DNA from: Cyclobacterium plantarum
GTDB lineage: Bacteria; Bacteroidota; Bacteroidia; Cytophagales; Cyclobacteriaceae
NCBI RefSeq assembly: GCF_011290685.1
Contig: NZ_JAANYN010000011.1
Coordinates: 1 to 64,000, forward strand
Direction of reading: 5' to 3'
DNA: 64,000 nt
Within the stretch, counting starts at the first letter, position 1; every line of letters begins with the position of its first letter. Positions 1-64,000 of the stretch are shown here, in pieces. The translations under genes were made by a program, and so were the position numbers. The notes below the pieces were generated by a model, which was not told where the DNA came from, made no database searches, and saw only the letters and a list, made by a program, of their open reading frames with translations.

Positions 1-237
1 TCTCTTCTTTATCAAAAAGAACTGATTCAATTACGTCACCGGTAGGCTAAGCATTTAGAAAATACACCAATCAGGATCATATTGTTTGTTTTTCAACACA
101 TTGATTTAACAAACACGTCATCGGTAGGCTTTGAGGGTGGAAGCCATGTAAAACGGGAGGGTATCACCCAAGCTCCATAAAAGGAATCACAGTGACGAAA
201 TAGCCGGTTTCAAAGACGTTATTAAACTGAAATCACG
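1..237. other. Intergenic stretch with short dispersed repeat copies
   Basis: No coding region is visible. Two copies of a short motif of the form 'acgtca(t/c)cggtaggct' occur near 33-49 and 114-130. A close relative lies near 12083 ('acgtcatcggtagccc'), where the preceding bases ('aacaaa' then a/t) also match. This suggests a short dispersed noncoding repeat rather than chance. Function unknown. Confidence 0.4.
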
Positions 238-621
238 TTACAAAATAATTTCCCCCTTCAGCTGGTTATTGCTTTTGTCCGCATCTTTGGTATGGATGAT
301 CAACCTGTATTTAAGTTTCTTTCCGGGTTGATTGGCCGGGATTTTTTCTCCTGAGGTATAAATCAATGATTTGCCTGCATCCAGGGCTGAGGTATTGATC
401 TCAAAACTCTGCATCTTTCCATTGACTTTAAAAAAAACCCGGTAGCTACCTGCTGGAGCCGTCTTTTCTCCGGCATTTTTGACCGTAAACTTGAACTCCC
501 TGAAACCTTCCTTTTCCACATCCAGGTACACCTCATCCGCAATCAGGTCAAATGAAGGTTCTTCCTGCCCGAAAGCAACAAACATGGGTAAAATCAAAAA
601 AATTAAAGTGCGTAAAAACAT
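238..621 (-). CDS. Small secreted protein, CARDB/Ig-like fold likely
   Basis: A 127-residue protein with a clear signal peptide (about residues 1-18, hydrophobic run ending in FG before Q). The remainder (about 20-127) has the alternating pattern of a single beta-sandwich domain: 'FKFTVKNAGEKTAPAGSYRV' and a late 'KSNNQLKGEI' resemble CARDB-type adhesion modules, where N-x-G and D-x-x-N-x turns recur. It is probably exported to the periplasm or the surface. It lies downstream of the OmpH genes on the same strand but is separated from them by a strong terminator, so it is probably transcribed separately. The family call is an inference from pattern only. Confidence 0.55.
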   Translation of the reverse strand: MFLRTLIFLILPMFVAFGQEEPSFDLIADEVYLDVEKEGFREFKFTVKNAGEKTAPAGSYRVFFKVNGKMQSFEINTSALDAGKSLIYTSGEKIPANQPGKKLKYRLIIHTKDADKSNNQLKGEIIL

Positions 622-653
622 ACCCTTAGCAATTATTTGGTTGGCATAAAGAT

Positions 654-698
654 AAAAAAAGCCCGGAAGCTATAACAACCGGGCTTGATTTTTTTAGG
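654..698 (-). terminator. Rho-independent terminator of the ompH-bamA run
   Basis: Read on the minus strand, a 7-bp GC-rich stem (AGCCCGG/CCGGGCT) with a 12-nt loop is followed by a T-run (TTTTTTTAT). It begins about 20 nt past the stop of the OmpH gene at 717. The flanking A/T tracts on both sides mean it could also work on the plus strand. Confidence 0.75.
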
Positions 699-716
699 AA
701 AATAAATGACTTATTA

Positions 717-1292
717 TCACGGAAGAGGGTTAGCATTTTGGATGGAAGGATTATCTGGTTGTCCTCCAGCCGGAGCCTCAAGTCCCAATTTACTTAATAC
801 CAAATCTGTAAAAGGATCATTGTCCTTGGTATAAAGGAGTACGGGAGCCTGTCCTGCGGATTCTGAGAAAACATGGGTATAGTTGTTTTCTGCAGCTACC
901 GAATTGATGGCATTGTATACCTTGGTTTGCACGGGTTCCAGCAATTCCTGCAATTTTCTCTGATAAGAAGACTGTGCATCCTGTTGGAATTTTTGAATTT
1001 CCTGCTCCATGTTCTGCAGTTCTTGCTGCTTGGTCGCACGTGCTTCCTCAGTCATTGTTTGCGCTGCTTGCTGGTAGGTTTGTACCTGCTGCTGAAAACT
1101 CTGAGTTTTGGTCTGGATTTGCTGACCCAATTGATTGCTATAATCTTGGATATCAGCATCTATTTGCTCCATCTCCGGCATCAGGCTCATGATGTATTCT
1201 ACATTGGTGTAACCGATCTTGATATCCTGTGCCTGGGCGACAAATCCAAAGCACAAGATGGCTATCGCTGATAAGATGATTCTTGCTTTCAT
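717..1292 (-). CDS. ompH: OmpH/Skp-family periplasmic chaperone (second copy)
   Basis: A 191-residue OmpH/Skp-family protein. Skp trimers hold unfolded outer-membrane proteins in the periplasm and pass them to the BAM machine. A signal peptide (residues 1-21, ending AQA) is followed by the family's first strand (IGYTNVEYIM) and a long Gln/Glu-rich coiled coil (about 40-125) that forms the tentacle. The C-terminal tail is Pro/Asn-rich and longer than in the upstream paralog. It lies 15 nt downstream of a second OmpH gene and the two follow bamA on the same strand, the usual Bacteroidota arrangement. Family assignment is firm; which clients each copy serves cannot be read from the sequence. Confidence 0.9.
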   Translation of the reverse strand: MKARIILSAIAILCFGFVAQAQDIKIGYTNVEYIMSLMPEMEQIDADIQDYSNQLGQQIQTKTQSFQQQVQTYQQAAQTMTEEARATKQQELQNMEQEIQKFQQDAQSSYQRKLQELLEPVQTKVYNAINSVAAENNYTHVFSESAGQAPVLLYTKDNDPFTDLVLSKLGLEAPAGGQPDNPSIQNANPLP

Positions 1293-1307
1293 AATTGTTA
1301 AACTTTG

Positions 1308-1838
1308 TTAATTTTGATTGTTTTCTTCTAAACCTAATTCTTCTATGATAAAATCCGAGTAATCATGTCTTGGATCTGTATAAATTATAGACGTGGGACT
1401 TGATGCCTTGTCGAATAAAATAGCCAACCCATTTCTTTTGGAAACCCGGTCAATCGCATCGTATATGGTCGATTGCAGGGGTTGAAGCAATTCGGATTGT
1501 TTTTGATAAAGCTGACCGTTTTCTCCAAATATCCTGTTATTGAAGGCCCTGGCCTCTTTTTGCTTCTCTCTGATCAGTTCCAGTCTTTCCTGGTACATTT
1601 CATCAGTGAGCAATACCTGTTCTCCCTGAAGGTCACTATACATCTGCTGAATCTCTTCTTCCAAATTTTGTGCCTCTTTTCTCCATTCCAGGCTAAGTGC
1701 TTCCATTTCATCCTGTATCTTCTTGTAATCCGGATGTTTGTTCAGGATATACTCGGTATCCACATAGCCCATCTTCTGTCCCATAAGGGCCATTGGCAAA
1801 AGGGAAAGCAAAAGTAACAATTTCAGTGATTTTTCCAT
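1308..1838 (-). CDS. ompH: OmpH/Skp-family periplasmic chaperone (first copy)
   Basis: A 176-residue paralog of the OmpH protein next to it. It has a signal peptide (about 1-20, ending LMG), the conserved start of the mature domain (KMGYVDTEYILNKHPDY), a charged coiled coil (about 45-115), and the C-terminal IYDAIDRVSKRNG segment that closes the trimer body. It starts 2 nt after the bamA stop codon, so it is almost certainly co-transcribed and probably translationally coupled to bamA. Expected role: chaperoning beta-barrel precursors delivered to BamA. Confidence 0.9.
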   Translation of the reverse strand: MEKSLKLLLLLSLLPMALMGQKMGYVDTEYILNKHPDYKKIQDEMEALSLEWRKEAQNLEEEIQQMYSDLQGEQVLLTDEMYQERLELIREKQKEARAFNNRIFGENGQLYQKQSELLQPLQSTIYDAIDRVSKRNGLAILFDKASSPTSIIYTDPRHDYSDFIIEELGLEENNQN

Positions 1839-1840
1839 AA

Positions 1841-4552
1841 TTATCTGAACTGTTGCCCGATGGTAAAGTGGAACATGCCTCCACTTGGTCCCGGGTTTGG
1901 ATTGCTTATAGAAGGGACTTCATCAAACCCGTAACCCCAATCTATACCCAATAATCCAAAAGCAGGCATAAATATCCTGGCACCAAAGCCTGCGGATTTT
2001 TTCAGGTCATACGGATTGTAATCGGCATAGTTGCCCCAGTTGTTGCCGGCCTCGGCAAAACCCAATAGGAAGATGGTGGCGGAAGGATTAGGTGAGACCA
2101 AAAACCGCAGCTCCATCACGTGTTTGTTATACACCACTCCTCCGTAGGGTACGGGGGCATTGGCCTGTCCACGAAAATCCCTACCTGGGGTGATGGACTG
2201 GTTTTCGTAGCCTCTCAGGCCAATGATTTCCTGGCCCAGGGCAAAGTTGTTCATGTTCATACCATCTCCTCCCAGTACAAAGCGCTCCAGAGGAATGATG
2301 CCAATACGATCTCCATAGGATCCAACGAATCCCAGGTGCGTTCGGGCACTCAATACCAGTTTGTTTGATCCGAATACAGGTGTGTATAGTGAGGCATCAA
2401 ACATCCACTTGTGGTATTCCAGCCACTGGTATTTTTCCTCATCCGGAGATTCCGGATTGATCTCCTTATTCATGGAGGTGTATGGAGGAGTCAATGAGGC
2501 ACTCAGCGTGATATTGGAGCCAAACCTGGGATAAATGGGATTGTCTATATTGTTTCTGGCAATGGTGGTGTTGAGCGCAATACTTCTGGCAGTACCGGTA
2601 TTGTAGCTCAAACCGAAGAAATTACCATACTCATCAAAATCGTATACCTGAAACTGCAGGCTGTTGCTGACCTGAAAGTAATCGTCCGGCCAGGTAACCC
2701 TTTTGGCCAGACCTATGGTAGCACCCGTGATCTTGAACGCACCAAGTTCATTACCGAAATTATTGCGGTTGAAGAAATCAATTTGCCGCTGTACCGAATG
2801 GTTGAAGCTAAAGCTCAAGGCATTGGGTTTTTTGCCGCCAAACCAGGGTTCTGTAAAGGACATGCTGTAATTCTGGAAGCTACGGCCATTGGCCTGCACC
2901 CTGAGTGATACCTTCTGCCCGTCACCGACCGGCAGGGGTCTCCACTTGGAGAAATCCTTTATGTTTTTGATGGAAAAGTTGTTGAAAGTCAATCCCACGG
3001 TTCCTACAAAACCAAACAAACCACCCCATCCTCCGGAAAGCTCAATCTGGTCATTGGGCCTTTCTTCGAGCTTAAAGGTGATGTCCACGGTGGCATCCTC
3101 AAAGTTTGGCCGCATGTCGGGTTCTATGTTTTCAGGGTTGAAGTAGCCGATTTGGGAAAGCTCACGAATGGTTCTTACCAGGGCACTTCTGTCAAATTTC
3201 TGGCCCGGAAGAATCCTGATTTCGCGCATGACCACATGGTCACTGGTTCGCTCATTCCCTTCTATGGAAACAGAATTTACTGTCACCTGGGGTCCTTCGA
3301 AAATCCGCAACTCAACGTCAATGGAATCAGCCTTTACGTTTACTTCGACATCGTCTATGGTGAAAAACAAGTATCCGTTATCCTGGTAAAGCGAACTGAC
3401 ATCATCCCCTCTTTGGGGATCGTAGTTCAGTCTTTTGTCCATCTTTTCCTTGTTGTAGATGTCGCCTTTATAGATACCCAGTTTTGCCTGTAATTCGGCG
3501 TCAGTGTGGATGTAATTTCCAGAAAAGGTAATGTTTCGATAGTAATATTGCTGCCCTTCCTCGATGTCCAGGTCAATATTGATGCGACTGTCATCGAATC
3601 GATAGATGCTATCGGAGAGGATCTCCGCATCCCGGTAACCCCGGCTGTTATAAAAATCAATGACTGAGTTTTTATCATCGCGGTAGTCGCTTCGGACAAA
3701 CTTGGAACCATTAAAGAAATTAAGTTTAAAATTTTTGTTGATGTATTCCCTGACCTGCTCATCCGTCACAGGATTACTTTTGGTGATGACATCTCCCAGG
3801 TTTTTGCCACTGAGGTTGAGAAAACGGGATACCAAATCTTTAAAAATATACACCCTCGCGTGTTCATTTGTCCCCTTCATTTTTTTCTTGATCCGGGGAT
3901 CGGTGATATTTTCATTTCCGGATATACGAATTTCGTTAATACGTACCTTGCTTTTTTTCTCCACATCAAAGCGTAATTTCACGCTATTGGGCAGGGTGGT
4001 ATCCCTTTCCTGGATGACTTTTACTTCTGCGTTGAGAAAGCCCTTATCTACAAAATACTCGCGGATATTTCTTTGAGCATTGTTCAGCACATCATCTCTC
4101 ACGACCCTTCCACGGATATTGACTTTGTCCTTCAGCTCGCCCTCCTGGGTTTTATTGACCCCTGAAAATTCCACCCGGCTAAAACGGGGCCTTTCTGTCA
4201 GGTCCAGCAGCAAATAGATGTCATCTCCTTCAATTTTGGTCACCAGGATTTTCACATCTCCTATGATTCCCTGCGCCCAAAGTTTTTTCAATGCCCCGGA
4301 AATGGCATCACCCGGAACAGTAATTTCATCGTCCAGGCGCAGTCCTGCCAGGGAAATAATTGCCGTTTCATCTAAAGTGCTCAACCCAACAGCCTCAATG
4401 CCGGCAATCCGGTACGTTTTGGGATTGGAATAATCCAGATCTATAATATCTACCGGCTCCTGACGGGTATACCGGCTTTGCCCCAATCTGATCTGGGCCT
4501 CTGCCACTCCGGTTAACAGCAGCAAATAGATAATCAATAAATGTTTTTTCAT
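1841..4552 (-). CDS. bamA: Outer membrane protein assembly factor BamA
   Basis: A 903-residue Omp85 protein, the core of the BAM machine that inserts beta-barrels into the outer membrane. After a signal peptide (1-19) come tandem POTRA repeats (about 50-460), with repeated signatures such as RFSRVEFSGVNKT, KVRINEIRISGNENITD and VTVNSVSIEGNERTSDHVV. A 16-strand barrel (about 500-903) contains the L6 motif GLRGYEN and a C-terminal strand ending FTIGQQFR. The third POTRA carries a long insertion (about 230-290), usual in Bacteroidota and one reason the protein is longer than the ~810-residue E. coli form. Flanked by uppS upstream and two ompH genes downstream. Confidence 0.97.
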   Translation of the reverse strand: MKKHLLIIYLLLLTGVAEAQIRLGQSRYTRQEPVDIIDLDYSNPKTYRIAGIEAVGLSTLDETAIISLAGLRLDDEITVPGDAISGALKKLWAQGIIGDVKILVTKIEGDDIYLLLDLTERPRFSRVEFSGVNKTQEGELKDKVNIRGRVVRDDVLNNAQRNIREYFVDKGFLNAEVKVIQERDTTLPNSVKLRFDVEKKSKVRINEIRISGNENITDPRIKKKMKGTNEHARVYIFKDLVSRFLNLSGKNLGDVITKSNPVTDEQVREYINKNFKLNFFNGSKFVRSDYRDDKNSVIDFYNSRGYRDAEILSDSIYRFDDSRINIDLDIEEGQQYYYRNITFSGNYIHTDAELQAKLGIYKGDIYNKEKMDKRLNYDPQRGDDVSSLYQDNGYLFFTIDDVEVNVKADSIDVELRIFEGPQVTVNSVSIEGNERTSDHVVMREIRILPGQKFDRSALVRTIRELSQIGYFNPENIEPDMRPNFEDATVDITFKLEERPNDQIELSGGWGGLFGFVGTVGLTFNNFSIKNIKDFSKWRPLPVGDGQKVSLRVQANGRSFQNYSMSFTEPWFGGKKPNALSFSFNHSVQRQIDFFNRNNFGNELGAFKITGATIGLAKRVTWPDDYFQVSNSLQFQVYDFDEYGNFFGLSYNTGTARSIALNTTIARNNIDNPIYPRFGSNITLSASLTPPYTSMNKEINPESPDEEKYQWLEYHKWMFDASLYTPVFGSNKLVLSARTHLGFVGSYGDRIGIIPLERFVLGGDGMNMNNFALGQEIIGLRGYENQSITPGRDFRGQANAPVPYGGVVYNKHVMELRFLVSPNPSATIFLLGFAEAGNNWGNYADYNPYDLKKSAGFGARIFMPAFGLLGIDWGYGFDEVPSISNPNPGPSGGMFHFTIGQQFR

Positions 4553-4637
4553 TTCGAATGATAATTTTTAATCCATTGTCCTCAGGACTTTTGGATTGAA
4601 CCAACCCGGATAACCCGGATTTTAATGGTGCCTGACC

Positions 4638-5381
4638 TTAAAATGAAGGCTTTATTTGAGCACCTGTTTTCCCGAATCTTCTCTCCCTTTTCTGGAAAGC
4701 CAATATGGCTTCATGAAGATGCTTTTTACGAAAATCCGGCCACAATACTTCTGTAAAATACAACTCCGTATAGGCCAACTGCCACAACATAAAATTACTG
4801 ATCCTGATTTCACCACTGGTGCGGATCAGCAATTCCGGATCCGGAATTCCTGCGGTGTTGAGACAGGATGCAATCATTTCCTGGCTGACATCTGCTTCAG
4901 CAATTTCACCGCTGACTACTTTATTGACAATTTTCCTGACTGCCTGACTGATTTCCCAGCGGCCGCTGTAGCTTAAGGCAAGCACTACTGTCATGCCGGT
5001 ATTGCCTTTGGTCTCTTCCTTGCCCATTCGCAGGTGTTCTCTGCAAGCCGGGGGAAGGCTATCCGTATCTCCTATAGTGGACAGGCGGATATTGTTTTTC
5101 ATCATGGTGGGCACTTCATCGGTGATGGCCTGTACCAGAATTTCCATAAGCGCATCCACTTCTTCCTTTGGCCTGGACCAGTTTTCGGTAGAAAAGGCAT
5201 ACAGGGTGATGTATTTTACTCCCAGCTCCGCTGATCCTTCTATGGCATCCCTTACTGCAGCAATCGCATTGCGGTGCCCAAAGATCCGCATAGCACCTTT
5301 TTTCTGGGCCCAGCGTCCGTTGCCGTCCATGATTACTGCAATATGTTTTGGAATTTTTCCCTTATCAATCGCTTCCTTCAT
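4638..5381 (-). CDS. uppS: Isoprenyl transferase (undecaprenyl diphosphate synthase)
   Basis: A 247-residue cis-prenyltransferase that condenses IPP with farnesyl diphosphate to make undecaprenyl diphosphate, the lipid carrier for peptidoglycan and O-antigen. The hallmark P-loop [12 protein letters not shown] (about residues 14-25) holds the catalytic Asp. The C-terminal [25 protein letters not shown] region binds substrate and Mg. The length is normal for the family. It sits 85 nt upstream of bamA in the same direction, between envelope genes. Cytoplasmic, peripheral to the inner membrane. Confidence 0.97.
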   Translation of the reverse strand: [247 protein letters not shown]

Positions 5382-5452
5382 TCAAATGTATTCTACTGAT
5401 TGGAATTGAATTACAAAAATGACACTTCTTTTTCAAAAATTCTATCCTGAGG

Positions 5453-6217
5453 TCAATTATTGTACGGATAGCATTTGACCTGGTGGAAGGAATAGCTGAG
5501 CGTAACACCTAAAAAATAGTACCAATCCCTGTCGGAATGGTTGCCAAAGTTGATGGCTGAGGGGTCAAGTACCTGATTTCCTGTACCAGGATCGGTCCTG
5601 AACCGGGGGAAATAATTGGCATCGGAACTGATCTTGTCCAGATGATCGGAGAAGGTAGCCTTAGCCCCACCCTCTACGGATAAAAACAATCGGTCTTTCA
5701 ATTTGTATTTGATACCCAATCCAAAGGGGATGAGGGCTGTCCCAACCGAGTAACTTCCTGGTTGAGGATCAGCCGAGTAGGATTGCCCATTGCCGAAGAA
5801 CATCCCATAACCCAAACCAAAAAACCCAAAAGGTGAAAACCTGGTATTGGACTGATGGCTCAGGTAATCCAGAAAGTGAAATTCCATGGTAGCTCCCAAT
5901 TCAATCATGGTACCATTGAAATGTGCATCTCTGGCCAGGGCTACCGGGTCTATCGGCCGGATACTGTCTGCAGCATTGAGCCTTGCTACGGAAATGCCAG
6001 CCCTTAAGCTCCAGGCATTGTCAAAATTTCGTCTGCCAAATAACGTTCCCTGAATTCCCAGTTGGGTCGGATCTATGGTCCGGATGATATCTCCGGTATA
6101 GCTGCCTGCTCCCAATCCGATGCCTACCTCATATTGCTGAGCATTAGAAGTGCTGACTACACCTAAAATGGCCAGTATTACCGAAAGACATCTTGTATAA
6201 AACCTGGTTTTGTTCAA
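5453..6217 (-). CDS. DUF6089-type outer-membrane beta-barrel protein
   Basis: A 254-residue protein with a signal peptide (1-26, ending SNA) and an aromatic, Gly-rich beta-strand pattern typical of an 8-stranded outer-membrane barrel. The signatures YEVGIGLGAGSYTGDI near the N-terminus, FHFLDYL and FGFFGLGYGMFF in the middle, and DWYYFLGVTLSYSF near the end match the Bacteroidota family known as DUF6089. Members are often encoded between NAD kinase and uppS/bamA, exactly as here. Function unknown; a structural or assembly role in the outer membrane is plausible from context. Confidence 0.8.
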   Translation of the reverse strand: MNKTRFYTRCLSVILAILGVVSTSNAQQYEVGIGLGAGSYTGDIIRTIDPTQLGIQGTLFGRRNFDNAWSLRAGISVARLNAADSIRPIDPVALARDAHFNGTMIELGATMEFHFLDYLSHQSNTRFSPFGFFGLGYGMFFGNGQSYSADPQPGSYSVGTALIPFGLGIKYKLKDRLFLSVEGGAKATFSDHLDKISSDANYFPRFRTDPGTGNQVLDPSAINFGNHSDRDWYYFLGVTLSYSFHQVKCYPYNN

Positions 6218-6291
6218 GTCGCTGCAATTTATAAACTACCCAACGAATAAAAAACCCATCGCAGTATATGCCGGGTTAAATATTGTTAAAA

Positions 6292-7167
6292 CTAATTTCT
6301 CATGTCATATCCCCAGTTCAATTTCTGTCTCAGGGTGTCAAAGAAACTGTAATTGTGGAACTTAACCAGTCTGGCCACAAATTTTTCCTTTTTCACTTTT
6401 AAGGTTACCCTGGCATCAATGGGGGTGGACCGGGAATCTAAAGATACCAGAAATTTTTCGCTTCTCCCCTCAATTTTAAAGGAGATTTCGCTATCGTCTG
6501 AAACCACTATAGGCCTGACATTCAGGTTATGAGGACTAACTGGTGTGATCACGAAATTTTTGGCCAATGGGGAAATCAAGGGGCCTCCACAGCTTAAGGA
6601 ATAACCCGTAGAACCGGTAGGGGTAGAAACAATCAGACCGTCTGCCCAGTAACTGTTCAGGTAATCCCCATCGATGTAGGTATGTACCGTAATCATAGAG
6701 GAAGTGTCCCGCTTGTGTATGGTAAATTCATTGAGGCCAAAATTCATGCCGCCAAAAAGGGGAATATTGGACTCCAGACAAACCAGGCTTCGGTCTTCCA
6801 GGGAATACCTGCCGGCCAGCAAGTCCTTTATGGCCAAATCGATTTCTTCTTTTGCGATGGTTGCCAGAAACCCCATCCTCCCGGTGTTGATGCCGAGTAT
6901 TGGTGTCTGATGAGCCCCAATGAGGGAAATGGTATCCAGTAGGGTCCCATCTCCTCCTATAGAAAGCACAAAATCCAGACCTGAAACTGGTTCATTGGCG
7001 TTTAGTAATGGAGGCAAAGCATTTTTTTTTGCTCCTTTACCCATGCTTTGGTGGAGACTTTTGGTTATTACCACCCTGATCCCCTGCCTTTCTAAAGTTT
7101 GTATTAACTGCTGAATGTATGTTTGAAACTCCGGTAGGATATTGATGCCGTGAAGTAAAACGTTCAT
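6292..7167 (-). CDS. nadK: NAD kinase
   Basis: A 291-residue ATP-dependent NAD kinase, the only route to NADP. The GGDGTLLDT motif (about residues 92-100) carries the catalytic Asp and binds phosphate. The downstream TPTGSTGYSLSCGGPLISP stretch is the second family signature and forms the NAD site. Length and both motifs are intact. The start is 6 nt after the stop of the CBS-domain gene, so the two are probably one transcript. Cytoplasmic. Confidence 0.97.
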   Translation of the reverse strand: MNVLLHGINILPEFQTYIQQLIQTLERQGIRVVITKSLHQSMGKGAKKNALPPLLNANEPVSGLDFVLSIGGDGTLLDTISLIGAHQTPILGINTGRMGFLATIAKEEIDLAIKDLLAGRYSLEDRSLVCLESNIPLFGGMNFGLNEFTIHKRDTSSMITVHTYIDGDYLNSYWADGLIVSTPTGSTGYSLSCGGPLISPLAKNFVITPVSPHNLNVRPIVVSDDSEISFKIEGRSEKFLVSLDSRSTPIDARVTLKVKKEKFVARLVKFHNYSFFDTLRQKLNWGYDMRN

Positions 7168-7173
7168 GTGGGT

Positions 7174-7839
7174 TTAAATATCTAAAAATCGCAACAAGTT
7201 GCCCAAACGGTCTTGTTCGCTGGTGATTCCTCCTTCTTCTTCGTAATGGTCGATGATTTTGTAACCAAAGCGCTCCAGGGTGGCTTTAATGTGCCGCAAT
7301 TCCATCTGATCTATTTTAAGGGTGACCTTAATCTTACTGTCATCCAGGGGATCGTTAGAAATAAAACTGCTCAGTACTTTGGCATTTTCCGATTCCACTA
7401 CCCTGGCAATATCATAAAGGCTGTAATCGGTCATAAGCATGGACAAAACCAACACGCCTCCGGGAGACTGAATGGAAATGGTATCTGTAAATGCCGTGAT
7501 GGCGTCTTCCTCGGAAACCACCCCAAGGTATTTTTGATCCCTATCCAGGACAGCCACCATACTCACCTGGTTTTCCGAGGCTATTCTCAGCACCTCGTAT
7601 ATGTGCTTCTCCATCTGAACCACGCAGGAACTGGCAAGCAATTCTACCTCAGCTATGCTCAGGTCGGGATTATTGATCTCGTAGATGATCTCATCAGTGA
7701 TAAAACCTTTGAAACTCCCTTTTTCCACCACAGGCAAAATATTAGTCCTGATCTCCTCCATCCAGGAAAGCGCCAGCCTCACCCTGTCCGTAAATTTCAG
7801 GGGTGGAATCAGATTATTGATAAAGTCATTTGCCCGCAT
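7174..7839 (-). CDS. CBS-domain protein with C-terminal ACT-like region
   Basis: A 221-residue cytoplasmic protein. Two CBS motifs are visible in the first ~140 residues (ILPVVEKGSFKGFITDEIIYE and VSMVAVLDRDQKYLGVVSEEDAI), which together usually form an adenosine-nucleotide-binding Bateman module. The last ~80 residues (VLVLSMLMTDYSLYDIARVVESEN...KVTLKIDQMELRHIKATLERFGY) have the beta-alpha-beta pattern of an ACT-like regulatory fold. No catalytic domain is attached. It is the first gene of the minus-strand run leading into nadK, which suggests a sensor of nucleotide state; that role is an inference. Confidence 0.85.
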   Translation of the reverse strand: MRANDFINNLIPPLKFTDRVRLALSWMEEIRTNILPVVEKGSFKGFITDEIIYEINNPDLSIAEVELLASSCVVQMEKHIYEVLRIASENQVSMVAVLDRDQKYLGVVSEEDAITAFTDTISIQSPGGVLVLSMLMTDYSLYDIARVVESENAKVLSSFISNDPLDDSKIKVTLKIDQMELRHIKATLERFGYKIIDHYEEEGGITSEQDRLGNLLRFLDI

Positions 7840-7968
7840 ATAGCTAAAGGTATTAAAAGGATTCGTAAAATAAAACGGCTTCTCGTCTTCCTTTGTTCAA
7901 TTAGCATAAAATCGTACTGATATTTGTGAAAAAGGCAACAAATTTTTCCTAAATCTATCCTAATTCCC

Positions 7969-8562
7969 TTATTCTGTAAGCAATTTGCTGCTGTTTTCTA
8001 GTGCAAACAGCTTCACCCAGTTCCGGATAATTTTTTCTCCATATTTGGTGAGATGGGCCTCAGGATGGAATTGTAGTCCGATTACAGGTAGGCTTTTGTG
8101 ACAAATCGCCATGACTTCACCCTGGTCTGTTTCCAAAACCACTTCCAGTTCAGGTGGAAGAGCCGTCAGTTCAAGGGAATGGTAACGGGTAACCTGAAAC
8201 CTGCCAGGTACCTGCTGTAAAAAAGGTTGCGGTGATGTCTGATTAACCCAGGATACCTTGCCGTGCATGGGACGGATGCTTCTTTGCAAACCGGCACCGA
8301 AAAGGGTACCAATGGCCTGGTGCCCCAGGCAAACTCCCAATACCGGTACCTTGTCTACAAAATGTTCCAGTATTTGCATCAGGTTACCTGCATCTTCAGG
8401 TCTTCCAGGTCCGGGGGAGAGCACGAGCGCAGCAAATTCCAGATCAAACAAGGCAGTTAGCGGTACATCATTGCGGACCACCATGACTGCTTCCCCGGAC
8501 CTTTTGAAATAATCTGCCAGGATATGGGAAAAAGAATCAAAATTGTCAATTAGAAGGATCAC
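7969..8562 (-). CDS. Class I glutamine amidotransferase (anthranilate/ADC synthase component II)
   Basis: A 197-residue GATase-1 protein related to TrpG and PabA, which releases ammonia from glutamine for anthranilate or aminodeoxychorismate synthesis. Visible features: the N-terminal ILLIDNFDSFSH, the oxyanion region LSPGPGRPEDAG, the nucleophile in GVCLGHQAIG, and the catalytic His-Glu in LQFHPEA. The last of these reads HPEA where most relatives have HPES. The start overlaps the end of the CvpA gene by 17 nt. No trpE/pabB partner is in the window, so whether it serves tryptophan or folate cannot be decided here. Confidence 0.88.
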   Translation of the reverse strand: MILLIDNFDSFSHILADYFKRSGEAVMVVRNDVPLTALFDLEFAALVLSPGPGRPEDAGNLMQILEHFVDKVPVLGVCLGHQAIGTLFGAGLQRSIRPMHGKVSWVNQTSPQPFLQQVPGRFQVTRYHSLELTALPPELEVVLETDQGEVMAICHKSLPVIGLQFHPEAHLTKYGEKIIRNWVKLFALENSSKLLTE

Positions 8563-9091
8563 TACCTGCGTCGTTTACGAGTTCCCTAACGGTAGCTATG
8601 GCGGCGTCAATCACAGGGGTATAATCATCCAGAAGAGAAACCAAAGTAGGCGCGACCGGCACTACCAGTGGATACACTACTGCCCCCTCTTGCATTTCTT
8701 CCGGTACATCAAACTCAAATGAATGCGCTACCCAAATCAGTAAACTGATCATGATGGCCCATTTTGCAATCCCCAAAATACTTCCGGCAAAACTATCAAA
8801 AGTACCCAAAATGGTAAGGTTAAGGGCTTTTTTTACCAAATAGGCCAAAATCCGAATGGTGATGGTGACGGCTAAAAAAATAAGTATAAATGCCACAAAT
8901 GGAAGCATAAAGGTCAGGCTTTCTACTCTATCTGCTAAAATTTCGGCTCCCCAATGCATGAAGCGAAACGCCAGAATGATGCCAATAAAGAAGGCCAGAA
9001 TAGACAACAACCCTATAAACAGCCCCTGCTTGTAGCCGCTGAACGCCCCTACAGCGAGCATGCCCAATATGATGATGTCTACGGTACTCAA
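8546..9091 (-). CDS. CvpA-family inner-membrane protein
   Basis: A 181-residue membrane protein with four hydrophobic segments (about 5-25, 28-48, 60-85, 100-125) and the CvpA-family opening VDIIILGMLAVGAFSGYKQGLF. E. coli CvpA is linked to colicin V production and envelope homeostasis; the biochemical role is not settled. The gene sits between YqeY and the amidotransferase on one strand, overlapping the latter by 17 nt, so all three are probably co-transcribed. Confidence 0.9.
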   Translation of the reverse strand: MSTVDIIILGMLAVGAFSGYKQGLFIGLLSILAFFIGIILAFRFMHWGAEILADRVESLTFMLPFVAFILIFLAVTITIRILAYLVKKALNLTILGTFDSFAGSILGIAKWAIMISLLIWVAHSFEFDVPEEMQEGAVVYPLVVPVAPTLVSLLDDYTPVIDAAIATVRELVNDAGSDPSN

Positions 9092-9104
9092 ATCGGCCTA
9101 TTTT

Positions 9105-9554
9105 TTAGTTTAGCATTTCCTTTACTTTTTGGGAAATGACCTTTCCATCTGCCTTGCCTGCCAGTTTTTTGGTAGCTGCTCCCATGACCTTTCCCATATC
9201 CTTGGGTCCATCTGCTCCCGTTTCAGCGATAATGGCTTTCAATTCGGCTTCCAGTTCCGCTTCGCTCAACTGTTTGGGCAGGAATTCCTGAATGACCTGC
9301 AACTCGGAATTTTCCAGAGCGGCCAGATCCTTGCGGTCCTGTTTCTCAAAAATCTCAATAGAGTCCTTGCGTTGCTTGGCGGCTTTGGTCAAGAGCTGGA
9401 TTTCCTCCGCCTCAGCCAAACCTTTCTCTCCGCTTCCCTTTGTTTCTTCCAGCATTATCAGCGACTTAATGGCACGGAGCGCACGGAGCCTGTCCTTATC
9501 TTTGGCCAGCATGGCTTGTTTGATTTCTTTTTCTATGTTGATTTTTAAACTCAT
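9105..9554 (-). CDS. GatB/YqeY domain protein
   Basis: A 149-residue YqeY-like protein, all helical. The N-terminal helical region (LKINIEKEIKQAMLAKDKDRLRALRAIKSLI) and the C-terminal LSEAELEAELKAIIAE...GKVMGAATKKLAGKADG stretch match the tRNA-binding tail domain shared with GatB, the amidotransferase subunit that corrects Glu-tRNA(Gln). Stand-alone YqeY proteins are widespread, and their precise job is unclear. It is the first gene of a three-gene minus-strand set and is divergent from pdxJ. Confidence 0.92.
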   Translation of the reverse strand: MSLKINIEKEIKQAMLAKDKDRLRALRAIKSLIMLEETKGSGEKGLAEAEEIQLLTKAAKQRKDSIEIFEKQDRKDLAALENSELQVIQEFLPKQLSEAELEAELKAIIAETGADGPKDMGKVMGAATKKLAGKADGKVISQKVKEMLN

Positions 9555-9690
9555 GGCTTTGAAATTTAGATTTTAGGTACCTTTGCTTCTCTGATTTCTA
9601 TTTAAAATTAAAAACGCCTTACCTTTAACGGTATTACCAATGTTGCAGCAATATATTTAATTTAGTGCAAAATTAGCTGATATTTGGAAC

Positions 9691-10413
9691 ATGACGAAAT
9701 TAAGTGTTAACATAAATAAAATTGCGACCCTCAGGAATGCCCGTGGTGCCAATAACCCGGATGTGGTCAAAGTTGCCCTGGATGCCGAGCGCTTTGGAGC
9801 CCAGGGCATCACTGTTCACCCCAGACCGGATGAAAGGCACATCCGGTACGCTGATGTGATGGAACTGAAAGACAAGGTACATACAGAGTTTAATATAGAA
9901 GGCTATCCCGATCAGCGGTATATGGAGATCATCCGGCTTGCGCGCCCGGCCCAGGCCACCCTGGTTCCTGATCCGCCTGAAGCCCTGACTTCCAATACAG
10001 GCTGGGACACCTTAAAACACCAGGATATGCTGAGGGATATTATCGCAGAATTGCATGAATATGGAGTAAGAACCTCCATTTTCATCAATCCGGAAGCCAA
10101 ATACTTTGAAGCAGCCAAAGCCACCGGCACCGACCGGGTGGAGCTGTACACGGAACCCTATGCCAGCCTGTATCTTCAAGATAAGGAAATGGCGGTGGCC
10201 CCCTATGTGGAAGTGGCTAATTTGGCCCGGGAGCTTAACCTTGGCATTAATGCCGGGCATGATCTGGACCTGCATAACCTCAAATACCTGAAAGAAAAAA
10301 TTCCCTTTCTGGACGAGGTATCCATCGGCCATGCCCTGGTTTGTGATGCCTTGTATTATGGCCTGGAAAACACCATCCAAATGTACCGGAGACAACTGGA
10401 AACCGAAAACTAA
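9691..10413 (+). CDS. pdxJ: Pyridoxine 5'-phosphate synthase
   Basis: A 240-residue TIM-barrel enzyme that condenses deoxyxylulose 5-phosphate with 3-amino-1-hydroxyacetone 1-phosphate to make pyridoxine 5'-phosphate, the last step of DXP-dependent B6 synthesis. The opening [16 protein letters not shown], the phosphate-binding [11 protein letters not shown] and the C-terminal [14 protein letters not shown] and [10 protein letters not shown] motifs are all intact. It is followed after 6 nt by an alpha/beta hydrolase and is divergent from yqeY. A B6-related flavoprotein-like gene lies at 25.4 kb but is not linked. Confidence 0.97.
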
Positions 10414-10419
10414 ACACCA

Positions 10420-11181
10420 ATGAAACTTAACTTTAAAAAAAGTGGGCAAGGCAAGCCACTGATCATCCTTCATGGACTGTTTGGCTCTGCGGATAACTGG
10501 ATGGGAATTGCCAAAAGCCTGGAAGAAAACTATACCCTGTATCTCGTTGACCAGCGCAATCATGGCGATTCTCCCCATGCTGAAGAATGGAATTATGCGG
10601 CAATGGCAGCCGATCTCCATGAATTGCTGGAAGCAGAGGGTCTGGATCGCGTGTACCTGCTGGGGCATTCGATGGGAGGAAAAACAGCTATGAAAATGGC
10701 CCTGATGTACCCGGAAAGGGTTGAAAAATTAGTCGTGGCAGATATCGCCCCCAGGCCTTACCCCGTTCATCACCAAACCATCCTGGAAGCCCTGAATGCA
10801 GTACATCCCGGAAAACTGGCTTCCAGAAAGGAAGCAGAAGATATATTGGCCAAATACATCAGCGAAAAGGGTATCCGGCAGTTTTTATTGAAAAACCTGA
10901 CCAGAGTGGACGGGGCTTTTGCCTGGAAGATCAACCTGCCGGTGATCACCCAACAAATAGAAAATGTAGGTGAGGCCATCGATTCGGACAAGCCTTTTGA
11001 AAAGCCCGTTTTGTTTATGGGAGGGGCCAATTCGGATTATATCAAAAACAGTGACAAAGAAGCTATAGAAAAGCTTTTTCCTGACAACCGGATTATTCAC
11101 ATCAAAAATGCAGGGCATTGGTTGCATGCGGAGCAGCCAGATGCAGTAGTGGCCACTTTGAAAGCCTTTCTTGACGCTTAG
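10420..11181 (+). CDS. Alpha/beta-fold hydrolase, YbfF-like esterase
   Basis: A 253-residue alpha/beta hydrolase. The oxyanion motif HGLFGSADNW (about 19-28), the nucleophile elbow GHSMGG (Ser near 89) and the C-terminal catalytic His in AGHWLHAEQP are all present. The sequence is closest in feel to the E. coli YbfF group of small acyl-ester or thioester hydrolases. It has no signal peptide, so it is cytoplasmic. It is 6 nt behind pdxJ and likely co-transcribed. Substrate unknown. Confidence 0.9.
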   Translation: MKLNFKKSGQGKPLIILHGLFGSADNWMGIAKSLEENYTLYLVDQRNHGDSPHAEEWNYAAMAADLHELLEAEGLDRVYLLGHSMGGKTAMKMALMYPERVEKLVVADIAPRPYPVHHQTILEALNAVHPGKLASRKEAEDILAKYISEKGIRQFLLKNLTRVDGAFAWKINLPVITQQIENVGEAIDSDKPFEKPVLFMGGANSDYIKNSDKEAIEKLFPDNRIIHIKNAGHWLHAEQPDAVVATLKAFLDA

Positions 11182-11656
11182 GGCATTCCGCCATTGAAAA
11201 AAAGCAGTAAAATTGGAAATGGGCCTCCGTATCCGTTCGGACTGTTGCGGGTGCGTAAGCTATTTTCAATAAGTTATACTATTTAATATCGCAGCCTACC
11301 GATGACAACACCTACCGTCATCACGAGCACAGCGGGCTTCGGCAGGCTCAGCCTAAAAAGCGAATCGATTCGGAGCGGCGGCATTAATCCATCGGGAAAT
11401 GGGAATAGGATCGAAAGGTCGTCCACGTACCCCCCTCGGACTGCCGCGGGTGCATGGCTATTTCAGATTCCTTTTTATTCCCGTCTTCACCCTCTCAGAG
11501 ACGACCAAACCCATCATTGGTAGACCTAACATTTTAAAAAACGCAGAAACTAGGAATGATTAAGAGCTTTTTGTAATATATGGGAATCCTCCAGGCGGAT
11601 ATTTTTTTAATTCCTTATCAATTGGTTACATTTAAAATATTCGCAAAAAAAGAATC
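11182..11656. other. Noncoding stretch with a short dispersed repeat
   Basis: No convincing gene. Reading frames here (for example 11302-11523) are low-complexity and unlike proteins. Bases 11493-11559 are closely repeated at 11966-12031; both copies contain the exact string 'attttaaaaaacgcagaaa' preceded by 'ctctcag(a/t)gacg'. The two copies bracket the small membrane-protein gene at 11657. Confidence 0.45.
11493..11559 (+). repeat. Short dispersed repeat, copy 1
   Basis: About 67 bp related to bases 11966-12031 in the same orientation. The shared core is 'acattttaaaaaacgcagaaa' with a diverged left flank (ctctcagagacgac versus ctctcagtgacgtt) and right flank (actaggaatga versus tcgggatga). 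No coding potential and no clear hairpin. Confidence 0.55.
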
Positions 11657-11956
11657 ATGAACGGCATAATTAAAAGCAGGGAACAGCTTAAGAAATGGAA
11701 CATTCGTAGCAGTACGCTAACCCTGGCCATCTACATCCTTTATGGGGTCTTTTATCGCTTGGATCTGCCTTTATGGTATGAGTACTCCCTGATTGCCATT
11801 ACCCTTTTTAACCTGCTGCTGGTAAGTATACTTCTTTACATTAGTTTGGTAAACAGGCAGCTGGTGGATCATTTAAAAACGGCTGTTTTTTTAGGTATTT
11901 TCAGATTGGCAATCAATTTGGTATTGTTGATGCTGATTGTGAATAATAGCTTTTAA
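11657..11956 (+). CDS. Small multi-span membrane protein, unknown function
   Basis: A 99-residue protein with three hydrophobic segments (about 20-35, 42-65, 75-96) separated by short charged loops (REQLKKWN at the start, NRQLVDHLK between the last two). It has no recognisable family signature. It stands alone between two copies of a short dispersed repeat. The hydrophobic pattern and normal codon use favour a real gene, but nothing indicates a role. Confidence 0.55.
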   Translation: MNGIIKSREQLKKWNIRSSTLTLAIYILYGVFYRLDLPLWYEYSLIAITLFNLLLVSILLYISLVNRQLVDHLKTAVFLGIFRLAINLVLLMLIVNNSF

Positions 11957-12301
11957 CCTGGGTTCTCTCAGTGACGTTGGAACCCCTCATTGCGAGACCT
12001 GACATTTTAAAAAACGCAGAAATCGGGATGACGGTGGATTTTCGACGGGGGTTATCATGTTGAAAATCAAATACCTAACAAATACGTCATCGGTAGCCCC
12101 GCAAAGCAATCTAAACCGGAGTGCTCACATAAGTTCATCCAAGAAAAACAGTAAAATCGGAAAATTTCCTGGCCTACGTTAATAACAGATGCCAAAGCGG
12201 GTAAAAGTGCATGTTTTTTCTGGGTGCGGGTTTTCCAGGGTCAGCAGAAGCTCATTTTTTTTATGAAGTATTCATTCGGGCAAATATTGTTCTTTGACCT
12301 A
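11957..12301. other. Noncoding stretch with repeat copies
   Basis: Bases 11966-12031 are the second copy of the ~67-bp repeat at 11493. Near 12083 is another 'acgtcatcggtag' motif like those at the window start. No open frame with protein-like composition is present. Nothing else is recognised. Confidence 0.4.
11966..12031 (+). repeat. Short dispersed repeat, copy 2
   Basis: Direct repeat of 11493-11559, same orientation, sharing a ~20-bp exact core 'attttaaaaaacgcagaaa' and weaker flanks. Confidence 0.55.
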
Positions 12302-12541
12302 TTATCCCCCAAATTTTCTCCACAAATAAATCAATAAGGTCAAGAGCAAACTAAGCAGAATACTTGTTCCCAGGGGAAAATAGAAGGTGAAATTTTCTCT
12401 CTTGAAGACCATATCTCCGGGTATGCCTTTAAAACCAGGAAATTTGGGCAGCCACCAGAGCAGCAATCCGGCGACCAATAACAGCAGTCCGACAAAAATA
12501 AGTACTTTTGCCAGTGAAGGCATTCCATTTTCCATAAACAA
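12302..12541 (-). CDS. DUF2905-type small membrane protein
   Basis: A 79-residue protein with two transmembrane segments (about 10-30 and 54-72). The loop between them, FPGFKGIPGDMVFKRENFTFYFPLGTSIL, is the signature of the DUF2905 family: G-(L/I)-PGD followed by an aromatic, Pro-Leu-rich entry to the second helix. An alternative start at the internal Met3 is possible. Function unknown. It is divergent from the adjacent methyltransferase, with only 5 nt between the two start codons. Confidence 0.85.
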   Translation of the reverse strand: MFMENGMPSLAKVLIFVGLLLLVAGLLLWWLPKFPGFKGIPGDMVFKRENFTFYFPLGTSILLSLLLTLLIYLWRKFGG

Positions 12542-12546
12542 AAATA

Positions 12547-13260
12547 ATGAAAGCTAAGGGAATATTATACCTGATACCAAATGTATTGGTGCTTGAAACA
12601 GGCCTTGATATGATGGCCCCGGTGGTCAAAAATGTAATTGCGGCCACTTCCTATTACCTGGTGGAGGATTTCCGGACAGTCAGAAGATTCATCAGCAGCC
12701 TGAAATTGGGACTTAATCTCGAAGAGATTCATATGGAAAAGCTGGACAAAAAGACGCCTGACCCTCAGGTTAGGAAACTCCTTGATCCTGTATTGAATGG
12801 ACAGGATGCCGGAATTATTTCAGAAGCCGGTTGCCCGGGCATTGCCGATCCCGGGGCCAGGGCCGTGGCCTGGGCCCATCAGCTGGGCATCAGGGTGGTG
12901 CCTTTACCAGGCCCCTCGTCCATGTTTCTGGCGCTGATGGGCTCCGGGTTTAACGGGCAGGCCTTCACATTTAGTGGGTACCTGCCCATCGAGCGAAAAG
13001 AGCGGATCAAGGCCATCAAAGAACTGGAAACAAGGGCACTAAAGGAAAACACCACCCAACTGTTTATGGAAACTCCTTTCCGAAACAACCGCCTGCTGGA
13101 AGATTTGCTGGAGCAGCTGGATGCAAAGACCCTGCTTTGTATTGCCAGTGAGCTGACCGGGGAAGGGGAGATGATCCGTACCAGGAAAGTGGCGGACTGG
13201 CGTAAGGAAAAACCGGATTTGCACAAGATACCGGCGGTATTTTTGATTGGGTTGTCTTAA
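12547..13260 (+). CDS. Tetrapyrrole-methylase-family SAM methyltransferase (RsmI-like)
   Basis: A 237-residue methyltransferase of the TP-methylase fold. The family's phosphate/SAM motifs are visible: ISEAGCPGIADPGARAVAWA (about 96-115) and VVPLPGPSSMFLALMGSGF (about 118-136), followed by FSGYLP and FMETPFRN. These motifs are those of RsmI, the 16S rRNA C1402 ribose methyltransferase. However, the N-terminus (GILYLIPNVL) and overall length differ from canonical RsmI (~280 aa), so this is probably the Bacteroidota RsmI-like paralog of unknown substrate. Divergent from DUF2905. Confidence 0.85.
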   Translation: MKAKGILYLIPNVLVLETGLDMMAPVVKNVIAATSYYLVEDFRTVRRFISSLKLGLNLEEIHMEKLDKKTPDPQVRKLLDPVLNGQDAGIISEAGCPGIADPGARAVAWAHQLGIRVVPLPGPSSMFLALMGSGFNGQAFTFSGYLPIERKERIKAIKELETRALKENTTQLFMETPFRNNRLLEDLLEQLDAKTLLCIASELTGEGEMIRTRKVADWRKEKPDLHKIPAVFLIGLS

Positions 13261-13282
13261 ATAAAAACTAAAAATCGACCGC

Positions 13283-13925
13283 TACTGGGTGAAGCATGTC
13301 ACTTCACCCTGCTATCTTCGCTGTTGTAAAAAGAAAAAAGCCGCCTAAAAGCCATTTGCAATGGCTGAACGTACATGTTTCCGGGAAAGAGTTTTAAACG
13401 GTCTGTCCAACGGATCCGGCATTACAAATGCCTCGCTGGCGTAAACTAAATACTACAAGGGATGTAGTTACACCTACACCCAGTCCTGGGAAAAGAATAG
13501 AGACTGGGTGAAGTATGCCACTTCACCCTGATATCTTCGCTATCGTAAAAAGAAAAAAGCCGCTTAAAAGCCATTTGCAATGGCTGAACGTACACGTTTC
13601 CGGGAAAGATTTTTAAACGGTCTGTCCAATGTATCCGGCATTACAAATGCCTCGCTAGCGTTAAAAATTTAATAAAAGGGATGTAGTTGCAAACTACACC
13701 CAGTCCCGTAAAAAGAATAGAGACTGGGTGAAGCATGTCACTTCACCCTGCTATCTTCGCTATCGTAAAAAGTAAAAAGCCGCCTAAAAGCCATTTGCAA
13801 TGGCTAAACGTACACGTTTCCGGGAAAGATTTTTAAACGGTCTGTACAACGGATCCGGCATTACAAATGCCTCTTCGGCGTTAAAAAATAGGATAAAAGG
13901 AATGTAGTTACACACCCAGCCAAGG
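13283..13925 (+). repeat. Tandem array of ~220-bp hairpin-rich noncoding repeat (three copies)
   Basis: Three head-to-tail copies begin with 'actgggtgaag' at 13284, 13503 and 13723 (periods 219 and 220). Each unit carries the same set of inverted repeats. H1 is GGGTGAAG/CTTCACCC with a 7-nt loop (13287-13309 in copy 1). H2 is GCCATT-tgc-AATGGC. H3 is GGCATT-acaa-ATGCC. A closing element ends '(c)acccag(t)' and can pair with the start of the next unit. Substitutions between copies mostly fall outside the stems. No protein is encoded. The layout resembles REP/BIME-type elements moved by RAYT transposases, but no such transposase is in the window. Confidence 0.8.
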
Positions 13926-13927
13926 AG

Positions 13928-14001
13928 AGCTTCCGGATTTAATCACCTTTTTCGCTTTGTCGTAATAAAAGGGATCGTCCAGGTTCCGGTCGGAAAACCA
14001 A
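13928..14001 (-). pseudogene. Fragment of a redoxin-like gene related to 17353-18066
   Basis: Translated on the minus strand, about 24 codons read WFSDRNLDDPFYYDKAKKVI, which aligns with WFTDRKMDYPFYYDTERKVI in the secreted protein at 17353-18066 (13 of 20 identical by eye). The frame has no start codon and is cut on its downstream side by the hairpin array at 13925 and on its upstream side by the outer-membrane-protein gene end at 14002. It is a remnant of a paralog, left by rearrangement. Confidence 0.7.
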
Positions 14002-14562
14002 TTAAAAACTCTTCCCTAAACTTATTCCTCCCCAAAGCGGAACAAATTTTCGGAATCCTTCATTATTGAAATCAAGCGAAATAAAGGGTGTATAGCCTAT
14101 CCTGAAAAAGAATCCGCCCTCAGGTTTTTGGTACCTGTAGCCTACCCTCAGGGGTACCACCGCATCCAACGTAACTTTATCTCTGAATTCTGAAGTATTC
14201 TGATTTTGTTCACCGATTACCGTTAAATAGGTCATAAAGCCAGTACCTATTTCCAAATGATGGGAGGACCTGCCAAATAGGGCGTTAATTTCTAACGGTA
14301 GTGTGGGAAGCCAATGGACCGATTTGGATGTATTGTAAGGCAGTTCCGATCGGTCGTCTCGCCACATCGAAAAACCAGCACTGGCTGACAACTTAAGTTC
14401 TCCTTTTTGGTGAAAGATACGGGCATAGCTGGCCGCATACCTCCCCGCATTTCCTCCTACCTCGAGATAAACCGCATTTTTGGCGGTAAAGGCCTTGGAA
14501 TCGGCTTGGGAGAAGCCTTCAAAGACAAAGGCAAATGTTAGCAATAGGAGAAAAAGTCGCAT
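14002..14562 (-). CDS. Predicted outer-membrane protein, unknown function
   Basis: A 186-residue protein with a signal peptide (1-18, ending GFSQA). The remainder alternates aromatic and small residues in the manner of an outer-membrane barrel (YLEVGGNAGRYAASYARIF, HHLEIGTGFMTYLTVI, FFFRIGYTPFISL). The C-terminus ends in GGISLGKSF, with the terminal Phe typical of BAM substrates. No named family is recognised. It borders a gene fragment and a repeat array, so the neighbourhood has been rearranged, but this frame looks intact. Confidence 0.65.
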   Translation of the reverse strand: MRLFLLLLTFAFVFEGFSQADSKAFTAKNAVYLEVGGNAGRYAASYARIFHQKGELKLSASAGFSMWRDDRSELPYNTSKSVHWLPTLPLEINALFGRSSHHLEIGTGFMTYLTVIGEQNQNTSEFRDKVTLDAVVPLRVGYRYQKPEGGFFFRIGYTPFISLDFNNEGFRKFVPLWGGISLGKSF

Positions 14563-15154
14563 TTTGAATTTAACAAGAAGAAAATTATCCCCCCTCCATG
14601 GCGTTGGGCTTTTTCTGGATTCAGCGTATCAACTAGCTTCAAAGTGAGTCTGTTAGATAAATTAAAACGTTAATTCTAAAGTAAAACTAAAAGCCCAATA
14701 AAACAAATGGATCGACTTGATTTTTAGGCATATTATAAAAATACCAAGATGATTTATTATTATTTTATTCAAATAGGGATAATATAAATTTTAATTGAGT
14801 ATAAATCTATTCATTCCAATAATTACAACGGTGATATCCTGATATATGCGGCATTAATCTGTTGAACATCTGGGTAATACGGTTCTTTATTAGTTTTAGG
14901 CCCTTGCAATGCCGGATTGCATTAGAAATGCGTAAATGGATAAGGATTTTTGAAAATGGATGTGCATAGCCAGTGCAAATGGCTTTTGGTCGGTACCATC
15001 AGGTTGACATCATCGAAAATACAAGGGTGAGGAGGCATACTCACCCAGCCAGAGATAAAATTTTACATTCAGCGTATGGGTGTAATTTTCACTTTTTCTT
15101 GTAAACCTATTTTAAATGGTTCTAAGGTATGGAATCGGCCTGGATAAAAACATA

Positions 15155-15245
15155 TCCCGCCCTTCCAGGGCTTACGAATAATCGGCTATCAATTCACGAT
15201 GGGCTTACACCCATCGCTTTGGTATTTCGCCCTTGAAGGGCTTGA
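15155..15245. repeat. Multi-hairpin palindromic element
   Basis: Three hairpins follow one another: GCCCT-tcc-AGGGC near 15161, a perfect CGATGGG/CCCATCG stem with a 6-nt loop at 15197-15216, and GCCCTTGAAGGGC near 15228-15241. The layout, with 'ttacacccatcg...tatttcgccct' between stems, looks like a dispersed palindromic repeat of the type common in Bacteroidota genomes. It differs in sequence from the ~220-bp array repeats. Noncoding. Confidence 0.55.
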
Positions 15246-15246
15246 T

Positions 15247-15450
15247 CCAATTTTTAATGCCTAAGAGGTAATGAAGCTTTGCAGTATCCCGAAAATAAAT
15301 TTTAGAAGATTTTACCAGTTGCTTTTTGACATTGATATGCCATGAGGGTAGTTCTGTTGTCAAAAAAGCATTTAGTACTCAATGGATTTTGCAAAGGTTG
15401 ATTTGCCAACCTGCCTCGGTCCAATGAGTCCGGTAACGGGAAAGTGGGTT
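15247..15450 (-). pseudogene. Remnant of an AAA_14/DUF4143 ATPase gene with internal deletion
   Basis: On the minus strand, an upstream piece (about 15375-15450) reads VTGLIGPRQVGKSTFAKSIE, the Walker A region of the AAA_14 ATPases (GPRQVGKT/S). It runs into a stop at 15373. Immediately downstream, in another frame (about 15247-15370), is LPSWHINVKKQLVKSSKIYF followed by RDTAKLHYLLGIKN. This matches the DUF4143 domain that ends the same proteins (typically N-x-x-K-R-L-V-K-S-P-K-x-Y-F-x-D-x-G-L-x-H-x-L-L-G). About 250-300 residues that normally separate the two are missing. Only the two ends of the gene survive. Confidence 0.75.
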
Positions 15451-15489
15451 ACCGAAAACAAAAATTCCGAATACAAGCTTCGCCCTATC

Positions 15490-15529
15490 ATCCCTGCAAA
15501 TTTATTATTTGATTTAAAATTGCAGGGAT
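15490..15529. repeat. Perfect 10-bp inverted repeat downstream of the beta-propeller gene
   Basis: ATCCCTGCAA (15490-15499) and TTGCAGGGAT (15520-15529) are exact inverted repeats separated by 20 AT-rich bases. It lies 50 nt past the stop of the minus-strand gene at 15579. It may act in transcription termination or mRNA 3'-end protection; there is no long T-run, so it is not a classic terminator. Confidence 0.5.
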
Positions 15530-15578
15530 AAATAAAATTCGCAACGGGTTTTTTAGGGGTCGGATCAAACCATGTTCA

Positions 15579-17195
15579 CTACCCGGGCATGGCGTCTTTC
15601 AATGTCAGCGATTGAAAGGCTTTTCGAACTACTTCCTTGTACCGCTCAAAAAAGTCACAACTGGTAAATCTGGTCACAATTATCCGACCCTCTTTTTCAA
15701 AGAGCGTATGTTCATTCGTGCTAAGGTACGCTTCACCCTTCGGATCCACAAATCGGCGTTTGTAGGTAATGGTGTAGCCATTTATCCCATTAGCCAGTTT
15801 CTCAATAGAGAGCTCGTCCAGTTGGTCGTTTGATCGATAATCCTCTGCACGTGAAGACAAATATTCCTCAACATCAAATGTTTCTTCTTTGGGAACCCCA
15901 ACGGTAAGTTGCATCGAAGCGCCGCAAACGGATTTATCAGCCGGGTTTTCTCTGACAAAAGTTGCCCCTGTGAGGTACAAACCGTCTCGCTCCCCCACCG
16001 ATTTCTTTTCTTCCAATGTCCAGCTGGGGGGATAGTTCCATCCTGCCGGCGGTTCTATCCGGAAATAATCATTCTCCGCGATAATTTTCTTGTCGGGTTG
16101 ACGAATGGGGTCTTGTTCTTTGCTGTTTTTCCCGTTCCCGGCGGATGACGCTTTCTCATTATCGGTGATTACGCCTTGATTTAAATCGTATTCGTAAAGC
16201 ACATCCTCCTTAAAAAAAGAAATCCCATACAATTTTTTGAATTCCTCAGAGTAAGTAAATGTAGTGATAGGCTGGTCCAGCCTAAAGCGGTCCAGTAAAT
16301 TTCCCTCCCAATCCCAGACTTCCAGGTGGGGTCGGAAGGTCTGAGAATTCTCTTCCACTTCCTTTTTGGGCATTCCTATATATAGCACATAAATGCGTTC
16401 CCTGCTGGCAAATGGATCCGCCCGGTAAATCCACATTTCCTCATCGGATGCGCTGTTGGAGGAGCTCTCCACGGCTATTCCCTGAAGAAGTTCCCCATCT
16501 CCACCATACAATCTGATTTGATTTTGGAACAAGTAGAATGCCGCCAACCTTCCATCTTCGGGGTTGGCCACCGTTCTTTTCCCATAATCCCGGAACAGGT
16601 TTGCCTGATCCTTATTTTCCCATGCGGCTGGCTCTGGGTATTCACCGAATCGGACCAATTCCTCATTTCGTCCCAGGTGGACCAAGCGGTGCTCCGGTGC
16701 TCCCGGTTTTGCATCCCCGATATCAGCAACATACACGGAGTCATTAACCAGGTGCAGCCCGTTAATCGGCCCGCCGGTATCGGAAATCAATGTATGTTGC
16801 TCTTCCCAGGTTGCTTTTTCCGCATGCAGTTTTATTTTGATCAACTGTGTACCCGAAAGCACCACGAGGTGCTCCCCATGGATTTTCAAGGAATTTCCAT
16901 TCACAAACTGGAACTCATCGGGGCCCTCACCGATGTTGCCAAATGCGTACTAGAAGGAAAAATCGGGCAGGTCATAGACTTTGAATAGATTTTCTTTCCC
17001 CTGGTCTAAGACCTCGGCTTTGTCAGCAGACACGACGATTTTATAAGGCATAAGTGCCGCATTGGCCAGGCCTACTTCTCTGGATTTCAGGGTTCCTGAT
17101 TCCGGAATTTGGCGGATTATTTTTTTGCCTTCCTCCCGGGGTTGGCAGGAAAAAAGAGCGAGGATAAAGGGAATGATAATTAGGTGGATTTTCAT
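15579..17195 (-). pseudogene. 6-bladed beta-propeller lipoprotein gene with in-frame amber codon
   Basis: A single frame of 538 codons is broken only by a TAG at codon 82 (16950-16952). The first part (MKIHLIIIPFILALFSCQ) is a lipoprotein signal with Cys at about 17. After the stop the same frame continues YAFGNIGEGPDEFQFVNGNS, the typical first-blade signature (F-G-x-I-G-x-G-P-x-E-F) of Bacteroidota 6-bladed propellers. The last ~160 residues (NDYFRIEPPAGWNYPPSW...TFVRENPADKSVCG...SLTLKDAMPG) look like a DcrB/PsbP-type domain fused to the propeller. A GTG at 16904 could start a shortened leaderless protein. This is either a recent nonsense mutation, readthrough or a sequencing error. Confidence 0.75.
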
Positions 17196-17352
17196 AGTGC
17201 TATAACAATACATGAGGCAGGCCATTTAGTCAAATTTATGTGATGGAATGGGCATTGTCCGTGACGAAAACAGCATCTTTCGCATCATTATTCGAAAGAG
17301 AGCCACCATGTGCCTCCGCACCGGCTCTTCGCCGGCAGAATTTAGTGGAGGC

Positions 17353-18066
17353 TTAAGGACTCCTTTTAACCAAACGAACGGTGTCCGAAAGCGGGCTGAT
17401 GGCGGGAACCCATTTTTTGGAGCGAATCCCCGCGTCGGCCTGGTTTTTAGGTATCACCTCTCCTTGCTCAGTCAAGTAGACCGGCTCATTGGCATAAAAC
17501 CATTTCATACCTGTATCTGTTAATTCTACAATCACTCCCCTTATGGCCCCTTCCATCCCCATTTCCACGGTCTGTTTGTACAGTTTGGCTCGGTAGCGGT
17601 TATAGGGATCCGTATTGATAGGACTGCCTCCTGACAAAATGATGGTGTTATTTTCATCCAACAGTAAAGTCTGCCCAGGACTATCGATTGATAGCCCATT
17701 CGCCTCAATTACCTTTCGCTCTGTATCGTAATAAAAGGGGTAATCCATCTTCCGGTCGGTAAACCAATACCGCTTGAACTGTTCGATATCTTCCGTGTCC
17801 TGCACCAGAAAAATATAGCCGATGGAATCCCTATCCATACTGCCCATTAAGCCATTCCAAACTTCCAGTTCCCGGTCAATTGAGGAGCCTTTTGGGTCCA
17901 ATACCGTCACCAATTTTAGGGGTTTTAGCAAGGGGTCGACTTTGGTTTGGCCACTAACTTTTATTGCATTTCCAGGTGGTTTGAAAATTTTGGAACCCCC
18001 GGCTTCCTGGGCATACCCGAAATGGGATAGCGCAAGGACTACTAAAAGTAAATAAAATCGTATCAT
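17353..18066 (-). CDS. Secreted thioredoxin-fold-like protein lacking CxxC
   Basis: A 237-residue protein with a signal peptide (1-19, ending GYAQ). The middle (SIGYIFLVQDTEDIEQFKRY, then DYPFYYDTERKVIEANGLS and GQTLLLDENNTIILSGGSP) follows the beta-alpha-beta order of redoxin/TlpA-type proteins found beside 6-bladed propeller lipoproteins in Bacteroidota. No CxxC is present at the expected N-terminal helix, so thiol redox activity is unlikely. The start codon follows directly after the stop of the upstream lipoprotein gene (TAA-ATG), indicating translational coupling. A fragment of a paralog lies at 13928-14001. Confidence 0.7.
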   Translation of the reverse strand: MIRFYLLLVVLALSHFGYAQEAGGSKIFKPPGNAIKVSGQTKVDPLLKPLKLVTVLDPKGSSIDRELEVWNGLMGSMDRDSIGYIFLVQDTEDIEQFKRYWFTDRKMDYPFYYDTERKVIEANGLSIDSPGQTLLLDENNTIILSGGSPINTDPYNRYRAKLYKQTVEMGMEGAIRGVIVELTDTGMKWFYANEPVYLTEQGEVIPKNQADAGIRSKKWVPAISPLSDTVRLVKRSP

Positions 18067-19164
18067 TTAAGGTTTGTTTAATGGATAGGCGATTAAACCG
18101 GGTTCTTTCTCAAAAGAAGCAGCATACAGCATTTTGGCTTGATCATCTACCGCGATGGAGCGGACATGCTGATCCAGTAGGTATCTTTTTACAGGCTTTC
18201 CTTCCCAATCCAACACAAATACCTCATTGGAAAGACCTGATTGGATGATGGTTTCCCGGGAAGTTTCATCGATGGTCTTCCCATTGTACAGGAAATAAAT
18301 ATGGTCGGCTGTCACCGCCACAGCTGTGTATTCAAAGGTAGATCCTTCCTTATCCACGACATGCATGCCCGTCGGGCCATGTTGCACATCCATTGGCGTA
18401 TCTCCCCAAGCATATTTATTGACTTCGATGGTATCCTGTAAAACGGTAAGAATCCCAAATTCCGGCACCCTGGACATGCCGTATACGGCCAAATTCTTTG
18501 TGGGGTGGTTCATAAAAAATGACTGGTTGGCCATCGCCATGGAGGGCCCTCCCGGATACTCACCCACTTCGATAAATTCCCCGCTTTCAATATTGTAGGC
18601 ACAAAATCGTTTGTGATGCATGCTGCCTACGATGTATCCATCCACATGGACGGTACTCCCCATAAAGCGCTTTTCCTGTTGATCGATGGTAAACTTCGCT
18701 GCGGGCTCATCCATGCCGCTTTTCAAGTCATCGATGTCATGGATGTAATAGTGTACCTGATCTGTCAGATAGAGCAGGTTTTCTTTCCGGTCCACCGAGA
18801 AATAAAAAGCATCGCTTAGCAACTGGTTAGGTCCCTCTCCCTTTTTTCCAAATGGCCTGACAGACTTGTCCCTCAAATTAATTAGTTTGTAGGTATACTC
18901 CCGATCCGGAAATTCATTGACCAGTATCAGGCTGTCAAAAAAAGTCATATTGAATAGGTAACTCAGCGGCTTTTCTCCTTCGGTCAAAGCTACCGTTTCT
19001 CCACTTAGCGCTACTACCTCTGTTTTCGAAAAGTACTCCCTGAAGTTTGCGCCAAGTGGGGGTTCCGAGCATGCGGTAAATAGGGCGATGCCAACAATAA
19101 GGGAGGGAAAGCCTGCCTGGGTTTTATGGACGGTCCAATTCAGAAGTCGGCTAATGGTATACAC
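18067..19164 (-). CDS. BF3164-like beta-propeller lipoprotein
   Basis: A 365-residue predicted lipoprotein. The N-terminal hydrophobic segment (about 18-32) ends in LFTACSEPP, a lipobox with Cys at about 32. The rest carries repeated propeller-blade patterns (SVRPFGKKGEGPNQL, DAFYFSVDRKENLLYLTD, NEVFVLDWEGKPVKRYLLD, VRSIAVDDQAKMLYAAS) typical of the BF3164-like/TolB-like six-blade family in Bacteroidota. A start at an internal Met is not obvious. It is the first gene of a three-gene secreted set reading leftward. Function unknown; propellers of this kind are thought to mediate binding in the periplasm or on the surface. Confidence 0.75.
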   Translation of the reverse strand: MYTISRLLNWTVHKTQAGFPSLIVGIALFTACSEPPLGANFREYFSKTEVVALSGETVALTEGEKPLSYLFNMTFFDSLILVNEFPDREYTYKLINLRDKSVRPFGKKGEGPNQLLSDAFYFSVDRKENLLYLTDQVHYYIHDIDDLKSGMDEPAAKFTIDQQEKRFMGSTVHVDGYIVGSMHHKRFCAYNIESGEFIEVGEYPGGPSMAMANQSFFMNHPTKNLAVYGMSRVPEFGILTVLQDTIEVNKYAWGDTPMDVQHGPTGMHVVDKEGSTFEYTAVAVTADHIYFLYNGKTIDETSRETIIQSGLSNEVFVLDWEGKPVKRYLLDQHVRSIAVDDQAKMLYAASFEKEPGLIAYPLNKP

Positions 19165-19321
19165 TTGGAGTATGATTTAGCGTTAGGCTAAGCGGCAGAT
19201 AGGGAGCCGAATAGATTCTTTCTCAATATATAACTAAATCGTTATAAATCAAATGCAATGGGTGGAAAGGGGCTTTCCTTACTATCGGTTTTCGTATCGT
19301 TCGCTGAAAATGAGCTGCTGC

Positions 19322-19750
19322 TACTGGGTGAAGTATGTCACTTCACCCTGCTATCATCGCTATCGTAGAAAGAAAAAAGCCGCCCTAAAGCCATTTGCAA
19401 TGGCTAAAGGTACACGTTTCCGGGAAAGATTTTTTAACGGTCTGTGCAACGGACCCGGCATTACAAATGCCTCGTCGGCGTTGAAAAATAGGATAAAAGG
19501 GATGTAGATGCAATCTACACCCAGACCAGTAAAAAGAATAGAGACTGGGTGAAGTATGTCACTTCACCCTGCTATCTTCGGTAACATAAACAGATAGGAA
19601 CCGCCCGAAAGCCATTTGAAATGGCTAAAACTGACCGTTTTATAGATAGAAATTCAATATAGCTTTTCAATGGATCCGGCATTACAAGTGCCCCGGTGCT
19701 CGTTCATCAGTGGATACCAGGGCTGTAATTGCAAACTCACCCAGCTCAGG
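19322..19750 (+). repeat. Second array of the ~220-bp hairpin repeat (one good, one decayed copy)
   Basis: Copies begin at 19323 and 19544 ('actgggtgaagtatgtcacttcaccc'), period 221, in the same orientation as the array at 13283. The first copy retains the H1, GCCATTTGCAATGGC and GGCATTACAAATGCC stems. The second keeps H1 and a slightly altered H2/H3 (GCCATTTGAAATGGC, GGCATTACAAGTGCC) but is otherwise diverged and ends in 'actcacccagct'. Noncoding. Confidence 0.75.
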
Positions 19751-19858
19751 GAAAATACAAAGGTGCCTCGTAAAGGGTTCTTGGTCTTGTTGACGGATAA
19801 GGAGAGGCCATTGAAAATGGCCTATTGGTGCATATTTTCTGTTTACAATTTCGAAAAT

Positions 19859-19889
19859 AGTTGGGCGAAGTTACAAACTTCGCCCAACT
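19859..19889. repeat. Perfect 12-bp stem hairpin
   Basis: AGTTGGGCGAAG (19859-19870) and CTTCGCCCAACT (19878-19889) form an exact 12-bp stem with a 7-nt loop (ttacaaa). It sits just beyond the second repeat array and shares the 'gggcgaag/gggtgaag' style of that family's first hairpin. There is no T-run, so a terminator role is uncertain. Confidence 0.65.
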
Positions 19890-20198
19890 TAGGGGACCAG
19901 GATAAGCGGTAATTCGTGAATCCAGATTTTATTGTTTAGTATCGGTTGAATGGCTAAGATGCATGGTACTGAAAAAGCTAGTTGATATTTCTCAAAATTT
20001 TTCTATATTTAAGGAAGTTAAATCCGCCGCCCAAAGGGTAAATAACCGCAATGCCTGCGGTTAGCCAGTAGTATCGGGTATTTGACAGAAAACCAAGATC
20101 ATTACAAAAATGGCAGGACAATGAACTAACGAGAGTAGTTTTTACCCATATCAGTAAAACAAGTGTAAAATTTGTGTATTTTTACCCTTATTGGATGT

Positions 20199-21311
20199 AT
20201 GAGCGTAAAACTTACCCTTGATAAAATGGGCGAATTTGACAGAGAAATACCATACAATGACCTGCCGCTGCTACCGCCAAAAGCAGACATTGAAACCAAA
20301 ACAATACTTCGAAAGACTATTTCTGCAGGGAGAGCACTGGCAATGCTGAACGGAACATTGATGAATTTGCCCAACCCTACTTTGTTTTTAGATACAATAT
20401 ACTTACAGGAGGCAAAGGCAAGTTCTGAGGTGGAAAATATTATTACCACCAATGACGAACTTTACAAATCAATGGTAGCGGACAAAAAAGTGGGAAACGC
20501 TGCAACTAAAGAAGTGCTGAGTTACAAAGAGGCACTTTGGTTGGGTCTGGAACAGCTCAAAAAAAAGCCATTTATTACGACAAACCTTTGTATAAAAATA
20601 GTCCAGTGCGTTAAAGGAAATAAAGCTTCTATACGTGTTACACCAGGAACAACATTGAGCAACACGCAAGGGGAAGTGATCTATACTCCGCCAAGTGGGG
20701 AAACCGTTATCCGTGATAAATTAGCGAATCTGGAAAAATTTATCAACGAGGATAACAGCATTGACCCTTTAATAAAAATGGCTTTAATGCACTATCAATT
20801 TGAAGCTATACACCCTTTTTCTGATGGTAACGGAAGAGCAGGACGTATTTTATTACTGCTATATCTCAAATTATCAGGTTTATTGGACACACCAGCCATA
20901 TATTTGAGTGGATATATCATCAAAAATAAAACGGAATACTATCAAAGATTGCAGGATGTCACCGAAAATGGCGAATGGGAAGTCTACCTTTTATATATGT
21001 TGGATATGATTGAAGAGACAGCAAGGAAAGGCTTGGAAAGATTGAATAAAATCATAACAACAATGGATGCAATTGGAAGCGAAATCAAAATGAAACTACC
21101 AAAAATATATTCCAAAGATTTAATAGAGATTTTATTTCGTTTACCATACACCAAACGTCAACATTTGATTGACGAAAAACTAGGTAATCCGAAAACAGTT
21201 GGGAATTACTTGCTAGCATTGGAGAAAAACGGATTTTTACAATCAGTGAGGGTTGGTAAAGAAAAATTATACCTTAACAATCACTTGCTGAAAATATTGG
21301 AAGAAAAATAA
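20199..21311 (+). CDS. Class II Fic-family protein (AMPylator-type)
   Basis: A 370-residue Fic protein from the ATG at 20199. Fic enzymes transfer AMP or other nucleotide parts onto target proteins. The catalytic motif HPFSDGNGRAGR fits HPFx(D/E)GNGRxxR exactly. The N-terminal segment SSEVENI fits the (S/T)xxxE(G/N) inhibitory helix of class II Fic proteins, which blocks the ATP site until relieved. The ~90 C-terminal residues look like a winged helix (YSKDLIEILFRLPYTKRQHL, VGNYLLALEKNGFLQSVRVG). The gene is more AT-rich than its neighbours and stands alone after a repeat array, suggesting acquisition. No Fic-specific antitoxin is adjacent; the inhibitory helix is internal. Confidence 0.92.
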   Translation: MSVKLTLDKMGEFDREIPYNDLPLLPPKADIETKTILRKTISAGRALAMLNGTLMNLPNPTLFLDTIYLQEAKASSEVENIITTNDELYKSMVADKKVGNAATKEVLSYKEALWLGLEQLKKKPFITTNLCIKIVQCVKGNKASIRVTPGTTLSNTQGEVIYTPPSGETVIRDKLANLEKFINEDNSIDPLIKMALMHYQFEAIHPFSDGNGRAGRILLLLYLKLSGLLDTPAIYLSGYIIKNKTEYYQRLQDVTENGEWEVYLLYMLDMIEETARKGLERLNKIITTMDAIGSEIKMKLPKIYSKDLIEILFRLPYTKRQHLIDEKLGNPKTVGNYLLALEKNGFLQSVRVGKEKLYLNNHLLKILEEK

Positions 21312-21694
21312 CAGCAGGTAATAACACCTATACGCAATGCCCTTCGGGACACCGCGCATAGCCAAGCCAGACAGCGTTGAGCTAATCCTCCCAAAACGGC
21401 ATGCAACAACGAAAGATTGCATTCATTCAGGTAAGGCAGACTCCGGATTCCAAAAGATCCCTGCTTCCGCCCCTACCATCAGCACAGTGCAGGATGGTTG
21501 CTTTTTTGTTTTACCGTACTTTTAAAATGAGTTTAAGTAAACAGAGGATTACCTTCCCGGTAAGCCGCCCAGCATCGGAATGGAAAAGTTTGGTATGAAA
21601 ATACTGGCGAATTACCTTCTGATGCTTATCTTTATCTGCTGTTGCCAACAAAGGCAGCCTTATTTTGTTAGATAGCCAATAACACCTGCCCTGA
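21312..21694. other. Intergenic stretch before the lut operon
   Basis: No standard gene. The first ~160 bp after the Fic stop is GC-richer than the Fic gene and shows no repeat seen elsewhere in the window. A 26-codon frame at 21595-21675 reads MKILANYLLMLIFICCCQQR and then stops 20 nt before lutA. It looks like a lipoprotein signal peptide with a lipobox-like Cys cluster, either a leader peptide or the stub of a lost gene. Confidence 0.4.
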
Positions 21695-22423
21695 ATGAAA
21701 GTCGGATTATTTATTCCCTGTTACGTAGAGCAATTTTACCCCAATGCAGCCATTGCCAGCCTTCAGTTACTGGAAAAAGCCGGAGTGACAGTGGAATACC
21801 CCCTTGAACAAACCTGCTGCGGTCAACCAATGGCCAATTCCGGTTACCAGCAGTATGGAGAGGGTGCTGCCCAATTGTTTCGTAAAAATTTTGAAGCCTA
21901 CGATTATGTGGTTTGCCCTTCCGGTAGCTGTACCCTGCATGCGAAAGAACATATTCTTTCAGACCAGGAAGGCGGACCCAAAATATATGAGTTGTGTGAA
22001 TTTCTTACCGATGTACTACAGGTAAAAACCCTGGATGCCAGCTTCCCTTTTCGTGTTGGTTTGCATGCCAGTTGCCACGGTTTAAGGGGTCTGCACCTGG
22101 CCAAGCCTTCCGAGTTGATGATACCGGAATTTAACAAACCGCTGGGATTGCTGGAGATGGTCAAGGACATAGACCTGGTTCAGCTGACAAGAAAGGACGA
22201 ATGCTGTGGCTTCGGCGGTACATTTGCCGTTTTTGAAGAGGCCGTTTCTGTCGACATGGGCAGGGACCGCATCAAAGACCACGAACAACAAGGGGTTCAG
22301 GTAATTACCGGAGCAGACATGTCCTGCCTCATGCACCTGGAAGGCCTGCTTCGCAGAGAAAAGAAAACCATCAAAGTCATGCACATTGCAGAGATATTGA
22401 ATGGGCATACACCCGAAAATTAA
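21695..22423 (+). CDS. lutA: LutA-type iron-sulfur oxidoreductase subunit
   Basis: A 242-residue subunit of the three-part L-lactate dehydrogenase (LutABC/LldEFG), which oxidises lactate to pyruvate. It carries two CCG-type motifs, EQTCCGQP (about 36-43) and KDECCGFGG (about 169-177), which bind an iron-sulfur cluster, and VCPSGSC between them. Cytoplasmic, membrane-associated complex. The next gene, lutB, may start inside its end. No lactate permease or LutR/LldR regulator is adjacent. Confidence 0.94.
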   Translation: MKVGLFIPCYVEQFYPNAAIASLQLLEKAGVTVEYPLEQTCCGQPMANSGYQQYGEGAAQLFRKNFEAYDYVVCPSGSCTLHAKEHILSDQEGGPKIYELCEFLTDVLQVKTLDASFPFRVGLHASCHGLRGLHLAKPSELMIPEFNKPLGLLEMVKDIDLVQLTRKDECCGFGGTFAVFEEAVSVDMGRDRIKDHEQQGVQVITGADMSCLMHLEGLLRREKKTIKVMHIAEILNGHTPEN

Positions 22424-22436
22424 AGACCGATACCGA

Positions 22437-23813
22437 ATGAAACTTCCTCAGACACATGCGGATGCTGCAGCCGAATTCCTGAAAGACACTGACAGGAGCC
22501 ATTGGCACGATGACACCCTCTGGCATGTCAGAAGCAAAAGAGACGCCTCTGCGCAGAAAATTCCGGAATGGGAACAATTGCGTACCCTGGCTTCCCAGAT
22601 CAAGGACCATGTGCTCTCCAATCTCGATACCCTGCTGCTTCAGTTTGAAAAAAATGCGCAAGCCAACGGCATAGAGGTACTGTGGGCCAAAGATGCCCAA
22701 GAGCACAATGAGCATGTTTTGCGTATCCTGGAGGAAAACCAGGTGAAGCAGCTGGTAAAAAGCAAATCCATCCTGACGGAAGAATGCGGTTTAAACCATT
22801 TCCTGGAGGACAAAGGCTACGACGTGGTCGACACGGATCTAGGTGAGCGCATCATTCAGTTTAACAAGCAGGTGCCCAGCCATATCGTGATGCCGGCCAT
22901 TCACCTGAAGAAAAAAGAAATCGGGGATATTTTTCACAAACACCTGGGCACTGAGGCCGGTTCGGACGATCCCCAATACCTCACTGAGGCAGCCCGGCAG
23001 CATTTGAGGCAAAAATTCATCCAAGCCCATGCGGCCATTACCGGTGTAAACTTCGGTATTGCCGAAACCGGTGGCTTTGTGGTCTGTACCAATGAGGGCA
23101 ATGCCGATATGGGTACCCACCTGGCCGATATCCACATTGCCTGCATGGGCATAGAAAAATTGATTCCCAGAGCTGCAGATTTGGGGGTGTTCCTCAGGCT
23201 GTTGGCACGCAGTGCTACCGGACAGAGCATTACCAATTACAACTCGCATTTCCACCGGCCCAGGAAAGACAAGAAAATGTACCTGATTTTGGTAGATAAT
23301 GGTAGGACAAAGCAATTGGGCAGAGAAGATTTCAGAAATTCTCTTAAGTGTATCCGTTGTGGTGCCTGCATGAATACCTGCCCCATTTACCGCAGGAGCA
23401 GTGGATTCAGCTATAACTCTACCGTACCGGGTCCTATTGGTTCCATACTCTCTCCGGGTATGGACCTGAAGAAACACAGTACGCTGCCCTTTGCCTCCAC
23501 CCTTTGTGGCTCCTGTTCGGATGTATGTCCAGTAAAGATCAATATCCACGAACAGCTGTACAAGTGGCGGCAGGTGATCACCAAAGAAGGCCCTTCCCAG
23601 CCATCCAAAAAATGGGCCATGCGCTTTGGAGGAAATGTAATGTCCAAACCCAAACTCTTTGACCTGATGGGCAAAATGGCCCGAAAGTCGCTTTCCATCA
23701 GCCCCAGAGGCTTTGTCTACAACAGTTTCAATGCCTGGGGTAAACACCGGGAACTACCGGAGGTACCGAAGGAAAGTTTCAAAGATTGGTACAAGAAAAA
23801 CAGGAATAAATGA
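22437..23813 (+). CDS. lutB: LutB-type iron-sulfur oxidoreductase subunit
   Basis: The LutB (YkgF) subunit. An N-terminal LUD domain (about 1-300, with IAETGGFVVCTNEGN and PRAADLGVFLRLLARSATGQ) is followed by a ferredoxin domain with two 4Fe-4S motifs: CIRCGACMNTCP and, about 50 residues later, CGSCSDVCP. The ATG at 22437 gives 458 residues, the usual start region. A frame-open ATG at 22401 would add 12 residues and overlap lutA. It ends in a 4-nt ATGA overlap with lutC, so the operon is tightly coupled. Confidence 0.94.
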   Translation: MKLPQTHADAAAEFLKDTDRSHWHDDTLWHVRSKRDASAQKIPEWEQLRTLASQIKDHVLSNLDTLLLQFEKNAQANGIEVLWAKDAQEHNEHVLRILEENQVKQLVKSKSILTEECGLNHFLEDKGYDVVDTDLGERIIQFNKQVPSHIVMPAIHLKKKEIGDIFHKHLGTEAGSDDPQYLTEAARQHLRQKFIQAHAAITGVNFGIAETGGFVVCTNEGNADMGTHLADIHIACMGIEKLIPRAADLGVFLRLLARSATGQSITNYNSHFHRPRKDKKMYLILVDNGRTKQLGREDFRNSLKCIRCGACMNTCPIYRRSSGFSYNSTVPGPIGSILSPGMDLKKHSTLPFASTLCGSCSDVCPVKINIHEQLYKWRQVITKEGPSQPSKKWAMRFGGNVMSKPKLFDLMGKMARKSLSISPRGFVYNSFNAWGKHRELPEVPKESFKDWYKKNRNK

Positions 23814-24388
23814 GCAGTAAAGAAAGCATTTTAGCAGCCATACAAAAAAATAAACCGGATTTGCTTCCCCTGCCGGAGCATCCGGAGTTTCCCGTTGAAG
23901 GCGATCTGGTGGAACGGTATAAAAGCAGTATCAAATCAAATGGTGGTGAGGCACTGGAGGTGAGTGATCCTGCCGAAATCCGGGATTACCTGGAATTACA
24001 TTTCCAGGACAGCCAAATGATTCTCTCCCTTTCCGAAGTGGTGAAGGGGAATTACGATATCGCTCTGGCAGAAGATCCTCATGACCTGGAACATGTAGAA
24101 TTAGCTATTCTGGAAGGAGAATGGGGCGTGGCAGAAAATGCGGCCATCTGGCTTCCTGAGGAAAGCCTGAAACACCGTGCCCTCCCATTTATTGCCCAGC
24201 ACCTGATCGTTTTGTTAAAGAAGGACCGGTTACTGGGCAATATGCATGAGGTATATCAATCGATCAATGTATCGGATTCCGGCTATGGAGTATTTATCGC
24301 CGGACCCTCCAAGACTGCCGATATTGAGCAATCATTGGTTATCGGGGCACATGGTCCCCGCAGCATGACCGTTTTCTTGCTGGATTAA
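23810..24388 (+). CDS. lutC: LutC-type LUD-domain subunit
   Basis: A 192-residue LUD-domain protein (LutC/YkgG), the third part of the lactate-utilisation complex. The core signatures WGVAENAAIWLPEE (about 103-116) and the C-terminal SGYGVFIAGPSKTADIEQSL with VIGAHGPRSMTVFLLD match the family. The start overlaps the lutB stop by 4 nt. The 3' end overlaps the convergent sugar-isomerase-like gene by 4 nt. Confidence 0.93.
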   Translation: MSSKESILAAIQKNKPDLLPLPEHPEFPVEGDLVERYKSSIKSNGGEALEVSDPAEIRDYLELHFQDSQMILSLSEVVKGNYDIALAEDPHDLEHVELAILEGEWGVAENAAIWLPEESLKHRALPFIAQHLIVLLKKDRLLGNMHEVYQSINVSDSGYGVFIAGPSKTADIEQSLVIGAHGPRSMTVFLLD

Positions 24389-25338
24389 ACGGAAAAGGAG
24401 CCTTGAAGTGCCGCTTCAGTAGCCTCAAGCTGCTCCCTGACTTCCACAATGCTTTCCCATTCCCGACCTGCTTCACCGTATTCAATGCCACACCAGGAGT
24501 GGTAATCTGCTTTCAGCACAATGCGCATCATTTTTTCATAGTCCAAAGGAGACTGATTGCCTTTACCATCCCATACAGTTGTTTTCACACTGACTCCCTG
24601 GGCATAGGGCATCAATTCCTTTACCCCTTTGTAAGAATCATAGGAAATGGGATTACCATCGTTAGGACTGATCTGGAAATTGCCAAAATCCGGTAAGGTG
24701 CCTGCCCGGGGATGATCAGCAGCTTTCATTACGCCAGATAGCCATTTGCCGTTGCTGGAAAAGCCTCCGTGATTTTCAATGGTGACACCAATATCCATGG
24801 TATCGGCAAATTCACAAAGTTGCCTCAAACCATCTGCTACCAGTTTCTGGGATTCGCTAAATGCTTTTCTGTCCTGGCTGTATTCGACAGAAGAGTATCC
24901 ATTTACCCGGATGGCATGGCAACCCAGGAACTTGGCGGCTTCCACCCATTTTTTGTGGTTTTCTACTGTTTCCATACGTTCAGCGGCATCAGCGGCTCCG
25001 AGCTGCCCTTCCCTGTCACACATGATCAATACCGAAGTTACTCCCTCTCCTTCTGCCCGACTTTTCATTTCCCTGAGGTAGCTCATGTCTTTGGCCTTGT
25101 CCATAAAAAACTGGTTGACATATTCCACGGCATGAATGCCATGTTTTTTGGCCAGCATCGGAAAGTCCAGGTGATCCATTTTTTTGGAAAAAAGGAGCTT
25201 GTTGACTGACCATTCGGCCAGGGATATTTTGTACAAGGATGCTTTGGGCGATAAAGCAAAAGCCTCACTTCCCAGGCCCAAACCGAAAAAAGCGGTAGCT
25301 AATCCGGTTTTTTTGATAAAATCTCTTCTGTTATGCAT
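24385..25338 (-). CDS. Exported sugar phosphate isomerase/epimerase-like protein
   Basis: A 317-residue xylose-isomerase-like TIM-barrel protein (AP_endonuc_2 fold). The N-terminus, NRRDFIKKTGLATAFFGLGL, is a twin-arginine (Tat) signal, so it is folded in the cytoplasm and then exported. Barrel motifs include HGIHAVEYVNQF, CHAIRVNGYS, GVTIENHGGFSS (metal-ligand Glu/His region), TLPDFGNF and HSWCGIEYGE. Related Tat-exported epimerase-like proteins are common in Bacteroidota and act on unknown carbohydrates. It is convergent with lutC. Confidence 0.88.
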   Translation of the reverse strand: MHNRRDFIKKTGLATAFFGLGLGSEAFALSPKASLYKISLAEWSVNKLLFSKKMDHLDFPMLAKKHGIHAVEYVNQFFMDKAKDMSYLREMKSRAEGEGVTSVLIMCDREGQLGAADAAERMETVENHKKWVEAAKFLGCHAIRVNGYSSVEYSQDRKAFSESQKLVADGLRQLCEFADTMDIGVTIENHGGFSSNGKWLSGVMKAADHPRAGTLPDFGNFQISPNDGNPISYDSYKGVKELMPYAQGVSVKTTVWDGKGNQSPLDYEKMMRIVLKADYHSWCGIEYGEAGREWESIVEVREQLEATEAALQGSFSV

Positions 25339-25434
25339 GTTTTTTTGAATAAATGATGCTACCTGTAAATATAGGAATTCAAGATACTACATTTATTTTT
25401 TAACAACAATGCCTTTCAGAAGATCGGGTTAGCT

Positions 25435-26007
25435 TTAGGGAGCCAGCCAACTGCCTGCCCAGGAATTTTCCTTCCTTTTGAAAATTGCCCTCAAATGGCG
25501 CAATCCATCGAGCTGCAGACATTCCACTATTTTGGGCTGAATTTCCAGCACTACGAAATGGCTGTCGTCTTTTTCTTCATCCCAGTTATGGGCATCTGTT
25601 GGGGCATCAATCTCTTTTGCGGGATCAATGCTGGCCTGATAGGCTTTCCGGGCCTCTCCCTGTACTTTTTGCCAATGTTTTTGACTTATCTTGTTTTGAT
25701 GATGGATGGCAGTGGTACCATGCACCTTTACCTGACAGCGTTTTTTGGGATGGTAAAACAAAAGGCTTAAGGTTGGATTTTTGTTGAGCTGCACTATTTT
25801 TTGGCTACGGCTATCGGTATAGCAGTAAAATTGATGCTGTTCATCCATTTCACGTAATACCACATACCGCATATCGGGCTGATCGCCTGAAAGGGTGGCC
25901 AACGTGACAAAGCGAAAAGGATGTTTCTTATCCAGTACAGCGCGATGCAATTCATGCATTACCGTTTCCCAAATACCGTCCAACGAATCCGTTTCTTTAA
26001 AAAGCAT
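25435..26007 (-). CDS. Pyridoxamine 5'-phosphate oxidase-like flavoprotein
   Basis: A 190-residue protein from the ATG at 26007; a longer frame to 26046 would overlap the ATPase gene. The split-barrel FMN-binding pattern is visible: FRFVTLATLSGDQPDMRYVVLRE (about 30-52), FYCYTDSRSQKIVQLNKNP and SLLFYHPKKRCQVKVHGTT. The final WLAP differs from the RLxP of true PdxH. It belongs to the PNPOx-like group whose substrates are mostly unknown. It starts 7 nt after the P-type ATPase stop, so the two are probably co-transcribed. Confidence 0.85.
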   Translation of the reverse strand: MLFKETDSLDGIWETVMHELHRAVLDKKHPFRFVTLATLSGDQPDMRYVVLREMDEQHQFYCYTDSRSQKIVQLNKNPTLSLLFYHPKKRCQVKVHGTTAIHHQNKISQKHWQKVQGEARKAYQASIDPAKEIDAPTDAHNWDEEKDDSHFVVLEIQPKIVECLQLDGLRHLRAIFKRKENSWAGSWLAP

Positions 26008-26014
26008 GTTTTTT

Positions 26015-27949
26015 TCAATTGTAAATGGTATTGATCCGGATGGCATTCAGTATGGCCAGCAAGGCCACACCCACATCTGCAAAAACGGCTTCCCACATGC
26101 CTGCCAGACCTGCTGCACCCAGGCTTAATACCAGGAATTTAACCCCGAATGCCAGTGCAATGTTTTGCCAGACAATGCGACGAGTAGTTTTCCCTATGCG
26201 GATGGCCAGGGCCACTCTCGATGGTTGATCGGTTTGGATCACCACGTCTGCAGTTTCTATGGCCAGGTCGCTACCCATTCCTCCCATGGCAATGCCCAGA
26301 TCCGCTGCTGCAAGGGCCGGGGCATCATTGATTCCGTCTCCTACGAATGCAATTAGTTTACCCGGCTCTTGTTTCAACTTCTCCAGGATGACAAGCTTGT
26401 CTTCCGGTAAAAGTCCTCCAATGGCCTGCCTGGCTGACAGCGCCTCTCCTACAGCTTCGACCACCTCTCGCTTGTCCCCGGAAAGTATGATTAGTTCGTG
26501 TATCCCCATCTTTTTTAAGGCATCAAAAGCCGCTGCTGCATCTTCCTTGACCTGATCAGCCAGGACAAAATAACCGCATAAAACATCATTTACTGCACAA
26601 AAAATTAATGTCTCCTCAGCCCCATTTACCTGAGACAGCCCTTTGATGTTATGGCTTTCCATCAGAGGTTGATTGCCTACCAAAACTTGCTTACCCTGCA
26701 CCAATCCCAACAAACCTTTCCCTGCATACTCCTTTAAATCGGAAACGGGGTAAGGCTCTCCTTCCACATATTCTAACAGGGCCCTGGCTATGGGGTGATT
26801 GGACTTTGCTTCCAGGGAGGCAGCAAGAAGCTCCCAGTCTTTGTCCGCCCCCGCCATTTCTTCCATCTTGCTGACGGAGAAAACGCCCCTGGTCAGCGTA
26901 CCGGTTTTATCAAAAATAACCGTATTGACCTTGGTGATCAGATCCAGGTAATTGGAACCTTTAAACAAGATGCCCTTTCTGGAAGCCGCTCCAATGCCGC
27001 CAAAGTAGCCTAAAGGTATGGAAATCACCAGGGCACAAGGGCAGGAAATGACCAGAAATACCAAAGCCCGGTACAACCAATCTCTGAATTGATAGTCTGT
27101 CACAAAAAAATAGGGCAATACCACCAGGGCAAGGGCCAGATAAGTAACAATAGGGGTGTATATCCGGGCAAACTTGCGGATAAACTGTTCCGTTTTGGCT
27201 TTTTTGGACATGGCCTGCTGAACGGTACGGATAATTTTTGACAGGGAGCTGTCCTGAAAGGTACGGGATACCTGTATGGTCAGCAGATTTTCAAGATTGA
27301 CCATACCTGCCAAAACCTCTTCACCCGGCTGAATAATTGCCGGCATGCTTTCTCCTGATATGGCTGAAGTATTGAAACTTCCTGCGCGATGCAGCAGTGT
27401 CCCATCCAGAGGTACTCTTTCTCCAGCCTGTACTTCAAGGATCTCACCTATTTTTACATTTTCAGGTTTTACCCATAACCGCTCTCCTTCCCTTACAATT
27501 CTGGCCTGGTCTGGCCGGATATCCAAAAGTGCCTGAATATTCCCCTTTGCCTTACTTACAGCCTGGTGTTGAAGCAGTTCGCCGATAGTATAAAAAAGCA
27601 TGACCACTACAGCTTCAGGATACTCTCCAATGGCAAAGGCTCCTATGGTAGCAATTCCCATCAGAAAAAATTCAGTAAATACCTCTCCCTGCCGGATCAG
27701 CTCCCATCCTTTTTTCAACACCGGATAGCCAACCAGACCATAGGATAGCAGGTATACCGGCAGCCATAAACTGATGCCGGCAACATGTGTAGGTAAATGG
27801 TATTCCCCCAGTATGGCCAGCAGCAGGGAGGCCAGACTTAGTATACTGCTTCTCCACATAGACCATAAGCCGGACCATTTACCAGGTTCTTTTGGTTTTT
27901 TCGCTTGCGGTGATTCGCAGCATGATACAGCGGGGGAAGAAGCTTCCAT
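26015..27949 (-). CDS. Heavy-metal P1B-type ATPase (Zn/Cd/Pb exporter type)
   Basis: A 644-residue P-type ATPase of the inner membrane. Key motifs are intact: the transmembrane metal site SCPCALVISIPL, the phosphorylation loop DKTGTLTRG, the nucleotide-binding SNHPIARALLEY (HP motif), and the hinge GDGINDAPALAAADLGIAMG. The CPC-type site with these flanks fits P1B-2 (ZntA/CadA) exporters. The usual N-terminal HMA domain is absent; the short N-terminus has one Cys pair (VSCCES), possibly a minimal metal-capture site. It is followed closely by a PNPOx-like gene. No metal-responsive regulator is adjacent. Confidence 0.93.
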   Translation of the reverse strand: MEASSPAVSCCESPQAKKPKEPGKWSGLWSMWRSSILSLASLLLAILGEYHLPTHVAGISLWLPVYLLSYGLVGYPVLKKGWELIRQGEVFTEFFLMGIATIGAFAIGEYPEAVVVMLFYTIGELLQHQAVSKAKGNIQALLDIRPDQARIVREGERLWVKPENVKIGEILEVQAGERVPLDGTLLHRAGSFNTSAISGESMPAIIQPGEEVLAGMVNLENLLTIQVSRTFQDSSLSKIIRTVQQAMSKKAKTEQFIRKFARIYTPIVTYLALALVVLPYFFVTDYQFRDWLYRALVFLVISCPCALVISIPLGYFGGIGAASRKGILFKGSNYLDLITKVNTVIFDKTGTLTRGVFSVSKMEEMAGADKDWELLAASLEAKSNHPIARALLEYVEGEPYPVSDLKEYAGKGLLGLVQGKQVLVGNQPLMESHNIKGLSQVNGAEETLIFCAVNDVLCGYFVLADQVKEDAAAAFDALKKMGIHELIILSGDKREVVEAVGEALSARQAIGGLLPEDKLVILEKLKQEPGKLIAFVGDGINDAPALAAADLGIAMGGMGSDLAIETADVVIQTDQPSRVALAIRIGKTTRRIVWQNIALAFGVKFLVLSLGAAGLAGMWEAVFADVGVALLAILNAIRINTIYN

Positions 27950-28025
27950 TGTCTTTGGATTTTAGCGTTGGCCAAATGTACAATTAAAAACCATGCACAG
28001 AAATTGCAAAAAGAAAGGTGCAGAT

Positions 28026-28694
28026 TTATTTAATTTGAGGGGAATTGCTTTTTTTCCCTAACTTAACCTTCATTTGTTCGCAGGTACTTTCCGGATTGTT
28101 CCGGTAATAAACGTAAGTTCGCAAATCTACTTTTCCTAACCGAAAATGTTTTTTTGCCCAATCATAAAAGTCCGCATCGGCACCATAGCCGTCTATAAAC
28201 TTACGCTTCAGGAATACCTCCCTTTTCCCAAAGAGGGTAGCAAATAAAACACAATCATCTACATGGATCAGCCGTTCAGGATCGAGCCTGTCCGGTACAA
28301 AATAATCTCCGGGCTGATCAACTATGGTTTGGGTGGTGGAGGCGATTAAGTCGTAAACAGTCATTTGTTCCTTACAAGACTGCAGGTGTTGGGGAAGGTA
28401 TTCATCATCCGCATCAAGAACCGAAAGAAAGGTACCCTGGCTTAAAGCAACAGCCTTATTGATAGCGTTGGATTGTCCTTTGTTTTCCTGTCGGAAAAAG
28501 TGGATGCGGGATGCATGTTTTTTGCAAAATGCTTCCAGCTTTTTACCCGGATCATTAGTGGATCCATCATCCACCAGGATAATTTCAAAATCCTGTATGC
28601 TTTGGTTGAAAACAGAATTGATAGCCCTTTGGAGTTGCTGAAACGGCGTATTATAAGTAGCAATCAAAACAGAAATCTCCGGTATACTAGACAT
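28026..28694 (-). CDS. Family 2 glycosyltransferase
   Basis: A 222-residue GT-A fold glycosyltransferase. The opening ISVLIATYNTPFQQLQRAIN, the nucleotide-binding ILVDDGSTN and the metal-binding LDADDEY (DxD-type) are present in correct order. At 222 residues it is a near-minimal catalytic domain with no membrane helices. It stands alone between a P-type ATPase and a peroxiredoxin terminator, so the sugar and acceptor cannot be inferred. Confidence 0.9.
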   Translation of the reverse strand: MSSIPEISVLIATYNTPFQQLQRAINSVFNQSIQDFEIILVDDGSTNDPGKKLEAFCKKHASRIHFFRQENKGQSNAINKAVALSQGTFLSVLDADDEYLPQHLQSCKEQMTVYDLIASTTQTIVDQPGDYFVPDRLDPERLIHVDDCVLFATLFGKREVFLKRKFIDGYGADADFYDWAKKHFRLGKVDLRTYVYYRNNPESTCEQMKVKLGKKSNSPQIK

Positions 28695-28756
28695 ATCGCC
28701 TTAATTAACCTTCAATTTCAACAAAAAGTTGTAAAAATTATCCTTTTAAATGTGTA

Positions 28757-28789
28757 AAAACAAAAATAGCCCTGCCGGAAGGCAGGGCT
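28757..28789 (-). terminator. Rho-independent terminator of the peroxiredoxin gene
   Basis: On the minus strand a perfect 9-bp stem (AGCCCTGCC/GGCAGGGCT) with a TTCC loop is followed by ATTTTTGTTTTT. It lies 23 nt past the peroxiredoxin stop codon at 28813. Confidence 0.85.
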
Positions 28790-28812
28790 TCAGGTTATGG
28801 GTATCGGCTGGA

Positions 28813-29442
28813 TTAATTTTTAGACAAGTAAGAAGCGACTCCTTCTCTACTGGCAGTCATGGCTTCTTTTCCTTCTTCCCAGTTTGCGGGACAAACTTCT
28901 CCAAATTTTTCCACATGTCTCAAAGCATCGATCAGCCTGAGCATTTCATCGATGTTTCTTCCCAGGGGCAGGTCATTTACGGTTTCATGTCTGATGGTTC
29001 CTTCCTTGTCGATAAGGAATGTGGCCCTGTAAGCCACAGGAAGACCTTCATAAGTCAGTTCTCCCTCTTCGTTGTAGTTCCAGTCTCCCGCCAATACACC
29101 AAAATTATGGGCAATGGTTTTTACCGGATCAGCTACGATAGGATAGGTTACTCCCTGGATTCCACCTTCTTCCTTTGGCGTGTTTAACCATGCCAGATGA
29201 GACTCTTCGGTATCACAGGAAGCTCCAACTACAGCCACACCTCTTTTTTCAAATGCTTCGAGTTTTTCCTGGAAAGCCAGAATTTCAGTGGGACATACGA
29301 ATGTAAAATCCTTTGGATAGAAAAAGAAAACAACATCTTTATTTCCGATGTACTGCTCCAGAGAAAAGTTCTCAACAATTTCCTCTCCATCCACTACAGC
29401 AGGGGCGTTAAATAAAGGTGCTTTTTTTCCAACTAATGACAT
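28813..29442 (-). CDS. 2-Cys peroxiredoxin
   Basis: A 209-residue AhpC/TSA-family thiol peroxidase that reduces H2O2 and organic peroxides. The peroxidatic Cys lies in DFTFVCPTEI (about residue 50) and the resolving Cys in EVCPANW (about residue 170). The GGxG-type insertion (EEGGIQGVTYPI) and the C-terminal helix mark a typical 2-Cys enzyme of the Prx1/AhpC group. Monocistronic, with its own terminator and a long AT-rich upstream region that holds a perfect inverted repeat. No ahpF or thioredoxin reductase gene is nearby. Confidence 0.95.
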   Translation of the reverse strand: MSLVGKKAPLFNAPAVVDGEEIVENFSLEQYIGNKDVVFFFYPKDFTFVCPTEILAFQEKLEAFEKRGVAVVGASCDTEESHLAWLNTPKEEGGIQGVTYPIVADPVKTIAHNFGVLAGDWNYNEEGELTYEGLPVAYRATFLIDKEGTIRHETVNDLPLGRNIDEMLRLIDALRHVEKFGEVCPANWEEGKEAMTASREGVASYLSKN

Positions 29443-29571
29443 AAAATAGATTTTAATTGTTTACAGATAATTTAACGATTGATCTTAGAAAATTATATTG
29501 TTTTTTTCCTAATTTCCAACGATACTTCTTCAACTTCAAAACCGCTGATTTGGTTCTCTGTTATCAGAATA

Positions 29572-29589
29572 TTTGTAATTTTTTACAAA
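29572..29589. promoter_or_regulatory. Perfect palindrome between divergent peroxiredoxin and phosphatase genes
   Basis: TTTGTAA (29572-29578), TTTT, TTACAAA (29583-29589): an exact 7-bp inverted repeat 130 bp upstream of the peroxiredoxin start and 124 bp upstream of the phosphatase start. Spacing and symmetry suit a dimeric regulator. Being AT-rich, chance occurrence is possible. Confidence 0.35.
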
Positions 29590-29712
29590 CCGCAAAAATA
29601 CGGAATATTTAAAGAGATTCATATGGATACTGCTTTCATTTTTTTAAATTAACATTTTGATAACCATGGCTGTCTGAAAAAACATCATTAAAAGGGGATT
29701 ACCGGAATTTAT

Positions 29713-30204
29713 ATGATTAAGGTTTTATTTATTTGTTTGGGAAACATTTGCCGTTCGCCTTTGGCGGAGGCTTTATTCAATCATAAAATTTCCCAAAAGG
29801 ACTATAAAGACCTGATTACAGCAGACAGCTGTGGCACTTCGGATTACCATATTGGGGAGCTGGCCGATGAAAGGGCACTGGCTTGTGCCGGGAACAACGG
29901 CATTGAAATCCACCACAGGGGAAGACAGCTGCACCGCACGGATTTCAGGGATTTTGATTACCTGGTGGCCATGGATTATTCCAATTTGGAAAACATCAAA
30001 AAACTATCTCATGAGGTTCAGCTTCCTGTAAAAAATCTCCATTTGGTTCGGGAATTCCAGCAAAATGCCGAATTTCCGGAGGTGCCGGATCCTTATTACG
30101 GTGGAGAGGATGGTTTCCAAAAGGTGTATGATATCCTGGATGAATCTTTGGACGGTTTTATCCGGGAACTTGAACAGAAACACAAGCTAAATGGATTCTC
30201 CTGA
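29713..30204 (+). CDS. Low-molecular-weight protein tyrosine phosphatase
   Basis: A 163-residue LMW-PTP. The P-loop CLGNICRSP (Cys at 8, Arg at 14) fits CX5R(S/T), and the general-acid loop VPDPYYGGEDGF (about 125-136) carries the catalytic Asp. These enzymes dephosphorylate tyrosine-phosphorylated or arginine-phosphorylated proteins. The last 14 nt overlap the start of the kinase-like gene that follows, so the two are translationally linked, a pairing that hints at a common small-molecule or protein-repair substrate. Confidence 0.94.
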   Translation: MIKVLFICLGNICRSPLAEALFNHKISQKDYKDLITADSCGTSDYHIGELADERALACAGNNGIEIHHRGRQLHRTDFRDFDYLVAMDYSNLENIKKLSHEVQLPVKNLHLVREFQQNAEFPEVPDPYYGGEDGFQKVYDILDESLDGFIRELEQKHKLNGFS

Positions 30205-31066
30205 TGAACTGTTTGACCATATTTGCCTGACTGTTTTCGGAGGAGCTAACAGCATCCTGAACTATCGCCTGGTAGCGGCAGGTAGCATGAATCAGGCCAT
30301 TTACCTAAATACCGAAAAAGGAGCCTTTTTTTTGAAAAGCAACTTTGAGCAGGAAGCAGATATCTTTCCCAGAGAACGTGAAGGTTTGGACTTGCTTCGG
30401 GAAAATTGTAACCTGTATGTTCCCGATACAGTGGCAGTGGGGCAATTTGAAGACAGGCATTATTTGCTGATGCATTGGATAAGTAGTTCATTTCCCAAAC
30501 CGGATTACTCCAGCAGGCTGGGAGAAGGCCTGGCCGAGTTGCACATGTGCACCAGCAGGCAATTTGGCCTGGATAATGACAACTATATCGCCGTTCTTCC
30601 CCAAAAAAACACCTGGAAATCTTCCTGGACATCGTTTTTTATTGAAAACAGGCTGGAACCCCAACTGCAGTTGGCCTTTTATAATGGACTGATAGATCAG
30701 GAGTTTCTTCAATATTTTCGATCCATTTATGATGTATTGCAAGACTTTTTCCCCTCAGAAAAACCGGCATTGCTTCACGGTGACTTCTGGACTGGAAATA
30801 TTATGGTAGATTCAAAAGGGCTGCCTGCCCTCATCGATCCTGCGGTTTATTTTGGAAACAGGGAAATGGATTTGGCTTTTTCGCGGCTGTTTGGGGGATC
30901 CACCAACGGTTTTTTTGAGGCCTATCAGCAGGTGTTTCCACTAGAACCCGGTTTTGAAGAACGGGTGCCTGTGTACAACCTGTATCCCCTATTGGTACAT
31001 CTCAACCTTTTTGGAAAAGCCTACCTGCCTGGCATACAAAAGACGCTAAAACGATTTGCAGGTTAA
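30191..31066 (+). CDS. Fructosamine-kinase-family protein
   Basis: A 291-residue APH-fold kinase of the fructosamine/ketosamine kinase family, which phosphorylates sugar adducts on amines so that they fall off (deglycation). Visible are the lysine-containing strand GAFFLKSN, the catalytic loop LLHGDFWTGNIM (about 194-205; HGD...N) and the metal-binding DPAVYFGNREMDLAF. It overlaps the LMW-PTP gene by 14 nt and converges with the aspartate kinase gene, overlapping it by 4 nt. Pairing of an LMW-PTP with this kinase is seen in other bacteria and is thought to complete deglycation, but that is inference here. Confidence 0.9.
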   Translation: MDSPDELFDHICLTVFGGANSILNYRLVAAGSMNQAIYLNTEKGAFFLKSNFEQEADIFPREREGLDLLRENCNLYVPDTVAVGQFEDRHYLLMHWISSSFPKPDYSSRLGEGLAELHMCTSRQFGLDNDNYIAVLPQKNTWKSSWTSFFIENRLEPQLQLAFYNGLIDQEFLQYFRSIYDVLQDFFPSEKPALLHGDFWTGNIMVDSKGLPALIDPAVYFGNREMDLAFSRLFGGSTNGFFEAYQQVFPLEPGFEERVPVYNLYPLLVHLNLFGKAYLPGIQKTLKRFAG

Positions 31067-32346
31067 GCTTCGGGAGATGATTCCTCATAAACCCATTGTA
31101 TCAATTCCGGTCCGTTTTGCTCCAGGTAAAGTTTTTCGGCCACTTGCCGGTAGTGGCTCCGCTCAGCGACAGTAGGGTTTTTCACGGTGATCATTTTCAG
31201 TCCGCTTTTGCTTTTTACCTTAAAAACCTCCCTAAAGGGCCTGGCCAATTGCTCTTCTGTGGAAGGCATATCATCGATAAGTACAGCGATGTGGGCAGCT
31301 GATGCCTGCACCAACTGTATGCGCCAATTCATTTTTTTGGCCACCTCATAAATCAATTCAAAATGGAAACCTCCGATCATGGACAGGTCCAGAATGCGCA
31401 GTTCGATCAGGGTGAGCTTGCTTTTAAAAATCGTAATTGGTATTCTGGGTGCCTGTCCAAAGGAACCAATGACTGTTCCTGCTGCATCCGGATTGAGGAA
31501 GGACTTGACATAAAGGGGAATGCCGTGCTTGGCAAGTGGCTTGATGGTTTTTGGATGAATTACCTTGGCCCCATAATAAGTCATTTCAGCCGCTTCTTCA
31601 AAGTCCAGGTATTCAAATTTGACGGCTTCCGGAAAAATATCAGGGTCACCGTTGAGTATACCAGCCACATCTTTCCAAATCGTGACCGAAGAAGCCCCCA
31701 GGCTTACACCCATGATGGCAGCCGTAAAATCCGAGCCTTCTCTGCCCAGCGTAGTGGTGTTTCCCAGCAAATCAGTGCCAATAAAGCCCTGTGTAACCAC
31801 GGGAAATTTTTCCAGTTTGGGAAACAATGCCCTCCTGCAATATTGCATGGTCAGGGCCCAGTCTACTTTGGCCATTTTGGTTTGTGAGTCCGTTCGGACC
31901 AGCTCACGGGCATCCTGCCAGAGGCAGGCACAACCCAACTCACACAGGTATTCCTGTATGATACGGGTTGATATCAGTTCTCCAAAACCGATCACCTGGT
32001 CATAAAAAAAATCCCCATCGGCTTTGAGGGACAGGTTTTCCAGCGTTCTCCGCAATTGGGCAAATTGATTGTCCACCCGTGCGAAAACACCGTGACCTGG
32101 GTGGAACAGCCCCCGGCAGATATCCTCATGATAATCCAGCAATTGAATCAGTTCTTTGTCAAAACTTTGCTGCTTTAAGGCCAGATCGATCAGGTGTTCC
32201 AGTCTGTCGGTGGTATCCCCGGCGGCAGAAACCACCATGACCAGGCCAGTGGTCCAGCGTTTTTTGACAAGGGCACCGATGTTTTTGATGGCGTTTGCGT
32301 CTTTAATGGAGGCACCTCCAAATTTATAAACCAGGGGTTGAATCAT
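31063..32346 (-). CDS. Aspartate kinase (monofunctional)
   Basis: A 427-residue amino-acid kinase. The N-terminal YKFGGASIKD (about 7-16), the GREGSDFTAA loop (about 202-211), and the ATP/substrate region WKDVAGILNGDPDIF are intact. The protein makes aspartyl phosphate for lysine, threonine, methionine and diaminopimelate synthesis. The C-terminal ~120 residues contain ACT-like segments (LTLIELRILDLSMIGGFHFE, AHIAVLIDDMPS) that usually bind the feedback amino acid. Length fits the lysine-type enzyme; no homoserine dehydrogenase is fused. Divergent from fbp. Confidence 0.93.
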   Translation of the reverse strand: MIQPLVYKFGGASIKDANAIKNIGALVKKRWTTGLVMVVSAAGDTTDRLEHLIDLALKQQSFDKELIQLLDYHEDICRGLFHPGHGVFARVDNQFAQLRRTLENLSLKADGDFFYDQVIGFGELISTRIIQEYLCELGCACLWQDARELVRTDSQTKMAKVDWALTMQYCRRALFPKLEKFPVVTQGFIGTDLLGNTTTLGREGSDFTAAIMGVSLGASSVTIWKDVAGILNGDPDIFPEAVKFEYLDFEEAAEMTYYGAKVIHPKTIKPLAKHGIPLYVKSFLNPDAAGTVIGSFGQAPRIPITIFKSKLTLIELRILDLSMIGGFHFELIYEVAKKMNWRIQLVQASAAHIAVLIDDMPSTEEQLARPFREVFKVKSKSGLKMITVKNPTVAERSHYRQVAEKLYLEQNGPELIQWVYEESSPEA

Positions 32347-32401
32347 GAAAAATGGTTAGAAAAAGCGAATAAATTGATGATAATGAATTATCTTCAAAGG
32401 T

Positions 32402-33418
32402 ATGAAGACACAGCCTTACAAACAAGACACCGGAAACCTTGCTTATAAAGTTGGGGTTACACTAGACAGATTTATTAAAAGCAAACAAGCCGATTTCCCT
32501 TACGCCACGGGTGAACTTTCGCAGATTTTAAGGGATATAGCCCTGGCATCAAAAATTGTTTCCAGGGAAATCAGCCGGGCCGGGCTTTCGGATGTAACCG
32601 GAGCGTTTGGACAGACCAATGTACAGGGAGAGGAGCAGCAAAAGCTGGATGTGGTAGCCAATGTCCGTTTTACCCGTGCCCTGACCAAGGGAGGGGAAGT
32701 CTGTGCGGTGGTGTCAGAGGAAGAAGACCTGGTCATTGACCTGCACAACAGCAAGGGAAAATATATAGTGGCTATAGATCCCCTGGATGGTTCTTCCAAT
32801 ATTGATGTCAATGTATCTATAGGTACCATTTTTTCCATTTACCGCCGGCAGACTCCTTCAGGTTCTCCCATTCAGGAAAAAGATGTTTTGCAGAAGGGAT
32901 CCGATCAAGTGGCTGCAGGGTATGTATTGTACGGTTCTTCTACCATGTTGGTGTATTCCACCGGAAAAGGTGCAAATGGCTTTACTTACGAGAGGTCCCT
33001 TGGAGAGTTTTTTCTTTCCCATCCGGAAATGCGCATGCCCGAAGATGGTGCCATCTACACCATCAACGAAGGGCTTACCCCTCATATTAACACCAATATC
33101 TTATCCTACCTGGAAGCCTGCAAAAGACAGGGTGCTTCTGCACGGTACATAGGCAGTCTGGTGGCTGATTTTCACAGAAATTTACTGAAAGGCGGCATTT
33201 ACCTGTACCCTGCCACAACTCAGGCAAAAGAAGGTAAAATCAGGCTGATGTATGAGGCCAATGCCCTGGCTTTTATTGCCGAACAGGTGGGGGGAGCGGC
33301 TTCCGATGGCAAGCAACGCATAATGGATATCGAACCCAAGAGCCTGCACCAACGTACCCCGCTTTTTATCGGATCAAAAAATATGGTTAAGGGACTGGAG
33401 GAAGCTTTGGGCGGCTAA
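32402..33418 (+). CDS. fbp: Class I fructose-1,6-bisphosphatase
   Basis: A 338-residue FBPase that removes the 1-phosphate from fructose 1,6-bisphosphate in gluconeogenesis. The metal site is clear: SEEEDLV (Glu ligands) and [20 protein letters not shown] (about 120-139), the class I signature. [20 protein letters not shown] and [21 protein letters not shown] complete the substrate site. The length is normal. It is the only gluconeogenic gene in the window. Divergent from the aspartate kinase by 55 nt. Confidence 0.96.
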
Positions 33419-33424
33419 CTGCAA

Positions 33425-33748
33425 TCAGACAGAGCGGTATTTATTGCGGTAATATATTTTTAATAATTGTCTGTCAACTATGGCTGTGGAAAGCAGAAGG
33501 CTTACTTCTTCAGGAGGACTTTCGGTAAGGATTTCCTGGAGTTTTTGCTCTCCCAGATCCAGGCGGTAGCACAGTTGTAGCAGTTTTTCAAAATCTCTGT
33601 TGAGCATTTGACTCACATGCGGTACTATGGCCATTATCAGACTTTGACGGTCAGTGACCCGGGGAAGAGCGGGCAATTGCAGCAGCTCTTCCAGGTCTGC
33701 TGCTCCTGATTGTATATCGGTTATATCCTTATTTTCCGGATCAATCAC
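33425..33748 (-). CDS. Small conserved-looking protein, unknown function
   Basis: A 107-residue acidic, helical protein with no signal peptide. The middle (LIMAIVPHVSQMLNRDFEKLLQLCYRLDLGEQKLQEIL) forms two amphipathic helices. It starts within the last 4 nt of the DUF5606 gene (ATGA overlap), the tight coupling expected of partners. The pattern fits the small helical proteins that follow DUF5606 in Bacteroidota, but I cannot name a family. Confidence 0.7.
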   Translation of the reverse strand: MIDPENKDITDIQSGAADLEELLQLPALPRVTDRQSLIMAIVPHVSQMLNRDFEKLLQLCYRLDLGEQKLQEILTESPPEEVSLLLSTAIVDRQLLKIYYRNKYRSV

Positions 33749-34191
33749 GATTTGTCCTTTTCCGATTCATCATCTTTCGCCTCATCTCCCTCTGGCTTCT
33801 CCTCCAATACCTCGGGACATTCTTTGCGAAGGATATGGTACCAGCTGATCAATTTTTTTACATCAGAGGCGTAAACGCGGTCTGCATCGAATTCCGGAAG
33901 GATATGCTTCATAAAAGCCTGGTATTCATCTTTGTCTGCTCCTTCCAGTCCGGTATCCCCTTCAAATTCCTTTTCTATTTTGATCAGCACTTCCTTCAGA
34001 GAGGTGGCACCTTCCTCGGTAAGGGTGTAGATGGAGATTTCACTCAGCAAGGAAACCCTTTGGGCGGCCCCCACCACCATTTTGCCCTTTTTATCGTCAA
34101 GCGATTCCAAAATTACCCCGCTGCGGCTGGGCTTCAATATTTTATAAAGACCGGGTTTTCCGGAAACGGTAGCAATGTCTTTAAATTCCAT
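33745..34191 (-). CDS. DUF5606 protein
   Basis: A 148-residue cytoplasmic protein. Its N-terminal ~75 residues (MEFKDIATVSGKPGLYKILK...GKMVVGAAQRVSLLSEISIYT) are the DUF5606 signature: a small SH3-like barrel with a conserved SGKPGLYK. A helical middle and an acidic, lysine-rich tail (EEKPEGDEAKDDESEKDKS) follow. Restricted to Bacteroidota, function unknown. It is 58 nt behind engB and overlaps the next gene by 4 nt, so it may be transcribed with a ribosome-assembly GTPase. Confidence 0.88.
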   Translation of the reverse strand: MEFKDIATVSGKPGLYKILKPSRSGVILESLDDKKGKMVVGAAQRVSLLSEISIYTLTEEGATSLKEVLIKIEKEFEGDTGLEGADKDEYQAFMKHILPEFDADRVYASDVKKLISWYHILRKECPEVLEEKPEGDEAKDDESEKDKS

Positions 34192-34249
34192 GGTAACTTT
34201 TTGTTTTCAGGCTGCAAATATAAGGTTTCCCCAGGAATGGCCAAGCTGC

Positions 34250-34855
34250 CTAGCCAGCTTCATAATATTCGGTTACATTTTCTTCAATAAATTGGATCAA
34301 TTCCTCTCTGCCTTCAAAAGTAACGGCTGAAGTAACAAAAAACTCGGGCAATTCCACAAATAACCTTTCCATTTCATCCAAAAACTGATGGACATTTTCT
34401 GAAGTTCTGGAATGTGACTGCTTGTCTGCCTTGGTAAAAAGCAATACCACCGGGAGCTGTAGTTGCCCGCACCACTGAATAAAATCAAGGTCAATCTTTT
34501 GTGGACCGTGTCTGCTATCTATCAGGACGAATACCGCAGCAAGGTTTTCTCTTTCCGTAAGGTAAGCGCGGATCATTTTATCCCAGTCTGATTTCAGCTT
34601 TTTGTTTACCTTGGCAAAACCATATCCAGGAAGATCCACCATGTACCAACGCCCGTCAATATCAAAATGATTGATCAGTTGGGTCTTTCCAGGTTTTCCC
34701 GAAATTTTCGCCAGGTGCTTGTGATTGGTTAACATATTGATCAGCGAGCTTTTGCCCACATTTGACCGGCCGATAAAGGCAAATTCCGGCCTGTTTGCCG
34801 GAGGGCATTTTTTGTGGTCCGTATTACTGGTTAAAAAGCGTGCGTTTTTCAACAT
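34250..34855 (-). CDS. engB: Ribosome-biogenesis GTP-binding protein YihA/EngB
   Basis: A 201-residue GTPase needed for late 50S subunit assembly. All G motifs are visible: G1 GRSNVGKSSLI (about 28-38), G2 region SGKPGKTQLINHF, G3 DLPGYGFAKV, G4 TKAD and G5 TSA. The G2 region holds the family's KTQL. The length is standard. Divergent from menG by about 116 nt. Confidence 0.96.
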   Translation of the reverse strand: MLKNARFLTSNTDHKKCPPANRPEFAFIGRSNVGKSSLINMLTNHKHLAKISGKPGKTQLINHFDIDGRWYMVDLPGYGFAKVNKKLKSDWDKMIRAYLTERENLAAVFVLIDSRHGPQKIDLDFIQWCGQLQLPVVLLFTKADKQSHSRTSENVHQFLDEMERLFVELPEFFVTSAVTFEGREELIQFIEENVTEYYEAG

Positions 34856-34971
34856 GTCCTGTTTTTTTTACAAAGGTAAGCAATTTCCGCAAACAGCTGC
34901 CTGCCAATAAATCATTAACAATTTTCCTTTGCTCAGGTTTACTTAGTAATATTGTAGCGAAAATAATAACC

Positions 34972-35694
34972 ATGTCCGTAGTCCCATACAAAGATCAAAA
35001 AGGAGGCAAAAAGCAGCAGGTTGCCAGCATGTTTGACAATATCAGCAAAAAGTACGACTTGCTGAACCATCTCCTGAGCCTTGGAATAGATATCATATGG
35101 AGGAAGAAAGCCATCCGCCTGCTCAAAAATGACAAGCCCCGTCTGATTTTGGATATTGCCACCGGAACAGGTGATTTTGCCATTGAAGCCCTGGCCTTGA
35201 AACCGGAAAAGGTTATCGGTGTGGACATTTCCGAGGGTATGCTCAATGAAGGCAGAAAGAAAATGAAGCAAAGAAAACTGGATCACCTCATTGAACTCCA
35301 ACTCGGAGATTCAGAAAAGTTGCTCTTTGAGGAAAATAAGTTTGATGCTGTGATCGTTTCTTTTGGTGTCAGGAATTTTGAAAATCTGGAAAAAGGACTG
35401 ACCGATATGCACCGGGTATTGAAACCAGGTGGAAAAACGGTCATTCTGGAATTTTCCAAACCAAAAAAATTCCCTATGAAGCAAGCTTATTCCTTTTATT
35501 TTAGATATATTTTGCCTCAAATCGGTAAAATCATCTCTAAAGACCAATCTGCCTATACCTATTTGCCCGAATCGGTAAAGGCTTTTCCGGATGGAAGGGA
35601 TTTTCTTGACATTCTGGAAAAGGTAGGTTTCAAAAAAACGCAATGCAAAACACTCACATTTGGCATCAGTTCCATATACACTGGCATAAAGTAA
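34972..35694 (+). CDS. menG: Demethylmenaquinone methyltransferase (UbiE/MenG)
   Basis: A 240-residue SAM methyltransferase that performs the last step of menaquinone synthesis. The start at 34972 was chosen because MSVVPYKDQKGGKKQQVASM is the usual UbiE N-terminus and the 59 upstream codons are not protein-like. The motifs MFDNISKKYDLLNHLLSLGID, ILDIATGTGDFAIE (SAM loop), GVDISEGML and the C-terminal FGISSIYTGIK are typical. Its end overlaps porT by 52 nt. This menG-porT adjacency is conserved in gliding and T9SS Bacteroidota. Confidence 0.95.
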   Translation: MSVVPYKDQKGGKKQQVASMFDNISKKYDLLNHLLSLGIDIIWRKKAIRLLKNDKPRLILDIATGTGDFAIEALALKPEKVIGVDISEGMLNEGRKKMKQRKLDHLIELQLGDSEKLLFEENKFDAVIVSFGVRNFENLEKGLTDMHRVLKPGGKTVILEFSKPKKFPMKQAYSFYFRYILPQIGKIISKDQSAYTYLPESVKAFPDGRDFLDILEKVGFKKTQCKTLTFGISSIYTGIK

Positions 35695-36422
35695 GCCCGC
35701 TTGCCTTTCTTTTGCTGATCACCTTTGCTTTTCAACTACAGGCACAGCAGAAAAGCCTGATATTCAATCGCTCAGGTAGTGATGATCAATCGCTATCCTA
35801 TGGCTTTTTCCTTGCCGCACACAACAGCAGTCTGAGGATCAAATATTCAGATAATTTTATGGACCCCACTTACCCAGGACTGGATAATGTTAGGGCCATT
35901 ATGCCAGTTTTCTCTCCCGGATTTGCACTGGGTTTTCTGGTAACCGGGAGGTTGCACGATCAGGTAAACGTAATATTTACTCCTAAGGTAGGTTTTTATG
36001 AATACCGGACCGAACTGCAGCTCTTTACTGATGATGGCAATGCTGCCAATGGAATTGGAATCAGCACCGTTCCCCTGCTTACAGAAGAGACACTGGTAGA
36101 ATTCCCCCTTTTGGTCAAATACAAATCTGAGCGCTTTAACAACACCCGAATGTTTTTTGTTGGAGGCCTGAACGGGCAGATCCGTACCAAAAACCAGGAA
36201 GAAGCCAACGAAGACCCCGTGGTGCTGAAGGGTAAAGATCTGGCAGTTGAGATGGGTTTGGGTTTTGATTTGTATTTTCAGTACTTTAAATTTTCGCCCG
36301 AAATACGTTTTTCCCATGGTTTGATGAACCTGTACCAACCCGGACATTCCGACGAAAGATTGGCCGGCGCCATCAGTGATATCCGGCGCAAATCCATCAC
36401 CCTTTACCTGAATTTTCAGTAA
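35643..36422 (+). CDS. porT: PorT/SprT-family outer-membrane protein of type IX secretion
   Basis: A 259-residue beta-barrel with a signal segment (hydrophobic 19-35, ending LQAQ). Alternating strands (YGFFLAAHNSSLRIKYSDNF, FSPGFALGFLVTGRLHDQVN, ATGCCs rich in Gly/Tyr) and the terminal SITLYLNF fit the PorT family. PorT is needed for type IX secretion and gliding in Bacteroidota. The position directly after menG, with overlapping genes, is the conserved one. The first ~17 codons lie inside menG, so the true start could be slightly further in. Confidence 0.85.
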   Translation: MQNTHIWHQFHIHWHKVSPLAFLLLITFAFQLQAQQKSLIFNRSGSDDQSLSYGFFLAAHNSSLRIKYSDNFMDPTYPGLDNVRAIMPVFSPGFALGFLVTGRLHDQVNVIFTPKVGFYEYRTELQLFTDDGNAANGIGISTVPLLTEETLVEFPLLVKYKSERFNNTRMFFVGGLNGQIRTKNQEEANEDPVVLKGKDLAVEMGLGFDLYFQYFKFSPEIRFSHGLMNLYQPGHSDERLAGAISDIRRKSITLYLNFQ

Positions 36423-36482
36423 AACCTGCCTGAAGAAGGGCTATTGGCTTTTTATCTCCGGGGAAAAATTTTAAATTCCCTC

Positions 36483-37244
36483 ATGGAAAAAAAGATAGCA
36501 TTTATCACCGGCGCTACTTCCGGTATCGGGAAAGCCTGTGCCCATTACCTGGCTCAGGAGGGCTTTGCCATTATCGGTTGTGGCCGTAGAAAAGAAAGAC
36601 TCGAACAACTTAAGGACGAACTACCCTCCGGTACGCCCTACCAATACCTGGTCTTTGATGTACGGGATAAGCAGGCTGTGTACGCTGCAGTGGACTCCCT
36701 TCCCAAAGAGTGGCAGGCCATTGAGGTGCTAATCAACAATGCCGGCAATGCCCACGGCCTGGATCCCATACATGAGGGTAGTGAGGAAGACTGGGATGCC
36801 ATGATGGATATCAATGTAAAAGGACTGCTATACGTGTCCAAAAAAATCATTCCAGGAATGGTGGCCAGAAAAAGCGGCCAAATCATCAATATTGGTTCCA
36901 CTGCAGGCAAAGAAGTATACCCCAAAGGCAATGTTTACTGTGGCTCCAAGCATGCCGTAGATGCCATCACCAACGGCATGCGCCTGGACCTGAACCCCTA
37001 TGGTATCAAAGTCATGGCGATCAACCCGGGATTAGTGGATACGGAGTTTTCCCTGGTTCGCTTCAAGGGTGATGACCAAAAAGCGGCTAATGTGTACAAG
37101 GGCTTCCAGCCCCTGAAAGCAGAGGACATTGCTGACGTGGTACGCTTTGCAGTCACACGGCCTCCACATGTGGTACTGGCCGATGTGATCGTATTGCCCA
37201 CAGCCCAGGCCAGCACCACCCTGCTGAACAAAAACGATTCATGA
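36483..37244 (+). CDS. SDR-family oxidoreductase (YdfG-like)
   Basis: A 253-residue short-chain dehydrogenase from the ATG at 36483. The NAD(P)-binding TGATSGIGKA (about 9-18), NNAGNA (about 88-93), catalytic Ser in NIGSTAG and the YCGSK (Tyr-x-x-x-Lys) are intact. The sequence is close to the E. coli YdfG group that oxidises 3-hydroxy acids such as L-allo-threonine and 3-hydroxypropionate; the substrate is not proven. It ends in a 4-nt overlap with the next gene. Confidence 0.92.
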   Translation: MEKKIAFITGATSGIGKACAHYLAQEGFAIIGCGRRKERLEQLKDELPSGTPYQYLVFDVRDKQAVYAAVDSLPKEWQAIEVLINNAGNAHGLDPIHEGSEEDWDAMMDINVKGLLYVSKKIIPGMVARKSGQIINIGSTAGKEVYPKGNVYCGSKHAVDAITNGMRLDLNPYGIKVMAINPGLVDTEFSLVRFKGDDQKAANVYKGFQPLKAEDIADVVRFAVTRPPHVVLADVIVLPTAQASTTLLNKNDS

Positions 37245-38092
37245 AATTAAGCATGAAGAGAATTTCACCCGGAAGGATGATTTTGAAGCCTGCGAGCTTC
37301 CATATGGCCTTTGAAAAACTTAGGAAAGCCAAATTCATTTGCTTGCTGCTTTTCCCCTTATTGGCATGCAGTTCAGGTAAAAAAGAACATCCTGAGGACA
37401 AGCTTACCGAAGCAGACCTTGTCGCAAAGCATCACGATACAACTGTACTGGAGGCACATACAATGGCTGCACTGGATACAGGCAAATTGGAAAAGCGGCT
37501 CATCGATGCGGGTTTGGTCAATATTCAGGAGCTGCTCCCTGAAGTGAAGGTAGCACTAAAGTATTCCACGGAGGATAACTTTTTTGGCAAGGATGTTTAC
37601 GGAGAACTCAGCAGGTGCTACATGCAACCGGAAGTGGGGGAGATGCTGAAAAATGCTTACCGGGAACTGAAGTCCAGGCATCCCGACCTTACCTTTTTGG
37701 TCTATGATGCGGTGAGGCCACAATCGGTGCAGCAGATTCTATGGGATGAGCTGGACAAACCCGACAGCATCAAACCCCTTTATGTAGCCGATCCACAAAA
37801 AGGCAGTTTGCATAATTTTGGGGTGGCGGTGGACCTGACCCTGGCTTATGCAGGAAGCGGCGAACCTTTGGATATGGGTACAGGCTATGATTTTTTTGGT
37901 TATGCCGCTTATCCGGACAGGGAGGAAGAGATGTTGGCATCCGGCAAGATCAGTGAAGAGCAGGTTGCGAACAGAAAGATCCTGAGAGAGGTCATGCTGG
38001 CTGCGGGATTTTCGGGTATAGGATCAGAATGGTGGCACTTTAATGCCTATAGCAGAAAAGTTGCCGGAGAGAAATTCGACATTGTGAAATAA
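37241..38092 (+). CDS. VanX-like D-alanyl-D-alanine dipeptidase, lipoprotein
   Basis: A 283-residue M15D peptidase. After an N-terminal leader and the lipobox LLFPLLACSSG (Cys at about 43; an internal Met at residue 22 would give a tighter leader) comes the VanX-type catalytic domain: VKVALKYSTEDNFFGKDVYG, VYDAVRPQSVQQILW, zinc ligands in SLHNFGVAVDLTL (His, Asp) and GSEWWHFNAY (Glu base and His). Lipid anchoring suggests periplasmic D-Ala-D-Ala turnover rather than cytoplasmic vancomycin resistance. The start overlaps the SDR gene by 4 nt. Confidence 0.88.
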   Translation: MKLSMKRISPGRMILKPASFHMAFEKLRKAKFICLLLFPLLACSSGKKEHPEDKLTEADLVAKHHDTTVLEAHTMAALDTGKLEKRLIDAGLVNIQELLPEVKVALKYSTEDNFFGKDVYGELSRCYMQPEVGEMLKNAYRELKSRHPDLTFLVYDAVRPQSVQQILWDELDKPDSIKPLYVADPQKGSLHNFGVAVDLTLAYAGSGEPLDMGTGYDFFGYAAYPDREEEMLASGKISEEQVANRKILREVMLAAGFSGIGSEWWHFNAYSRKVAGEKFDIVK

Positions 38093-38131
38093 TAATTGTA
38101 TAATCGTCCTTTAAAATAATTAATACAACCT

Positions 38132-38902
38132 ATGCATTCAATAAACAATAAACTCAAAGCCTTAAGCATCCTTGCTTTAGGTTTGGCCCTGATCCTGTTG
38201 CCTGCTCTCAGTCAGGCCCAGCAATTCCGGGCTTTGGTGATCAGCAAGACATCGGGCTTCCGTCACCAATCCATTCCGGAAGGAGTGTCAGCCATTAAAA
38301 AATTGGGACAAAAGCACCGTTTTCAGGTCTATGCTACAGAAGATGCCGGACAGGTCAATGACAAGAACCTGGAGCGCTATGATGTGATCATCCTGATGAG
38401 TACCACAGGCACCATTTTCAATGAGGATGAAAAAGCTGCTTTTGAACGCTTTGTGCAAAGTGGCAAGGGCGTGGTTGGGGTACACAGTGCCACCGATACG
38501 GAGTATGACTGGCCCTGGTATACCAAGCTCATCGGCGGGCAGTTTAATCACCATCCCCAGCAGCAAACCGCCAGGATGCAAGTGGTCAATCGGGATCATC
38601 CCGCTACCTACCACCTGAATGACAAGTGGCTGCGTACCGATGAATGGTATGAGTTTAAAAACTTCAATGATGATGTCAATATCCTGGTACAGCTGGATGA
38701 GACTTCCTACGAAGTAGGTGAGCGAAACGGCAATAAAATGGGCATGGGTGCCGTGCATCCCATTTCCTGGTACCATGAATATGATGGAGGAAGGGTTTTC
38801 TACACCGGCCTTGGCCATGTGGAAGAAGCCTTTGAAGATGCCGATTTTCTAGACCACCTGTATGGGGGCATCTGGTATGCGGCTTTGGGCAAGCCTTTTT
38901 AG
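38132..38902 (+). CDS. ThuA-domain protein
   Basis: A 256-residue secreted protein: signal peptide (about 1-28, ending SQAQ) and a ThuA-type glutamine-amidotransferase-like domain. Signatures include RALVISKTSGFRHQSIPEG, DVIILMSTTGTIFNEDEKAAF, GVVGVHSATDTEYDWPWY and the C-terminal HPISWYHEYDGGRVFYTGLGH. ThuA proteins occur in trehalose/sugar-use loci and as trehalose-modifying or carbohydrate-active domains in Bacteroidota; the reaction is not settled. It is followed by a strong terminator. Confidence 0.9.
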   Translation: MHSINNKLKALSILALGLALILLPALSQAQQFRALVISKTSGFRHQSIPEGVSAIKKLGQKHRFQVYATEDAGQVNDKNLERYDVIILMSTTGTIFNEDEKAAFERFVQSGKGVVGVHSATDTEYDWPWYTKLIGGQFNHHPQQQTARMQVVNRDHPATYHLNDKWLRTDEWYEFKNFNDDVNILVQLDETSYEVGERNGNKMGMGAVHPISWYHEYDGGRVFYTGLGHVEEAFEDADFLDHLYGGIWYAALGKPF

Positions 38903-38928
38903 AAAGAGTTAATCATTCAATCATTTAA

Positions 38929-38953
38929 GAAACCCTCTCCGGAGGGTTTCTTT
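38929..38953 (+). terminator. Rho-independent terminator after the ThuA gene
   Basis: A perfect 9-bp stem GAAACCCTC/GAGGGTTTC with a TCCG loop, followed by TTT, 26 nt past the stop codon. The T-run is short but the stem is strong. Confidence 0.75.
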
Positions 38954-39036
38954 GTTCTGGGCCAATTTTTAAGTCAGGTAAAGGTTTGTCATTTAACGTC
39001 TCATCGCCCAGATCCAAAAAATATTGGTAAATACCG

Positions 39037-39810
39037 TTAGTACTTTGCCGTTCCAGTTAAATATAAAAGTTTTAAAGGTCCTGAATTTATTTTTCCCACT
39101 TTCCAATTATATTTTTCTGACCCATCTAATTCACTAATAAGTTTTTCCATTTCTTTTTGAGAATAGGTCCTTAATGAGGAAACTACACCATCCCAAAGGA
39201 CGCATATTGGAACAATTGGAATAAGATAAGTAAAAATAATTCTGTTTAATTTAAAGGGAGCAATAAAAGGGGTTGCCAATAAAACAGTAACTGGCGAAAA
39301 TAGCATTGCCGTAATACTTGGGAGGCTTCTTTCTTGTGCTTCAAATATGGCAATACCACTATTTGCGTCAATTGCATTTTGTAAAATTAATTTGGCATCA
39401 ATTGGTTTGAAATGATGAAATGAAAGAAATTGAGTCCTTAGCCCTTTAAGCTCAGAAGGAACATTTCTTGCGTCAACAGATTTTACCTCATAATCGAAGT
39501 TATCAGCAAGTTTTTTGGTGTGTTCAAAAGCAGTTAAATTAGGATAATAGTCCGTCAGAATAATTTTTAGATCCGGTATCATTTTCTTTAATTCTCTGTT
39601 CAGCCCTAAAAGCCCACCACCCCCGCCCGACCCGAGGTCAATAATTGTGTCTGTATGGTTTTTTCTTAATGATCCTACCAGGATAGGAATAATAGGTTTA
39701 TACATTCCTGACTTGTTTGATAAGAATTGTAAAAAATCGGTCAAATAGCTCCTTAAAAAAGAGGGAAACCAATTTTGATCTTCAAACTCAAATAAATGTA
39801 TTCTTCCCAT
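39037..39810 (-). CDS. AT-rich class I SAM-dependent methyltransferase-like protein
   Basis: A 257-residue protein. DTIIDLGSGGGGGLLGLNRE (about 53-72) is a SAM-binding loop, and IILTDYYPNLTAF is the second motif with the ribose-binding acid. The following part is unusual for a methyltransferase: two hydrophobic segments (about 168-185 and 192-212, including LFSPVTVLLATPFIAPFKLN and IIFTYLIPIVPICVLW) suggest membrane attachment or a lipid-type substrate. The gene is clearly more AT-rich than those around it and has no partner, pointing to horizontal gain. Substrate unknown. Confidence 0.78.
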   Translation of the reverse strand: MGRIHLFEFEDQNWFPSFLRSYLTDFLQFLSNKSGMYKPIIPILVGSLRKNHTDTIIDLGSGGGGGLLGLNRELKKMIPDLKIILTDYYPNLTAFEHTKKLADNFDYEVKSVDARNVPSELKGLRTQFLSFHHFKPIDAKLILQNAIDANSGIAIFEAQERSLPSITAMLFSPVTVLLATPFIAPFKLNRIIFTYLIPIVPICVLWDGVVSSLRTYSQKEMEKLISELDGSEKYNWKVGKINSGPLKLLYLTGTAKY

Positions 39811-40129
39811 TTTAGGCTGTTTTATTTCTTTTATGGCTTACAGCTAAACATATTGGGGTTGCCGGAGCTTTTACCCGTCCATCGAGGACAAAAATGACTA
39901 TCAACAACAAGTGTTGTGTGAGCCACTTATTGGCGTACTACATGTATTATTTCTGCTTATGGTCAGGATTTTTCCAATTGTTATGAAGATATCAAAGAAT
40001 ATTATCTAATAAAAGGCTACTATAAGATTACCCTATGAATCTTTCTTCCCTAAGCGAAAAGCTGATTATTCAAGCACAGAAAGAAATGGGTTATCACCAT
40101 ATAAAAACACACCAGAAAAATAGCTCCCA
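39811..40129. other. Intergenic stretch, nothing recognised
   Basis: AT-rich noncoding sequence between two minus-strand genes. A plus-strand frame at 40035-40188 (about 50 codons, MNLSSLSEKLIIQAQKEMGY...) overlaps the amidohydrolase end and has no family signature, so it is not called. No terminator or repeat stands out. Confidence 0.35.
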
Positions 40130-41269
40130 TCATTCCGGAAACAAACTGGCATCCATATTTGGGATGATGCGCAAGGCATTCTTGTAATACACTTTTTTCA
40201 GCACCTCGTCCGGAAGATCCAGTCCGTACATGCGCCAGAAGGCATGGTATTTCTTGTAATAGGGGAAGTACTCATCTGCGGTCTCCAAAACCCGGAAATA
40301 GGTATAAAATTCTTCCTTGTTGTAGGCGTCTTTCCCAAACAGAACCCTGTCCTGGTACTTGATGAAAAATTCCCTGGCCATCCTGGGCTGCCGGCCAAAC
40401 TCGGCGATTACCGCCCCAATACCGAAATTAACATTGGGGTATTCCTCCAGGTGCTTTCCCGCTTTGGCCAGGTCATTGGCCATCCAGCCCATATGAGCAT
40501 TGATAAAAGTGGTACCGGGATGCTTTCGGAAGACATGGTGCTGTTCGGCAATGATCTGCTCGAAGGGAGCCGGATTATCAGCGCCTCTTTTACGATTGGG
40601 ATTGATTTTCAGCTCCAGCCAGCGCTCGTTATTGGCATCCATGGGTTCCCAGAAGGGTGCCGGATCGGCAGCATGGATCAGAACGGGTATTCCCAGTTCA
40701 CCACATTTGGCCCAGATGGGATCCAGATCAGGATGGTCTATGGGTACACGGTTACCATTGATATCATTTACCGATAGCCCCAGGCTTTTGTAGATTTTCA
40801 ATCCATTGGCCCCGTTTTCCACATCAGTTTCCAGTTCTGCCACTGCTTTTTCCACCCATTCCTCACTGCCAAAACCTTCAAAGCCCAAATTGGTAAAAAC
40901 GATAAATCTGCCTGGGGCCACGCCATTGAACCGGCGGATCATCGAATTCAGGTATTCCTGCGCATCGATTTCTGCCCTGCTACGGGCAAAACCTTTTCCG
41001 CTGAGGTTAACCATGGTGGCCATATTTAACTCATCCATTTCGGCTACCAGGCGATGAATCAATTCCTGGGTAACGTTCCACTGGTGGCTATGGATATCCA
41101 CAAAGGGAAATTTGGCACGCATTACCGGATTTTCAGGTACTACCAGGGTAGACGTAGGATTGTATTCTTCAAAACCCATTTCCTGGGCTTTCAGCACCGG
41201 AGAATGAAAGGAAAATATCAAAACGAAACATAACTTTAAAGCAAAGCAGGGGGTAAATTTTATCATCAT
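40130..41269 (-). CDS. Secreted amidohydrolase-family 2 protein
   Basis: A 379-residue metal-dependent hydrolase of the amidohydrolase-2 (ACMSD-like) group, with a signal peptide (about 1-28, ending LKAQ). The metal motifs are DIHSHQWN (HxH), IPVLIHAADP (His), FINAHMGWMAND (His) and FGKDAYNKEE (terminal Asp). The usual GSDYP-type end is GKDAY here. It is periplasmic, as often seen with such proteins in Bacteroidota sugar or aromatic-acid loci, but has no linked pathway genes here. Confidence 0.87.
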   Translation of the reverse strand: MMIKFTPCFALKLCFVLIFSFHSPVLKAQEMGFEEYNPTSTLVVPENPVMRAKFPFVDIHSHQWNVTQELIHRLVAEMDELNMATMVNLSGKGFARSRAEIDAQEYLNSMIRRFNGVAPGRFIVFTNLGFEGFGSEEWVEKAVAELETDVENGANGLKIYKSLGLSVNDINGNRVPIDHPDLDPIWAKCGELGIPVLIHAADPAPFWEPMDANNERWLELKINPNRKRGADNPAPFEQIIAEQHHVFRKHPGTTFINAHMGWMANDLAKAGKHLEEYPNVNFGIGAVIAEFGRQPRMAREFFIKYQDRVLFGKDAYNKEEFYTYFRVLETADEYFPYYKKYHAFWRMYGLDLPDEVLKKVYYKNALRIIPNMDASLFPE

Positions 41270-41496
41270 GAAAACAATAAGTGAATAAAGGCTTTAATTT
41301 AATATGGATTTCTGTAAAAACTCTGAATTTAAAAATTAAGGTGAAAAATATTCAAGGCAAATCCCAGACTGCAGCAAACAGGTTCAGTTTTATCCCCCGG
41401 GAATAATTGATGATATTTGCCCTGATTTTAGGGAGCTGGAAGGATTGACCTTGTCTTGATTTGAATTCCGGGCTTATCGTTCATTTTGAAAAATTT

Positions 41497-41964
41497 ATGA
41501 TAAAAATATACACAGACGGCGCCGCAAAAGGCAATCCGGGAAATGGAGGCTATGGCGTGGTATTGCTCTATAAAGACCTCAGAAAAGAGCTTTCCGAAGG
41601 CTACAGGCTGACCACCAACAACCGCATGGAACTGCTTGCGGTGATCAGGGGCCTGGAAGCCCTGAAGGTAGAAGGCCTTCCGGTAACCATTTATTCGGAC
41701 AGCAAATATGTGGTAGATGCTGTTCAGAAGGGTTGGATCTGGAACTGGCAAAAAAAAGGTTTTAAGGACAAAAAAAATGTGGATCTCTGGAAAAAATACA
41801 TTCCCCTTCACATCAAATACAAACCCAGATTTCTTTGGGTGAAAGGCCACGATGGCAACAGGGAAAACGAGCGTTGCGATGAGCTGGCAGTAGCTGCTGC
41901 CAGTGGTACACAGCTCAAGGCGGACCAGGGTTACGAAGCTGAAAAAAATCAGGGCATGTTCTGA
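41497..41964 (+). CDS. rnhA: Ribonuclease HI
   Basis: A 155-residue RNase H that cuts the RNA strand of RNA-DNA hybrids. The four catalytic carboxylates are in place: IYTDGAAKGNPG (Asp at 6), NRMELLAVIRGLEAL (Glu), IYSDSKYVVDAV (Asp), and HDGNRENERCDELA (Asp, with the His loop). The ATG at 41497 was preferred over an upstream TTG because it matches the family's MIKIYTDG start. The stop is 1 nt before the next gene's ATG. Confidence 0.96.
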   Translation: MIKIYTDGAAKGNPGNGGYGVVLLYKDLRKELSEGYRLTTNNRMELLAVIRGLEALKVEGLPVTIYSDSKYVVDAVQKGWIWNWQKKGFKDKKNVDLWKKYIPLHIKYKPRFLWVKGHDGNRENERCDELAVAAASGTQLKADQGYEAEKNQGMF

Positions 41965-41965
41965 T

Positions 41966-42679
41966 ATGGCAAACAGTTACTTTCAATTCAAGCAATTCCG
42001 CATAGAACAGGACCGCTGTGCCATGAAAATGGGTACTGATGCTGTAATATTGGGTGCTTTGGCTCATCTGGGCAATGCAAAAATAATTCTGGATATTGGT
42101 ACGGGTACGGGAGTAATTGCACTGATGCTGGCCCAAAGGTTTCCGGATGCCCGGGTCCATGGAGTAGAAATTGAAGCCCAGGCATTTTCTCAGGCGGCAC
42201 AAAACTTCCGGAAAAGTCCCTGGAATGATAGAATGGAGATCTTTCATGCCGCCTTTCAGGATTATTCCAAAAGCCATTCAAAAAAATACGATCTAATCGT
42301 CAGTAATCCTCCCTATTTTTCCAATCAGCTGAAATCCTCAAATGCCCGAAAAAATTGGGCCCGGCATGATGATCAATTATCCCTGAAGGACCTGTTGGGT
42401 GTCTGGCAACTGTTAAGTGAAGAGGGCTTGTTTTGGTTGATCCTGCCACTTAGAGAAATGAGACTTTTCAGGGATTTGGCAGGACAATCAGGTTTTAGCC
42501 TACAGCATGAATACCTGATCCGGGATCGGTCAGGGGTGAATCCCCACCGGGAGATCTGTTCTTTTGGCAAAAGGGATCAGTATCCCAAGACATCAGGTGA
42601 AATCATTTTAAAACAAGCATCCGGACAAGCTGACAGTTCCTACCGTGAGCTATTGAAAAATTTCCTGCTTCATTTTTGA
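41966..42679 (+). CDS. tRNA1(Val) (adenine-N6)-methyltransferase TrmN6-like
   Basis: A 237-residue N6-adenine methyltransferase of the YfiC/TrmN6 type. ILDIGTGTGVIALMLAQRFP (SAM loop), VHGVEIEAQAFSQAAQNF and the N6-adenine catalytic motif LIVSNPPYFSNQLKSS are intact, and MKMGTDAVILGA near the N-terminus is the family hallmark. The start at 41966 follows the RNase HI stop by one base; the upstream in-frame extension overlaps rnhA and is not protein-like. Both enzymes act on nucleic acid. Confidence 0.92.
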   Translation: MANSYFQFKQFRIEQDRCAMKMGTDAVILGALAHLGNAKIILDIGTGTGVIALMLAQRFPDARVHGVEIEAQAFSQAAQNFRKSPWNDRMEIFHAAFQDYSKSHSKKYDLIVSNPPYFSNQLKSSNARKNWARHDDQLSLKDLLGVWQLLSEEGLFWLILPLREMRLFRDLAGQSGFSLQHEYLIRDRSGVNPHREICSFGKRDQYPKTSGEIILKQASGQADSSYRELLKNFLLHF

Positions 42680-42930
42680 AAAAATTACGTTTATCTTTTT
42701 CCTTCAGCCCAAAAAAATGCTTTCGAAGGCCATCAGGAGGTTATAGCGGGCTAATGGCTTAAAAACCTCAATCTGATAGAGCGTGCCAGCCATTGAAGGA
42801 GAATTAAAAACCCAAAAAATATGTAAATTATTTTTGAATAAATAAAATATTTAAGCAGTTTTAAAGAGAAAATACAGTTGATCATTTCAATAAATATTAG
42901 GAAGGCCTAATTATTGCTGTATGTTAGGTT

Positions 42931-45213
42931 ATGAAAATTGTATATATCGGAACCTACCCCCCACGCGAATGCGGCATTGGAATTTTCACCCATAACCTAT
43001 ACCAATCCATGGTAACGGATCAAAGTGCTTCGTTAGATAAGCAGGCCAATGAAGCACCTGATGTTGAAGCCTTTGTGGTTGCTATGAGTGACCATGACCT
43101 GACTTATAATTACCCTGAAGAAGTAAAACTAACCATCCGTCAGGAACACCAGCGCGACTATTTGAAAGCGGTGAAATTCATCAATCTCAGTGATGCAGAT
43201 GTTTGTATATTGGAGCATGAATTTGGTATTTTTGGCGGGCAGAATGGCATGTATATCCTACCCCTGTTGCATCGCCTGGAGATACCCCTTATCGTCACGC
43301 TTCACACCCTCCTGGAAAAACCCTCCTACAACGAAAAGGCGGTTTTGGAACAAATTTGCAAAATGGCACACAAGATAGTGGTGATGAGTCACAAGGCGAT
43401 TGAGTTTCTCAGAACCATATATGAGGTGGATGTCAGTAAGGTGGTGCTTATAGCGCATGGCGTACCTGAAATCCATTTTGACCAGGAGCAGTCCAAAAAG
43501 AGACTAAAAGTTGAAAACAAAAAGTTTTTGCTCACCTTCGGCATTATCAGCCGGAACAAAGGCATAGAAACGGTAATCAAAGCCTTGCCCAAAGTGATCG
43601 AAAAACACCCGGAGGTAATCTATATGGTTTTGGGGAAAACCCACCCGAATGTGCTCCATCATTCGGGGGAAGAATACAGGAATTACCTTCATCTTTTGGT
43701 GAAAACCCTGAACCTGGAGGATCACGTTTTATTCCTGAATGAGTTTATCCCTCAGAATGAATTGTTTAAGTATTTATCGGCTTCTGACATTTACATCACC
43801 CCCTACCTGAATGAGGCTCAAATTACCAGCGGAACCCTTTCCTATGCGGTAGGAGTTGGTTCCGCCGTGATTTCTACCCCTTACTGGCATGCGACGGAAT
43901 TGCTGGATGAGGGCAGGGGAAGGTTGTTTGACTTTAACGATTCCGGACAGCTTTCAAATATACTGATGGAGCTGCTGGATGATCCGGCAGCAATGAAAAG
44001 CATCCGGAAAAAAGCCCATGATTATGGGAAAACCATTACCTGGTCCAAATCCGGTGAAAAATACGTGTCACTCGCTAGAGAGGTATGTGCGGCTAATCCA
44101 CAGGTCATTTCCAGGGCTGAAACCCTGATAGACCCCCTATTGCTGCCGCAGTTTTCCCTGGACCATATCAAACGCCTTACAGATGATACCGGAATTATCC
44201 AGCATGCCAAGTTTGGTATCCCAAACCTGAAGGAAGGTTATTGCCTGGACGATAATGCCAGAGCTTTGTTAATGGTATTGATGGACTACCAGCAAACCAA
44301 GGATAAGCAAGCCTTGAATTTGGCACCTATTTACCTGAGTTATATCCATTACATGCAAAACGAAGACGGGACTTTCAGAAATTTCCTCAGTTTCAGTCGT
44401 CAGTTTCTGGATGAGGTGGGTTCGGAAGACTCCTTTGGCAGAACCATATGGGCACTGGGATACCTCCTGGGCAATGCTCCTAACGATGCTTACTATCAAA
44501 CGGGGAAACTGGTTTTCTTCGATGCTGCTCCAAATTTTGAAAAGATTCAATCTATCAGAGGTATTGCGAACACCATGCTGGGAATCAGTTATTACCTGAA
44601 AGCCAACCCCAATGACGAATCCATGGTGGAAAGATTGCGAAATCTTGCCGGTAAACTGCTCAAGCACTATGAGGACAACAGCTCCAAAGACTGGCATTGG
44701 TTTGAGCCTTTGCTGGCCTATGACAATGGCATTTTACCCCTGGCCCTGTTGCATGCTGCACAGATACTCAATGAGGAAAGGATAACACATGTGGCACTGG
44801 AAAGTATGGACTTTCTTACGGCATTGACCCTAAAGGATGGGTACTTATCGATTATCGGCAATGAAAACTGGTATGAAAAGGACGGGGAAAGGTCCATGTT
44901 TGCCCAACAGCCAATAGATGCTTTGGCCATGATATTGATGTATCAGCAGGCATTTCACCTGACCAGGGACAAAGCATTCCTTTCCAGGTTGTTTTCCTGC
45001 TTCATGTGGTTTTTGGGAGAAAATGACCTTCGCATGAGTTTATTCGATTTTGAAACCAAGGGATGTTGCGATGGCTTTGAAAGGTCTGGTATCAACCGAA
45101 ACCAGGGTGCCGAAAGCTCATTGGCCTATTTAATTTCCTATTTGATCGTATTGCAGGCTTTTGAAGAATTTGAAGAGGTAGAAGAAAAAAGTCTGGTCCA
45201 TTTATCTGCCTGA
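42931..45213 (+). CDS. Family 4 glycosyltransferase with C-terminal alpha/alpha-barrel-like domain
   Basis: A 760-residue two-part protein. The N-terminal GT4 part (about 1-390) has MKIVYIGTYPPRECGIGIFT, a long Rossmann-like domain with LTFGIISRNKGIETVIKALP and VHLLVKTLNLEDHVLFLNEF, and an EX7E-type region (SASDIYITPYLNEAQITSGT). The C-terminal ~350 residues (LTDDTGIIQHAKFGIPNLKE, YCLDDNARALLMVLMDYQQT, DSFGRTIWALGYLLGNAP, GINRNQGAESSLAYLIS) read as repeated helical hairpins of the kind seen in alpha/alpha-toroid glycosidase or epimerase folds. It is the first gene of a GT4-GT4-GH130 set. Donor sugar unknown. Confidence 0.88.
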   Translation: MKIVYIGTYPPRECGIGIFTHNLYQSMVTDQSASLDKQANEAPDVEAFVVAMSDHDLTYNYPEEVKLTIRQEHQRDYLKAVKFINLSDADVCILEHEFGIFGGQNGMYILPLLHRLEIPLIVTLHTLLEKPSYNEKAVLEQICKMAHKIVVMSHKAIEFLRTIYEVDVSKVVLIAHGVPEIHFDQEQSKKRLKVENKKFLLTFGIISRNKGIETVIKALPKVIEKHPEVIYMVLGKTHPNVLHHSGEEYRNYLHLLVKTLNLEDHVLFLNEFIPQNELFKYLSASDIYITPYLNEAQITSGTLSYAVGVGSAVISTPYWHATELLDEGRGRLFDFNDSGQLSNILMELLDDPAAMKSIRKKAHDYGKTITWSKSGEKYVSLAREVCAANPQVISRAETLIDPLLLPQFSLDHIKRLTDDTGIIQHAKFGIPNLKEGYCLDDNARALLMVLMDYQQTKDKQALNLAPIYLSYIHYMQNEDGTFRNFLSFSRQFLDEVGSEDSFGRTIWALGYLLGNAPNDAYYQTGKLVFFDAAPNFEKIQSIRGIANTMLGISYYLKANPNDESMVERLRNLAGKLLKHYEDNSSKDWHWFEPLLAYDNGILPLALLHAAQILNEERITHVALESMDFLTALTLKDGYLSIIGNENWYEKDGERSMFAQQPIDALAMILMYQQAFHLTRDKAFLSRLFSCFMWFLGENDLRMSLFDFETKGCCDGFERSGINRNQGAESSLAYLISYLIVLQAFEEFEEVEEKSLVHLSA

Positions 45214-45242
45214 TAACATGTTTTACAGGTCAATTTACAAAA

Positions 45243-46262
45243 ATGAAAATAGCGATTCTTTCACCTATTGCATGGAGAACCCCGCCCCTTCAATACGGGC
45301 CTTGGGAGCAGGTGGCCGCCAACCTTGCGGAGGGCTTGATCGATAAAAAAATAGAAGTAACCTTATTTGCGACCGGGAATTCTATAACAAGGGCCAATTT
45401 GGAGCATGTTACGGAGACAGCCTATGCTGAAAACCCTGACATGGACCCCAAGGTTTGGGAGTGCCTGCACATCAGTCATTTGATGGAGCAGGCAGCTCAT
45501 TTTGATTTGATTCACAATCACTTTGATTTTCTACCGCTTACTTACTCCCGGTTGATCCCAACACCGATGCTGACTACCATTCATGGTTTTTCTTCACCCA
45601 AGATTCTACCCGTCTTTAGGAAATATAATCCGGACAATTTTTACGTCTCCATCAGCGATTCCGACCGCCATCCTGACCTTGAATATATAGCTACCGTTTA
45701 CAATGGCCTCAATTCGAATGAATTTACCCTTCAAAGTACCTCAAAGGATTACCTGTTGTTTTTCGGGAGAATCCACCCGGAAAAGGGTACTTACGAATCC
45801 ATTCAGATTGCGAAACAATCCGGGCGAAAATTAATCATTTCCGGCCTGATACAGGATCAGGAATACTTTGACGTCAGGGTCAGGCCTTTCCTGAATGAGG
45901 AGGACGTGGTTTATGTGGGCAATTCGGGTCCCCGGGAAAGGGATAAACTGATGGGCGAAGCCTATGCACTACTCCACCCGATCAGCTTTCATGAACCATT
46001 TGGCCTGAGTGTAGCTGAGGCAATGCTTTGCGGGACGCCCGTTATCGCATTTGACCTGGGCTCCATGCCTGAATTGATACTGGATGGAAAAACAGGGTTT
46101 TTAGTGAATACCATTGAAGAAGCGGTGGCGGCAGTATACCGTATTGAATCCATCAGCAGGGATTACTGCCGGGAATGGGCACTATTAAAATTCAGCCGGG
46201 AAAGGATGACAGAAAATTACCTTCAGGTTTATCATCGAATCCTGGAAGGCGGTAGGGAATGA
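45243..46262 (+). CDS. Family 4 glycosyltransferase
   Basis: A 339-residue GT-B fold glycosyltransferase. MKIAILSPIAWRTPPLQYGP with the GPWE substrate loop, LLFFGRIHPEKGTYESIQIA, and the EPFGLSVAEAMLCGTPVIAF (EX7E donor site) are typical of GT4. A shorter relative of the preceding enzyme, it begins 29 nt after that gene and 47 nt before the GH130 gene. The three are probably one operon. Confidence 0.93.
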   Translation: MKIAILSPIAWRTPPLQYGPWEQVAANLAEGLIDKKIEVTLFATGNSITRANLEHVTETAYAENPDMDPKVWECLHISHLMEQAAHFDLIHNHFDFLPLTYSRLIPTPMLTTIHGFSSPKILPVFRKYNPDNFYVSISDSDRHPDLEYIATVYNGLNSNEFTLQSTSKDYLLFFGRIHPEKGTYESIQIAKQSGRKLIISGLIQDQEYFDVRVRPFLNEEDVVYVGNSGPRERDKLMGEAYALLHPISFHEPFGLSVAEAMLCGTPVIAFDLGSMPELILDGKTGFLVNTIEEAVAAVYRIESISRDYCREWALLKFSRERMTENYLQVYHRILEGGRE

Positions 46263-46309
46263 TCATTTTTATTTAAAAATAGTAGCTATATACAGCAACA
46301 AAAGACAAC

Positions 46310-47779
46310 ATGTACAAAACGACAATAAAGAAACCAAAGGTCAAAAGGAACAGGATTAAAATCGTGCGGAACAGTTCCCGTGTCATCACCCGGGCACACA
46401 TTCCCGATATTACACGAATACCCAGGATAATTGGTAGGGTATTGAAGTTGTCGGAGGAGAGCGCGGAAGATTTGTTACAGCATATCAACCAAAATTTTCT
46501 GGCCCGTCATAAGAATATTGAAAGCATTTTTACACGAAACTATGGTAAGGTATGCCAATATATCCTTCAGGAACAGGAATTGAGCAAAACCAGGAAATTA
46601 TTGATAGGGGCATTTTTTACCATGGAGTATTCTATTGAATCAGCAGCCTTGTTCAATCCATCCATAGTTCTCCATCCTGACCAGGAAGGCCTCCCGGAGG
46701 GAGCCATTCGTTTTGTGATGAGTCTCCGGGCTACTGGGGAGGGGCACATTTCCTCTATCGTTTTTCGTAGTGGTGTCATTAAAGCGGATCACACTTTTCT
46801 CATCAATCCGGTGAGCGAATTTGTAGATACGCCCCGAATCAGACATGATCAATCCTATGACCGCCATTTGTTTCAACTCAAACTGGAGAGCATGCATGCC
46901 TGGAATGAAACGAGTATCAGGGTCTTTGAAAATCTGGAATCCACCTTCACCTTTGAAACATTAAAAAGCGCTGTGGTTTCCCTTCAATTGAATCCAGAGG
47001 ATACTTTTGATAAAGAGGCCATCAAACACATTTACTGGCTGGCAGATTCCAATTACTTCATAAGATTCGAGCCTCATCATGATATTTCCGAACATGTGAT
47101 TTTCCCCTTGTCCGAGAACGAAATCCGGGGTATCGAGGATGCCCGTTTCGTAAAGTTTTCGGGTGAAGATGGCAGGATCACCTATTATGCTACCTACACA
47201 GCTTACAATGGGATATGCATCCTTCCCCAGCTCCTGGAAACGAAAGATTTCATCAATTTTGACATCAGTACCTTGAATGGTAAGGCCGCACTCAACAAGG
47301 GCATGGCCCTTTTCCCCCGTAAAATCAACGGCAGGTACGTCATGTTATCACGGGTGGACGGGGAAAACAATTACATCATGTTTTCGGATCACCTGCATTT
47401 CTGGGATGAAGCCATCATGATACAGGAACCCGCAATGCCCTGGGAATTTTTCCAGATTGGAAATTGTGGCTCCCCTCTTGAAATAAAGGAGGGCTGGCTG
47501 GTGCTTACCCATGGGGTGGGTGCCATGCGGCAGTATTTCATTGGCGCTATTTTGCTTGATCTCGAAGATCCTAGCAAGGTCATCAGCCGACTGGAGGAGC
47601 CCCTGATTACCCCAAATGAGGAAGAACGCGAAGGCTACGTGCCCAATGTGGTGTATTCCTGTGGGGCCATGATCCATAATGGCAGGCTGATTGTACCTTA
47701 TGCCATGTCAGATATCACCTCCGGCGTTGCTTCTGTCGGCTTAAGTGATTTGATCGCATGCATGAAACCCTGCAGCTGA
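46310..47779 (+). CDS. GH130-family beta-mannoside phosphorylase-like enzyme
   Basis: A 489-residue five-blade propeller enzyme of glycoside hydrolase family 130, which phosphorolyses beta-mannosyl bonds to mannose 1-phosphate. NEIRGIEDARFVKFSGEDGR (the G-(I/V)-E-D-x-R signature, about 265-284), YYATYTAYNG, NKGMALFPRKINGRYVMLSR and the late GCGCG-free VYSCGAMIHNGRLIVPYAMSD fit the family. There is no signal peptide, so it acts in the cytoplasm. It is directly downstream of two GT4 genes, suggesting synthesis and breakdown of one glycan. The exact linkage is not determined. Confidence 0.9.
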   Translation: MYKTTIKKPKVKRNRIKIVRNSSRVITRAHIPDITRIPRIIGRVLKLSEESAEDLLQHINQNFLARHKNIESIFTRNYGKVCQYILQEQELSKTRKLLIGAFFTMEYSIESAALFNPSIVLHPDQEGLPEGAIRFVMSLRATGEGHISSIVFRSGVIKADHTFLINPVSEFVDTPRIRHDQSYDRHLFQLKLESMHAWNETSIRVFENLESTFTFETLKSAVVSLQLNPEDTFDKEAIKHIYWLADSNYFIRFEPHHDISEHVIFPLSENEIRGIEDARFVKFSGEDGRITYYATYTAYNGICILPQLLETKDFINFDISTLNGKAALNKGMALFPRKINGRYVMLSRVDGENNYIMFSDHLHFWDEAIMIQEPAMPWEFFQIGNCGSPLEIKEGWLVLTHGVGAMRQYFIGAILLDLEDPSKVISRLEEPLITPNEEEREGYVPNVVYSCGAMIHNGRLIVPYAMSDITSGVASVGLSDLIACMKPCS

Positions 47780-47936
47780 AGTGTCCCATACGGGGATGGA
47801 TGCTGAACTTCTTAGGGACACTGGATCGGTAAAAAACAGGTATATATCAGGTAGTATTCGCTTCATTATTAAAAGGAGATGATGATTGGGTACTGTACCC
47901 GCATTAATGATTTGCTTTAACCTTAACAATGACTAC

Positions 47937-48170
47937 ATGATCGTAAGAAGAAATCTCAAACTTAGCTCCATTTTATTTTATACCTGGAGAGAGCTATTGT
48001 ATTATCTCCTGCTTTCCAGCAGCATTTACATTTTGCATTACAAATTCCAGGTGTTGTTTTTTGATATACCATTTTATACCATCGCAGCATTGGGAACAGC
48101 ACTGGCCATTTTCCTGGGTTTTAAAAACAACAATGTCTATTCTCCCATATACCGACTGTTTCGGTTGTAA
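47937..48170 (+). pseudogene. Truncated bestrophin-family (UPF0187) gene
   Basis: The 77 codons from the ATG at 47937 match the N-terminus of bacterial bestrophin-type anion channels: MIVRRNLKLSSILFYTWREL, then a membrane segment, IPFYTIAALGTALAIFLGFK, and NNNVY. Full-length members continue with (S/D/E)-R-x-W-E-A-R and run to ~300 residues. Here the frame leaves the family after NNNVY and ends SPIYRLFRL-stop. About 220 residues are missing, and nothing downstream resembles the rest before the next gene at 48243. Confidence 0.85.
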
Positions 48171-48242
48171 GCACTTCCAGAGGCTTTGGGTTTGAAGCCA
48201 GGCCTGTTTCAGGTTCAGGATGTTTTTTATAAATTGGTATCC

Positions 48243-49130
48243 ATGAAAGGCATAGTAACATCCTTCCTGTGCGGGTTGCTTTTTTTCCTGGCTTTAAAAC
48301 CCGATCCTGACACTGAAATGACAGTGGTCAACCTGAACATCCGATATGACAATCCGGAGGATGGCAAAAATAAATGGGAAAACCGGATACCTATAGTCCG
48401 TTCCTATTTCAACCAGGCCAATCCTGACCTTATTGGCTTTCAGGAAGTGACCTACAGGCAGCTAAAGGACCTGGAAAAAATATTACCAGCATATGGATTT
48501 GTAGGTAAAGGCCGAAAGGATGGGATAAAGGGCGGTGAGTACAATCCCATTTTTTACCGTAAAGACCGGTTTCAGCTATTGGCCAATGCCACCTTTTGGC
48601 TATCTGAGACCCCTGAAAAACCCGGAAGTATTGGTTGGGATGCGCAGCTTCCCCGGATAGTTAGCTGGGCCAAATTAAAGGATGGGGAAAGCGGGAAGAT
48701 TATCTTTCATTTCAATACTCATTTTGACAACAAGGGGATGGACTCCCGCTTCAAAAGTGTAGACTTGCTGGCCGGTAAAATCGATGAAATTGCCGGAGCA
48801 TCACCGGTTATTTGTACTGGGGATTTTAACATCCGCAAAGACCATCCCCGATACGGGAAACAACCTTACAGGCACTTGATAGACTCCTTCAGCCGCCGTT
48901 TGCAGATGGAAAGTGCGGAATTTGCAGCCGAAAAGGTCATTTCTGCTGGTGCTACGGGTAATGGATTTGAAGAAAACTGGCAGGAAAGACCTCCCAATGC
49001 TGTGGACTATATTTTCGTAAATCCCCAATTTAAAATCGGTACCTACCAGGTGGATAAAATCATCGATAAGGGTGTTTTCATTGCAGACCATTGGCCTGTT
49101 GTGGCTAAAATGGTATTTTCTAACCCATAA
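48243..49130 (+). CDS. Secreted endonuclease/exonuclease/phosphatase-family protein
   Basis: A 295-residue EEP-fold hydrolase from the ATG at 48243, with a signal peptide (about 1-17, LCGLLFFLALKP). Catalytic residues: MTVVNLNIRYDNPEDGKNKW (Asn), LIGFQEVTYRQ (Glu), IFHFNTHFDNKG (His), ICTGDFNIRKDHP (Asp, Asn) and FIADHWPVVAKM (Asp, His). These proteins hydrolyse phosphodiesters (nucleic acid, sphingomyelin or polyphosphoinositide-like); no signature decides among them. The gene starts 72 nt after the bestrophin fragment and is followed closely by pncA. Confidence 0.88.
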   Translation: MKGIVTSFLCGLLFFLALKPDPDTEMTVVNLNIRYDNPEDGKNKWENRIPIVRSYFNQANPDLIGFQEVTYRQLKDLEKILPAYGFVGKGRKDGIKGGEYNPIFYRKDRFQLLANATFWLSETPEKPGSIGWDAQLPRIVSWAKLKDGESGKIIFHFNTHFDNKGMDSRFKSVDLLAGKIDEIAGASPVICTGDFNIRKDHPRYGKQPYRHLIDSFSRRLQMESAEFAAEKVISAGATGNGFEENWQERPPNAVDYIFVNPQFKIGTYQVDKIIDKGVFIADHWPVVAKMVFSNP

Positions 49131-49162
49131 ATAAATTGAATAACCGACTTAAAAACCAAAAT

Positions 49163-49777
49163 ATGAATAGAATGGATGCATTACTGATTATTGACGTTCA
49201 AAATGATTTCATTCCGGGTGGATCATTGCCTGTACCTGGCGGTGAGGAAATCATTCCGGTTATCAACAGCCTGATGGACCGTTTTGACCTGGTGCTGGCC
49301 ACACAAGACTGGCACCCTCAAGACCACATGAGTTTTGCCTCCAACCACAAGGGTAAAAAGCCCTTTGAACAAATAGTGCATCAGGGTCTGGATCAAATCC
49401 TCTGGCCGGATCATTGTGTTCAGGGGAGTTCCGGGGCGGCGTTTCATTCAAAGTTGAAAACAAATGCTGTAGAAGCCATTATCCGGAAGGGCATGGATTC
49501 GGATATTGACAGTTATAGTGGTTTTTATGACAATGGCCATAAAAAAAGTACGGGCCTTACAGGTTATTTGAAAGAAAAGGGCAGTCCGGTGCTTTATTGT
49601 TGTGGATTGGCTGCAGACGTTTGTGTTTATTTTACCATTAAAGATGCCCTGAAGGAAGGATTTAAGGTTAAATTAATTGCTGATGCTACAAGGGCATTAG
49701 ATGAAGAGAAATTTGCCGAAATGGCAGAAGAATTGAAAGGGCTTGGCATGGAGTCGGTGTTAAGTGGATCACTGTGA
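49163..49777 (+). CDS. pncA: Nicotinamidase (bifunctional pyrazinamidase type)
   Basis: A 204-residue cysteine hydrolase that converts nicotinamide to nicotinate for NAD recycling. The catalytic Asp is in LIIDVQNDFIPGGSLPVPGG; the metal ligands are in TQDWHPQDHMSFASNH; the catalytic Cys is in CCGLAADVCVYFT (second Cys of DVC). RKGMDSDIDSYSGFYDNGHK completes the substrate loop. The ATG at 49163 matches the family length, and 49172 is a possible later start. Confidence 0.95.
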   Translation: MNRMDALLIIDVQNDFIPGGSLPVPGGEEIIPVINSLMDRFDLVLATQDWHPQDHMSFASNHKGKKPFEQIVHQGLDQILWPDHCVQGSSGAAFHSKLKTNAVEAIIRKGMDSDIDSYSGFYDNGHKKSTGLTGYLKEKGSPVLYCCGLAADVCVYFTIKDALKEGFKVKLIADATRALDEEKFAEMAEELKGLGMESVLSGSL

Positions 49778-50226
49778 TAATGCCGGATATGAATTTTCCT
49801 TTGACGAAATTCTCATAGGAATTTACCGCAGCATGTATTATATCAAAAAAATGCTATTTCAAAATGAAAGATAGTTGATCGATTTTCGAACATCACTCCA
49901 TAATAATGGGGTACTGCCCGTTCCAAAATCACGAATTTCACAATGCTGGATTGACTATTTTTTTGCGTGAAGACTCCAGATCGCCTGCATCCGGCAAACG
50001 GGTTTTATCAGAAAAGCCATTATTTTTCAAATCACTAAAGGGTTACAAACAATTTTTTCTATTCGCATATGGGTATCCTCCTGCTGATTAATTAGTTCTT
50101 TTGAAAATTTGTTCATGAGTCATTTTAATTGTCTTACATTTTAATTAAATTATATCTCCTTAACAATCAAGTGACTAGAAATGCCAGTGAAATTGATCTT
50201 TTGAAACGCCTGTAAAATAGAGCATC
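49778..50226. other. Intergenic stretch, nothing recognised
   Basis: About 450 AT-rich bases without a gene-like frame (the 61-codon frame at 49906-50091 lacks any protein signature). No repeat or clear terminator. It separates the pncA gene from an uncharacterised three-gene unit. Confidence 0.35.
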
Positions 50227-51438
50227 ATGAAAAAGCCAAAATATCTTACTGCCAGAATCTGCTTTTTTATGCATATTTTGCTTACTCATCACTTTACGGT
50301 TTTTAGTCAGCGGCCGCCTACGAGTGGTCCAAACCCTGAGGAGTCAAATTTAACTCCCTTTATTATTGGGGGAACCGGTTTGGTAGTGGCGGCTGGATCT
50401 TATTTTTACCTCAAAAGCAGGGGACCAAAAGTACCGGTCACTGATAATTTACAGGATTATTTATGGCGACAGAACATCATGCCTACACCGGATGCCCTGA
50501 ACCTGATGTACGCTCTTAATCCCGGGCTTCGCGGCCAGGACATGATGCGGAAAAAAAAGAAGCTGGTCGATCCGGAATTTCCCGAAATTCCGGAAGAAAT
50601 GAGAAAGGCAGCTGCTGCTGTTCCCTCTCCTACCTTCATCATGCCCGAAAATTTAAAAGGGTTGATAGATGAATTTATATCCAGCATGGATGCTTTCAGC
50701 GGCATGACCTTGAAAACGATTAATCCGAATGTCCCAAAAGAGGCTTTCCGTGAAATCCTGACCAATTTAGAGCGTATGCTTACCGCTCCGGAACGGTTTA
50801 CGGAGTCCAGAAATGCGATTAAGGACCAGATGATGACAGATCTTATCACTGTCATCAATCAAACCGTTAATGGTGCCATCGATACCCAGGAGTTGTCAGC
50901 CGATAAGCTGGATCTTTTACAAGCCATTTCAGCCGATTTAGAGGATTTGTTGTATCCTGATCCCAGCCCACCTCAAATGGAAGTAGTTACTACCAAAGGA
51001 GATGGAAATCGGGAAGACTGGGGCTTGTTTTTGGCATCGGCGGGTAAAAATTTCAACGATAAATTGATATTCAATCGCAGATTGGTCAATCAGACTTCCC
51101 GGGAAAATGCAGATCTTAAGTGGTTTGCCCTTGCTGTTTATAAATATGGTGCTGATGGCGACCTAATTACCAAAGGGAAGGAAGTAGAAAAAAGGTACCA
51201 AATAGCTTATGCTTCACCCGCCCTTAAAGATAGAGAAGAAAGCTTCCATTCCATCCAGGGAAATGCCTCCTATGGAATGGCACTCCTGGGTAATGGAAAA
51301 TATTTTATAAAAGTGAAGGAAGGGGATGAAGAGGTGCCGGTTCAAAACCCAATAATCCATTTTGGACAGGCTTTTCACAACCCCGTAAAAGAATTACACA
51401 ATGATTTGACTAAGGTTATTATTTATTTACTGGAGTGA
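50227..51438 (+). CDS. Membrane-anchored protein of unknown function
   Basis: A 403-residue protein I cannot assign to a family. It begins with a signal-like segment (about 10-27, HILLTHHFTVFSQ) and has a transmembrane helix at about 45-62 (TPFIIGGTGLVVAAGSYFYL). The region 75-250 is helical and rich in Met, Pro and Leu (MPTPDALNLMYALNPGLRGQ, PEIPEEMRKAAAAVPSP, LKGLIDEFISSMDAFSG). The C-terminal ~150 residues look like a beta-rich globular domain (NREDWGLFLASAGKNFNDKL, YIRKVKEGDEEVPVQNP-type strands). It starts a three-gene unit; the next gene overlaps its stop (GTGA). Confidence 0.6.
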   Translation: MKKPKYLTARICFFMHILLTHHFTVFSQRPPTSGPNPEESNLTPFIIGGTGLVVAAGSYFYLKSRGPKVPVTDNLQDYLWRQNIMPTPDALNLMYALNPGLRGQDMMRKKKKLVDPEFPEIPEEMRKAAAAVPSPTFIMPENLKGLIDEFISSMDAFSGMTLKTINPNVPKEAFREILTNLERMLTAPERFTESRNAIKDQMMTDLITVINQTVNGAIDTQELSADKLDLLQAISADLEDLLYPDPSPPQMEVVTTKGDGNREDWGLFLASAGKNFNDKLIFNRRLVNQTSRENADLKWFALAVYKYGADGDLITKGKEVEKRYQIAYASPALKDREESFHSIQGNASYGMALLGNGKYFIKVKEGDEEVPVQNPIIHFGQAFHNPVKELHNDLTKVIIYLLE

Positions 51439-52049
51439 TTAAATTATTGCAATATAGGGCCGCATTGGTGACAGTTATGTTTGGACTGTTTGGTGGGGCT
51501 ATTTCCAATTTTTTGGTGATAGAAGAGTATTCATGGCTTTATTTTGGAATAGCGAGTATACTTGGTTTGACGGTCAATCTGCTCGTTTCATTTCTATTGA
51601 AAAGCAAATGGTCTAAGGGAATCAAAAATAACATCAAAATCGTATGCCTCTTTTTATTTACGGCTTTGGTGGTGAATTTGTATATGCACACCAAGTTCTT
51701 TTTGGAAAGAACTTTTGCCTATAAGGATTTTAACAATGAGGTAACCTATTATGTGAAAGGAACGGAATATACAAGCCTCGCGAAAGCTTTTAAACTGGCT
51801 AACCCACAAATTGAAAGTGATGCCGATTTAATCATGGAGGGGTTTGGGTCTCCATTGGAAAAAGGAAAAGTTTGGACAGAGGCTTCTATCATTGAAAGTT
51901 GGTTGAAATTAATTTCTTCCTATGCCCTGTTTATCATATTTTTTGTTGCCCTTATCTCGGTTCTGATCGAAGTCCTGGTGTCGCAATACGGCAAAACAAC
52001 TACAAAAACAATAGAAATCCTATCTGAAAAAAGTGCCGATTCGGGATAG
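51435..52049 (+). CDS. Small membrane protein of unknown function
   Basis: A 204-residue protein with four hydrophobic segments (about 9-27, 33-54, 68-86, 167-190) and a ~75-residue soluble loop between the third and fourth (FLERTFAYKDFNNEVTYYVK...NPQIESDADLIMEGFGSP). No family recognised. The GTG start overlaps the stop of the gene before it (GTGA), so translation is probably coupled. The two likely form one inner-membrane complex. Confidence 0.6.
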   Translation: MIKLLQYRAALVTVMFGLFGGAISNFLVIEEYSWLYFGIASILGLTVNLLVSFLLKSKWSKGIKNNIKIVCLFLFTALVVNLYMHTKFFLERTFAYKDFNNEVTYYVKGTEYTSLAKAFKLANPQIESDADLIMEGFGSPLEKGKVWTEASIIESWLKLISSYALFIIFFVALISVLIEVLVSQYGKTTTKTIEILSEKSADSG

Positions 52050-52112
52050 TTGGATTCGGATAGTAAACGGTATTGCGTTTCCAAATATAACAATTGAAAT
52101 AGAAGAAAACCG

Positions 52113-52844
52113 ATGAATACCTTAGCCATGTATCCTTTCCTGCGAATCTATTGGGGCTTGATCCTTTTTATTTTGGTCAGCTGTGAAAAATTTGATGATT
52201 TGTCCAATCCTGTTTTGAACAGATACGAGGTCCCTGCGGAGGTTCTCGAAGAAGTTTTTACTGCTGACATCCCCCAAAATTTGAGAAACGTAGATAATTT
52301 TTTTGATAGAATCAAGGAGCAGGGGATGGTCATTCATGAGGGAAACCAACCTCCCTATATGGTTGGTCCGACTGGCGCAGGGGTGCTAAAATTTACAATA
52401 GCAAACAATTGCATTTACGATGATAAAAACCCAAATAATGAGGGCTTTAGTTATGGTAAATATGAAGAATTGATTCAGGTTTATTCAGATCAGAATCAAG
52501 ATAATTTTCTGGCTGATATTGCCTATACTTCTATCTTCAACCCTGATTATCCTGAATTCCAAAGGGGTCTTGACAGTGGGTCAGCCACCGGTTACGTGTC
52601 TGGAAACCAAAACAGGGATTTTACCATTTTCTTAAAAATTACAAATGGGAAATACGATGCTGTCAACTACAGCGCGATATGGATCATTTCTGGTACGTAT
52701 GTGTTAATGGATAGAAAAAGCGAATTGACCAATGTTACAAAATGTATGGTAATGCTTGAGAAAAGTGAGGACCCGGAGGACAAGGTGGCCGACAGAGGAA
52801 CGGTTAGGATTTTCAGGGATGATGCCCCACAATGGTCGCCCTGA
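52113..52844 (+). CDS. Lipoprotein of unknown function
   Basis: A 243-residue predicted lipoprotein: hydrophobic leader (about 10-25) ending in the lipobox LVSCEKFDD (Cys at about 24), then an acidic, beta-rich domain with VGPTGAGVLKFTIANNCIYD and TGYVSGNQNRDFTIFLKITN. No family recognised. It lies 63 nt after the membrane protein on the same strand and is probably the third part of one unit. An internal start (Met6) is possible. Confidence 0.6.
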   Translation: MNTLAMYPFLRIYWGLILFILVSCEKFDDLSNPVLNRYEVPAEVLEEVFTADIPQNLRNVDNFFDRIKEQGMVIHEGNQPPYMVGPTGAGVLKFTIANNCIYDDKNPNNEGFSYGKYEELIQVYSDQNQDNFLADIAYTSIFNPDYPEFQRGLDSGSATGYVSGNQNRDFTIFLKITNGKYDAVNYSAIWIISGTYVLMDRKSELTNVTKCMVMLEKSEDPEDKVADRGTVRIFRDDAPQWSP

Positions 52845-52918
52845 TTATTTTACCCGAATTGATTTTGATAAAAGCAAATTAATATTAATATGGTGTATAG
52901 AAACAAAGCTGATGCGAT

Positions 52919-54004
52919 ATGCCAATTTTCATGGATCGTCATGACATACCGGGAGTTTCAGCAGAAGATGTGGCAGAAGCCCATCAAAAAGACTTGTTGA
53001 TACAGGAAAAGTTTGATTGCAGGGCGTTGACTTATTGGTTTGATGAAGAAAAGGGCATGGCCTTTTGTTTAATTGAGGCTCCAAATAAGCAGGCGGTCCA
53101 GAATCTCCATGATCATGCCCATGGGTTAATTCCCAATCAGGTAATAGAAGTTGAACCAGATTTGGTAGCATCATTTTTGGGTAGAATAGAGGATCCCGTT
53201 AAAAAGGGATTATCCGGATCCGGTATCATCAATGATCCTGCCTTCAGGTGCGTAATCGGCATATTAATAGATGGATCAGCGATTTTTGAGTTTGGCAATC
53301 ATATCGATAAGATCAAATCAAAAATTCGAAAAGCGTTTAACCGGCACAGGGGTTTGGAGGTAATCCCGGAGGGGGAAGGTTTTTTGGCCTCTTTTGAATC
53401 CATAGATGATGCTGTGCGCTGCGCATTATTTTTCCAGGACTACTTTGATTCATCCAAAATTCCCATCAAAAACCCATTGCAAATAGGATTGGCAGCTGGC
53501 ATGCCTGTTTCTGGTGATAAGGAATTTTTTGGGCCTACCATAAAATTGGCAAAAAGATTAGGGATGATGGCCAAACCAGGTCAAGTCATTTCTTCAGCAA
53601 TTGTAGGTGAGCGGTTGGCCGATAAGGCTGTCGACTTTAATAGACTGGCTAAAGGCAATATTTTAACGCTAAATCCTGAGCAGGAGGAGTTTTTTAACCT
53701 GCTCATGGAAATCCTGGAGGAGGATGGCTGTGATGCTGCATTTGGTATCAATGCTTTTGCCAAAAAGACAGGAATGAGTAAGTCCAAGCTTTACAGAAAA
53801 ATCACAAAACTTACCGGTTATTCTCCCAATGATTTCATCAAAGAATACCGTTTGAAAATGGCTGTAAGGTTCATCCATAAACAAGCTGGTAACATTTCTG
53901 AAATTGCCTATGCCTCCGGTTTTAGTAGTCTTTCCTATTTTTCAAGGTGCTTCCAGGACAGGTTTGGAATTCTTCCGTCCATTTACGCCAATGCCATTGC
54001 CTGA
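52919..54004 (+). CDS. DUF4242-cyclase-like-AraC fusion regulator
   Basis: A 361-residue three-part protein. Residues 1-85 (MPIFMDRHDIPGVSAEDVAE..., YWFDEEKGMAFCLIEAPNKQ, LHDHAHGLIPNQVIEV) match DUF4242, a ferredoxin-like domain that binds nickel in SCO4226; H64/H66/H68 lie where ligands would be. Residues 108-245 follow the class III nucleotidyl cyclase pattern (CVIGILIDGS, GEGFLASFESIDDAVRCALF, FFGPTIKLAKRLGMMAKPGQ), but the second metal acid reads GEG instead of GDG, so it is probably a sensor. Residues 258-361 are an AraC/XylS DNA-binding domain with two HTHs (INAFAKKTGMSKSKLYRKIT, ISEIAYASGFSSLSYFSRCF). A truncated hemoglobin gene follows. Confidence 0.85.
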   Translation: MPIFMDRHDIPGVSAEDVAEAHQKDLLIQEKFDCRALTYWFDEEKGMAFCLIEAPNKQAVQNLHDHAHGLIPNQVIEVEPDLVASFLGRIEDPVKKGLSGSGIINDPAFRCVIGILIDGSAIFEFGNHIDKIKSKIRKAFNRHRGLEVIPEGEGFLASFESIDDAVRCALFFQDYFDSSKIPIKNPLQIGLAAGMPVSGDKEFFGPTIKLAKRLGMMAKPGQVISSAIVGERLADKAVDFNRLAKGNILTLNPEQEEFFNLLMEILEEDGCDAAFGINAFAKKTGMSKSKLYRKITKLTGYSPNDFIKEYRLKMAVRFIHKQAGNISEIAYASGFSSLSYFSRCFQDRFGILPSIYANAIA

Positions 54005-54075
54005 AGCAAACGAAAGATGAATCAGGATTGAAAATTTTTGAATGAATTGTTTTAAAACCCTTACTACTATCCTTT

Positions 54076-54083
54076 TACATTTG
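54076..54083 (+). promoter_or_regulatory. Candidate Bacteroidota -7 promoter element
   Basis: TACATTTG at 54076-54083 fits the Bacteroidota -7 consensus TAnnTTTG exactly and lies 37 nt upstream of the truncated hemoglobin ATG. A matching -33 TTTG is not present at the usual spacing, so this is tentative. Confidence 0.3.
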
Positions 54084-54120
54084 ATTATAATTGAAATTTA
54101 TAACAAAACCCAATGTAATT

Positions 54121-54507
54121 ATGAATACCGTAGCACAGAAAACATTGTTTGAAAGGCTGGGAGGAAAAAAAGGAATTACTTCACTGGTGGATGATATTGT
54201 AGAGGCCCATATGCAAAATCCGGTCATTCAGGTAAGGTTTCTTCCCTACAAGGAAGACCCTGAAAACCTGAAAAAAATCAAAGGTCACCTGGTAGATTTT
54301 TTCTCTGCTGGAAGTGGGGGAAATGTTGCCTATTTGGGTCGCGATATGGAAACTACCCACAGAGGCATGAATATCAATGAGGAAGAGTATATGGCAGCAA
54401 CTGATGATATCATGAACACGCTGGAGAAGCATGGTATTGATGAGGAATCCCAGAAGGATGTACTCGCAATTGCCTATTCCCTGAAGGAACAAATTATGAA
54501 GCAATAG
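54121..54507 (+). CDS. Group 1 truncated hemoglobin
   Basis: A 128-residue TrHb1 protein from the ATG at 54121. LFERLGGKKGITSLVDDIVE is the family N-terminus, and the proximal heme His is in TTHRGMNINEEEYMAATDDI. The distal pocket region (VIQVRFLPY, PENLKKIKGHLVDFF) reads normally. TrHb1 proteins bind O2 or NO and are used in NO detoxification or O2 chemistry. It directly follows a DUF4242-AraC regulator that may control it. Confidence 0.93.
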   Translation: MNTVAQKTLFERLGGKKGITSLVDDIVEAHMQNPVIQVRFLPYKEDPENLKKIKGHLVDFFSAGSGGNVAYLGRDMETTHRGMNINEEEYMAATDDIMNTLEKHGIDEESQKDVLAIAYSLKEQIMKQ

Positions 54508-55009
54508 GGCGGTTTTTATAATGAACACTATTCCAAAACAGAATCTGCGTGGCCAGTTTCACAGTAAAACACATTCCTGCCTGAATAGGTAGTCCAAGCA
54601 CTCGCCATTGGCAGTCAGCCGTTTTAGGTAATCCAGGAATATATGGGCGGATGATTGACCCCTTATCTGGCGTCACCATGGGGCCATGATTAGTTGAATG
54701 GTAGCTTAATCGAATCATTCTACATCGCTTAATCAGACGCTAATTCCACTCATTATGGTTCTGGCTTTTTCCCTGAAAAAGGGCCTGTTCACATAAGTGC
54801 TCTTCCGTTAGGCTGTAGTATACCGATTTATTCTCACGCCAAACTTCGGTATGGGCAGGGGTGACCGCACTTAGTGAGGCCCCGCTATCCATCCATCAGG
54901 TCATCGCTGAACTGGGATTTCGCCATTCAACATACCCTATTCACATCACAGTTTGAGTTAAGTGAAATCGTTTAGGAGGAAATTCTTTCTACAAAATGGA
55001 TAAAAGGAG
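54508..55009. other. Intergenic stretch, nothing recognised
   Basis: About 500 bases with somewhat higher GC than the flanks and many short frames, none protein-like. No hairpin, repeat from elsewhere in the window, tRNA or remnant protein was found on either strand. Confidence 0.35.
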
Positions 55010-57796
55010 ATGAAGACGTTATTCACATTAGCCAGGTTATCAATTTTATTAGTAATTACATGCTGCCACCTACCATTCTTAAAGGCGCAGGACCAGGTGC
55101 CGGTACAGCATTCTTTCCAAACACTGCAATTCCTACTTCCCGAGAAGGAAGACCGGCCCAGCGAGGAGGAAGCGGAGGTGCTTATCGACAAGCTTGTGGA
55201 TAGGATGGAATATTGGAATGAGCTTTCAAAAGAAAACGATCCGGGATGGAAGAATGTAGCGTTGAAATCCCTGGTAGGTTATGGCGTGGAGGGGTTGACA
55301 GGCATGGCCGCCCGAACATCAATTCTGGGAAAGTACCCGCGTTTTAGTGGACCTGTAGAGAGAGCAGGAGGCTGGCTTAGTGAACAAGTAACGAACTATC
55401 TTTTTGAAAGGGAGGCTCAGGAATATGCCCTTCAGCGAGAATTTAAAATTCGCCAAATTTTCGAACGTACTGCTACCGCTATTGTGGAAGACCATTGTTC
55501 TGGAAACCAAGGTTGTTCAGAAGCAGTGTTCAGGCAGGTATTAGATGATTCCGAAGTGCAGGAACAGATGCAGGAAGCGGATGCGTTGGGAGCCTTTGAT
55601 GAGGCTCAGACCAGAGCATACGTGAAAAATGCCCAAGAGAATTCGCTGAATAATTACGAAGGGACCGTCCTTGAAATTGAAAATCTGGCTGCAACGGTTA
55701 CAGCCGCTGTGGCGGATGTAAAAACAACGGTGGTCAATAATTTTGAGGAGTTAATCCAAAACCAGCAGCATATCAACAACACCACGGCCGAAATCCTGCA
55801 TTCCCAGCAGGAAAATACGATTGCACTGGTAAATCTTCGGGAGATGGTACTCAACAGCCTTGAAGATATAGATAATATCACCACAAATCAGCAGGAAATC
55901 CTATTTATTTCCAATGCGATTCAGGATGGAATTGTAGCAATTGATAACAGAATCATTGCCCTTTCCGAATCTTTTGCAGCCATGCAGAAAGAAGAAAAGA
56001 TCAAAGAAATCCATCAAATTTTCGAGAATTCACCGCTCAACAAAAAGATTGAGGCCCTGGAAAATGAAAACAGTGCCATCAGTATGGTTATGAGCGAAGA
56101 GAAAAGACATACCGTTTTAGAGAATTTAAGGATAGTTAAAAAGGAGCAGGATATAATTAAAGCGACCGAGATCATCGGTAAGGTTGGAACAGTGGGCCGG
56201 GAGGCACTCCGTGTTTTTTGCCAGAGCCGGGAATGCCCGGGGGAAATCTCCAAAAGCATCGACCTGGGATTGGCCCTTACAGATATTGTCGGCAATTTCA
56301 CAGCGGGAAACTGGGCCAAGGCCAGCTTATCGGTTCTGGGTATATTCAAGGAACCCCAACCGGGGCCCGAACTGAAAATGCTCAACCAAATCAGTGAACA
56401 ACTGGAAGGGTTAGAGGCCAATATGAACCAGGGTTTTAAGAATGTGCATGAACACCTGTTTGCACTGGAGGACAATTTGGGGCAACGTCTTGATATCATT
56501 GATTTAAAATTAGATCAGATCGCCAGGGAATTGGTCGAAACCCGTCAGGTAATTCTACAGCGCTTGAGCCGGGTAGACACAAAATTAAACTATATCATTA
56601 ACCAGAATGAATGCCTCGAGGAACTCATTCTGCAGGTGACTCTGGAGCAAAATCAGGACCTCTGCAGGCTTCCGGCGGAGACGTTCGGCAACCGGCTCGC
56701 AAACGATGAAATCGCTGATTATCAGGATCTGGAAAATTTCTTTCGGGGTGGGTCCTGCGGAAGCTGTATAGAAGGACTATTGAAGGTCAAAGAACCGATG
56801 CTTTCGCCTTTTTTTCGCTATGCTCAATGTGATCCGGAAGGAGAAAACAACAAAGCAGCACCCAGCCGGATTTATGACTATGCCTTTAATGAACTATTAG
56901 CCGGGGCCGGGACAGATAAACAAACGCTCCACTCACTCCTGTTTGTACCAAAAAATGTACGGGTACTTGATTCATTGAAAAATGCATTAGAACCACTGGA
57001 GGTTAGTATATCTTTTGATTTAAATAAAGAAGATAGTCACTATCGCAATTACAGTGCGGTGTTGGATTATGCCAACTATGTGCTCACCTTATTCCCCTTT
57101 TTGGAGCTGTACGACCGTGGGGAGTTGTTAAGTCCTGAGGAGATCCGGGAAAATCCGGGATTCTCAGAAGAGCGTACCCGGTTCCTGATCAGCCGGCTGG
57201 AGGGAATATTAAATCTAATTAACCATACTATTTCCCAGCAATCCTTGATGGCTGGCAATGGGGTAATAACTGCCGTTGACCAGATGTTAGAGCAGGGATT
57301 CTCCGGCTTGGACGAAAGTGGTGGTTTTACCCTTACGGATTTATTTTCCCATAACCCTTATTTCCGAAAAAATTATGGGGCTCATCTGCTGGACGAAGTA
57401 GTAGGTCTTGAACGAATAAAGAATTTGATTGATCATGACCAGCTTAAAAATGGCCCGCAACGAATCGTAATGAATGGCTTCAATATTCAAATCGCTGAGG
57501 AAAACAAGGAACCTGTTTTTAAAGTAAACCTCACGAATCGGGAGAATCCGGAACAACATACCCCATTGTTCGATGGATTCCTTCCGGTGGCAGATGGCGA
57601 GATTGATGAGGAGACATATCAAAGAAATCTGGAATTTGCGTATCCTTCTTCCATCACCGAGCTCTCAAAAATGAAGCGGCAGGTGCTCAATAGGCTGGGA
57701 GAAATGCGAATGATTGCCTCCTCAGAAATTAATCAGTCCGAAAAAGAGCTTTCAAGGGCAGAATTGGCCGATTTGATAGTACTGTTCAGGCGATGA
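55010..57796 (+). CDS. Large secreted helical protein of unknown function
   Basis: A 928-residue secreted protein: signal peptide 1-26 (LSILLVITCCHLPFLKAQ). The N-terminal third is helical, with long coiled-coil stretches at about 215-345 (NNFEELIQNQQHINNTTAEI, LEDIDNITTNQQEILFIS). A hydrophobic Gly/Ala-rich segment follows at about 416-446 (IDLGLALTDIVGNFTAGNWA), then a second coiled-coil run at 460-530 (LEGLEANMNQGFKNVHEHLF, RLDIIDLKLDQIARELVETR). A Cys pair sits in GGSCGSCIEG (about 580). Helices around a hydrophobic tongue recall alpha-helical pore-forming proteins, but this is pattern only; no family was recognised. A collagen-like gene follows 38 nt later. Confidence 0.65.
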   Translation: MKTLFTLARLSILLVITCCHLPFLKAQDQVPVQHSFQTLQFLLPEKEDRPSEEEAEVLIDKLVDRMEYWNELSKENDPGWKNVALKSLVGYGVEGLTGMAARTSILGKYPRFSGPVERAGGWLSEQVTNYLFEREAQEYALQREFKIRQIFERTATAIVEDHCSGNQGCSEAVFRQVLDDSEVQEQMQEADALGAFDEAQTRAYVKNAQENSLNNYEGTVLEIENLAATVTAAVADVKTTVVNNFEELIQNQQHINNTTAEILHSQQENTIALVNLREMVLNSLEDIDNITTNQQEILFISNAIQDGIVAIDNRIIALSESFAAMQKEEKIKEIHQIFENSPLNKKIEALENENSAISMVMSEEKRHTVLENLRIVKKEQDIIKATEIIGKVGTVGREALRVFCQSRECPGEISKSIDLGLALTDIVGNFTAGNWAKASLSVLGIFKEPQPGPELKMLNQISEQLEGLEANMNQGFKNVHEHLFALEDNLGQRLDIIDLKLDQIARELVETRQVILQRLSRVDTKLNYIINQNECLEELILQVTLEQNQDLCRLPAETFGNRLANDEIADYQDLENFFRGGSCGSCIEGLLKVKEPMLSPFFRYAQCDPEGENNKAAPSRIYDYAFNELLAGAGTDKQTLHSLLFVPKNVRVLDSLKNALEPLEVSISFDLNKEDSHYRNYSAVLDYANYVLTLFPFLELYDRGELLSPEEIRENPGFSEERTRFLISRLEGILNLINHTISQQSLMAGNGVITAVDQMLEQGFSGLDESGGFTLTDLFSHNPYFRKNYGAHLLDEVVGLERIKNLIDHDQLKNGPQRIVMNGFNIQIAEENKEPVFKVNLTNRENPEQHTPLFDGFLPVADGEIDEETYQRNLEFAYPSSITELSKMKRQVLNRLGEMRMIASSEINQSEKELSRAELADLIVLFRR

Positions 57797-57834
57797 AAAA
57801 AAGTGCTTCAGCGTTAAAAATAAAGTGAAAAAAG

Positions 57835-58794
57835 ATGATGACGACGGCGATAAATTTCTCTTCTCTAACCCTGTTGGAAGTTGGGTTGATCCTATTCCAG
57901 CCCACAACCTCCTACGTTGAAGAGAGCTTTAGCCATTATGCTACCGAGGTTTCTCAGGAAAATGTTCCAAAAGAAACCAATTTGAAACTGGATGAAGACT
58001 TGGCAGGCTATATCAATGCCCAGGCCAGGTTGGATGAGGCAGATCAGGTAATCCTCCTTGCAGATTCTATCATCGTTACGGAGCGGATAACCCTAAGGGA
58101 AGTGGATGTGATCTTCGTTTCCAATTATTTCAGTACCGATGGAAACCAGGTAAGTGTACTTCCGGCGCCTACCCCTTCAAATCGAAGCGGGGTATCTGGA
58201 AAAAGTGGTAAAGAAGTCCAAATAATAGCTAATCATATCGGCGAAGCAGCATTTCACTTGCCCGGTATGGACGGGACCGCTGGCAGGGATGGAAGCAAGG
58301 GAAAAAACGGGGATAAAAGTGAAGTCAAGAATCGTGGAGATGTAAGTATGGGAACCGCAGGAGAAGACGGGCAAGACGGAGGAAGTGGTGGTAAAGGAGG
58401 CCAATTGATTCTTCATTCCCAGAATACCGATTATCCGGTACAATTGACCGCACCAGGAGGAGACGGTAAGGCAGGAGGATTCGGAGGGACGGGAGGTACC
58501 ACCTTTATTCGGGTATTTACCCAAACACCCGGGAAACCAAAAAAGCCCGACCCCAACCTACCTGGCCGCGGAGGGAATGTACAGATTCAAAGCCAAAATA
58601 ACCAACAAAAAATAAAGGCCAGGCAGGAAGAGGATGGCAAAAATGGAAAAAGGGGAAGAAATGGATTGGATGGAGAAAAGGAAACAAAAATACTGTCCGA
58701 CAGCCAATTTGAGGCCGCGGCTCGAGAACATTACCTCCGAGACTGGCAAAAATTAGACCGGACAGGCTGGCAAATCATTTTCAGGGAAGAATAA
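57835..58794 (+). CDS. Gly-rich protein with collagen-like stretches, unknown function
   Basis: A 319-residue protein. The N-terminus has a short hydrophobic stretch (about 8-24) but no clear cleavage site, so export is likely but not certain. Residues ~125-290 contain several interrupted Gly-X-Y runs (GTAGRDGSKGKNGDKS, GTAGEDGQDGGSGGKGG, GGDGKAGGFGGTGGTT, EDGKNGKRGRNGLDGEKE) separated by beta-like segments. The runs are short and non-Pro, so they are collagen-like loops rather than a long triple helix. No family recognised. It is 38 nt after the large helical protein on the same strand and is probably its partner. Confidence 0.65.
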   Translation: MMTTAINFSSLTLLEVGLILFQPTTSYVEESFSHYATEVSQENVPKETNLKLDEDLAGYINAQARLDEADQVILLADSIIVTERITLREVDVIFVSNYFSTDGNQVSVLPAPTPSNRSGVSGKSGKEVQIIANHIGEAAFHLPGMDGTAGRDGSKGKNGDKSEVKNRGDVSMGTAGEDGQDGGSGGKGGQLILHSQNTDYPVQLTAPGGDGKAGGFGGTGGTTFIRVFTQTPGKPKKPDPNLPGRGGNVQIQSQNNQQKIKARQEEDGKNGKRGRNGLDGEKETKILSDSQFEAAAREHYLRDWQKLDRTGWQIIFREE

Positions 58795-58878
58795 AAAATT
58801 ATCAGCTTTGAGAGAAATGGTAATCCTTCGCTAAAAGGTGTTCTATCCACTGATGTTCTCAATTATTATGGATAACTT

Positions 58879-59952
58879 ATGTCCATGAACAAGTTCCTTT
58901 GGCTACCTTTATTGCTTATCCATTGTGCTGTCTATTCTCAGGTAAGCAATGAGGATGTCTTTGTCAAAGGGATTTACGGCAACCCGGAAAGGGTACTCAA
59001 AGCAGGCTACGCTTTTGATAAGTTGGGAGTGAATGCCGTATTCGTCAGAAGGGCATCTTTAAATCAGGAATTTTACCAACAGGCCAAAGCTCAGGGATGC
59101 CGGATATTTGTGGAATTTCCCACCCTGAATGGAAAGGGCTATATCGAAGCGCATCCCAAAGCCTGGCCCATCAATGAAAAGGGAGAGCAGGCTGCTCCGG
59201 CCGATTGGTTTATGGGGGTTTGTCCTACAGATCCGGATTTCCAGGCCTACAGGGCCGAACAGCTCCGGGAAACCCTTGACAGTTATCTGGTGGATGGGGT
59301 GTTTTTGGATTACCTGCATTGGCATGCCCAATTTGAAACGGACCAACCGATACTGCCTGAGACGTGTTTTTGCGACCGTTGTACCGGTCAATTTGAAAAG
59401 GCCCATAACCTCCAAATTCCAGTGGAGGATATAGCAAACAGGGCCCAATGGATCCTGGCCAATCAGGAAACTGCCTGGAGGAACTGGCGAAACGGTATTT
59501 TGAATGGGTGGGTGACCGAAATGGGTAAAATCCTGAAGGAAAACCAACCCGATGCACTTTTAGGAGCTTTTTATTGTGCCTGGTTTCCGGAAGACCATAG
59601 AGGGGCTTTGTTCAACACCCTGGGCATTGATGTGTCTTCTTTGGCCAAGCGGGTGGATGTATTGGCTCCCATGCTTTTTCACCAGATGTATGGCAGGCCC
59701 GTAAATTGGCTGGGCGAGTACCTGGAATGGCTGGTCAAAGCTATCGATTCATCGGAGGCATTGGTCTGGCCCATTGTCCAGGCCCACGACAAACCCGGAT
59801 TAGTTAGCCCCGAGGAATTTGGAAAAGCCTTGCAGGAAGGTTCCCGTGCACCTGCTTCTGGCATCATGATGTTTTCTGAGCAGTCGCTTTTGGAAAATCC
59901 TGCAAAATTAAAGGTGATGCAGGACTATTACCGGAACAAAGGGTCTCAGTAG
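58879..59952 (+). CDS. Putative secreted glycoside hydrolase-like TIM-barrel protein
   Basis: A 357-residue protein with a signal peptide (about 1-20, ending VYSQ). The chain follows a TIM-barrel order: VFVKGIYGNPERVLKAGYAF, GCRIFVEFPTLNGKGYIEAH, DGVFLDYLHWHAQFE (an F-L-D acid after a barrel strand), LGAFYCAWFPEDH, DVLAPMLFHQMYGRPVNW, ALVWPIVQAHDKPG. This is the pattern of Bacteroidota putative glycosyl hydrolases that act on unknown substrates. CFCDRC (about 162-167) is a compact Cys motif that probably binds zinc or forms disulfides. A start at Met3 is possible. Confidence 0.75.
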   Translation: MSMNKFLWLPLLLIHCAVYSQVSNEDVFVKGIYGNPERVLKAGYAFDKLGVNAVFVRRASLNQEFYQQAKAQGCRIFVEFPTLNGKGYIEAHPKAWPINEKGEQAAPADWFMGVCPTDPDFQAYRAEQLRETLDSYLVDGVFLDYLHWHAQFETDQPILPETCFCDRCTGQFEKAHNLQIPVEDIANRAQWILANQETAWRNWRNGILNGWVTEMGKILKENQPDALLGAFYCAWFPEDHRGALFNTLGIDVSSLAKRVDVLAPMLFHQMYGRPVNWLGEYLEWLVKAIDSSEALVWPIVQAHDKPGLVSPEEFGKALQEGSRAPASGIMMFSEQSLLENPAKLKVMQDYYRNKGSQ

Positions 59953-60240
59953 GAAGTGAAATTAAAAAAAGTAGGGTTAGACCGGTACTTTTTTGTGACC
60001 GTTGTACCGATAACTTGATGAGGAAAATCCTAGGAATTTAAAGCTGAGGAAGAAATTAAACAATGATAAAAATACAAATACCAAACAGGGGTTTTTCGTC
60101 ATTTTTCCTGTACATTGAACGAAAATTACTTTAAAACACCTAATTTTATTCCACTTTTTTTTATACTTGGAAAATTATTCTAATTATCCGGAGGGCATGA
60201 AACGTAGGCCAATCCAATAAACACTTTTCCCTTGTAATGA

Positions 60241-63200
60241 ATGGAACCGATCACTTTTATAGATGCTGAAATTGATCCTGTAACCCATAAAATATTTGAT
60301 TTGGGGGCAGTTGATGAAAAAGGTGCCTTATTTCATGATCCTTCAATTAATGCCTTTATTTCATTTATTCAAAATTCCAGATTCATCTGTGGCCATAATA
60401 TCTTCAAACACGACATTGCCTACTTCAAAAAAGCAGGCCGCCTTTTCTGGCTTAAAGAAAATCAGGTAATCGATACCCTTTACTTTTCACCTTTATTATT
60501 TCCATCCAGGCCCTATCATGCTTTGCTCAAAGATGATAAGCTGCAGACAGATGAGCTGAACAATCCCTTAAGTGATGCCCTGAAAGCAAAGGACCTGTTT
60601 TATGACGAAGTAACTGCCTTCCAAAAACTGGACCCCTTAATTCAGGACTTGTATTATTTACTTTTAAAAGATCAAAAATATTTTGCAGCTTTCTTTCACT
60701 TCCTTTCCTTCAGCAAGCAAAATAATGATGTCGAAAAAATAATCCGGCAGGTATGCTATTCAAAAATTTGTGAAAATAGCAGCCTGACAAAGTTAATTTC
60801 GGAATACCCTATCGAATTGGCATATTGTCTGGCATTGATACAGGCGAAAAACAGATTTTCGATCACGCCCCCTTGGGTACTCAAAAATTATCCGGAGGTA
60901 CATCGAATCATGTTCTTACTCAGAAGTAAACCGTGCCTGAGGGGTTGCGCCTACTGCAACCAAACTTTGGATATCCATCGGGGCTTAAAGAGGTACTTTG
61001 GTTATGATGCCTATAGAGAGTTCGGGGGGGAGCCCTTGCAGGAAAGGGCTGTTCAAGCAGCAATTGACAATAGGTCCATTCTCGCTGTATTTCCTACAGG
61101 TGGGGGAAAATCCATTACTTTTCAGGTTCCTGCACTGATGTCAGGAGAAAGCACCAAGGGCTTAACAGTGGTAATCTCACCCCTGCAATCCCTGATGAAG
61201 GATCAGGTGGATAATTTGGATAAATCCGGCATAACCGAAGCAGTGACCATCAATGGTCTATTGGATCCTATCGAAAGGGCCAATTCCTTTGAGCGCGTGG
61301 AGGATGGTTCTGCCTCACTTCTGTACATTTCTCCGGAATCCCTTCGCTCCAAAACGATCGAACGGCTACTCCTGGGAAGGAATGTGGTGCGCTTTGTCAT
61401 AGATGAAGCCCACTGCTTTTCTTCCTGGGGACAGGACTTTCGGGTAGACTATTTGTATATCGGTGATTTTATCAAAAACCTCCAGGACAAAAAACACCTG
61501 GAGGATGGTATACCCGTTTCCTGTTTTACGGCTACGGCAAAACGGCAGGTCATTCGGGATATTCGTGACTATTTCCGGGAAAAACTGTCTCTGGACCTCG
61601 TTCTGTTTCAATCCCTTTCTTCGCGGACCAATCTTCACTACAAAGTATATCCCAGGCAAAGTGAAGAAGAAAAATACCAAACGCTCAGGGATCTGATCGA
61701 AGAAAAAAATTGTCCGACCATTGTCTACGTTGCCCGCACAAGAAGGGCATATTTACTGGCCCAAAGGCTTAGTTATGATGGCCTTTCTGCCCGTCCCTAC
61801 CATGGGAGGATGGAAAAAACAGAAAAATCAGCCAATCAGGACGCATTCATCAGGGGAGAAATTCCCACAATGGTGGCAACCTCTGCTTTTGGGATGGGGG
61901 TAGATAAAAAAGATGTGGGCATGGTGATTCATTACGACATTTCTGATTCCCTGGAAAATTATGTACAGGAAGCCGGTCGGGCGGGAAGGGATGAACAAAT
62001 AACAGCTGATTGTTATGTTTTATTTGATGAAGATGACTTGAGCAAACATTTCATTCTGCTCAATCAAACAAAACTTAGCCTGAAGGAAATACAGCAAATA
62101 TGGAAAGCCATCAAGGACATCACCCGGTTCCGTACCGTTGCCTCCCAATCTGCACTGGAAATTGCCAGGAAGGCTGGCTGGGATGATAACATTCGCGAAT
62201 TGGAAACCAGGGTTACCACTGCCATAGCAGCCCTGGAAGATGCCGGCTATCTCAAAAGGGGCCAAAATATGCCCCGGATATTTGCGAATAGCATCCTTTC
62301 CAAAAATGCCAACGAGGCCATTGAAAAAATCAATGCTTCAGACAGATTCCGGGAAAAGGAAAAGGAGGGAGGGATACGCATCATCAAAAAGTTGTTTTCC
62401 AGTAAAAGCAGAAAGGAAAGCCAGGACGAAGTAGGTGAATCGAGAGTTGATTATATCTCCGAACATTTGGGTATTGTAAAAGAAGAAGTAATCAATATCA
62501 TCAACCTGCTTCGGGAAGAAAACATCCTGGCCGATGCCAAGGACCTTCAGGCTTTTATCAAAAAAGGGGAAAATAAAAACCGTTCACTGGACATTTTGGA
62601 ATCTTTCGGAAAGCTGGAGAATTTCTTGTTGAATGAATTGGAAGAAACCGAAAAAACCTTTCACCTGAAGGCATTGAATGAAGGTGCTGAAGCAGCGGAA
62701 TGCAAAGATGTTTCTCCTCAGAAAATAAAAACAATTCTGAATTTCTGGGTGATCAAGCACTGGATAAAAAAGAAGCAACACTATACTTCCAAAAATCACC
62801 TGGCCCTCATTTGCATACAGTCGGTAGAGGTCCTGAAAGATAAATTGAGACAGCGGCATGAGCTCAGCAGGTTCATTATTGATTACCTGTTTGACAAAAG
62901 CAATCTGGTAGTGGAAAAAGGCTCAAAAGAAGGGCAGGAGACACTGGTGGAGTTTTCTGTACAGGAATTGAAAAAGCAATTCGAAACTGCTCCGGGTCTT
63001 TTTCATAAAGAGGTTTCCAGTTTGGATGTGGAAGATGCCCTGTTTTATCTTTCCAGAATTGACGCCATAAAGATTGAGGGGGGCTTTTTAGTGATTTACA
63101 ACCGGCTGAATATCGAACGACTGGAACAGGACAATAAAAGGCGTTATAAAATCGAAGATTATCAAAAACTGCAAAATTTTTACCAAAGTAAAGTAGAGCA

Positions 63201-64000
63201 AATCCACATTGTAGGCGAGTATGCCAAAAAAATGATTGTGGATTACAAAGATGCGCTACAGTTTGTTGAAGATTATTTTCAACTGAATTACCCCATCTTT
63301 TTGCGGAAGTATTTCAAGGGAAGCAGACAGAAGGAGATCAAAAAAAACATCACTCCTGCCAAATTCCGGCAACTTTTTGGACAGCTTTCCCCTGCCCAAC
63401 TGAGCATTATAAATGACAATAAAAACCAATATATAGCGGTAACCGCTGGCCCCGGAAGCGGCAAAACCAGGGTATTGGTGCACAAACTGGCCTCCCTGGT
63501 ACTTATGGAAGACATAAAGTACGATCAGCTGTTGATGTTGACTTTTTCAAGAGCAGCAGCCACAGAGTTTAAGCAAAGACTTTTTGACCTGCTCGGAAAT
63601 GCAGCCAATTATATCGCCATCAAAACCTTCCATTCCTTTTGCTTTGACCTTTTGGGAAAGGTGGGAAACCTGGAAAAATCCGACCAGATCCTCCCATTGA
63701 CAGTTAATAAAATTAAAAAAGGAGAGGTGGAGCCCAGTGGGATAAGTAAAGCCGTTTTGGTGATTGATGAAGCTCAGGACATGGATAAGGAAGAATTTGC
63801 CTTGATTCAGGCCCTGATGGAAGAAAATGAAGAAATGAGGGTGATCGCTGTGGGAGACGATGACCAAAACATCTACGAATTCCGGGGCTCAAGCGGAAAA
63901 TATCTTGAAAATTTTATCAAGTCCAAAATGGCCGTTCAATATGAATTGATTGAAAACTACCGGAGTAAACCCAATTTGGTGGCATTCACCAATGGTTTTG
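60241..64000 (+). CDS. Exonuclease-RecQ-UvrD fusion helicase (5' part; runs off the window)
   Basis: A single frame runs from the ATG at 60241 to the end of the window (1253 codons) without a stop, so the gene is cut. Residues 1-130: a DEDD-type exonuclease (FIDAEIDP with D8/E10, ICGHNIFKHD with D58, PLSDA with D112). Residues 230-240: a Cys cluster, PCLRGCAYCN. Residues 270-640: RecQ helicase with FPTGGGKS (K290), VIDEAHC (D388-H391) and QEAGRAGRD (576-584). The RecQ zinc-binding Cys set is not evident after the core. Residues 650-1050: long helical linker. From 1060: UvrD/Rep-type helicase with TAGPGSGKT (K1075), VIDEAQD (1175-1180) and GDDDQNIYEFRG. The UvrD C-terminal motifs lie outside. 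Expected role: DNA repair/recombination. Confidence 0.92.
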   Translation, partial: MEPITFIDAEIDPVTHKIFDLGAVDEKGALFHDPSINAFISFIQNSRFICGHNIFKHDIAYFKKAGRLFWLKENQVIDTLYFSPLLFPSRPYHALLKDDKLQTDELNNPLSDALKAKDLFYDEVTAFQKLDPLIQDLYYLLLKDQKYFAAFFHFLSFSKQNNDVEKIIRQVCYSKICENSSLTKLISEYPIELAYCLALIQAKNRFSITPPWVLKNYPEVHRIMFLLRSKPCLRGCAYCNQTLDIHRGLKRYFGYDAYREFGGEPLQERAVQAAIDNRSILAVFPTGGGKSITFQVPALMSGESTKGLTVVISPLQSLMKDQVDNLDKSGITEAVTINGLLDPIERANSFERVEDGSASLLYISPESLRSKTIERLLLGRNVVRFVIDEAHCFSSWGQDFRVDYLYIGDFIKNLQDKKHLEDGIPVSCFTATAKRQVIRDIRDYFREKLSLDLVLFQSLSSRTNLHYKVYPRQSEEEKYQTLRDLIEEKNCPTIVYVARTRRAYLLAQRLSYDGLSARPYHGRMEKTEKSANQDAFIRGEIPTMVATSAFGMGVDKKDVGMVIHYDISDSLENYVQEAGRAGRDEQITADCYVLFDEDDLSKHFILLNQTKLSLKEIQQIWKAIKDITRFRTVASQSALEIARKAGWDDNIRELETRVTTAIAALEDAGYLKRGQNMPRIFANSILSKNANEAIEKINASDRFREKEKEGGIRIIKKLFSSKSRKESQDEVGESRVDYISEHLGIVKEEVINIINLLREENILADAKDLQAFIKKGENKNRSLDILESFGKLENFLLNELEETEKTFHLKALNEGAEAAECKDVSPQKIKTILNFWVIKHWIKKKQHYTSKNHLALICIQSVEVLKDKLRQRHELSRFIIDYLFDKSNLVVEKGSKEGQETLVEFSVQELKKQFETAPGLFHKEVSSLDVEDALFYLSRIDAIKIEGGFLVIYNRLNIERLEQDNKRRYKIEDYQKLQNFYQSKVEQIHIVGEYAKKMIVDYKDALQFVEDYFQLNYPIFLRKYFKGSRQKEIKKNITPAKFRQLFGQLSPAQLSIINDNKNQYIAVTAGPGSGKTRVLVHKLASLVLMEDIKYDQLLMLTFSRAAATEFKQRLFDLLGNAANYIAIKTFHSFCFDLLGKVGNLEKSDQILPLTVNKIKKGEVEPSGISKAVLVIDEAQDMDKEEFALIQALMEENEEMRVIAVGDDDQNIYEFRGSSGKYLENFIKSKMAVQYELIENYRSKPNLVAFTNGF

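What the first reader, a model, noticed from the sequence alone, without database searches (positions are those of the whole stretch)
60241..64000. One protein joins a DEDD exonuclease, a RecQ helicase and a UvrD-type helicase
Motifs for three enzymes that usually act on DNA as separate proteins follow in one uninterrupted frame: exonuclease (D8/E10, D58, D112), RecQ (K290, DEAH 388-391, QEAGRAGRD) and UvrD (K1075, DEAQD, GDDDQN). A Cys cluster (C232, C236, C239) lies before RecQ. RecQ and UvrD move in the same (3'-to-5') direction, so coupling could drive two strands or switch motors. RecQ-UvrD proteins are known in Bacteroidota; the exonuclease start is less commonly described.
Basis: partly seen in the sequence, partly recalled or inferred. 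Interest (0 to 1): 0.75.

Follow-up and report, generated by a model that had tools for sequence, protein, structure and literature searches.

The report
Exonuclease fused to two DNA helicases
A single bacterial protein carries a DNA-chewing domain and two different DNA-unwinding motors; it turns up, whole and with its active sites kept, in scattered bacteria from several phyla and seems to move between them, yet our searches found no paper that describes it, so it may be an unrecognised repair or anti-virus machine.

Summary
One ATG-started frame at window 60241 runs past the window end to give a complete 1601-residue protein: DEDD-type exonuclease fold, four-Cys site, RecQ motor core, winged-helix bridge, UvrD motor core. 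In 90 full-length relatives from at least six phyla the exonuclease acids and tested helicase residues are invariant. In the phylum sample the N-terminal domain occurred only inside the fusion (15 of 15). Refinements: a fourth Cys, C177, is lost in exactly the two rows that lose C236 and C239; the DEDDh His position is Asn in 86 and Ser in 4; both motors are stripped, with no RecQ zinc/RQC/HRDC match and about 85 residues missing at each of the UvrD 1B and 2B positions. The gene is patchy (6 of 12 species of the genus), sits in a variable slot, and is closer to a copy from another class (69%) than to three of five genus copies (63-66%), although RecQ gives 39% and 73-76%. I favour a mobile accessory 3'-end-processing nuclease-helicase, perhaps anti-invader. 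Function is inferred; the defence-gene neighbourhood is only suggestive.

The parts
60241..60630 (+). DEDD exonuclease domain, residues 1-130 (D8 60262, E10 60268, D58 60412, D112 60574; His-slot residue N107 60559)
   Evidence: D8/E10/D58/D112, G51-H52-N53, D78-T79, H93, K97, P109 invariant in 90 of 90; AlphaFold model of residues 1-262 pLDDT 89.7; Foldseek top hit S. aureus DinG, prob 1.00, E 9e-3, then polymerase exonuclease domains
60631..60984 (+). helical linker with a four-Cys site: C177 (60769), C232 (60934), C236 (60946), C239 (60955)
   Evidence: CCCC in 88 of 90; the two exceptions lose C177, C236 and C239 together (one of them keeps a Cys at 232)
60985..62100 (+). RecQ motor core, residues 249-620 (Walker A K290, DEAH 388-391, QEAGRAGRD 576-584)
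   Evidence: TIGR00614 268.6 bits against cut-off 219.8, window part of the protein; E. coli RecQ 17-346, 35% identity, E 1e-56, no match beyond
62101..63375 (+). bridge, residues 621-1045: tandem winged-helix-like modules
   Evidence: AlphaFold model of residues 600-1045, pLDDT 78, pTM 0.53; Foldseek hits PadR/MarR, RPC62, OCCM, all weak; HTH families in up to 25 of 65 relatives at E <= 1, best 1.5e-4
63388..64000 (+). UvrD-type motor core, residues 1050-1253 inside the window (K1075, DEAQD 1176-1180, GDDDQN 1205-1210); continues outside to residue 1601, stop at G000:C2:65044-65046
   Evidence: Pfam UvrD-helicase and UvrD_C on the whole protein; spacing against E. coli UvrD
58879..59952 (+). 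left border gene of the variable slot (357 aa); not part of the system
   Evidence: found in 7 of 12 genus genomes; slot comparison

Best explanation
It is a fusion protein found as one unit, an accessory and horizontally moving single-gene nuclease-helicase. Shown: the architecture, invariance of the catalytic residues, the stripped motors, the patchy distribution; transfer strongly indicated. Inferred: it binds a free 3' end or branched DNA through the winged-helix bridge; the RecQ core opens the duplex; the UvrD core, lacking most of its 1B and 2B subdomains, translocates 3' to 5' in series or on the displaced arm and strips proteins; the DEDD domain trims the 3'-ended strand as it is fed. 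Most likely use (inferred): removing foreign or aberrantly ended DNA such as phage, plasmid or conjugative intermediates, that is, an innate anti-invader role rather than core repair, since the genome also has an ordinary RecQ and further UvrD-type helicases.
For: One frame and invariant active sites in 90 of 90 relatives. N-terminal domain found only in the fusion in the phylum sample (15 of 15). Patchy: 15 of 390 phylum genomes, 46 of 295 family genomes, 6 of 12 in the genus. Transfer: 69% identity with a genome of another class (G034) against 63-66% with genus members G398/G399/G404, while RecQ gives 39% and 73-76%. Variable slot: present in three species; other genes (three species) or about 1 kb (one) instead, no remnants. 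On plasmids of Bacteroidota, Campylobacterota, Alpha- and Gammaproteobacteria and cyanobacteria. An ordinary RecQ and further UvrD-family genes in the genome. Defence genes near some copies: DISARM DrmB/DrmC, HsdRMS; type I R-M, type II REase, AbiEi, Orf5/HEC-06 and PDC genes at 5 of 20 test loci at E < 2e-57, against 0 of 129 control proteins that strong.
Against: At the pre-set E <= 1e-15 there is no clear excess of proteins: at least 11 of 128 test proteins (one of them a RecQ paralogue, one a generic methyltransferase match) against at most 11 of 129 controls; the stricter cut was chosen afterwards. The window's own locus has no convincing defence neighbour: of six neighbours scanned, five had no hit and one a weak methyltransferase-type hit, E 1.4e-19. 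No recurrent neighbour gene (largest cluster 6 loci). None of the 25 best PADLOC models shown (of 68) fits the whole protein, only motor cores (window part). The exonuclease lacks the usual His/Tyr. No biochemical or phage data were available here.
Confidence: 0.45

Rival explanations
1. Accessory repair enzyme for stalled forks or damaged 3' ends, working like WRN (exonuclease plus RecQ) or Bacillota DinG (DEDD exonuclease plus SF2 helicase), kept by some strains as a stress-survival gene.
For: Nearest fold is DinG; B. subtilis DinG is a 3'-to-5' exonuclease that degrades forks from the 3' tail and is inactive as D10A E12A (PMC12525004, abstract and passages; that D10/E12 correspond to D8/E10 here is my inference); RecQ and UvrD are repair motors (established knowledge).
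Against: Patchy, in a variable slot and apparently moving across classes, unlike core repair genes; ordinary RecQ and further UvrD-family genes present.
Confidence: 0.31
2. Mobile-element helper: plasmids and integrated elements carry it for their own replication, end processing or establishment, and chromosomal copies are relics of such elements.
For: On one plasmid the gene lies next to ParA/ParB, on another within about 7 kb of ParA and single-strand-binding genes; integrases or transposases near several; 13 relatives at E <= 7e-26 in IMG/VR contigs, whose viral nature was not checked.
Against: No mobile-element gene recurs beside the gene; motifs are kept intact in chromosomal copies; no relative in 50,697 phage records beyond weak matches.
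Confidence: 0.16
3. The N-terminal domain is a pseudo-exonuclease: it keeps the metal-binding acids but without His/Tyr serves mainly to bind 3' ends or to sense structure, and the motors do the work. (A reading of the mechanism that can combine with any of the roles above.)
For: The DEDDh His slot is Asn in 86 of 90 and Ser in 4, never His.
Against: All four acids plus H93 and K97 are invariant in 90 of 90, unusual for a dead enzyme; H93 or K97 could supply the missing function (inference).
Confidence: 0.2
4. Assembly artefact or chance joining of neighbouring genes.
For: 8 of 80 fetched genome copies are split over frames.
Against: Same single frame in 90 proteins, including complete plasmids and isolate genomes.
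Confidence: 0.01

Closest known systems
DinG of Bacillota (DEDD exonuclease plus XPD-like helicase)
   Same: N-terminal DEDD exonuclease domain followed by an SF2 motor; best Foldseek hit of the N-terminal model
   Different: Helicase is RecQ-type (3'-to-5'), a second SF1 motor follows, a Cys4 site lies between exonuclease and motor, Asn replaces the DEDDh His
WRN (eukaryotic exonuclease plus RecQ; DEDDy assignment recalled)
   Same: Exonuclease then RecQ in one chain
   Different: No RQC or HRDC match, no Tyr, extra UvrD motor; WRN exonuclease was not among the 50 fold hits shown (of 309), so the likeness is probably convergent
Canonical bacterial RecQ
   Same: Motor core 35% identical to E. 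coli RecQ
   Different: No zinc Cys4 after motif VI, no RQC/HRDC match
UvrD/PcrA/Rep and GajB
   Same: SF1A motifs I-VI
   Different: Spacing at the 1B and 2B positions shorter by about 84 and 86 residues than in E. coli UvrD; fused at the C-terminus
Nuclease-helicase immune systems (Nhi, Gabija, Hachiman)
   Same: Nuclease and helicase joined in accessory genes (Hachiman and Gabija abstracts seen in the search listing; Nhi recalled)
   Different: Other nuclease folds and motor families (recalled); no whole-length profile match among those shown

Membership tests
DEDD 3'-5' exonucleases | four metal-binding acids (motifs I-III) | tested here: met
   D8, E10, D58, D112 in 90 of 90
DEDD 3'-5' exonucleases | RNase H-like exonuclease fold | tested here: met
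   model pLDDT 89.7; DinG and polymerase exonucleases top Foldseek, prob up to 1.00, but no hit at E <= 0.001
DEDDh or DEDDy subclass | His five, or Tyr four, residues before the last Asp (recalled motif) | tested here: not met
   position 107 Asn 86/Ser 4; position 108 Asn 80, Asp 6, Ser 3, Cys 1
RecQ family helicase (TIGR00614) | motor core above the curated cut-off | tested here: met
   268.6 against 219.8 bits
Canonical RecQ (TIGR01389) | whole-length score and Cys4 zinc/RQC/HRDC after the core | tested here: not met
   308 against 640.2 bits; no such Cys cluster, match ends at E. coli residue 346
UvrD/PcrA/Rep equivalogs | SF1A motifs | tested here: met
   Pfam UvrD-helicase E 4e-33 and UvrD_C E 3e-21
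UvrD/PcrA/Rep equivalogs | full 1B and 2B subdomains | tested here: not met
   Ib-II 47 (range 47-66) against 131 residues; IV-V 192 (180-217) against 278
WRN-type exonuclease-RecQ | DEDDy exonuclease plus RecQ plus RQC plus HRDC | tested here: not met
   no Tyr; no RQC/HRDC match
Known defence proteins (PADLOC: DpdF, PsyrT, GajB) | match over the whole protein | tested here: not met
   in the 25 best of 68 families only residues 243-631 or the UvrD core match (window part of the protein)
Anti-phage system | protects against phage or plasmid | not testable with these tools
   -
Defence-island gene | enrichment beside defence genes | tested here: inconclusive
   about equal at the pre-set cut (>=11 against <=11 proteins); 7 proteins at 5 of 20 loci against 0 at E < 2e-57, a cut chosen after the fact

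The most novel reading that the evidence does not exclude
A widespread, unrecognised single-protein immune machine: a DEDD-type exonuclease with Asn in the His slot, fed by two stripped-down motors of the same polarity (RecQ and a UvrD lacking most of 1B and 2B), which recognises invading or improperly ended DNA and destroys it, spread by horizontal transfer across at least six phyla.
Probability: 0.32. Interest if true: 0.82.

Novelty: new variant of a known kind. Interest (0 to 1): 0.57.

Why it matters
Public annotation names this protein after one of its three enzymes. Two same-direction motors with an exonuclease in one chain is a design for which our searches found no described example, and the loss of most of the UvrD 1B and 2B regions makes a testable prediction of an unrestrained motor. 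The four-Cys site and the Asn in the DEDD active site are further points for biochemistry. If it proves to be defence, a common solo immune gene has been overlooked; if repair, bacteria have independently evolved a WRN-like exonuclease-RecQ.

Tried and rejected
Artefact or frame error: rejected. RecBCD-like opposite-polarity motors: rejected on established motor polarity. Direct profile proof of the exonuclease from the window sequence: failed (E. coli DnaQ by hhalign matched only the motif I region, probability 5%). Membership in DpdF, PsyrT or GajB: rejected, partial matches only. Conserved operon partner: none found. Phage records: the exonuclease-region query gave nine weak matches, E 9e-4 or worse, two of them annotated as DNA polymerase I. 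Descent of all genus copies from one insertion: not supported, since G398/G399/G404 lack the left border gene and have only 33-34% matches to the right one and differ by 34-37% in the protein; but G000, G402 and G405 share the slot, with identities (97%, 78%) close to those of RecQ (92%, 77%), so vertical descent is likely among these three. Defence-island enrichment: suggestive at best. Iron-sulphur against zinc at the Cys4 site: cannot be decided here. Prevalence in Bacillota and Desulfobacterota could not be sampled.
Full report
OBSERVATION. The frame that starts with ATG at 60241 is open to the window end. The assembly continues it to a stop at G000:C2:65044-65046, giving 1601 residues. 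The UvrD C-terminal motifs missing from the window are present (UvrD_C at 1386-1472).

IS IT REAL AND CONSERVED? A phylum sample gave full-length matches (45-69% identity) in 14 genomes besides the window's own, 15 of 395 in all; the other genomes counted in that tally match, as far as listed, only in the RecQ part. A repeat on nearly the same sample with a profile of residues 1-262 gave the same 15 genomes, of 390, and each match lies in a frame of 1601-1731 aa without internal stops. In this sample the N-terminal domain was therefore never found outside the fusion. In a 295-genome sample of the window's family 46 genomes matched (47 matches); 43 matches are in frames of at least 1590 aa (one with a TAA inside the match), the other four in frames of 103 (TAA inside), 1258, 1292 and 1472 aa. 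Plasmid records add Campylobacterota, Pseudomonadota and Cyanobacteriota (24 records at E <= 1e-60). One ORF spans query residues <=45 to >=1460 in 75 of the 100 loci L036-L135 (60 of 80 genome, 10 of 15 viral-contig, 5 of 5 plasmid). The 25 others were dropped before the residue counts; of the 20 genome loci dropped, 8 are split over frames and 12 are cut by contig ends or stop near them.

ANATOMY. In 90 proteins (window, those 75, and 14) D8, E10, D58, D112, G51-H52-N53, D78-T79, H93, K97, P109 and the tested RecQ and UvrD motif residues (K290, D388, E389, H391, F400, Q576, R580, R583, K1075, D1176, E1177, Q1179, D1180, D1206-D1208, Q1209, R1241, H1431, K1434, E1437, R1457, R1465) are invariant, 90 of 90. 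The slot five residues before the last Asp, where DEDDh enzymes have His (recalled from the family's known motif), is Asn in 86 and Ser in 4; the DEDDy position is Asn in 80. C177, C232, C236 and C239 form CCCC in 88 of 90.

The model of residues 1-262 is good (pLDDT 89.7, pTM 0.86). Its best Foldseek hits are S. aureus DinG, T7 DNA polymerase, E. coli Pol II and other polymerases (probabilities up to 1.00, but no E-value below 9e-3). Relatives hit the PolB exonuclease family weakly (11 of 65, best E 6e-4), and a PDB profile search put PolC and DnaQ exonucleases among the top hits at E 0.05-0.14, not significant alone. The window sequence alone hits no exonuclease in Pfam or PDB sequences; in PHROGs it hits phage polymerase families weakly (best E 1.4e-4).

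The RecQ core passes the RecQ subfamily cut-off (268.6 against 219.8 bits) but falls far below canonical RecQ (308 against 640.2). It aligns to E. coli RecQ residues 17-346 only, and the Cys4 zinc site that follows there is absent. Residues 600-1045 model as tandem winged-helix-like modules at moderate confidence (pLDDT 78, pTM 0.53), with weak fold hits to winged-helix proteins, none at E <= 0.001; HTH families ring in up to 25 of 65 relatives at E <= 1. In the UvrD part the Ib-to-II distance is 47 residues (range 47-66) against 131 in E. coli UvrD, and IV-to-V is 192 (180-217) against 278, over all 90: most of 1B, and about 85 residues at the 2B position, are missing.

DISTRIBUTION AND MOVEMENT. 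Six of 12 genus genomes carry it. Between a 357-aa gene and a 475-aa gene, G000, G402 and G405 have the fusion. In G401 and G396 the slot holds homologues of the window genes at 50227-52844 (65-92% identity), in G400 one of them and two fragments, and in G403 about 1 kb (flanks located). None of these four has a remnant of the fusion (tblastn). The right border gene of G403 is the most similar to that of G000 (95%), yet G403 lacks the fusion, so gain or loss is probably recent there. Within G000, G402 and G405 the fusion is 97% and 78% identical to that of G000, and RecQ 92% and 77%: ordinary descent. But the copies of G398, G399 and G404 are only 62.7-65.8% identical to those three, while G034, from another class, is 69% identical to G000. 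The ordinary RecQ gives 73-76% with G398/G399/G404 and 39% with G034. This is strong evidence for horizontal transfer; old duplication with many losses is the less likely alternative. The quick tree mixes Chlorobiota, Lentisphaerota and a deltaproteobacterium with Bacteroidota, but it warns of long branches, and these three names come from metagenome bins. The host genome keeps an ordinary 640-aa RecQ (E. coli RecQ E 1e-102) and further UvrD-family genes, one in a 760-aa frame, so the fusion is an extra.

CONTEXT. No neighbour recurs in more than 6 loci. On plasmids the gene lies next to ParA/ParB or within about 7 kb of ParA, near toxin-antitoxin genes, beside HsdRMS, about 4 kb from Cas6 and, in Scytonema, downstream of a DISARM-like DrmB/DrmC set. 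Other plasmid regions read show no such annotated gene or carry no annotation. In a paired test of 20 gene neighbourhoods against 20 stretches of the same contigs (128 of 222 and 129 of 245 ORFs scanned), PADLOC at the pre-set E <= 1e-15 gave 130 families (25 shown) against 10. Many models hit one protein, so family counts overstate the difference: of 21 test proteins then scanned singly (20; one) 11 have a hit, one a RecQ paralogue and one a generic methyltransferase-type match, while the control set can hold at most 11. At the pre-set cut there is thus no clear excess. The strong hits are all in the test set: HsdM, HsdS, type II REase, AbiEi, PDC-S41, an Orf5/HEC-06 protein and PDC-S18, seven proteins at 5 of 20 loci at E < 2e-57; the control's best is 2e-45. 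That cut was chosen afterwards. The window's own locus has none of these (six neighbours scanned). I call the association suggestive.

MECHANISM. Established knowledge: RecQ and UvrD translocate 3' to 5', and DEDD exonucleases digest from 3' ends. A 3'-end-first machine follows: bind a 3' end or fork, unwind, trim. Two motors of the same polarity would diverge on one duplex, so they must act in series on one strand or on two arms of a fork. B. subtilis DinG is the best experimental parallel for the nuclease half: a 3'-to-5' exonuclease that acts on forks and is inactive as D10A E12A (PMC12525004; abstract and passages seen). Whether the target is foreign DNA or the cell's own damaged forks is not shown. 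Patchiness, transfer, the variable slot and the ordinary helicases elsewhere favour an accessory anti-invader role (about 0.45); repair (about 0.3) and element-helper roles (about 0.15) remain.

LITERATURE. Ten searches of the held open-access library listed no paper that by its title or shown abstract describes an exonuclease-RecQ-UvrD protein; I did not open most of the listed papers. The searches for 'RecQ domain' with 'UvrD domain' and for joined names returned none. Subscription papers, preprint servers and domain databases such as InterPro were not searched. Hachiman and Gabija were seen only as abstracts in the listing; Nhi and WRN details are recalled; of PMC5512222 only passages were seen.

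Noticed in passing
L132:1-1911 (IMG/VR contig): A family gene is cut off after about residue 130 and is followed by a tyrosine-recombinase-like ORF and phage tail-like genes, as if a prophage had integrated inside the exonuclease-RecQ-UvrD gene (gene identities by eye).
   Followed up: partly
L175:137-10215 (Scytonema plasmid): A family gene lies downstream of DrmB/DrmC (PADLOC E 8e-81 and 1e-128) of a DISARM-like set, two genes in between.
   Followed up: partly
window 50227-52844 and 52919-54507: Homologues of the window genes at 50227-52844 fill the fusion's slot in G401 and G396 (in part in G400), and those of 52919-54507 directly follow the fusion in G402: local shuffling of one neighbourhood within the genus.
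   Followed up: partly
L186:14672-16972: A second RecQ-like gene (767 aa; DpdF profile over 30-647, E 2e-204) lies about 2 kb from the fusion in G091.
   Followed up: partly
L192:4544-5224: A type II restriction enzyme match (E 1e-82) lies about 3 kb from the fusion in G034, the genome with the fusion most similar to the window's in the phylum sample.
   Followed up: no
window 1-64000: ARAGORN finds no tRNA or tmRNA gene in the window, so no tRNA anchors an integrated element there.
   Followed up: yes
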